Positions 1 to 25,166 of a DNA stretch of 25,166 nt are shown in pieces (within the stretch, counting starts at the first letter, position 1; each line of letters begins with the position of its first letter). The notes below the pieces were generated by a model. That model was not told where the DNA came from. It saw only the letters and a list, made by a program, of their open reading frames with translations, and did not search any database. Origin of the DNA: a virus; the IMG/VR virus record IMGVR_UViG_3300014060_000014, positions 1 through 25,166 of that record; one strand, given 5' to 3'. Position numbers and translations under genes: made by a program.

Positions 1-21
1 AACAAAAATGAAAAATAACTA

Positions 22-50
22 TTTACATTTTATGTTTTATGAGTTATAAT
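22..50 (+). promoter_or_regulatory. Early-type promoter, repeat copy 1
   Basis: TTTACA at 22-27, 17-nt spacer, TATAAT at 45-50, with an A-rich upstream stretch. It points into the tRNA array. Confidence 0.85.
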
Positions 51-119
51 AAATTCAACAAATAAACAAAATGATAAAACATTTAAAATTAAAGTTTAAA
101 CAAAAATGAAAAATAACTA

Positions 120-148
120 TTTACATTTTATGTTTTATGAGTTATAAT
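120..148 (+). promoter_or_regulatory. Early-type promoter, repeat copy 2
   Basis: TTTACA at 120-125, 17-nt spacer, TATAAT at 143-148. Sequence and spacing match copy 1. Confidence 0.85.
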
Positions 149-229
149 AAATTCAACAAATAAACAAAATGGTAAAACATTTAAAATTAAAATTAAAATT
201 AAAGTTTAAACAAAAATGAAAAATAACTA

Positions 230-258
230 TTTACATTTTATGTTTTATGAGTTATAAT
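230..258 (+). promoter_or_regulatory. Early-type promoter, repeat copy 3
   Basis: TTTACA at 230-235, 17-nt spacer, TATAAT at 253-258. This is the promoter nearest the first tRNA. Confidence 0.85.
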
Positions 259-338
259 AAATTCAACAAAATGATAAATTGAAAAGATCTTTAAAAATTT
301 GTTCATGAAGTATTTAGTTAATTTTAAGTATTTTTAAT

Positions 339-427
339 TCCATGCGGGCTGGCTAGGTGAAGGTCTCGCACTGTTAATGCGAAGGCCCTGGTAAAACAGG
401 GGCAAGGTTCGAATCCTTGGCATGGAG
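339..427 (+). tRNA. Class II tRNA with anticodon GUU (Asn codons, Ser-like body)
   Basis: The acceptor stem TCCATGC/GCATGGA (339-345/420-426) is perfect. The anticodon stem TCGCA/TGCGA encloses the loop CTGTTAA, giving anticodon GUU. The T-arm CAAGG-TTCGAAT-CCTTG is canonical. The variable region is 20 nt long and forms a 5-bp stem (386-390/397-401), which is class II architecture, normally seen only in bacterial Ser, Leu and Tyr tRNAs. The D-arm (GG..TGAAGG) resembles tRNA-Ser. CCA is not encoded. The loop differs by one base from the Ser(GCU) loop CTGCTAA, so this may be a tRNA-Ser with a changed anticodon. A normal tRNA-Asn(GUU) lies at 1713. Confidence 0.8.
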
Positions 428-461
428 CTAAGAGTATTTGAAGTTAACTAAATATTACTTT

Positions 462-663
462 AAATATCATTTAAAAGAATTGTTGGTAATGGTTCAAGAA
501 TCTGTAAATTCTTTTAACTACTAATTAGGAAAACAATTTGAATTTTTACAGAAAGGATATTTGTTTTCTATCATTGGTGTAATGAATAACATACCGGTGA
601 CGGAGATATTGGGTTTGCGTCCCTTTATGATAATGCCGAAAACAATTCTTTTAAATGATATTT
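462..663 (+). other. Structured region closed by a perfect 23-bp inverted repeat
   Basis: Bases 462-484 are the exact reverse complement of 641-663. They enclose about 156 nt with further potential hairpins: 497-514 (AAGAAT/ATTCTT around CTGTAA, reminiscent of a Tyr anticodon arm) and a domain at 569-631 closed by TATCAT/ATGATA that holds GGTGT/ATACC and a GGG-TTTGCGT-CCC arm. No ORF is present and no canonical tRNA folds here. It may be a phage structured RNA, a processing stem, or decayed tRNAs inside a palindrome. Confidence 0.5.
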
Positions 664-672
664 TAATATCGT

Positions 673-741
673 GTTAACATAGCGGATATGAATTAGCAGA
701 AGATTTTCAATCTTGCGGTGTGATAATACCATATGTTAGCA
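673..741 (+). tRNA. Degenerate tRNA-Glu(UUC)-like sequence
   Basis: The acceptor stem GTTAACA/TGTTAGC (673-679/734-740) has seven pairs, one of them G-U, followed by TA at positions 8-9. The anticodon arm 699-715 has four of five pairs around the loop TTTTCAA (anticodon UUC). The D-arm and T-arm are poor and the TTCRA T-loop is missing. It is probably a decayed tRNA or a tRNA-like structure; a well-formed tRNA-Glu follows directly. Confidence 0.35.
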
Positions 742-750
742 GTAAATTTT

Positions 751-825
751 ACTCTGTTGGAGAAGCGGTTATCTCACAACCCTTTCAAGGTTGTATCACG
801 GGTTCGAATCCCGTACAGAGTACCA
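751..825 (+). tRNA. tRNA-Glu (anticodon UUC)
   Basis: The acceptor ACTCTGT/ACAGAGT pairs fully. The D-arm is GAG..CTC. The anticodon stem CAACC/GGTTG holds the loop CTTTCAA (UUC). The T-arm is ACGGG-TTCGAAT-CCCGT. The discriminator A is followed by an encoded CCA. Confidence 0.95.
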
Positions 826-862
826 AACAACGTACATTCCTTTTATTTGTATATTAAATTAT

Positions 863-938
863 AGTTCCATACTTTAATTAGGCTAAACATTCGACTGATA
901 AACGAAAGATCCGTGTTCAATGCTTGGCGGAACTACCA
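863..938 (+). tRNA. Degenerate tRNA-Ile (anticodon GAU) candidate
   Basis: The acceptor AGTTCCA/CGGAACT has six of seven pairs (one A·C), followed by TA at positions 8-9. The anticodon arm TTCG..CGAA has an A·A mismatch next to the loop CTGATAA (GAU). The T-arm CCGTG-TTCAATG-CTTGG has one mismatch. Discriminator A and CCA are encoded. The encoded CCA and T-loop argue for tRNA ancestry; the mismatches leave function in doubt. Confidence 0.55.
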
Positions 939-1036
939 AACAATGTACCAAACAACGTTGGTGTCAAGAAGTGATATCTTTGGATGATTGGATAGAATAA
1001 AACAGTGTAAAATCTGGTAATATACCCAGAAATTAT
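939..1036 (+). other. Intergenic stretch in the tRNA array
   Basis: The junction repeats TACCAAACAA, already seen at the 3' ends of the two preceding tRNAs, so it looks like a duplicated tRNA 3' end. The rest (about 960-1036) shows no cloverleaf that I can close. Confidence 0.4.
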
Positions 1037-1112
1037 ACAACTGTATCATAAATGATAATGTCATTCCCCGTCACGTAAGAGTATGCGAGTTCAAATCTCG
1101 TCGGCGGTGTCA
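1037..1112 (+). tRNA. Degenerate tRNA-Asp (anticodon GUC)-like sequence
   Basis: The T-arm GCGAG-TTCAAAT-CTCGT (1085-1101) is good. It is preceded at exact tRNA spacing by a 5-nt variable loop and an anticodon loop CCGTCAC (GUC), whose stem has only three of five pairs. The acceptor ACAACTG/CGGCGGT has five of seven. The sequence after the discriminator is TCA rather than CCA. It is probably decayed. Confidence 0.4.
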
Positions 1113-1117
1113 AATTT

Positions 1118-1191
1118 GGGGTTATAGTATAACGGGATTACAATGGCCTTGCACGTCATTGATGAGAGTTCGATTCTCTCTAGCTCCACCA
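1118..1191 (+). tRNA. tRNA-Ala (anticodon UGC)
   Basis: The acceptor GGGGTTA/TAGCTCC pairs with two wobbles. The D-arm is GTA..TAC. The anticodon stem ATGGC/GTCAT holds the loop CTTGCAC (UGC). The T-arm GAGAG-TTCGATT-CTCTC is perfect. Discriminator A and CCA are encoded. Confidence 0.92.
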
Positions 1192-1261
1192 AATTGATTA
1201 CGCTTGAAACTTTAGTAGTTCAAGAGGTTTAGGACCACATGTTCGTGAAACCCCTTATTAA

Positions 1262-1344
1262 GGTTGCTTATATATCTAAGGAGGGTACCCGAACTGTAAA
1301 TCTGGTGTATAATGGCTCGGCGGGATCGTTACCCACAGCAATCA
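1262..1344 (+). tRNA. tRNA-Tyr (anticodon GUA), imperfect
   Basis: The acceptor GGTTGCT/AGCAATC pairs fully with one wobble, and TA follows at positions 8-9. The anticodon loop CTGTAAA (GUA) sits on CCGAA/TCTGG with one A·C mismatch. A long variable region fits class II tRNA-Tyr. The T-arm GCGGG-ATCGTTA-CCCAC has one mismatch and a divergent loop. CCA is not encoded. Function is plausible but uncertain. Confidence 0.6.
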
Positions 1345-1368
1345 TAAATGATAATGTAAAAATAATAG

Positions 1369-1397
1369 TTTACATTTTATGTTTTTATAGTTATAAT
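1369..1397 (+). promoter_or_regulatory. Early-type promoter for the 1425 gene
   Basis: TTTACA at 1369-1374, 17-nt spacer, TATAAT at 1392-1397. It is nearly identical to the repeat promoters at 22-258, including the flanks. Confidence 0.88.
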
Positions 1398-1424
1398 AAA
1401 TTTAACAAATAAAGGAATACTAAA

Positions 1425-1697
1425 ATGGCCGATAATTATAATACAGCATCATTCGACAGAGCAATTGATTTGTTATTACCTACTATTAAAAAAGCTAAAG
1501 AAGATGGTATTCAATTTGCTAAACCAGAATTATGTAAAATGGTCGCAAGTAAAATGTTTATTATGGGTGATATTGAAAAACAACATATGACATTTGGTGA
1601 ATTACTAGCTGTTATTATTGTTAAACAAGCAGCAATTATTTTATTAGAAACAGGGTGTTTGCACTTTTTTGGCGAAAGTGATGTAACATTTGAATAA
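1425..1697 (+). CDS. Small hypothetical protein inside the tRNA array
   Basis: This encodes 90 residues that I do not recognise. AAAGGAA lies 6-7 nt upstream of the ATG, and an early-type promoter sits 28 nt before it, so it is probably expressed early together with the downstream Asn and Ser tRNAs. The protein looks mostly helical, with a hydrophobic stretch around residues 60-75 (ELLAVIIVKQAAIILLETG). That stretch could be a buried helix or a weak membrane segment; no signal peptide is visible. It is the only intact protein gene in the tRNA array before 2800. Its coding quality (regular codons, good ribosome site) makes it convincing as a gene although no function can be given. Confidence 0.8.
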   Translation: MADNYNTASFDRAIDLLLPTIKKAKEDGIQFAKPELCKMVASKMFIMGDIEKQHMTFGELLAVIIVKQAAIILLETGCLHFFGESDVTFE

Positions 1698-1712
1698 ATA
1701 ACAAAAAATAAT

Positions 1713-1784
1713 TCCGGTGTAGTTCAGTTGTAGAACAGAGGACGGTTAATCCTTATGTCATAGGTTCGAATCCTATCGCTGGAA
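1713..1784 (+). tRNA. tRNA-Asn (anticodon GUU)
   Basis: The acceptor TCCGGTG/CGCTGGA has seven pairs with wobbles. TA at positions 8-9 is followed by D-arm GTTC..GAAC. The anticodon stem GAGGA/TCCTT has the loop CGGTTAA (GUU). The T-arm ATAGG-TTCGAAT-CCTAT is perfect. The variable loop is normally short, unlike the GUU tRNA at 339. Discriminator A; CCA is not fully encoded. Confidence 0.93.
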
Positions 1785-1793
1785 CAAAATAAA

Positions 1794-1886
1794 GGAAGAT
1801 TGGCTCGAGTGGCTTAAGGCGGCTCCCCGCTAAGGAGTTTGTCACTGAAAGGTGGCACAAGGGTTCAAATCCCTTATCTTCCTCCA
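1794..1886 (+). tRNA. tRNA-Ser (anticodon GCU)
   Basis: The acceptor GGAAGAT/ATCTTCC is perfect. The Ser-type D-arm carries GG.TTAAGG. The anticodon stem GCTCC/GGAGT holds the loop CCGCTAA (GCU). There is a long class II variable arm. The T-arm AAGGG-TTCAAAT-CCCTT is perfect. CCA is encoded. Confidence 0.95.
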
Positions 1887-1894
1887 AGAATAAC

Positions 1895-1990
1895 GGAAGG
1901 TTGTAAGAGAGTCTGGTTTATTCCACCGGTCTTGAAAACCGGTTGTCATGTAAACATGGCACGTGGGTTCGAATCCCACACCTTCCTCCA
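1895..1990 (+). tRNA. tRNA-Ser (anticodon UGA)
   Basis: The acceptor GGAAGGT/ACCTTCC is perfect. The anticodon stem CCGGT/ACCGG holds the loop CTTGAAA (UGA). The long variable arm is CATG..CATG-like. The T-arm is GTGGG-TTCGAAT-CCCAC. CCA is encoded. Its 5' half resembles the preceding Ser tRNA, which suggests an old tandem duplication. Confidence 0.95.
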
Positions 1991-2069
1991 AATTATCTGA
2001 GTAAATCGTAAATTAGAGCCCGTTATCTTCGGACGTGACGTTCCGATAGTATAAAGAGTGAAATACATT

Positions 2070-2145
2070 ATAGGCATATGTTCTAAGGTAGCGACAATGA
2101 TTCTAAATATTTGTGTAGTAGGTTCGATTCCTACCGTCTATGTCA
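2070..2145 (+). tRNA. Degenerate tRNA-like sequence, identity unclear
   Basis: The T-arm GTAGG-TTCGATT-CCTAC is perfect. The acceptor ATAGGCA/CGTCTAT has six of seven pairs, and TA follows at positions 8-9. A 17-nt anticodon arm would have the loop TTCTAAA on a stem with only three of five pairs, so the apparent CUA anticodon cannot be trusted. It ends in G-TCA, like the degenerate Asp-like tRNA at 1037. Probably decayed. Confidence 0.4.
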
Positions 2146-2154
2146 TTATTAAAA

Positions 2155-2231
2155 GCTGGATTAGTTCCAATTGGCAGAACGCCTCGCTTGTAATGAGGAT
2201 GTTAAAGATTCGAATCCTTTAACCAGCACCA
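2155..2231 (+). tRNA. tRNA-Thr (anticodon UGU)
   Basis: The acceptor GCTGGAT/AACCAGC has six of seven pairs (one A·A). TA at positions 8-9 precedes D-arm GTTC..GAAC. The anticodon stem CCTCG/TGAGG holds the loop CTTGTAA (UGU). The T-arm AAAGA-TTCGAAT-CCTTT has one mismatch. Discriminator A and CCA are encoded. Confidence 0.85.
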
Positions 2232-2393
2232 TATTCGTACAATATATAATGAAACATGAATGAACAAATACACATCTTATGGGCGGTCTAATATTAACAA
2301 CGTAGATTTTGTATTATTTTCTTTTTATTTAGTACTTTTGCATTATCTGGTTTTTAGGTATGTGATATATTAGTATTATGTTTATATTCCTAA

Positions 2394-2653
2394 CAATTAT
2401 ATTCACTAGAAGACGTTATTATACGTGATGAAGCAATATATTACATTGAACATCCTAAAAAATCCCAAATCAAAATATCATTACTGAATTCCCAGTCGTA
2501 GGTATAAATCAAAGTTATAATTATGATTCATTAATTAACAATAAATATGAAATATATGTAACTGACAATTTTATTGTTAATGCTTCAACATTATTAATCA
2601 GACAGAAATTAATCTTTAAATTAATAGGTTGGGAAGTCAGAAAAATAGGTTAA
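2394..2653 (+). pseudogene. Frameshifted remnant of a small unknown gene
   Basis: One frame reads ...DVIIRDEAIYYIEHPKK up to an A-run at 2457-2462. A second frame continues IPNQNIITEFPVVG... and ends VRKIG-stop at 2651-2653. Both halves look coding, and together they would make about 85 residues with a single indel in the A-run. No start codon or ribosome site survives in the first frame, because a TAA lies just upstream at 2391-2393. The product is unknown. Between the tRNA-Thr (2231) and this remnant I see no other gene. Confidence 0.55.
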
Positions 2654-2672
2654 AATAATGTTAAAACAGTTG

Positions 2673-2701
2673 TTTACATATTATGTTTTTATTGTTATAA
2701 T
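2673..2701 (+). promoter_or_regulatory. Early-type promoter before tRNA-Arg
   Basis: TTTACA at 2673-2678, 17-nt spacer, TATAAT at 2696-2701. It lies 30 nt before the tRNA-Arg. Confidence 0.87.
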
Positions 2702-2731
2702 AGATTCAATAAATAAGGAAAATCAAATAAC

Positions 2732-2806
2732 CTGCTCATAGTGTAATGGATAGCACAAGAGGTTTCTACCCTCTTAATCGGGGTTCGAATCCCTGTGGGC
2801 AGACCA
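2732..2806 (+). tRNA. tRNA-Arg (anticodon UCU)
   Basis: The acceptor CTGCTCA/TGGGCAG pairs with one wobble. The D-arm is GTG..CAC. The anticodon stem AGAGG/CCTCT holds the loop TTTCTAC (UCU). The T-arm is CGGGG-TTCGAAT-CCCTG. Discriminator A and CCA are encoded. It reads AGA, a favoured codon in this AT-rich DNA. Confidence 0.95.
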
Positions 2807-2824
2807 ACTTTAGAAGGAAAAATA

Positions 2825-3086
2825 ATGGAATTAATGGAATTAATGGAATTAATCTTATTATAATAGTTACATTAGTTACATTAGTTACATACTTGATGTG
2901 TATTATACTATTGAATGATAAAGAAACAATATGGATTGACAATAGAAAGCATAATATTAAAAAATTATTAGCTAAAGATGATTGTTATTTCGATACGATT
3001 GTTGAATATAATTGTTGGAATGCTTCGGGGTTTATCATTTCAATTTAGAAGAATTATTTGTGTGTATTCAAGAATTAAAAAAATAA
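2825..3086 (+). pseudogene. Broken small membrane protein gene
   Basis: The start at 2825 has a good ribosome site (AGAAGGA). The frame stops after MELMELMELILL, but the next frame continues as a hydrophobic stretch (IIIVTLVTLVTYLMCIILL) and then a polar domain to about 3030. There a second shift in a G-run (about 3026-3029) leads to GVYHFNLEELFVCIQELKK-stop at 3084. Two indels therefore break an otherwise coherent protein of about 85 residues with one transmembrane segment. The 5' end carries two 9-bp triplications. A third fragment, MDSTDSFNEEFFIHL..., runs 3112-3220 and may be more of the same debris. Function unknown. Confidence 0.5.
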
Positions 3087-3201
3087 TAAATCATTACGAA
3101 AGACAATATAAGATGGATAGTACGGATAGTTTTAATGAAGAATTTTTCATACATCTAGGTGTTCTACATCAATATTTAAAGTTTCAATCCGCGTCCTTTT
3201 T

Positions 3202-3209
3202 TATAAATA
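3202..3209 (+). promoter_or_regulatory. Late promoter TATAAATA
   Basis: Exact T4 late-promoter octamer, 37 nt before the ATG of the 3246 gene. In T4 such promoters are read by the gp55/gp33-modified polymerase. Confidence 0.65.
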
Positions 3210-3245
3210 TGTATAATTAATAAACATTAAAAAAAAGGGATAAAC

Positions 3246-3389
3246 ATGAAATTTAAAGATTTAATTGAAGCTAATTCATCTTTAACACATATTGATGAAA
3301 AGTTATCTGATAGTGATAGAAAAAAATGGTATAAATTATTATTGAGCAGATTGCATCGTGAAAACCTGCTTGGTAAAAAAATGCGTTAA
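3246..3389 (+). CDS. 47-residue basic protein with capsid-targeting-like N-terminus
   Basis: The ATG follows an A-rich purine run ending in GGGA and lies 37 nt after a TATAAATA late promoter. The product starts MKFKDLIEANSS. This resembles the T4 internal-protein capsid-targeting sequence (MKTYQEFIAE in IPIII), which the gp21 prohead protease cuts after an L/I-x-E motif; here LIE ends at residue 8. The remaining 39 residues are Lys/Arg rich (DRKKWYK, SRLHREN, LLGKKMR). I infer a small internal head protein processed during capsid maturation, like T4 IPI-IPIII. The late promoter and the shared N-terminus with the 7976 and 24565 products support this. A chance match is possible because the gene is so short. 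Confidence 0.6.
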   Translation: MKFKDLIEANSSLTHIDEKLSDSDRKKWYKLLLSRLHRENLLGKKMR

Positions 3390-3437
3390 AACATTGATAT
3401 TTTTATTAAAATGCAACACATAAATTGAGATTAAGAA

Positions 3438-3498
3438 AACTTCCCATTTTTGGGAAGTTAAAAATTACTTAAAAGTCAATTAATTTTTAAGTAATTTT
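3438..3498 (+). terminator. Two hairpins after the 3246 gene
   Basis: The first is a 9-bp stem AACTTCCCA/TGGGAAGTT (3438-3446/3451-3459) with loop TTTT. The second is an 11-bp stem AAAATTACTTA/TAAGTAATTTT (3461-3471/3488-3498). The first lacks a strong downstream T-run on + but has TTTTCTT on the - strand, so it may stop transcription either way or stabilise the mRNA end. Confidence 0.5.
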
Positions 3499-3832
3499 AA
3501 GATATAATACTTTTTCGGATTGACTGATTTAACGCAATGATGACGCAAACATTATTGTAAATTAAATTTGTTTAATCCACATCAAGGATAACTCAACTGA
3601 TTATCCTAATATATTATTGAGGATGGGATGCATAAAATGAGACACTCTTGGAAAGAAAACTTTTAAAATAAATCAAAACAACTATTGACTTTAATCACGA
3701 TATTTATTATAATGTAATGGTAGTAGAGAAAAACACTACTAAATACATTAAAACATCTACAACATAACTACTATACTGGATTAACCGAAGGTGTAGTTCA
3801 TAGATATTGTAATATTGTTATGTGGCAATATT
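3499..3832 (+). other. Non-coding stretch with a promoter and small hairpins
   Basis: No convincing gene is visible. It holds a short hairpin near 3587-3605 (GATAA/TTATC), the promoter at 3685-3713, a hairpin TAGTAG/CTACTA just downstream (about 3721-3741), and a hairpin of AATATTG/CAATATT just before the next start codon that could sequester the ribosome site. Confidence 0.5.
3685..3713 (+). promoter_or_regulatory. Sigma70-like promoter
   Basis: TTGACT at 3685-3690, 17-nt spacer, TATAAT at 3708-3713. Its -35 is closer to the host consensus than the TTTACA of the other early-type promoters. Confidence 0.75.
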
Positions 3833-4059
3833 ATGGTAGATAAACAAATTATTGAGTTAAAAATGTTATTTGATTCTGTTTTACCAACATTATTATTATT
3901 ATTAACAGCATTTGCATATACCTTTGTGTAACAGCTAAATTCATCATTAATTTTAATAGAAAAAGACGTGAAAAAGAACTTGTCCAACAAGGAATTTATT
4001 CAGTTAATGGTAAACAAACATTAAGTTGGTTTAAAAAGTTACACAATGAAATTAAATAA
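3833..4059 (+). pseudogene. Frameshifted small membrane protein gene
   Basis: From ATG 3833 the frame reads MVDKQIIELKMLFDSV then PTLLLLLTAFAYTFV and stops at a TAA near 3929. The overlapping frame carries on as TAKFIINFNRKRREKELVQQ... to IK-stop at 4057-4059. Joined, the two give a protein of about 75 residues with one transmembrane helix followed by a basic cytoplasmic tail, a common layout for small phage inner-membrane proteins. One indel near 3915-3930 separates them. There is no strong ribosome site; a small hairpin abuts the start. The end overlaps the ribosome site of the next gene. Confidence 0.5.
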
Positions 4060-4069
4060 AGGAACATTT

Positions 4070-4477
4070 ATGTCCAATACAGAAGCAGAAAAAAAATTAT
4101 ATGAATTAGCATTAGAACATGGTGTTTTGGTTGGAAGTCAAGGATTAGGATTAGGTAAAAATAATTCAGATTATGATTATATTATTGACTATAATTTAAT
4201 TACTAAAGCATTAGAAGGTTTTAATATTAATAGTTTAAGTAAAACAAATGCGCGCGGATATTTTAATGTATTGCCACCATTAGGTAATTGTTATCGGATA
4301 ACATTTCGAATTAATACTTGTACGTATGATTTGATTTGTTTTCCTAGTAATGATTATGTTGAAAAAGCACGATTAGCATTTGAAGATTTAAAATGCGTAC
4401 CTTTATATATGTTAGAAGATAAACAAATACGTATTTTATTATTCGAAAAAGCATTAAAAAGTCGTTTTAGTGAATAG
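4070..4477 (+). CDS. Minimal nucleotidyltransferase-fold protein
   Basis: 135 residues from ATG 4070, chosen because AAAGGAA sits 6-7 nt upstream; an in-frame ATG at 4046 lacks a site. Residues about 22-42 carry the pol-beta/MNT signature: VGSQG (the G-S turn), then D-Y-D about ten residues on (NNSDYDYIID). A later YDLI supplies the third acidic residue (about residue 88). Proteins with this fold transfer NMP to small molecules, RNA or protein; MNT-type proteins are often antitoxins or AMPylating enzymes paired with HEPN proteins. No HEPN-like partner is visible next to it, so the substrate is unknown. Family assignment rests on motif reading only. Confidence 0.7.
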   Translation: MSNTEAEKKLYELALEHGVLVGSQGLGLGKNNSDYDYIIDYNLITKALEGFNINSLSKTNARGYFNVLPPLGNCYRITFRINTCTYDLICFPSNDYVEKARLAFEDLKCVPLYMLEDKQIRILLFEKALKSRFSE

Positions 4478-4689
4478 CTTAATAATAATATAGAAGACAT
4501 TGATCATCAACTAAAGCAATGCACACCTCTTCAGATTGGGTGGCATTAATAAGCATTCTTTTCATGTAATTCTTGTTATCGTAGTGTTAGGAAGTCTACA
4601 AGAACGGATTTTGAGGAGAATGGCTTGATATTGATAATATAGAAGATATGGTTTATTACAAATTATTAAAAATAAACTGAAAATAATTG

Positions 4690-4717
4690 TATACATCCTA
4701 TGAATTTGTGATATAAT
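4690..4717 (+). promoter_or_regulatory. Early-type promoter before the 4829 gene
   Basis: TATACA at 4690-4695, 16-nt spacer, TATAAT at 4712-4717. The A-rich upstream sequence AATAAACTGAAAATAATTGT recurs almost unchanged before 15177 and resembles that before 18240. Confidence 0.7.
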
Positions 4718-4774
4718 AAATTTATCAAATGAGGAAAGTGCAATTAGTACAAATATATTTTAAGGGAGTAAATT

Positions 4775-4801
4775 ATGATTAAGAAAGGTGCTCTTTTCTA
4801 A
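4775..4801 (+). CDS. Possible leader peptide MIKKGALF
   Basis: An eight-codon ORF with a good ribosome site (TAAGGGAG) lies between the promoter at 4690 and the gene at 4829. It is followed within 8 nt by TTAATTAGTTAGGGAGA, which holds the next ribosome site. It could act as a translated leader. It is equally possible that it is the stump of a deleted gene. Confidence 0.3.
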   Translation: MIKKGALF

Positions 4802-4828
4802 CTTATTTAATTAGTTAGGGAGACAAAG

Positions 4829-5176
4829 ATGAAAAGAAAACAAAATCGTGGTAAAATTAAAACTTATTCATTTATTAGTGTAAAACGCGAGTCTAATAAT
4901 GTTAAGATTGTTAAGATAACTGAATTAGTTTGTGAATATTTAGAATTCCCATATTTTGGATATAATAGAAGAATTAGAACAACATCTGAAAAAAGAAGTT
5001 GGTTTAATTATATGGATGAACTAAAAGATAATGGTTTAGTTTTACATAAGAATAGAAGAACTTTTAATAATATACCTAATGCATGGGATGATTTCAAAAA
5101 TGCTACAAATAGTCATAATGTACGTGATTGGAAGAAACATTATAAATGCAAAAAACAATGGATGAAAAACTTATGA
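4829..5176 (+). CDS. Basic hypothetical protein, 115 residues
   Basis: I do not recognise this product. It starts after a clear ribosome site (TTAGGGAGA) and sits downstream of an early-type promoter. It is rich in Lys/Arg at both ends (MKRKQNRGKIK; KHYKCKKQWMKNL) and Trp/Tyr-rich in the second half (SWFNYMDEL, NAWDDF, VRDWKKHYKCKKQW), which would suit a nucleic-acid-binding host-takeover protein. No cysteine ligand cluster, membrane segment or catalytic motif is visible. The stop overlaps the start of a possible 35-residue ORF by ATGA. Confidence 0.75.
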   Translation: MKRKQNRGKIKTYSFISVKRESNNVKIVKITELVCEYLEFPYFGYNRRIRTTSEKRSWFNYMDELKDNGLVLHKNRRTFNNIPNAWDDFKNATNSHNVRDWKKHYKCKKQWMKNL

Positions 5177-5280
5177 AGTATTTAGGTAGTGAATTAAATA
5201 AAAAGAAGAGTAGATTTTATCGTATTAAAATCTATTTCATCCGTTTGTTTAATAAATTGAAATATTTGTTTACATTTTAA
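5173..5280 (+). CDS. Possible 35-residue basic/hydrophobic peptide
   Basis: ATG 5173 overlaps the preceding stop (ATGA), an arrangement typical of translational coupling. The product MKYLGSELNKKKSRFYRIK continues with a hydrophobic, aromatic-rich end. The 3' end runs into the -35 box of the promoter at 5269, and an 8-bp hairpin TAGATTTT/AAAATCTA lies inside it, so the ORF may be accidental. Confidence 0.3.
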   Translation: MKYLGSELNKKKSRFYRIKIYFIRLFNKLKYLFTF

Positions 5281-5297
5281 TTATTATTGGTTATAAC
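5269..5297 (+). promoter_or_regulatory. Early-type promoter before the 5332 operon
   Basis: TTTACA at 5269-5274, 17-nt spacer, TATAAC at 5292-5297. It drives the 5332 and 5537 genes and probably 6651. Confidence 0.75.
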
Positions 5298-5331
5298 TGA
5301 TTTAAGAAATTGATAATTTAGGAGTAATAAT

Positions 5332-5547
5332 ATGTGTAATTTACATAGTAAAGCGTCTAAGATTAATTCCAAGATTCAAGAACTTCAAGATAAAATTGTT
5401 GAAATTACAGAACATTTATTTATCAATGATGATGTTTATATTCAATTAGAGTTGTCAAAAACTAAACAGTATTTACACCAAGTTATGATTGAATACAATG
5501 ATGTTATTGATGAAATTAATAATAATAAGGATACTAATGAATATTAA
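5332..5547 (+). CDS. Small coiled-coil-like protein upstream of the MoxR ATPase
   Basis: 71 residues with a good ribosome site (TTAGGAGT). Residues 10-35 (KINSKIQELQDKIVEITEHL) and the C-terminal half form charged amphipathic helices, probably a helical hairpin. The 3' end overlaps the start of the ATPase gene by 11 nt, so the two are almost certainly co-translated. I do not recognise a family. It could be an adaptor or inhibitor of the ATPase, an inference from position only. Confidence 0.7.
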   Translation: MCNLHSKASKINSKIQELQDKIVEITEHLFINDDVYIQLELSKTKQYLHQVMIEYNDVIDEINNNKDTNEY

Positions 5548-6664
5548 TGATGCAGAAGAAATGATCGAAGTATGTCGTTTAGCAGGTGATTCTTTGTTAA
5601 TTAAAGGTGTTCATGGTATTGGTAAATCAAATATTGTGCGCCAATATGCTAAAAAGAAAAAATATCACATTAAAGAACTATTCTTATCGCATCAGGATGT
5701 AGGTGATTTGATTGGTATTCCTGAAACTATTCAAAGAAATGGTAAATCAATAATGGTCTGGTCTGTACCTGAATGGCTTGAAGAAATGTACGAAAAAGCT
5801 GAACAAGGTATCACTAGTGTTTTATTTTTAGATGAATTAAACCGTGCTCCACTTGATATCAGACAAGCATCTATGAACCTTGCATTAGAAGGCCGTATTC
5901 ACCAACATACATTACCTATTGTGAATGGTCAGAAAACAATTGTTGTATCAGCTATTAATCCACCTGATTTATATCAAGTAGATGAAATGGATGTAGCATT
6001 AGAAGATCGTTTTTGTACTATTACTGTTGAACCTGACGTAGAATCTTGGTTATTTTATGCACAAGTAAAAGAACTTAACAGAATCATTTATAAGTATATT
6101 ATGAAATATCCTGATCGTTTACATTGGATGCCAGATACTGGTAAAGGTTCTACTCCGCGTGCATGGGAAAAAGTATCTCATTCGTTAGATCACGCTGAAT
6201 CAATGAGTCAAGAAGCATTAAGAAATTATATTATCGGTAAACTTGGTTCTGAAGTTGGTTCTCAGTTTTTTATGTTTTATAACGATCATGCTTCTCTTGT
6301 TGAAGTAGATGATATTGTTAAAGCTGTTAACGAAAACGAAGATAAAGTTGAAACAATAGAAGAATTGGCTGAAATCGTTAAAGAAGTTATTCAAGATACT
6401 GAAGCGATACAGAAACATGACTTGGCATTAGAAATTGAAAAAGCATATAAAGATAAAGATAATATTATGCCATGGTTGACATATTTATATGCATTGGGTC
6501 CTGAAATATGTATCACATACATTAAAGATTTGAAAGAACGTGACCATGATGGTGCCTTCAAAAAATTGGTCCAAACAGATGTTAAATTAAACAACAAACA
6601 ATTGTTTATCAGAGTCTTTAACGCTTCACGCGGGGAACAAATGTACATAAATGATAGATTATAA
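5537..6664 (+). CDS. MoxR-type AAA+ ATPase
   Basis: 375 residues. The start at 5537 is chosen over upstream in-frame ATGs because TAAGGA lies 6 nt before it and the AAA+ fold begins at once. Walker A is GVHGIGKS (24-31), Walker B is SVLFLDEL (94-101), sensor-1 Asn is in SAINPPD (139-144), and an arginine-finger-like ALEDRF is at 154-159. MoxR ATPases remodel protein complexes, usually with a VWA-domain partner to which they load metal or a cofactor. No VWA gene lies next to it; its neighbours are a small helical protein and an unknown. The C-terminal 120 residues, helical and acidic, may bind the partner. Role in the phage is unknown. Confidence 0.85.
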   Translation: MNINDAEEMIEVCRLAGDSLLIKGVHGIGKSNIVRQYAKKKKYHIKELFLSHQDVGDLIGIPETIQRNGKSIMVWSVPEWLEEMYEKAEQGITSVLFLDELNRAPLDIRQASMNLALEGRIHQHTLPIVNGQKTIVVSAINPPDLYQVDEMDVALEDRFCTITVEPDVESWLFYAQVKELNRIIYKYIMKYPDRLHWMPDTGKGSTPRAWEKVSHSLDHAESMSQEALRNYIIGKLGSEVGSQFFMFYNDHASLVEVDDIVKAVNENEDKVETIEELAEIVKEVIQDTEAIQKHDLALEIEKAYKDKDNIMPWLTYLYALGPEICITYIKDLKERDHDGAFKKLVQTDVKLNNKQLFIRVFNASRGEQMYINDRL

Positions 6665-7220
6665 CAATATTTATTTATTGGGCAATTCTGTGGAAGTAGT
6701 AAAAATAGCTATCGGTAATAATATCCCATTTTATATTGCCTGTGGTTCTAATTTCAGTAAGTTGATACATACGAATTCTAATTATAAAAATATACATCTA
6801 TATTTTTATAATGAAAATGATGCACTAACAGCTAAACATATATTTTCAATAGCAAAAGATGTATGTATATATGCAAAGAATATACTGTACAAAAGTAAAA
6901 CTGAAAGTCTTCAGTTTATCTTTTTTAAAACAGGTACATCTTTAGACATTCTTAAAGGATTTGATTTCAATTGTTCAAAATCATATATAACATCAGATGG
7001 TGATTTCTATAAATCTGATGGTTTTAGTGATGTTATGATTATCGATGAGGATTCAGTATATCATGGAACACCACAACGTTATAATAAATATCTGAATAAA
7101 GGGGTTGTAGACCCACTTGGTTCAGCGTTAAATAATATACTAAATTATGTTATTAAAAATCATAATAAAAAATCATTGAAAGAGTGTTATAATCCAGAAC
7201 TTACAAATTATATGTTTTAG
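6651..7220 (+). CDS. Unknown 189-residue protein overlapping the ATPase
   Basis: ATG 6651 overlaps the end of the ATPase gene by 14 nt, so it is probably co-translated. The pattern LQFIFFKTG then DILKGFDFNCSKSY, and later QRYNKYLNKGV, reminds me of an uncharacterised family in large viruses and protists in which FDxDxC is followed by R..KY..RG, which may be nucleotidyltransferase-like. This comes from memory of the pattern only and is weak. No signal peptide or membrane segment is seen. Placement after a MoxR ATPase makes it a candidate substrate or partner. Very AT-rich codon use (many ATA and AAT) suggests weaker selection than in the replication genes. Confidence 0.7.
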   Translation: MIDYNNIYLLGNSVEVVKIAIGNNIPFYIACGSNFSKLIHTNSNYKNIHLYFYNENDALTAKHIFSIAKDVCIYAKNILYKSKTESLQFIFFKTGTSLDILKGFDFNCSKSYITSDGDFYKSDGFSDVMIIDEDSVYHGTPQRYNKYLNKGVVDPLGSALNNILNYVIKNHNKKSLKECYNPELTNYMF

Positions 7221-7298
7221 ATGAATTAAAATCCTATTATAATTCATGATAAAGTACTTACACTAATCGATGAACCTATACACCAAATAAATATATTT

Positions 7299-7499
7299 AT
7301 GAAATTAGAGTTGAAAATTAAATATTTAAATAACAAATCATACGCATATATAGCATCGATATTATTAAATGAGAAGTATATTAATGGACCTGTTGTAGAA
7401 GAGTCTATTAGCGTTAGAGAATCACTAGAAAAATATGATGGAATTTCTTTTGAAACTCGAGATAAAATTCAACTTGAATTTGCTGAATATTTTATTTAA
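7299..7499 (+). CDS. Small hypothetical protein
   Basis: 66 residues, starting MKLELKIKYLNNKSY. There is no strong ribosome site before the ATG (AATAAATATATTT), so the start or the gene itself is uncertain. The 78 nt before it are non-coding. It looks like a small alpha/beta protein, unrecognised. A middle-type promoter follows its stop at once. Confidence 0.45.
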   Translation: MKLELKIKYLNNKSYAYIASILLNEKYINGPVVEESISVRESLEKYDGISFETRDKIQLEFAEYFI

Positions 7500-7510
7500 A
7501 TGCACATATT

Positions 7511-7533
7511 ATTAACTAACATATTGTTATAAT
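7511..7533 (+). promoter_or_regulatory. ATTAA-class promoter (middle-like) before DUF6447-like gene
   Basis: ATTAA at 7511-7515, 12 nt, TATAAT at 7528-7533; no -35 box at the usual place. The same arrangement occurs at 8510, 12335, 14686, 19009 and 22791. Confidence 0.7.
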
Positions 7534-7578
7534 ATAATATTAAACAAAACACAATTATTTTAAACCAAAGGAGAAAGT

Positions 7579-7824
7579 ATGAGCGAAATAATCGATACAC
7601 AAGCTGAAGCAGTAGAAAAAGCAGAAATACAAACGATTAGTATTGATGACAAGAAATATGATTTAGCGTCCGTGACTGATTTGGGTTCTAATATCATTTC
7701 GAATATTCAGAAATTGGATTCATTGACTAATGACTTGCAGTTCAAATTAAATGTTAACCAATTGGCACGTGCTAAATTGATCGACGAATTAGGAAAAGAA
7801 ATACCTAAATTTAAAGAAGTTTAA
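7579..7824 (+). CDS. DUF6447-like small phage protein
   Basis: 81 residues with a strong ribosome site (AAAGGAGA). After a variable N-terminus, residues 20-75 read ISIDDKKYDLASVTD then a helical part with IQKLDSLTNDLQFK and LARAKLIDEL. This matches the layout I know from the DUF6447 family: a beta-hairpin (I.IDGK.YDLDSL) followed by a two-helix coil (LQ..D..I..L...L...Q.AR..Y). The family is widespread in T4-like and cyanophage genomes; its function is unknown. It has its own ATTAA-class promoter and is closed by a strong terminator, so it is a one-gene unit. Confidence 0.7.
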   Translation: MSEIIDTQAEAVEKAEIQTISIDDKKYDLASVTDLGSNIISNIQKLDSLTNDLQFKLNVNQLARAKLIDELGKEIPKFKEV

Positions 7825-7849
7825 ATAATTTTAAAATTATTTTATTTTG

Positions 7850-7874
7850 AAAAAGGAGTGAAAGCTCCTTTTTT
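7850..7874 (+). terminator. Rho-independent terminator after DUF6447-like gene
   Basis: Stem AAAAAGGAG/CTCCTTTTT with loop TGAAAG, ending in a run of six T. It separates this gene from the late-promoter gene that follows. Confidence 0.9.
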
Positions 7875-7939
7875 GTTTGAATTAATATGAAGAAGAAATA
7901 CACTAGACACAAAAAAAACATAAACACATAGATGAATAA

Positions 7940-7947
7940 TATAAATA
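7940..7947 (+). promoter_or_regulatory. Late promoter TATAAATA before the Dps-like gene
   Basis: Exact T4-type late octamer, 28 nt before the ATG at 7976 and just after a terminator, so it is the natural promoter of that gene. Confidence 0.8.
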
Positions 7948-7975
7948 AAAAGTAAAATAACTTAAGGAAACCAAA

Positions 7976-8464
7976 ATGAGTATTAAATTCAGAGAATTAT
8001 TAGAACAATCTAGTAATACAAACACAACTAAAACTGATAATATTGAATTGAATGAAAGTGTTGTAGATAGTTTACAAAGTATTGTTAATTCATTAGTAGA
8101 TGCAGCTAATGTTGCACAAGTGGCCCATTGGAATTTGCGTTCTAAATCATTTATTTCACTTCATCCATGGTTAGGTGAAACATATCAGACTTTAAATGAT
8201 ATGGTTGATGGTGTTGCTGAACAAATTAAAATTTCAAATATTAATCTTATGGTAAATGTATCACCAAGTACAATCGTTCCATTTAGTAATGAAAACATCT
8301 TATTCGAATATCTATTATCTTCTATTGAAAGAGTCAATAATGAATTAGATATGGCTGCTGATGATATAAGTATTCCAAGACCATTACAGAATTTGATTGA
8401 TAATTGGATTACTACAGTAAGTAAAATTATTTGGACTATTAAAGCGTCTAAACAAGAATCATAA
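7976..8464 (+). CDS. Dps-like ferritin with capsid-targeting-like N-terminus
   Basis: 162 residues, the normal size for Dps (miniferritin). Residues 50-84 carry the family signature: H51-W-N, LH63 and DGVAE with D78 and E82. These are exactly the numbers of E. coli Dps ferroxidase ligands H51, H63, D78 and E82. The fifth ligand, D67, is Gly here, with Glu at 68, so iron binding may be altered. The C-terminal WTIKAS matches the last Dps helix. The N-terminus MSIKFRELLEQSS differs from usual Dps tails. It resembles T4 internal-protein targeting peptides, with LLE before the expected protease cut. The gene stands alone between a terminator and a middle-type promoter and has an exact late promoter. 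I infer a DNA-binding or protective protein packaged in the head. Confidence 0.85.
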   Translation: MSIKFRELLEQSSNTNTTKTDNIELNESVVDSLQSIVNSLVDAANVAQVAHWNLRSKSFISLHPWLGETYQTLNDMVDGVAEQIKISNINLMVNVSPSTIVPFSNENILFEYLLSSIERVNNELDMAADDISIPRPLQNLIDNWITTVSKIIWTIKASKQES

Positions 8465-8509
8465 AATACTATAAATTCTTCGGAATAAAAATTACGTTTT
8501 AAAACATAT

Positions 8510-8532
8510 ATTAACCCTTCTTTTGTTATAAT
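8510..8532 (+). promoter_or_regulatory. ATTAA-class promoter before the nucleotide kinase
   Basis: ATTAA at 8510-8514, 12 nt, TATAAT at 8527-8532, followed by AAAGGAGG. It probably drives 8554 and 9133. Confidence 0.7.
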
Positions 8533-8553
8533 AATAATTTAAAGGAGGATAAT

Positions 8554-9123
8554 ATGTATCAAAAACGCAATATGTATATAATTATTGAAGGGATAGATAA
8601 CGTTGGTAAGTCAACGTTAATCACGAACTTAAAGAATTATTATAATAAATATACACTTCACACTTTACATTATTCTAATGTAAAACAATCAACTACAGAA
8701 AAAACAATCGAATATAACAAAAAGTTATATTTTGAAATGTTCGAAATGATGTTTGAAACAATCAAAAAAGACAAAAAAGGTATTATTTGTGATAGATCAC
8801 ATCTTGGGGAAATGGTTTATGGACCAATTTATCGTGACTATGATGGCGAATATGTTTTAGATATCGAACGAAACTTCCATAACATCTTGGATTTATTTAA
8901 TAACTTGATACTGATTACATTAGTCGATGATGCAGAAAATGTCGTTGAACGTGATGATGGTTTGTCATTTAGTATTGATCTTAATAAAAAACAAGATGAA
9001 ATACAAAAGTTCATTAATGCTCATAATAAAAGCACTATTAAAAACAAATTACTAATAAATGTTAAAGATTATCCAGAAAAAGAATTGATAACTAAAGTTA
9101 CTGATTACATAAATAACTTATAA
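8554..9123 (+). CDS. Thymidylate-kinase-family deoxynucleotide kinase
   Basis: 189 residues; the start is fixed by AAAGGAGG. The P-loop EGIDNVGKST is at residues 12-21, in the TMK form EGxDxxGKST. CDRSHLGEMVYG (about 79-90) matches the TMK DR(Y/F/H) nucleotide-monophosphate site. A LID-like region with VVERDDG follows. TMK-family enzymes phosphorylate dTMP with ATP. Here the neighbour 10 nt downstream is a dCMP-hydroxymethylase-type enzyme. The kinase could therefore act on hydroxymethyl-dCMP, the job done in T4 by gp1, rather than only dTMP. That specificity is inferred from context. Confidence 0.8.
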   Translation: MYQKRNMYIIIEGIDNVGKSTLITNLKNYYNKYTLHTLHYSNVKQSTTEKTIEYNKKLYFEMFEMMFETIKKDKKGIICDRSHLGEMVYGPIYRDYDGEYVLDIERNFHNILDLFNNLILITLVDDAENVVERDDGLSFSIDLNKKQDEIQKFINAHNKSTIKNKLLINVKDYPEKELITKVTDYINNL

Positions 9124-9132
9124 GGAGAGAGA

Positions 9133-9816
9133 ATGATAAACACAGTATTAAAAGTTTCAGACATTAGAGAAATGTTTAAAGAAGCTTATAAAAACAAAGA
9201 ATTTACTACAGACAGAACAGGTGCAAAAACTATCGAAATTATTGGTGGTACATTTATTGCTGATGAAGATTACATTATTAGAAAACCTGCTTATGAATAT
9301 ATCAAACGTGAAATAGAATGGTATAAGTCAATGTCTCTTTTTGTAGAAGATATACCCGGCAAAACTCCAGAAATTTGGGAATCAGTTTCATCAGAAGATG
9401 GTAAGATTAATAGTAACTATGGTTGGTGCATTTGGTCAAGTGATAATGGAGAACAATATGATAATGTTTTATTTGAATTAAAACAAAATCCAGATAGTCG
9501 TCGTGCTACTATGATTTACAATAGACCAAGTATGCATACTGATTTTGAAAAAAATGGTATGAATGATTTCATGTGTACTTATGCTAATACATTTTATATT
9601 CGTGATAATAAATTAGTTTCACATTATGTTATGCGATCTAATGATTCAGTTTTCGGATATTGTAATGACTATGCATGGGCAAAATATGTACAAGAAACAT
9701 TATTAAATGATTTAAAAAATAAATATCCTAAACTTCAAATGGGTGATTTAATATGGACTGCTTCTAATATTCACGTATATGAAAGACATTTCAAGTTTAT
9801 TGAAGAATTAAAATAA
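9133..9816 (+). CDS. dCMP hydroxymethylase (thymidylate-synthase fold)
   Basis: 227 residues, thymidylate-synthase superfamily. Visible signatures are SNYGW (94-98), DSRRA (121-125), the catalytic C148 (DFMCTY), MRSND (167-171), VFGYCND (173-179) and GDLIWTASNIHVY. In thymidylate synthase the seventh residue of FLGxPFN is Asn177, which reads dUMP; here it is Asp179. E60, C148 and D179 have the same numbers as the active-site residues of T4 dCMP hydroxymethylase (gp42). The enzyme would convert dCMP and methylene-tetrahydrofolate to 5-hydroxymethyl-dCMP. Co-transcription with a dNMP kinase and a downstream glycosyltransferase supports a modified-cytosine genome. A dCMP methylase is the main alternative. 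Confidence 0.78.
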   Translation: MINTVLKVSDIREMFKEAYKNKEFTTDRTGAKTIEIIGGTFIADEDYIIRKPAYEYIKREIEWYKSMSLFVEDIPGKTPEIWESVSSEDGKINSNYGWCIWSSDNGEQYDNVLFELKQNPDSRRATMIYNRPSMHTDFEKNGMNDFMCTYANTFYIRDNKLVSHYVMRSNDSVFGYCNDYAWAKYVQETLLNDLKNKYPKLQMGDLIWTASNIHVYERHFKFIEELK

Positions 9817-9825
9817 TTAAATATA

Positions 9826-9854
9826 TATACATTTTATGAATCTTTTGTTATAAT
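9826..9854 (+). promoter_or_regulatory. Early-type promoter before the 9900 gene
   Basis: TATACA at 9826-9831, 17-nt spacer, TATAAT at 9849-9854. It lies just after the hydroxymethylase stop and leads the 9900-12339 gene group. Confidence 0.75.
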
Positions 9855-9899
9855 AAAAATATTGTAACAAAGTTTTTTTATTAAAAAGAAAACATAAAA

Positions 9900-10442
9900 A
9901 TGAAAACATTAAAGAACTTACATAGAGAGATCTTAAAAGAGTTCTCTAATAAAAAGGAATTGGTTTCTTGTAATTATTCATGTGAATTTGATAATTATTT
10001 TAAATGTAAGATTGAAACATCTGATTTTTTAGATGAAAATATTACAAGTACTCTTGATAACAGAAAAAAGAACGAATCACATTTTTATAACTATCTTTTA
10101 CATCAATTATTCAGTCATTTACAAGAGATTAAATACTATAGTCCAGTGAATCTAAACGATACCAGACGAATTATATGTGTATCTCATGATTGTATATCTT
10201 CTATTCAGGTATTAATACGTGAAGAAATTCATGTTAATGTGTACTTCAGAAGTTCTGATTTTGATGGTGCTTTATTAGTTGATTTAGATTTTATTGGTGA
10301 AATACCTAACGAATTAATTAAACACTGTACAAGAAATAGAAACATGAAAGGTTATGAAGAATGTACTACTGAATTTTTAAAGAAATTAACGAATTCAAAA
10401 GTTAAACTGAACCTTAGCTTTGGTTCGCTTCACCGCACATAA
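9900..10442 (+). CDS. Divergent thymidylate-synthase-like protein
   Basis: 180 residues. The central part, RRIICVSHDC then VNVYFRSSDFDGALLVDLDF, follows the order of TS motifs: an RR phosphate site, a Cys-containing strand, and RSxD with a downstream Asp. It ends in GSLHRT, where TS has GD.H.Y. The usual FLG.PFN glycine is shifted and the N-terminal folate region is short, so it is probably not a normal TS. It may be an inactive or re-purposed paralogue, sitting directly after the hydroxymethylase. T4-like phages often carry such truncated TS-like ORFs. There is no strong ribosome site: A-rich AAAAAGAAAACATAAAA precedes the ATG. Confidence 0.55.
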   Translation: MKTLKNLHREILKEFSNKKELVSCNYSCEFDNYFKCKIETSDFLDENITSTLDNRKKNESHFYNYLLHQLFSHLQEIKYYSPVNLNDTRRIICVSHDCISSIQVLIREEIHVNVYFRSSDFDGALLVDLDFIGEIPNELIKHCTRNRNMKGYEECTTEFLKKLTNSKVKLNLSFGSLHRT

Positions 10443-10456
10443 TAGAAGGAAAAGAT

Positions 10457-10810
10457 ATGAAAGGTCCATATATTATAGTCGTAGACTTTGATGACACTTT
10501 AGCATTATATGATGATAGTCGTTCTGCTGAAAACATTCCATTTGCAAAGCCAAATATTGAACTCATAAATAAACTAAATATGTTAAACAATAAAGGTGTT
10601 GAAATACATATATATACTTCTCGTGGTCATTATTCAGCAAAAAATAGAGATGATGCAGATTCAAAATATAGAGATGTAATCGTTAATTGGTTAACTAAAC
10701 ATAATGTACAATATACATTATTAAGTTTTAAAAAACAGTATGCAACTTATTATATCGATGATAAAGCTATGCGACCTGACGAACTACATTTATTAGAAGG
10801 ACTAATATGA
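10457..10810 (+). CDS. HAD-superfamily phosphatase
   Basis: 117 residues, a minimal HAD fold without a large cap. Motif I is VVDFDDTLA (D10, D12, T14), motif II is IYTSRGHY (about 52-59), and motif IV is YYIDDKAMRPDE near residues 94-105. It starts after GAAGGAAA and overlaps the next gene by 4 nt (ATGA), which points to coupled translation with the nucleotidyltransferase/kinase fusion. In bacterial capsule loci, small HAD proteins of this kind sit beside the same fused partner. It would remove a phosphate from a sugar-phosphate-like intermediate. Substrate unknown. Confidence 0.8.
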   Translation: MKGPYIIVVDFDDTLALYDDSRSAENIPFAKPNIELINKLNMLNNKGVEIHIYTSRGHYSAKNRDDADSKYRDVIVNWLTKHNVQYTLLSFKKQYATYYIDDKAMRPDELHLLEGLI

Positions 10811-12339
10811 TTGGAATAATTCCTGCAGCAGGTGAAGGTACAAGATTCAAAGAACTTGGAAAACAATACTCTAAAACTATCTTACCTTACAAAGAAAAAC
10901 CTATCTTAATCCATCAAATAGAATGGCTGGAAAAACATGGTTGTACCGACATTAGAGTAGTAATTAATCACCAAGAAGATACTATTAAAGATATTGTTAA
11001 ACTATATAACAAAACCATAACAATTGTTAAACAAGTAACACGAAATGGTCTGTCTGGTGCGATTCTAACTGCCTTAGATGAAAGTGATAAAGATAATGTT
11101 ATTGTTATATTAGGCGATTTAGTTGTCAATTCAAATATTAATAAAGCATCATTTAATGACAATTTCATCTCTGTACAGAAAGTAAATGATTATTCAAGAT
11201 GGTGTATGGTTGAAAAATATGGATGTCAATTAACATTCCATGATAAACCAAAAGTACGACCTAATACTAATGAAGCTGTGTCTGGTGTATATCATTTTCT
11301 TGATTCACAAAATTTATATAAATTACTTCATAAACAATTGGCAGATGATTCATACAAAATATCAAATGAATTCCAAATTAGTACAATTTTAGGTTGGATC
11401 GCATATGATGAAATTATGCTAACACTTAACATTGAGCTAATTGACTTCGGTACATTAGATGAATATCTACAAAACAGATCTGTTAAAAATAGTCGTTCAT
11501 TTAATGACATCGATATAAAAGGTCCATTCATAACTAAAAGTTCTGAGCTTGAACGTGAAAAATTGATCAAAGAGGTAAATTGGTTCGATAATTTACCAGC
11601 TGAAATTAAAGTTTTTACTCCGAGAATTTTCAAAAGAAGTTTTTTTAATAATAAAACATCATATCAAATGGAAAAAATATTAGCTCCATCATTGAGAGAA
11701 ATTTATCTATTTTTAGATAGTTCTGAAGAAACATGGGATGGTATTTTTGATGCTATGTTTCTTACATTAGAACGAATGGAAACTTATGGTAGTAAAAATA
11801 CATTCATGAAAAGTGTATTAGATAAAACAAAAGCTCGTGTAAGAAATATTGAAATTCCAATCGAAAATAAAATTGTAAATGAATTCATCGATAAACTTGA
11901 CAATACTATTGGTATATTCAATAGACCTTCTTTAATGCATGGTGATTTTTGCTTCAGCAATCTATTATATGACTTCCAAGGTAATAACATTAAAATGATT
12001 GACCCTCGTGGTGAATTATTCGGTGATCATTACTATGAAGTTGCAAAAATATATCATAGCATTTTATTCGATTATGATTTCATTGATTCTGAACTTTACA
12101 TTAAAGAAAATGATACTTATAGAATCTATAATAATGGTAAAGAAAATATCAAAAAATTATTTTTATCAAAAATAAAACATAAATACTCTAAAGAAGAACA
12201 TGATTACATCTTACTTATTACTGCAAGCTTATTCTTAAGTATGATACCTCTTCATTCACATAATAAAAATAACCAAAAAATTTATTATGATATCTTTAAA
12301 ATAATAATCAATGAAAAACACGGATTCACTGATTATTAA
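10807..12339 (+). CDS. Fused sugar nucleotidyltransferase and small-molecule kinase
   Basis: 510 residues with two domains. Residues 1 to about 235 form an NTP-transferase domain: PAAGEGTRF at 6-14 is the G-x-G-T-R nucleotide loop, followed by ILPYKEKP and the metal-binding LGD at 102-104. Residues about 265-510 resemble aminoglycoside/choline kinase-like phosphotransferases: HGDFCFSN at 378-385 is the catalytic HGDxxxxN and IDPRG at 398-402 holds the metal ligand Asp. Such fusions in capsule gene clusters phosphorylate and then nucleotidylate a small molecule or sugar. Next to a HAD phosphatase and a GT-B transferase it would make an activated NDP donor. Which group is activated cannot be told from the sequence. 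Confidence 0.85.
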   Translation: MIGIIPAAGEGTRFKELGKQYSKTILPYKEKPILIHQIEWLEKHGCTDIRVVINHQEDTIKDIVKLYNKTITIVKQVTRNGLSGAILTALDESDKDNVIVILGDLVVNSNINKASFNDNFISVQKVNDYSRWCMVEKYGCQLTFHDKPKVRPNTNEAVSGVYHFLDSQNLYKLLHKQLADDSYKISNEFQISTILGWIAYDEIMLTLNIELIDFGTLDEYLQNRSVKNSRSFNDIDIKGPFITKSSELEREKLIKEVNWFDNLPAEIKVFTPRIFKRSFFNNKTSYQMEKILAPSLREIYLFLDSSEETWDGIFDAMFLTLERMETYGSKNTFMKSVLDKTKARVRNIEIPIENKIVNEFIDKLDNTIGIFNRPSLMHGDFCFSNLLYDFQGNNIKMIDPRGELFGDHYYEVAKIYHSILFDYDFIDSELYIKENDTYRIYNNGKENIKKLFLSKIKHKYSKEEHDYILLITASLFLSMIPLHSHNKNNQKIYYDIFKIIINEKHGFTDY

Positions 12340-12357
12340 ACAATACTATGTTATAAT
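12335..12357 (+). promoter_or_regulatory. ATTAA-class promoter before the glycosyltransferase
   Basis: ATTAA at 12335-12339 (overlapping the previous stop), 12 nt, TATAAT at 12352-12357. Confidence 0.7.
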
Positions 12358-12381
12358 TAATAAACTTAAAAGGAAAGAACT

Positions 12382-13632
12382 ATGAACAGAAAAGGAAAAA
12401 CTTACTTATGTGGTAAGATTGGCAAATCAGTGAAGTTTAACTCTGCTAATTGGGGTCCAAGTGGTGGAGATAATGAAGCACCCACATTAATCAGAAAAAT
12501 GGCAGAATTACATCCAGAAGATACATTTATTATTATTAGTCGTAATGATTTAGAAAAGAATCGTAACTTGATTGATATCCCAAAGAATCTTCATGATGTA
12601 TATGAAGGTGCAACTAAAGAAGAACGAAAAGATGTAAATTACATCGTTAATCGCTTAAAAAATGTTAAGATTGATGGATGTTTTATGATGTCAGGGCCAA
12701 CAGCTAATTGTAATATTCCTAATAAATCATATAAACGTCGTGAACTAGCATCAGGTAATAAAGTTTTTGCTAAATCATTAGAAACATTTGTTAACTATGT
12801 AGCACCAACATATCAGTATTTAAATGAATCGAATATCCCATGGGTTATGATTGCTAATGACCCACGTTACATCCGTCAAGGTAATGATTTAATTAATCAA
12901 CCTAAGTTTATTCTTTCACAATATAATGAAAATATCGAAATGCAAACGTTTGATAATTGGGAAGATCAACACTACGTTAAAAATACAATCTCTGCAGTTT
13001 ATGCAGGAATGGAAAAAATCTTTTTGATTGACCAAAATGTTGCTAATACACGCGTGAAACATGTAAAATCGATTAACTTTATGATGGTACTTAATGAAGG
13101 TAATAATGGTGTTAAGTCACGATATAGTATGTTGAATGAGTATGTTCTTAAGAATATGAAAGACGTAGAAATTTATGGTAAATGGTCAGAAGAAAGTATT
13201 GGTGAAGATAAACGTTTTAAAGGACCTAAAAAATTCGAAGAACTACAAAAACATTTACCTAGTGTTAAATATACACTAATTATTCCAATTAAACCAGGTT
13301 GGGTAACTGCGAAATGGGTTGAAATGATTTCTAATGGTATTATTCCATTTTTCCATCCAACATATGATGAACAAAAACATTGTAATGTGCCTGATTATAT
13401 TCGTTTAAAGAATGCATCAGAACTTGGTAAAAAAATCGAAGAACTTAATGCAAACCCTGACTTGTATGATGATATTCTTAATCAATGTTTATCTTGTATC
13501 ACTGATAATGATGTTACAGGTTTAAATATTGCCAATACATTAATGGCTGAAATCCCAGAAATAAATAAAACTGGAAAACATTTTAAAGATAATATAAGTC
13601 ATAAAAAGGAGACTATTTTCGACGAATGGTAA
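12382..13632 (+). CDS. GT-B glycosyltransferase, probable DNA glycosyltransferase
   Basis: 416 residues after AAAAGGAAAG. The second half, from VEIYGKW (about 272) through VTAKWVEMISNGIIPFFH to ELGKKIEELNANPDLYDD, follows the plan of the donor-binding half of T4 beta-glucosyltransferase. In T4 this half is ...IEFFGNA...LRVWETMASDAVMLI...ELIDRVNEL. The first half begins with GGDNEAPTLIRKM, a plausible acceptor-side Rossmann half. I infer transfer of a sugar or similar group to 5-hydroxymethylcytosine in phage DNA. The basis is this resemblance plus the upstream hydroxymethylase and donor-synthesis genes. A protein or glycan glycosyltransferase is the alternative. It has its own ATTAA-class promoter, unlike the donor genes. 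Confidence 0.68.
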   Translation: MNRKGKTYLCGKIGKSVKFNSANWGPSGGDNEAPTLIRKMAELHPEDTFIIISRNDLEKNRNLIDIPKNLHDVYEGATKEERKDVNYIVNRLKNVKIDGCFMMSGPTANCNIPNKSYKRRELASGNKVFAKSLETFVNYVAPTYQYLNESNIPWVMIANDPRYIRQGNDLINQPKFILSQYNENIEMQTFDNWEDQHYVKNTISAVYAGMEKIFLIDQNVANTRVKHVKSINFMMVLNEGNNGVKSRYSMLNEYVLKNMKDVEIYGKWSEESIGEDKRFKGPKKFEELQKHLPSVKYTLIIPIKPGWVTAKWVEMISNGIIPFFHPTYDEQKHCNVPDYIRLKNASELGKKIEELNANPDLYDDILNQCLSCITDNDVTGLNIANTLMAEIPEINKTGKHFKDNISHKKETIFDEW

Positions 13633-13666
13633 AAGCATGCAATCATAAAAATAAAGGATTAAAAAA

Positions 13667-13903
13667 ATGGGTAAATTTAATCAATATTTAGAAGAAACAA
13701 AAGAACCAGAAGAAGTTAAAGTTTATAACAAAATTAAAGATTGGAAATTAAAAGCACTTGACAGATACGCTAGAAAAGAAGGTGTATCAGATGAAGTTGT
13801 TAATCCTATTAGACGAGACAAAGAGATGCTAATTGATGAAATCATGGGTCACTTGTTTGGTGATGATTTCGAGAGTGTCTTGATGAAATACATTACCGTG
13901 TAA
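13667..13903 (+). CDS. Small hypothetical protein with LEE-type N-terminus
   Basis: 78 residues after AAAGGA. It starts MGKFNQYLEETKEPEE, which loosely resembles the capsid-targeting-like N-termini of the 3246, 7976 and 24565 products (YLEE could be a protease site). It lacks a TATAAATA promoter, so I do not count it with them. The rest is charged and helical, with a hydrophobic end (LIDEIMGHLF and VLMKYITV). Unrecognised. Confidence 0.65.
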   Translation: MGKFNQYLEETKEPEEVKVYNKIKDWKLKALDRYARKEGVSDEVVNPIRRDKEMLIDEIMGHLFGDDFESVLMKYITV

Positions 13904-13922
13904 TAATAAAGGTGAAACACAA

Positions 13923-14680
13923 ATGAAAGAAGAAAAGAAAATAAGTTTCGTCGTTGCACAACCTTTAATCGGCGGTATGTCAATTGGTATTGGTCAACTT
14001 TGGCACGGCACCCAAAGCTATTAAAACAGCAGGTTTCCAAACGATAATCATTATATTAAGTATATGAATGAAACACGAAAACTTAATATCCCTATTATTA
14101 ATATGAATGTTACTTATAGTGAATTCAAAGATGACGAATCAGAAAGACTATATAATCAAATTACTGGAAAAATTGATGTTTTAACGCATGCAGCTGTTTG
14201 TTCTGGTCTTTCACAATTGAATGCTGTTAATGAAGGTTCAAAGAAACGTGGGGATGCTGATAATGATCAAAATCAGAATATGTACGGATTAACCAGACTT
14301 GGTATGAGAATGGGTGCTAAAGTTGTTGCGTTCGAAAATGCACCAGCTGCTTATACAAAAGTAGGTGAAGAAGTTGTTCAAAGACTTGAAGAAATTACTG
14401 CAGCAGAAGGTTATAGTACTCAATTATTTAGAACAAATATAGTATTACACGGTATTCCACAATCACGTAAACGTACATTTATTATGTTTATCGTGATGGT
14501 AATCCAGGTTTATTTAATTATGAACATAAAGAATATACACCATTAGTTGAGTATCTTACTGAAGTAAACGAGTCTATGCCACATTACGGTGAACAAGTTA
14601 ACATTAATCAGAAACTAGATACGCCATCAATGTCTGTAAGATTGAATTGGCAAAATAGCAGGATTATAACACGATTATAG
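13923..14680 (+). pseudogene. Frameshifted cytosine-C5 DNA methyltransferase
   Basis: Motifs of a C5-methyltransferase are spread over two frames. IGGMSIGIGQLWHG (motif I-like) leads from ATG 13923. The frame then hits TAA at 14022-14024, while the next frame reads APKAIKTAGFQ (14008-14040). The first frame resumes with NDNHYIKYMNE and gives the catalytic Cys loop VCSGLSQLN (motif IV), FENAP (motif VI) and GIPQSRKRTF (motif VIII). A third shift at the T-run 14487-14489 moves to YRDGNPGLFN..., ending at TAG 14678. A compensating pair of indels plus one more therefore breaks the gene. The piece from ATG 14064 could still be translated but lacks motif I. The tail also appears short, without a clear target-recognition domain. 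Confidence 0.75.
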
Positions 14681-14685
14681 TACTC

Positions 14686-14708
14686 ATTAACCATAATGGT
14701 GTTATAAT
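14686..14708 (+). promoter_or_regulatory. ATTAA-class promoter before the MazG-like gene
   Basis: ATTAA at 14686-14690, 12 nt, TATAAT at 14703-14708. It starts 6 nt after the broken methyltransferase ends. Confidence 0.7.
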
Positions 14709-14733
14709 TAATAAAATAAAAAAGGAGAAATAA

Positions 14734-15129
14734 ATGGAAAAGTTTAAAGCAGTTAGAGAATGGGGTCAAAAACGTGGTATCGATGGTTGTTCATTTCAAA
14801 GACAATATCAGCGTACTTTACAAGAAGTAGTTGAAATTCATGATGCATATAATGATAACGATTCAAAAGAAATAGCTGATGCTATTGGTGATAGTATTGT
14901 TACATTGATTAATTTAGCAAAAACAGTTAATATGAAGGCAGAAGATTGTTTAGGTCAAGCATTTGATGTTATTGAACTTCGTAAAGGTCTTAACTTTAAT
15001 GGTGATTTTGTACGTTATGGCAAGTTATCAGCAGAACATCAGAAAATCTGTGATGAGAAGCAAGGTAATCCTGGCAGTGAATATTACAAACGAGATGCGG
15101 ATCTTTCTCCAGAAGATTTCAAATACTAA
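14734..15129 (+). CDS. MazG-like all-alpha nucleotide pyrophosphohydrolase
   Basis: 131 residues after AAAAGGAGA. LQEVVEIHDAY (about 29-39) and EIADAIGDSIVTL (about 46-58) form the MazG-type metal site: an E-x-x-E helix, then E..DA.GD. Family members hydrolyse NTPs or dNTPs to NMP and pyrophosphate. T4 gp56, the dCTPase/dUTPase that keeps ordinary cytosine out of phage DNA, belongs to the same all-alpha superfamily. Given the hydroxymethylase and glycosyltransferase upstream, a dCTPase role is attractive; that is inference. The last 45 residues (Tyr, Asp and Lys rich, ending SPEDFKY) lie outside the core fold. The gene has its own ATTAA-class promoter. Confidence 0.75.
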   Translation: MEKFKAVREWGQKRGIDGCSFQRQYQRTLQEVVEIHDAYNDNDSKEIADAIGDSIVTLINLAKTVNMKAEDCLGQAFDVIELRKGLNFNGDFVRYGKLSAEHQKICDEKQGNPGSEYYKRDADLSPEDFKY

Positions 15130-15202
15130 ACATTGTTAATTAATGTGAAATATTTAAAATAAACTGAAAATAATTGTTTACAAATACTAAATTTTCATGA
15201 AA

Positions 15203-15223
15203 CACGAATATAAGATATTCGTG
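15203..15223 (+). promoter_or_regulatory. Hairpin in the leader of the DNA polymerase gene
   Basis: The perfect 8-bp stem CACGAATA/TATTCGTG has a 5-nt loop TAAGA. It lies between two TTTACA boxes (15177-15182 and 15245-15250), neither of which has a convincing -10 at 17 nt. T4 gp43 represses its own translation through a leader hairpin, but that hairpin touches the ribosome site, while this one is about 90 nt upstream. The 186-nt leader holds no gene. Confidence 0.45.
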
Positions 15224-15315
15224 AAAATTATCAATGAAAAATTGTTTACACATCCTTGTTTGTTATTGCTAAAGAGTTGGGTGTATATACAATATGTAAT
15301 TTAAGAAGGATATTA

Positions 15316-16923
15316 ATGAAACAATTTGAAGCAACATGGATGCAAGACTGGAAGCATTATGAAAGATATTATGACACAGAATTAAAAAAATCAGTTAAAA
15401 GACAAATCGATATACCTTACGAGTATTATGAGCCTTCATCTACTGGTTTATACACTTATATTCTTGACGAGAGTATTATATTAGAGAAGAAGCAAGGTAA
15501 TGCTAAACAAGCTCGTGATAATTACGGTGTTTTAGACCCAATGTATCGTAACATTCGAGACAATTATTGGGGTAAAACTGGCGGATTTAATATTAAGCCA
15601 CGCATGTGGTATTTAGATATTGAAACACGTGTTGGTACTTGTTCAACCGGATTTCCTGTTCCTAATTTAGCAATTGAACCTATTTCTATGTTTCAAATTT
15701 ATGATAATCATGAAGAATGTGTAATCATGTTAGGTGTCCGTGATTGGGTACATAAAGAAGATTATGAAGATAAATTTGAATGTCCTGTAAAATATATTAA
15801 TTGTAAAAATGAATATGATTTAATTAAAACATTCATATCATTATTCGAAAAACTTGACCCTTTAGTCTTATTAGCATGGAACGGTAATGGATTCGATTAT
15901 CCATACATCTATAATCGATTCAAAAAATTAGGATTTAAACAATTATCTAATTATGGTAATGTTTCATTAACTGAACGTGAAATTAAAGGTCGAATGATTT
16001 ATAGTATTAAGTCAAATGGTCATTTCTTCGTAGATTTAATGGAAGTTTATCAGAAATTTACATTTAAACCTAGACCAAGTTATGCATTAGATTATATTGC
16101 TGAAGTTGAATTAAAAGAAAATAAGGTTAATCACTCGGAATTCGTTAATTTTGATGACTTTTATACAGGTAATTATGTAATTCCTATTAATCCTAATGAA
16201 AATCAAAAAAATTCAAAAATATATCAAGAAGCAATTAAAAATGGTATAACTGATGAAGTACGTGAGTTAGGTCATTCAACATTCTGTTATTATGCTTACA
16301 AAGACCCAATGTTGATATATAACATAGATAAAAAATTAAACTTGACTACACTAATGTCAATGATTGCCGAGAAAATGGGTGTACAAATTGGTGATGCATT
16401 AGGTACAGTGAAGCCATGGTCACAATATATCACTAATAGATCATATGCTAATGGTCGTGTTATGCCACCCAAAAAGCAATTCGACAAGCCTTATATCGTC
16501 GGTGGTTATGTTAGATCTCCTGTAGTTGGTAAACATAAATGGGTATTATCAGCTGATGTTAATTCAATGTATCCTTTATTAGGAATGGTTGGATTTAATA
16601 TGTCACCTGAGACATTTGTACCTAAAAGTCAATTACCAGCAGAATTACGGGATGTTGTAATGACATATTTCAATGACCAACTTGAAGAAAAAAGATTGGA
16701 ATTACCTGAAGATGTATGGCAATTAACAGAAGCATTATTAAAAAAATACAATAAAGCTCTTGGTATAAATGGTGCAGTTTTTGATAAATCAGCATTAGGT
16801 ATGGTTCCTGAAATGGTTTTAGAAATATATAATAATCGTAAAAAAGCTAAAAAGACAATGTTAGCTTATGAAGATCGTAAAATTATGATTCGTGAAATTC
16901 TAAAAGGACGTAAAGATGTCTGA
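15316..16923 (+). CDS. 43A: DNA polymerase, N-terminal part (gp43 type, split)
   Basis: 535 residues. The start at 15316 is chosen because AAGAAGGA lies 6 nt before it and the upstream in-frame reading has no ATG. It holds the T4-type 3'-5' exonuclease: Exo I YLDIETR (D101, E103), Exo II WNGNGFDYPY (D194), and Exo III YAYKDPMLIY (D330). Palm motif A is SADVNSMYP (D414). Motifs B and C lie in the separate ORF at 17092. Together the parts total about 907 residues, close to the 898 of T4 gp43. The break lies after the finger helices (KKAKKTMLAYEDRK), before motif B. T4-like Aeromonas phages are known to carry a similar split (43A/43B), so the two chains probably assemble into an active enzyme. 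Confidence 0.93.
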   Translation: MKQFEATWMQDWKHYERYYDTELKKSVKRQIDIPYEYYEPSSTGLYTYILDESIILEKKQGNAKQARDNYGVLDPMYRNIRDNYWGKTGGFNIKPRMWYLDIETRVGTCSTGFPVPNLAIEPISMFQIYDNHEECVIMLGVRDWVHKEDYEDKFECPVKYINCKNEYDLIKTFISLFEKLDPLVLLAWNGNGFDYPYIYNRFKKLGFKQLSNYGNVSLTEREIKGRMIYSIKSNGHFFVDLMEVYQKFTFKPRPSYALDYIAEVELKENKVNHSEFVNFDDFYTGNYVIPINPNENQKNSKIYQEAIKNGITDEVRELGHSTFCYYAYKDPMLIYNIDKKLNLTTLMSMIAEKMGVQIGDALGTVKPWSQYITNRSYANGRVMPPKKQFDKPYIVGGYVRSPVVGKHKWVLSADVNSMYPLLGMVGFNMSPETFVPKSQLPAELRDVVMTYFNDQLEEKRLELPEDVWQLTEALLKKYNKALGINGAVFDKSALGMVPEMVLEIYNNRKKAKKTMLAYEDRKIMIREILKGRKDV

Positions 16924-17095
16924 ATGTACAAAAACATGTAGTAAATGTAACACTGAAAAAAATATCAAAGACTTCCATAAAGGACAAGGTTACTGTAAAC
17001 AATGCATAAAACAATATCATGTTGAGAACCATCGTAAAAAGTTTAAGGAAGTCTTTGATATAATTTCTAATATGAAATTAGAAGGGGATTTATGA
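16916..17095 (+). CDS. Tiny zinc-ribbon protein between the polymerase halves
   Basis: 59 residues. It carries CSKCNTEKNIKDFHKG then YCKQC: two CxxC pairs that would bind one zinc. This module is typical of the N-terminus of phage HNH-type homing endonucleases, which continue with the nuclease domain. Here nothing follows except a Lys-rich tail, so the catalytic domain is missing. The ATG overlaps the end of 43A by 8 nt and the stop overlaps the start of 43B (ATGA), so all three ORFs are translationally coupled. AAAGGA precedes it. It may be the stump of the element that split the gene, or it may have been kept as a small DNA-binding or bridging peptide. Confidence 0.75.
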   Translation: MSECTKTCSKCNTEKNIKDFHKGQGYCKQCIKQYHVENHRKKFKEVFDIISNMKLEGDL

Positions 17096-18210
17096 AAGAC
17101 GTACTTGAATATACAAAAGAACAATTAGAAGTAATGTCAACAGAACAACTTGAAAAATTAGAACTTGAGGCAGAAAACAAAGAATCATTTTATAATACAC
17201 AACAATTAGTTGAAAAAACATTAATTAACTCTTTGTATGGTGCACTAGGTAATAAATATTTCCCATTATTTAATGAAGATATGGCAGCAGCAATTACAGG
17301 TAATGGTCGATATTTTATTCGTAAGTTAGCTAATATGATTGAATATACATTACAAAAAATGAATCCAATTAATGAAGAATATATCATTTATGGTGACACG
17401 GATTCTATTTACTATCATATTGAACCATTTATTAATATGTACATAGAAAAAAATCCTGGGTTAGATATTAATGAATATGTAGATTGGTCAGATAAGTTTG
17501 AAATTAAAGTGATTCAACCGGTCATTAAACAATGTATCGCTGAGTTTGCTGAACAACTTAATTCATATGATGCAAAAATCATTGGTGTTGCACGTGAAAT
17601 TATTTCTGATGCGGCTGTATTCACTGCCAAGAAAAAATACTTTGCCCGTGTAAGGGATTCTGAAGGTACTCGTTATCCAGCAAATGATCCTTATATTAAA
17701 GTAATGGGATTAGAAATTGCAACATCTGGTATTCCACCTTGGGTTAAAACTAAATTAAATTCAGTAATTCCATTAATTTTAGATAAAACAGAATCTGAAG
17801 TTAAAGCATGGTTTAAAGAAACAAAATCTGAATATACATCTGTTGCTTTGAATGATATCGCTAAAACTGGTTCTGTTAATAACATGCAATATACACTGGG
17901 TGAAAAAGGTATTCCAATAGGAGCTCGTTCTGCATTAGTTCATAATGCTTATATTAAAGAGAAATGTTTAGACAACAAGTACTCTCCAATTCACCCAGGT
18001 GATAAATGTAAACGATTATTCTTAGTTAAGAATAACCCATTTGACAGTAATATTATTGCATACACTAATGAGTTATTTGTACAAGAAGTCAAAGATTATA
18101 TTGATTATGATGTGAACTTCGAAAAGAATTTCTTATCGCCATTAAAAATCATGACTGACCCGTTACAATGGGATATGACAGTTGAAACAAAAGCATTAGA
18201 TGATTGGTAA
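17092..18210 (+). CDS. 43B: DNA polymerase, C-terminal part (gp43 type, split)
   Basis: 372 residues after GAAGGGG. It carries motif B, LINSLYGALGN (45-54), and motif C, YGDTDSIYY (D102 and D104 are metal ligands). The thumb and a C-terminal tail follow, where T4 gp43 binds the sliding clamp; the chain ends ETKALDDW. The first residues MKDV repeat the KDV that ends the N-terminal part (16912-16920), so the ancestral reading was ...GRKDVLEYTKEQL... without loss. Neither half could polymerise alone: motif A is in 43A, and B and C are here. It is coupled by ATGA overlap to the zinc-ribbon ORF. Confidence 0.93.
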   Translation: MKDVLEYTKEQLEVMSTEQLEKLELEAENKESFYNTQQLVEKTLINSLYGALGNKYFPLFNEDMAAAITGNGRYFIRKLANMIEYTLQKMNPINEEYIIYGDTDSIYYHIEPFINMYIEKNPGLDINEYVDWSDKFEIKVIQPVIKQCIAEFAEQLNSYDAKIIGVAREIISDAAVFTAKKKYFARVRDSEGTRYPANDPYIKVMGLEIATSGIPPWVKTKLNSVIPLILDKTESEVKAWFKETKSEYTSVALNDIAKTGSVNNMQYTLGEKGIPIGARSALVHNAYIKEKCLDNKYSPIHPGDKCKRLFLVKNNPFDSNIIAYTNELFVQEVKDYIDYDVNFEKNFLSPLKIMTDPLQWDMTVETKALDDW

Positions 18211-18239
18211 AAATATTCTAAAATAAACAAAAATAATTG

Positions 18240-18268
18240 TATACATATTCTTAATTGTTTGGTATAAT
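18240..18268 (+). promoter_or_regulatory. Early-type promoter after the polymerase gene
   Basis: TATACA at 18240-18245, 17-nt spacer, TATAAT at 18263-18268, with an A-rich upstream run like that at 4690. It leads the broken 18337 gene and the 18664 gene. Confidence 0.75.
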
Positions 18269-18336
18269 AAATACAACAATTAAGGAATAATTTTAATAAA
18301 AATATTAAATAGGATATTAAATAGGATATTTAAATT

Positions 18337-18612
18337 ATGAATGCTCACATTAAAAAACTAACTAAAATTTATTAAGAAATTATCGATGATGAATCTGGTG
18401 TTGATTTAAAAGATAATAAGTTCAGTATTTATCTTAAAGATGAATGTAAAATTATCTTATATACTAATGATTTGATTAATTTATTTTCTGAAGTAGAAAG
18501 GATGTATAGTATTAACATTAACACATTATACAATGTAGATTGCACTAAATATTTGGTAATTAGTAAAGTGTATAGTGCAAGAATTCAACACAATACAATT
18601 CATCACTATTAA
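18337..18612 (+). pseudogene. Small unknown gene with an in-frame TAA
   Basis: From ATG 18337 the frame reads MNAHIKKLTKIY, then TAA at 18373-18375. It stays open for 78 more codons with coding-like composition (EIIDDESGVDLKDNKF ... IQHNTIHHY) to TAA at 18610. A single ochre mutation therefore seems to separate the start from the body. Tandem AGGATATTAAAT copies precede the start, duplicating the ribosome site. Read-through, a non-ATG internal start, or plain decay are all possible. Unrecognised. Confidence 0.55.
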
Positions 18613-18663
18613 TCAAGAAAGAGAGGAAATATATTTTAAGAAATTACAAGAAAGGAAAAGTAA

Positions 18664-19008
18664 ATGGCTTACCCAGATAAATGGTCCATTATTAAACAAA
18701 CACATGAAGATGGTGAAATTTGGTATAGATTATTCGCTAATTTTTATGGTGGGTATGTAAATGGGGATTCTTGGAGAATTAATTCAGGTATCGATGTTGT
18801 AAAAGAAGATGATAAATCTTTCACAATTAATGGTGCTAAATCAAATACTATTTATATGTGCAATAAAAAATCTTATGGTATCACATCATATGGAATGTTA
18901 GTGTTTTCATCATTACAATCAGAAGTATTAGACCATGGTGTAAAATTAGAATATTTAAGTGATAAAGAAGCATTAGAAGTTCTAGAAAATATTGTAAGAA
19001 AGCAATAG
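18664..19008 (+). CDS. Conserved-looking phage hypothetical protein
   Basis: 114 residues after AAGAAAGGAAA. The pattern YPDKWSIIK, FYGGYVNGDSWRINSGI, SNTIYMCNKKSYG recalls a family of uncharacterised proteins common in T4-like myoviruses (W.....GG...GD.WR..SGI...SG..Y.C). It looks like a compact beta protein without membrane segments. No function is known to me. It lies between the polymerase and the clamp loader. Confidence 0.75.
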   Translation: MAYPDKWSIIKQTHEDGEIWYRLFANFYGGYVNGDSWRINSGIDVVKEDDKSFTINGAKSNTIYMCNKKSYGITSYGMLVFSSLQSEVLDHGVKLEYLSDKEALEVLENIVRKQ

Positions 19009-19031
19009 ATTAATAAATATTTTATTATAAT
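19009..19031 (+). promoter_or_regulatory. ATTAA-class promoter before the clamp loader
   Basis: ATTAA at 19009-19013, overlapping the 18664 gene's stop region, 12 nt, TATAAT at 19026-19031. Confidence 0.7.
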
Positions 19032-19064
19032 AGATACATAAATTAATGTCAAGAAAGGAAAGAT

Positions 19065-19997
19065 ATGAATAAAATTGATATGACCAAGAGTGTTTGGTAT
19101 GAACGATATAAACCAGCTTTGGTTGAAGATTTAGTTATTCCAGAAAAACTAAAAACTAAATTATCAGGATATATAAAAGATCAAAGTATCCCAAGTATTG
19201 GTTTATTTAGTTCAACACCAGGTACAGGTAAATCATCAACTGCTAATGCAATTATCAGAGAAATTGGTGGTGAAGCTAAATGGATTAATGCCTCGTTAAA
19301 TAAAGGTATTGATGTACTACGTGGAGAAATCCAAAGATTTGCATCTCAATCATCATTCGATGATAATATTAAAATTGTTGTAATGGATGAGTTCGATAAC
19401 TTTACACAAGATGGTCAGAAAGCATTCCGTGGGTTTATTGATGAATTTTCACAGAATTGTAGATTTATTTTCACTGGTAATTATAAAGAAAAGATCATTG
19501 AACCATTATTAGATCGTCTTGAAATTTATGATTTCAATTCATTCGATAAATCAGAAATGATTAAACCTATCTTTGAAAGACTGCGTTTTATTCTTGATAA
19601 TGAAAATGTTGAATATGACCCTAAAGAAATTATTCCAGTAATTAATACATATTACCCAAGAATCAGAAGTATGGTTGGTGCATTACAAAAATTCAGTAAA
19701 GATGGAATCTTTAAAGTAGATGAAAATGAATTAGATGATGTAAATGTATTTGATAATGTTATGGGTTTAGTAAAAATTACATCATTTACTAACATGATTG
19801 TTGAAGTAAATAAATTAAATGCGCCTGATAATATGTACAGTTTTTTATATAATAATGCATCTAAATATTTTAAACCAGAAAATTATCCAAATCTTGTGTT
19901 AACAATCGCAAAATATCAACACATGGCTGAAGCAGTTCGCGATAAAAATCTTAATCTAGCGGCATGTTTAACTGAATTAATCAAACTAAGGAGCTAA
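19065..19997 (+). CDS. 44: Clamp loader large subunit (gp44 type)
   Basis: 310 residues against 319 for T4 gp44. It starts VWYERYKPALVEDLVIP, the typical W.E.YRP opening of clamp-loader ATPases. Walker A is STPGTGKSS (50-58), Walker B is VVMDEFDN (106-112, DExD type), sensor-1 lies in RFIFTGNY (about 133-140), and PLLDR follows. The C-terminal collar is helical. In T4, four gp44 and one gp62 load the gp45 sliding clamp with ATP. A gp62-like gene follows one gene later. An ATTAA-class promoter and AGAAAGGAAAG precede it. Confidence 0.93.
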   Translation: MNKIDMTKSVWYERYKPALVEDLVIPEKLKTKLSGYIKDQSIPSIGLFSSTPGTGKSSTANAIIREIGGEAKWINASLNKGIDVLRGEIQRFASQSSFDDNIKIVVMDEFDNFTQDGQKAFRGFIDEFSQNCRFIFTGNYKEKIIEPLLDRLEIYDFNSFDKSEMIKPIFERLRFILDNENVEYDPKEIIPVINTYYPRIRSMVGALQKFSKDGIFKVDENELDDVNVFDNVMGLVKITSFTNMIVEVNKLNAPDNMYSFLYNNASKYFKPENYPNLVLTIAKYQHMAEAVRDKNLNLAACLTELIKLRS

Positions 19998-19998
19998 A

Positions 19999-20298
19999 AT
20001 GGAATTATATTTAACATACATAATGTATTATGGTGTCGCCGCAATCGCATTTTTATTCATTAATGCATTTATTGCTGGTTATGTAAGTAAACCTTTGAAT
20101 AAAGAAGATTTTCGTGATTCTTTACTCTGGCCGATTTATGTTTCTATGATTTTAGGAATAATAGCTAAACCTATTATTCGCATTATTATTAATCAATTTG
20201 TAAAATTAGGCAAATATATAAAACGTATTAAAGAAAATAAACGTGTACAAAAAGCAAAAGCTGAAAAGACAGAAACACAATCACATAAAGGAAAATAA
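19999..20298 (+). CDS. Small inner-membrane protein between gp44 and gp62 genes
   Basis: 99 residues, one base after the clamp-loader stop (ribosome site AAGGAG lies inside gene 44). Two hydrophobic helices are evident, about residues 8-28 (YGVAAIAFLFINAFIAGYV) and 43-62 (LLWPIYVSMILGIIAKPI), with a Lys-rich cytoplasmic-type tail (KRIKENKRVQKAKAEKTE). Unrecognised. Its insertion between the two clamp-loader genes is unusual compared with T4, where 44 and 62 are adjacent. Confidence 0.75.
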   Translation: MELYLTYIMYYGVAAIAFLFINAFIAGYVSKPLNKEDFRDSLLWPIYVSMILGIIAKPIIRIIINQFVKLGKYIKRIKENKRVQKAKAEKTETQSHKGK

Positions 20299-20682
20299 AT
20301 GTTTAAAACTCTTGTCAGTTCTTTAGATAAAAAGAAAACACCTTCTGACAGTGACATTGAAAAAATTCCATCGTATATTTTATGTAAGTGGTTAGCAGGT
20401 AATCCAGGTACTATTTTAGCAGCTAACCAAATTAATTATTATTATAATATTCCAATAAAAAATCAGTATTACATTGTTAAGAATGCGTTTGCAGATAAAA
20501 TTAATTTCATTCAATATCCTAAAAATGTATCTCAAGATTCACTGAAATCGAATGAATTTGTTGCTGATTATTTTAACATCAATATAGAAAAAGCTAAAGA
20601 ATACATGGAATTAATAGATAAAGACGAATTAAAAAATATCGTTAATATGTATACAGAACGTGAATTAAAAAATAAAGGATAG
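20299..20682 (+). CDS. 62: Clamp loader small subunit, gp62-like
   Basis: 127 residues, shorter than the 187 of T4 gp62. Residues about 90-110, VADYFNINIEKAKEYMELI, align with the T4 gp62 stretch LAKRYQVNTNDAINYKSIL, followed in both by a short helix. The middle, WLAGNPGTILAANQINYYYN, fits the helical core. Position just downstream of gene 44 supports the call. It would be the single non-ATPase subunit of the clamp loader. Its start is 1 nt after the membrane-protein stop, with AAAGGAAA as ribosome site. Without an alignment the call is moderate. Confidence 0.65.
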   Translation: MFKTLVSSLDKKKTPSDSDIEKIPSYILCKWLAGNPGTILAANQINYYYNIPIKNQYYIVKNAFADKINFIQYPKNVSQDSLKSNEFVADYFNINIEKAKEYMELIDKDELKNIVNMYTERELKNKG

Positions 20683-20684
20683 TG

Positions 20685-20933
20685 ATGAAAGCTCCAATTC
20701 AATGTTTAAAAAATTGTATGTGGTTAGATGTGTCAGAATTTAATAAAACTGATGTTATTAGAGTAAAACCAAACTCAAGTTATGCATTCGATTATATCAA
20801 AGAATGTTTTGGTGATGAAAATTATTCAGAATATAAGCAATGGATTAATGAAAAAGATTGTATAATTAATATATCAATTCGAAGTGTAGATGACCCCTTT
20901 AAATACTTCATTGAACAAATTATTAAAAATTAA
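20685..20933 (+). CDS. Small hypothetical protein
   Basis: 82 residues from ATG 20685, two bases after the gp62-like stop; AAAGGA in the end of that gene serves as ribosome site. Unrecognised. It starts MKAPIQCLKNCMWLD and has three Cys in the first half, not arranged as a zinc knuckle. Probably co-translated with gene 62. Confidence 0.65.
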   Translation: MKAPIQCLKNCMWLDVSEFNKTDVIRVKPNSSYAFDYIKECFGDENYSEYKQWINEKDCIINISIRSVDDPFKYFIEQIIKN

Positions 20934-20947
20934 AGAAGGATATAAGA

Positions 20948-21883
20948 ATGGAGGAATTAATTGTTTTTGGTCATAATGATTTAGACCAAGCTGGATGTAT
21001 GTTGAATGTTGAATTCAAATTTAAAGGTATTCCTAAAAAATACTTTCATACAAACTACGCAAATATTGAAGAAATAACAGATCAAATTATTGAACACAGA
21101 AATAAAAACAAGAATAAAATTCTTATGATTACTGATGTGTCATTTTCAGACAATAAAGAATCACTTACACGTTTATATAACCACTTTGAAAAAGTATATC
21201 ATATTGACCATCATATGTATCCAGATGGGTTTTGGGATGAATTTCCTAATATGACAGTTGTTCATGATAAAAATAAATCAGCAACATTACTTTGTAATGA
21301 GTATTTCCAGAATACAGGCAAATGCGATGCATTAGATAACTTATCAAAAATTATTAATGCATATGATATTTGGCTTAAAGATCACAAATGTTTTCCGTTT
21401 TCACAAGAACTGAACAAATATTTTTGGTATGTTGGAATAGAAACATTCGTTGAGTCTGTTATTCAAAATGAATATGTATTACCAGATAATTTTATACCGA
21501 TTATTGAAAAAATTCGTAAGGAAATTAAAGAAGCCATTGAAAACTACGAAAACAAAAACTACATTCATAGAAGTAACGGAATTTCACTAATCTTTGTTCA
21601 AGATGATTGGTTTAATGATGTTATGCTACGTGAAATGGATAAATTCAATGCCGAGTTCGTTGTTGGTTTATACAATTGGGGGCTTGTAAGAATCCGTGTT
21701 AATCAAGATGTTACTTATACTGAAGAACAAATTAATACACTAAGAAAAGAACTAACGGGTAAAGCAGATCATGGGCATTTTCATGCATTTACTTATAAGT
21801 TTAAAGATAAACCAACTTCTAATGATGTGATGCGTGAAGCAAAACATATTGTGGATTCAATTCAATTTATTAAAAATATGTGA
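20948..21883 (+). CDS. DHH-family phosphoesterase
   Basis: 311 residues after AAGAAGGA. DHH motifs are GHNDLDQAG (about 8-16; DxD metal site), ITDVSF (about 61-66) and HIDHH (about 89-93), then the DHHA1-like end DHGHFHAF (about 281-288) that binds the nucleic acid or nucleotide end. The family includes RecJ exonuclease, NrnA-type nano-RNases and cyclic-dinucleotide phosphodiesterases. Length and lack of an OB domain fit NrnA-like enzymes better than RecJ. In a phage it could degrade short oligonucleotides or host signalling nucleotides; the substrate cannot be read from the sequence. Confidence 0.85.
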   Translation: MEELIVFGHNDLDQAGCMLNVEFKFKGIPKKYFHTNYANIEEITDQIIEHRNKNKNKILMITDVSFSDNKESLTRLYNHFEKVYHIDHHMYPDGFWDEFPNMTVVHDKNKSATLLCNEYFQNTGKCDALDNLSKIINAYDIWLKDHKCFPFSQELNKYFWYVGIETFVESVIQNEYVLPDNFIPIIEKIRKEIKEAIENYENKNYIHRSNGISLIFVQDDWFNDVMLREMDKFNAEFVVGLYNWGLVRIRVNQDVTYTEEQINTLRKELTGKADHGHFHAFTYKFKDKPTSNDVMREAKHIVDSIQFIKNM

Positions 21884-21892
21884 TACATTATT

Positions 21893-22174
21893 ATGGATAA
21901 TCGAATATTAAAACAATCATATAGAGGTGTTTATGGTATTTGTTTTAAAAATAATGTTTATAGTATTGAATTCAATAAAGATGTAATAGACATAATATAT
22001 GATTGGCCTAATGAAACTAGTATGACTTATGTATCATTATACATTGAAAATCAACCAACGTCATCACTTCATCTTATTGATTATCTTAAATTAAAAAAAA
22101 TTTATGTAGACCCATTAGATTGTATTTTAATAACTGATGAAAATGCGGAAATTTATGCTGAGTACTTAATATGA
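21893..22174 (+). CDS. Intact member of a three-copy small gene family
   Basis: 93 residues. Pattern: SYRGVYGICFKNNVYSIEF at the start and DCILITDENAEIYAEYLI at the end. Two decayed copies follow directly (22171 and 22408), each sharing the ends GVY and ECILI..NE.EYAEYLL. Each is linked to the next by an ATGA stop-start overlap, so the array arose by tandem duplication of a coupled gene. No strong ribosome site is visible at the first start. Function unknown; the small alpha/beta layout would suit a host-takeover protein. Confidence 0.65.
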   Translation: MDNRILKQSYRGVYGICFKNNVYSIEFNKDVIDIIYDWPNETSMTYVSLYIENQPTSSLHLIDYLKLKKIYVDPLDCILITDENAEIYAEYLI

Positions 22175-22411
22175 ATGATGATTATCAAGAAACATATAAA
22201 GGTGTTTATGCTATATTAAGTAAACAACAACACATATCTAATTGATGATATAATAGACAATAATATAACGTATCCATGCTATATAACTAAATATCATGAA
22301 GGTCTACAAAGAAATGGTGATGTATATCCGATTAAAATAATAGAAGAATTTCATACATGTATCTTGATCATAGATGAAAATATCGAAGATTATGTAAAGT
22401 ACTTATTATGA
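22171..22411 (+). pseudogene. Second copy of the 21893 family, frameshifted
   Basis: ATG 22171 overlaps the previous stop (ATGA). The frame reads MNDDYQETYKGVYAILSK and stops near 22245. An indel around 22226-22236 (AAACAACAACA) shifts to NNNTYLIDDIIDN ... HTCILIIDENIEDYVKYLL, ending at 22411. Both ends match the 21893 protein. Confidence 0.6.
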
Positions 22412-22790
22412 ATTTAACTGACACCAAGTAACAGACCTTTTACGACGGTTATATTATTTTTGAATATCCAAAATATTTAAATCCAATTTACAATAATGAG
22501 TTGCACATGTTAAGTTCACATGAAAGCTATATTGATAATAATAATTATGAACCATCAAAAAATATTATAGGTATTCTTTACAAAGGTGAATTTTATGGTA
22601 TTAACATAAATATGTTGCTATATAGTTAGAACATGAATCACCAAGAATTAAAAATTTAACTCCGAAGTTATACAAAATAAAAGATAATCATCAAAAATAC
22701 GGTATTTTAAAAACAATAAAACCTAATTTATATGAATGTATTTTAATAACAACTAATAATGAACATGAATATGCTGAATATTTATTATAG
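22408..22790 (+). pseudogene. Third copy of the 21893 family, nonsense plus frameshift
   Basis: ATG 22408 again overlaps the previous stop. TAA lies at codon 8 (22429-22431). The frame continues YDGYIIFEYPKYLNP ... IIGILYKGEFYGIN to a TAG near 22627. A shifted frame then gives LEHESPRIKNLTPKLYK ... YECILITTNNEHEYAEYLL, ending at 22790. It is longer than the other two copies, so it diverged before it broke. Confidence 0.55.
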
Positions 22791-22813
22791 ATTAATCAAT
22801 ACAGTATTATAAT
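22791..22813 (+). promoter_or_regulatory. ATTAA-class promoter before the helicase
   Basis: ATTAA at 22791-22795, 12 nt, TATAAT at 22808-22813. It begins at the base after the third family copy ends. Confidence 0.7.
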
Positions 22814-22842
22814 ATAAATTAACAAACATAACAAGGAAGAAG

Positions 22843-24423
22843 ATGACAGAATTTGAACCAATATTACTGAAAAAATTGATTTATAACGGTGAGTATTTTG
22901 CTAAGGTAATGCCAATATTAGATAATGAATATTTTGTTGATATTGGAAATCAAGAGTTATTTAAATTAGTAAAAAATCATTATGGCACATATAGACAAGT
23001 TCCAAGTTTAACTGAATTAGTTGCGTCTGTTAAGAATGTGTCTAATTCAGAAATTCGTAGCTCTATTATTGATTCATTAAAATCTGTATCAAAAACAGAT
23101 GAAGTATTAAATGTAGAATTTATGCTTGCTGAAACAGTAAATTGGGTTAAAGATGCATTGTATTTAAAAGCATTACAGATTGGTTCTGATGGTTTAATGA
23201 AAAAAGATGATAACTTGAAAATGAAAGCTCAAGAAATCATGGAGTTACGTTCTAAAATATCAGTCGATTCTGATTTAGGTTTAGATTTCGATAATATTGA
23301 TGATATGATTGCTTATTATTCAGAACGAAACATCGGTATATTAACTCAACATAAGCAATTAAATAAACGTTTAGGACCTGGATTTTTACCTGGTACATTA
23401 TCAGTTATTCTAGCAGCATCAGGTGTTGGTAAGTCATTATTAATGACTGATTTAATTTCAGGGTTGATTAAGAAGAATAAAAATATTTTATTAGTTTCAT
23501 TAGAAATGTCTGATAAAGAGATTATGAAACGTGTTCATGCTAATGCTATGAATTTGCCTATTAATAGTTTAATTGATTTAAGTAAAACAGAAGGTGAATT
23601 AGCGAGAATTAAAGCTGGAGATGAAGATACACCAGGTCGTTCTATTATAAACAAAGAAGATATTTTAAATGCATATAATAAAATCAAAGCAAGTGGAAAT
23701 TGCGGTAAGTTTTTCGTTAAAGATTACCCGACTGGTTCGTTTTCAGCATTAATGTTAGAGCAGTTAGTTGAATCTTATAAAATAGAAAAGAATATTAAAT
23801 TCGATATTATCTTCGTTGATTATATCGGTATCATGAAATCAGATTTAGTATCACCTAGTGCTGGTTTATATTCTTATGTTAAAAGTATTTCTGAAGAAGT
23901 CAGAGCTACAGCTAAAAAATTAAATTTGGCTATTACATCAGCTTCACAGTTAAACAGAGGTGCTACTAATAATGTAGAAGATGCTGATAATAGTAATACA
24001 TCAGATAGTATGGGTACTGTAATGACCGCAGATTTCATGTTGTTTTTATTGCAGAATGAAGAAATGAAAGAACGAAACGAAATTGTTTGTAAAACTACTA
24101 AAAATAGATTTGGTGGTATTACTGATACATGGATGATGAATGTTGATTATGAACATATGAGATTCAATGATATGATTATTCAGAATGCTGGACATGATAT
24201 CAGTAATATTGAACCAATTGGAAATGGTACGTCAGTTGTAGATGATTTTGGTATTGTTACATCAGAAAAGTTAACGGTTGCTAGTGATTATGCAGATCAA
24301 GAAATTAAAGATATTTATCGTGAAGATATCGAAAAAATTAAAAAAGCTAATAATGAAAATAAAGTAGAACCTAATCCTTTTAAACAAGATCTTGATAAAT
24401 TATACAATGATTTAGGTATTTAA
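22843..24423 (+). CDS. 41: Replicative DNA helicase (gp41 / DnaB type)
   Basis: 526 residues, somewhat longer than T4 gp41 (475). An N-terminal helical domain (1 to about 150) is followed by a RecA-fold core: Walker A LAASGVGKS (190-198), a glutamate motif VSLEMSD (about 218-224), Walker B DIIFVDYIG (321-329), and TSASQLNRG (365-373), the DnaB motif-3 region. The C-terminal 90 residues are charged and may bind primase or the helicase loader. It unwinds the lagging-strand template as a hexamer. An ATTAA-class promoter and AAGGAAGA precede it, and a strong terminator follows. Confidence 0.93.
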   Translation: MTEFEPILLKKLIYNGEYFAKVMPILDNEYFVDIGNQELFKLVKNHYGTYRQVPSLTELVASVKNVSNSEIRSSIIDSLKSVSKTDEVLNVEFMLAETVNWVKDALYLKALQIGSDGLMKKDDNLKMKAQEIMELRSKISVDSDLGLDFDNIDDMIAYYSERNIGILTQHKQLNKRLGPGFLPGTLSVILAASGVGKSLLMTDLISGLIKKNKNILLVSLEMSDKEIMKRVHANAMNLPINSLIDLSKTEGELARIKAGDEDTPGRSIINKEDILNAYNKIKASGNCGKFFVKDYPTGSFSALMLEQLVESYKIEKNIKFDIIFVDYIGIMKSDLVSPSAGLYSYVKSISEEVRATAKKLNLAITSASQLNRGATNNVEDADNSNTSDSMGTVMTADFMLFLLQNEEMKERNEIVCKTTKNRFGGITDTWMMNVDYEHMRFNDMIIQNAGHDISNIEPIGNGTSVVDDFGIVTSEKLTVASDYADQEIKDIYREDIEKIKKANNENKVEPNPFKQDLDKLYNDLGI

Positions 24424-24453
24424 TACATTTATTTCAAATTGTATACTCATGAC

Positions 24454-24493
24454 AAACCTTTTGTATTATAAATATAGTTACAAAAGGTTTTTT
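24454..24493 (+). terminator. Terminator after the helicase gene
   Basis: 12-bp stem AAACCTTTTGTA/TACAAAAGGTTT (24454-24465/24479-24490) with a T-run after it. The loop carries TATAAATA (24467-24474), the late-promoter octamer. Confidence 0.85.
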
Positions 24494-24529
24494 AGTATTT
24501 AAGGTATGTAAATTATTATTTTTTACATG

Positions 24530-24537
24530 TATAAATA
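24530..24537 (+). promoter_or_regulatory. Late promoter TATAAATA before the 24565 gene
   Basis: Exact late octamer, 27 nt upstream of the ATG at 24565 and after the helicase terminator. Confidence 0.8.
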
Positions 24538-24564
24538 TTTTAATAATTAAAAAAAGGAAAATGT

Positions 24565-25080
24565 ATGACTATAAAATTTAAAGAATACGTTAAAATGATT
24601 CATGAATGTGAAGAATTACTTAAGAAAATAGAAGGTGAATTAGTTAAATTATCAGAAGATGATTTAGATGATTTTGGTGATTTTTTGATTGATTCATTTT
24701 TTGAAGATGAAGAAGATGAAGAATATGGTATTTATGAATTATCAGATGTAATGGAAATTATTAATGAATTAGGTCCTGAATTCTATGATGATATACTAGC
24801 AGAATTAGAATATTATGAAGAAGACGACGAATTAGAAGAAGGTGTTTCACGTCGTATGAAAACTAAATCATTTAATCGTAAGAATCGTAAATATATGAGC
24901 AAGACTAAATCAAATTTACGTAAAGAAAAGGCGAAAAGACGTAAGGAAAATCGTAAATCAAAAGCGAAAAGAAAACGCTACTATAAAATAAATAAGAAGA
25001 AAATTTCAGCATATCAAAAAAGTAGAAATACAGCCATTAAGAAAGGCAAACATAAAACAAAAGTTCGTAAAGTTACATAA
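24565..25080 (+). CDS. Acidic/basic two-part protein, probable prohead core protein
   Basis: 171 residues after AAAAAAAGGAAAA. Residues 1-92 are very acidic (SFFEDEEDEEYG, LEYYEEDDELEE). Residues 93-171 are extremely basic (KAKRRKENRKSKAKRKRYYK). The switch coincides with LEE-G (90-93), the kind of L-x-E/G site cut by the T4 gp21 prohead protease. The N-terminus MTIKFKEYVKMIHE resembles the capsid-targeting-like starts of the 7976 and 3246 products and has IHE at 12-14. I infer a head core or internal protein whose maturation frees a basic DNA-binding peptide and an acidic fragment, by analogy with T4 gp67/gp68 and internal peptides. The late promoter agrees. Confidence 0.72.
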   Translation: MTIKFKEYVKMIHECEELLKKIEGELVKLSEDDLDDFGDFLIDSFFEDEEDEEYGIYELSDVMEIINELGPEFYDDILAELEYYEEDDELEEGVSRRMKTKSFNRKNRKYMSKTKSNLRKEKAKRRKENRKSKAKRKRYYKINKKKISAYQKSRNTAIKKGKHKTKVRKVT

Positions 25081-25098
25081 AAAATAAAGAGGTTTGTG

Positions 25099-25166
25099 TT
25101 GTTCGATTATTATTTACAAGAAAAAATAAATAAACATAATAAATTATATTATAATTATTTAGGTAT
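25099..25166 (+). CDS. Start of a gene cut by the window edge
   Basis: An open frame begins at TTG 25099 (or GTG 25096) after AAAGAGG and runs off the window. It reads LFDYYLQEKINKHNKLYYNYLG. The helix with HNKLYY is reminiscent of the N-terminal domain of NAD-dependent DNA ligases (I..HN.LYY), but with 23 residues this is only a hint. Confidence 0.4.
   Translation, partial: MFDYYLQEKINKHNKLYYNYLG

Follow-up and report, generated by a model that had tools for sequence, protein, structure and literature searches.

Why would a T4-type phage carry a gene for a Dps miniferritin, and would its product act in the cytoplasm of the infected cell or inside the phage head? This question is raised by a gene in the IMG/VR virus record IMGVR_UViG_3300014060_000014, of which the whole stretch analyzed (25,166 bases, G+C 28%) is called the window here. 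The nearest kin of its DNA polymerase, helicase, clamp loader, and other proteins are found in the T4-like Vibrio phages phiKT1024, pv27, phiTY18, and Va1 (191–195 kb), with polymerase identities of about 58–60%. Campylobacter phages such as CP220 come next (polymerase identity 44%). The polymerase gene of the window (15256–18210) is in two parts with an ORF for a 59-residue Cys-rich protein (16916–17095) between them, and phiKT1024 is split likewise. The 25,166-base fragment contains no head genes, and hence the phage's own prohead protease was not seen. From the evidence presented below, it is probable that the phage has taken a Dps miniferritin into service as a protein of the head interior, where it would protect DNA against Fe(II) and peroxide.

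The original prediction had named a Dps signature with His51, His63, Asp78, and Glu82 in E. coli register, and had proposed structure prediction as a check. The gene, which starts with ATG, and its surroundings were annotated as follows:

7976–8464, plus strand: Dps gene with a predicted N-terminal propeptide, 162 aa (profile, PDB sequence, and fold matches)
7964–7969, plus strand: ribosome binding site AAGGAA (read from the sequence)
8126–8221, plus strand: ferroxidase-centre residues His51 (8126–8128), His63 (8162–8164), Asp78 (8207–8209), and Glu82 (8219–8221) (from alignments)

The product matched the Pfam Ferritin profile (7e-6, over the curated cut-off), PHROG 3636 (5e-13), and the NCBIfam Dps model (1e-10, yet under that model's cut-off). 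Among PDB sequences, Dps chains were matched (best 5e-6). An AlphaFold model, for which the window and the fetched loci served as input (pLDDT 79.5), showed a four-helix bundle (helices 27–53, 59–86, 106–128, and 135–161), and its top-scoring PDB fold matches were Dps chains (best E 8.6e-5, TM about 0.73). Like the bacterial Dps of E. coli and Agrobacterium (PDB 1dps, 1o9r), the protein thus combines the four-helix fold with the four named residues, which aligned in exact E. coli register. It differs from them in having a predicted removable propeptide in place of the Lys-rich N-terminal tail, a poorly modelled B-C loop, and Gly instead of Asp67. The last of these had been missed before: four of the five residues of the ferroxidase set (His51, His63, Asp67, Asp78, and Glu82) are present, while position 67 is Gly, with an acid at 68.

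The N-terminus MSIKFRELLE is of the type that directs T4 internal proteins into the head. For targeting of T4 IPIII, its first 10 residues are enough; gp21 sites have the form L/I-x-E, the propeptides of the T4 internal proteins comprise 10–19 residues, and foreign proteins have been delivered by fusion to a capsid-targeting sequence (CTS) (PMC9026906). The elements that bear on this point are:

7976–8005, plus strand: CTS-type N-terminus MSIKFRELLE, ending at the originally proposed cut site LLE10/Q11; core shared with T4 IPI/II/III, the Dps of a second viral contig (L017, see below), and other late ORFs of the window
7940–7947, plus strand: T4-type late promoter TATAAATA, exact match, first base 36 nt before the ATG, 28 nt upstream
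7848–7875, plus strand: candidate terminator of the upstream gene 7579–7824 (consensus scan, 3 G-C pairs only)
3202–3389, plus strand: related element with a late promoter (3202–3209) and a small CTS-type ORF (3246–3389) starting MKFKDLIEANSS
24467–25080, plus strand: related element with two copies of TATAAATA (24467 and 24530) and a CTS-type ORF (24565–25080)

MSIKFRELLE conforms to the CTS core [FY]-x-[DEQ]-[FL]-[ILV], a pattern matched at only 1.1% of internal Met positions. In this respect the T4 style originally seen in MSIKFRELLE/QSS was borne out, but the cut site LLE/Q is shifted by one residue from the T4 register (FIAE/A). The start is not a coincidence, because all four plus-strand copies of TATAAATA in the window precede an ORF starting M(x)KF[KR][DE], namely those at 3246 (MKFKDLIEANSS), 7976 (MSIKFRELLEQSS), and 24565 (MTIKFKEYVKMIHE), the last behind two copies. 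The 47-residue product of ORF 3246–3389 had no family match. We rejected the octamer alone as evidence, since it is rarer than expected by chance (six copies in the window, four of them on the plus strand, versus 10.9 expected from shuffled sequence). Its pairing with CTS-type N-termini is significant, however: taking the window and the L017 contig together, such an N-terminus was found in 5/5 ORFs directly behind TATAAATA and in 5/58 others (p=3.6e-5). The exact late promoter described originally is present, and it predicts late expression of the Dps gene; the three T4 ip genes, in contrast, lack TATAAATA directly upstream. The gene was also held to be isolated from its neighbours by a terminator. 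Upstream, the scan returned one weak candidate versus 0.3 expected, whereas no terminator was found downstream, so that isolation is suggested on one side only.

As a control, the core pattern ^M.{0,4}[FY].[DEQ][FLYVIH][LIVTSH] was run on T4 ORFs. It matched 7 of 239, comprising IPI, IPII, IPIII, 61.1, rI.-1, and two enzymes, and thus recovered the known internal proteins (3/3). An L/I-x-E[AGS] site in about residues 6–32 was present in 18/27 core-bearing ORFs compared to 37/571 others (p=3e-14), a count made on mechanically predicted ORFs of the window, the L017 contig, phiKT1024, and T4 that includes the known T4 proteins within the 18.

Further CTS-type starts were observed along the way. 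T4 gene 61.1 (NC_000866 18966–19130), which is outside the known internal proteins, starts with the CTS-like MKTFKEFIKED. At least seven small proteins of phiKT1024 (OM249648; 16404, 18128, 55539, 139981, 157931, 161431, and 162362) have a CTS-type core start; most then carry an L/I-x-E site, and they are candidate head cargo. The product of ORF 24565–25080 is very acidic in its first half and very basic in its second, and the two meet at LEE/GVSRR; the phiKT1024 counterpart of this junction reads LDE/AVSR. We predict that cleavage turns this product into a basic internal protein of the head. Its Vibrio homologue starts MKFKQFLAE/SDE, in the register of the T4 CTS MKTYQEFIAE/A.

A search for other phage Dps with the same N-terminus, also proposed originally, led to the viral contig L017 (20.3 kb, 39% G+C). 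Its Dps is 50% identical to the window Dps over residues 3–158 and has the same layout, with the start MKFNDFLQQENKVEAEPLTEG (MKFNDFLQQ). The gene is the third of a late operon. This contig contains seven ORFs with a CTS-type start in two late operons, the first with MKFRDLIEN, MKFTDFLTEA, and MKFRDLIEQ, and the second with MSFIEFLEQ, MKFNDFLQQEL, the Dps, and MNEMKFTDFLQ; in either operon, TATAAATA starts 32–33 nt ahead of the first ATG. One of these ORFs (2884–4443) encodes a 519-residue AAA-type ATPase (PHROG 1250), which has the start MKFRDLIEQ and an LTE/A site and is apparently head-addressed as well. The gene order is common to L017 and the window, with a MoxR-like ATPase upstream of the Dps gene and a clamp loader downstream. 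Neither Dps gene looks freshly acquired, because each has the same G+C content as its own phage.

Only two tagged true Dps, those of the window and L017, were found: L017 was alone among viral contigs in having a close homologue, and there was none among 84,980 bacterial and archaeal genomes. No ferritin-family match was obtained in phiKT1024, KVP40, P-SSM2, or a Pelagibacter phage. A DNA pattern of TATAAATA plus CTS, run across viral contigs, returned three unrelated proteins only and was set aside.

The Dps proteins of other phages are built differently. Those of Streptomyces and Lactobacillus phages share PHROG 3636, the HWN motif, and the ferroxidase residues with the window Dps, but they belong to unrelated phage lineages, have no propeptide, and keep Asp67 in those compared. 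The Dps of Campylobacter phage CP220 (CPT_0123) comes from a related T4-like phage and keeps H51, H63, D78, and E82; it differs in its length of 143 residues, its start at helix A without a propeptide, its 17% identity, and its neighbourhood. As these proteins are untagged and presumably cytoplasmic, the window Dps might likewise be expressed late and stay unpackaged in the cytoplasm, its N-terminus being a coincidence or serving another role. We regard this as quite unlikely, since the tag is conserved in L017, is common to unrelated neighbouring late ORFs, and is joined to a conserved L-x-E site. The original prediction had counted homologues that lack the motif while keeping the late promoter as evidence against itself. 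No such case was encountered; the tail-less CP220 gene is also without TATAAATA in the 116 nt upstream. Targeting of the window Dps to the head is a well supported prediction.

Where the propeptide would end was assessed by comparing the two possible cut sites, which yielded the following features:

8006–8056, plus strand: spacer, residues 11–27, ending in the preferred prohead-protease site LNE27/S28 (disordered in the model; aligned with the L017 site)
8057–8461, plus strand: predicted mature Dps, residues 28–162, 15.1 kDa, pI 4.55 (helix A from residue 27; computed charge)

The mature protein had been expected to start at Gln11. LLE10/Gln11 also fits L-x-E, but we demoted this cleavage because the L017 protein lacks the site, which is also out of T4 register. 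LNE27/Ser28 is favoured: the homologue shares it, as the aligned LTE20/Gly21, helix A begins at this point, and T4 IPI is similar in having the same plan of tag, spacer, and site (MKTFKEFTSTTTPVSTITE19/A). A mature protein of 135 residues starting at Ser28 is the more likely product, although E10 may be cut as well. Like T4 IPI, IPII, and IPIII, the window protein has a short N-terminus with an F/Y-x-D/E-F/L-hydrophobic core and a downstream L/I-x-E cut site. Its cargo, however, is an acidic Dps miniferritin, whereas the T4 proteins are basic.

This charge bears on what the protein could do with DNA. E. coli Dps condenses DNA, and a packaged Dps might condense or coat the genome in the head as in the stationary-phase nucleoid, a function that the original prediction had entertained; T4 internal proteins, too, are thought to interact with DNA (PMC9026906). 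The predicted mature form has a computed net charge of about -7 and a pI of 4.55, no N-terminal tail would be left after cleavage, and residues 1–27 themselves have a charge of -2.5 and lack the Lys-rich tail of DNA-binding Dps. Moreover, the best PDB fold match is the Agrobacterium Dps, the entry title of which describes it as protecting DNA without binding. Because the mature protein is acidic and without a Lys-rich tail, condensation is highly improbable.

The window Dps also touched PHROG 858 and the DUF5856 profile (21.4 bits, under the curated cut-off of 34.6), the families of T4 rI.-1 (NC_000866 58819–59205; L039 8819–9205, minus strand), which has the CTS-like start MKFSDF. These proteins are probably distant relatives of the window Dps and not of the same family. 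Family loci (L042–L132) were compared: H33, H42, D57, and E61 were invariant in 26 diverse rI.-1 sequences, with the Dps spacing H-x14-D-x3-E, and a profile comparison paired them with H51, H63, D78, and E82 (probability 88.8, E 2.5e-6). The AlphaFold model of T4 rI.-1 was a confident four-helix bundle. Since a fold search with this model against the PDB gave mostly Dps/ferritin-like structures at the top, none of them significant (best E 0.05), the Dps nature of rI.-1 rests on the residue pattern and the profile comparison. The Straboviridae members examined start with MKF[SNDE][DE]F or a variant, a CTS-like start as in the window Dps, while Ackermannviridae phage PhiSH19 and most unclassified metagenomic members start directly at helix A. 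Unlike the window Dps, rI.-1 proteins mostly have no L-x-E cut site near the start, and they are located in the rI operon. The only link reported for rI.-1 so far is to lysis inhibition, which was slightly affected when it was over-expressed (PMC6832632).

In published mass spectrometry, a member of this family was detected with virus particles. The virions came from the T4-like Klebsiella phages ValerieMcCarty03/04 and had been purified in CsCl; gp108/100, annotated as 'starvation-inducible transcriptional regulator', was represented by 26/27 peptide spectra and is one of 40 proteins called virion components (PMC13119998 Table 3). In the deposited ValerieMcCarty03 genome, we found gp108 to be the rI.-1 homologue adjoining rI. 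It starts MKFNDFVKDG, and its first six residues are those of the L017 Dps. These data suggest that a distant Dps-like relative sits in related virus particles; they are supportive and not proof, because the same table includes likely carry-over proteins such as RNA ligase and helicase (PMC13119998). Together with the 50% identical homologue of the same layout and the other ORFs with the same start, they agree with a Dps apparently addressed to the head. Whether the rI.-1/DUF5856 family, including T4 rI.-1, consists of CTS-addressed, virion-carried, injected miniferritins, so that head-packaged Dps-like proteins would be general in T4-type phages, is a tentative extension to which we give somewhat less than an even chance.

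Iron chemistry in the head is a separate matter from packaging. The window protein could be internal to the head and still folded as a Dps, yet have lost this activity, being either an injected host-takeover or anti-restriction protein or a core filler. Asp67 is replaced by Gly, with the acid at 68, in both tagged copies, the other tagged L017 proteins are diverse and unrelated, and T4 IPI, once injected, inhibits a restriction enzyme (PMC3012670). Nevertheless, H51, H63, D78, and E82 are invariant in all viral Dps compared, which is unexpected for an idle metal site, and we consider this possibility unlikely. Despite the change at position 67, the four kept residues argue for iron and peroxide chemistry.

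Because the Dps carries a T4-type head address label, the viral genome is probably packaged together with a DNA-protecting protein. By analogy with T4, the CTS-type N-terminus would bind the prohead core, a gp21-type protease would cut E27/S28 and perhaps also E10/Q11, and the 135-residue acidic core would remain in the head with the DNA. The protein could then be delivered with the genome or be active in the particle; it would bind Fe(II), consume peroxide, and protect packaged or incoming DNA from Fenton damage, without condensing it. If the protein is packaged, action after injection has about an even chance; action in the particle is less likely, and some other role is rather improbable. 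A whole Dps shell measures about 9 nm. As this is wider than the tail tube, injected Dps would have to pass as separate subunits, as beta-galactosidase fusions evidently do (PMC9026906).

We found no paper on a head-packaged phage Dps in a literature search that covered few subscription journals; new here would be a T4-type internal protein with Dps as cargo. T4-type internal head proteins with a known role serve in anti-restriction or host takeover, and a head miniferritin would add chemical protection of the genome. The N-terminal label is readable from sequence and can serve to predict what uncultured phages carry in their heads. Through the extension to rI.-1, the idea becomes directly testable in phage T4 itself. 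If it is true, the window Dps would be the textbook-Dps version of the same strategy, guarding phage DNA from iron and peroxide.
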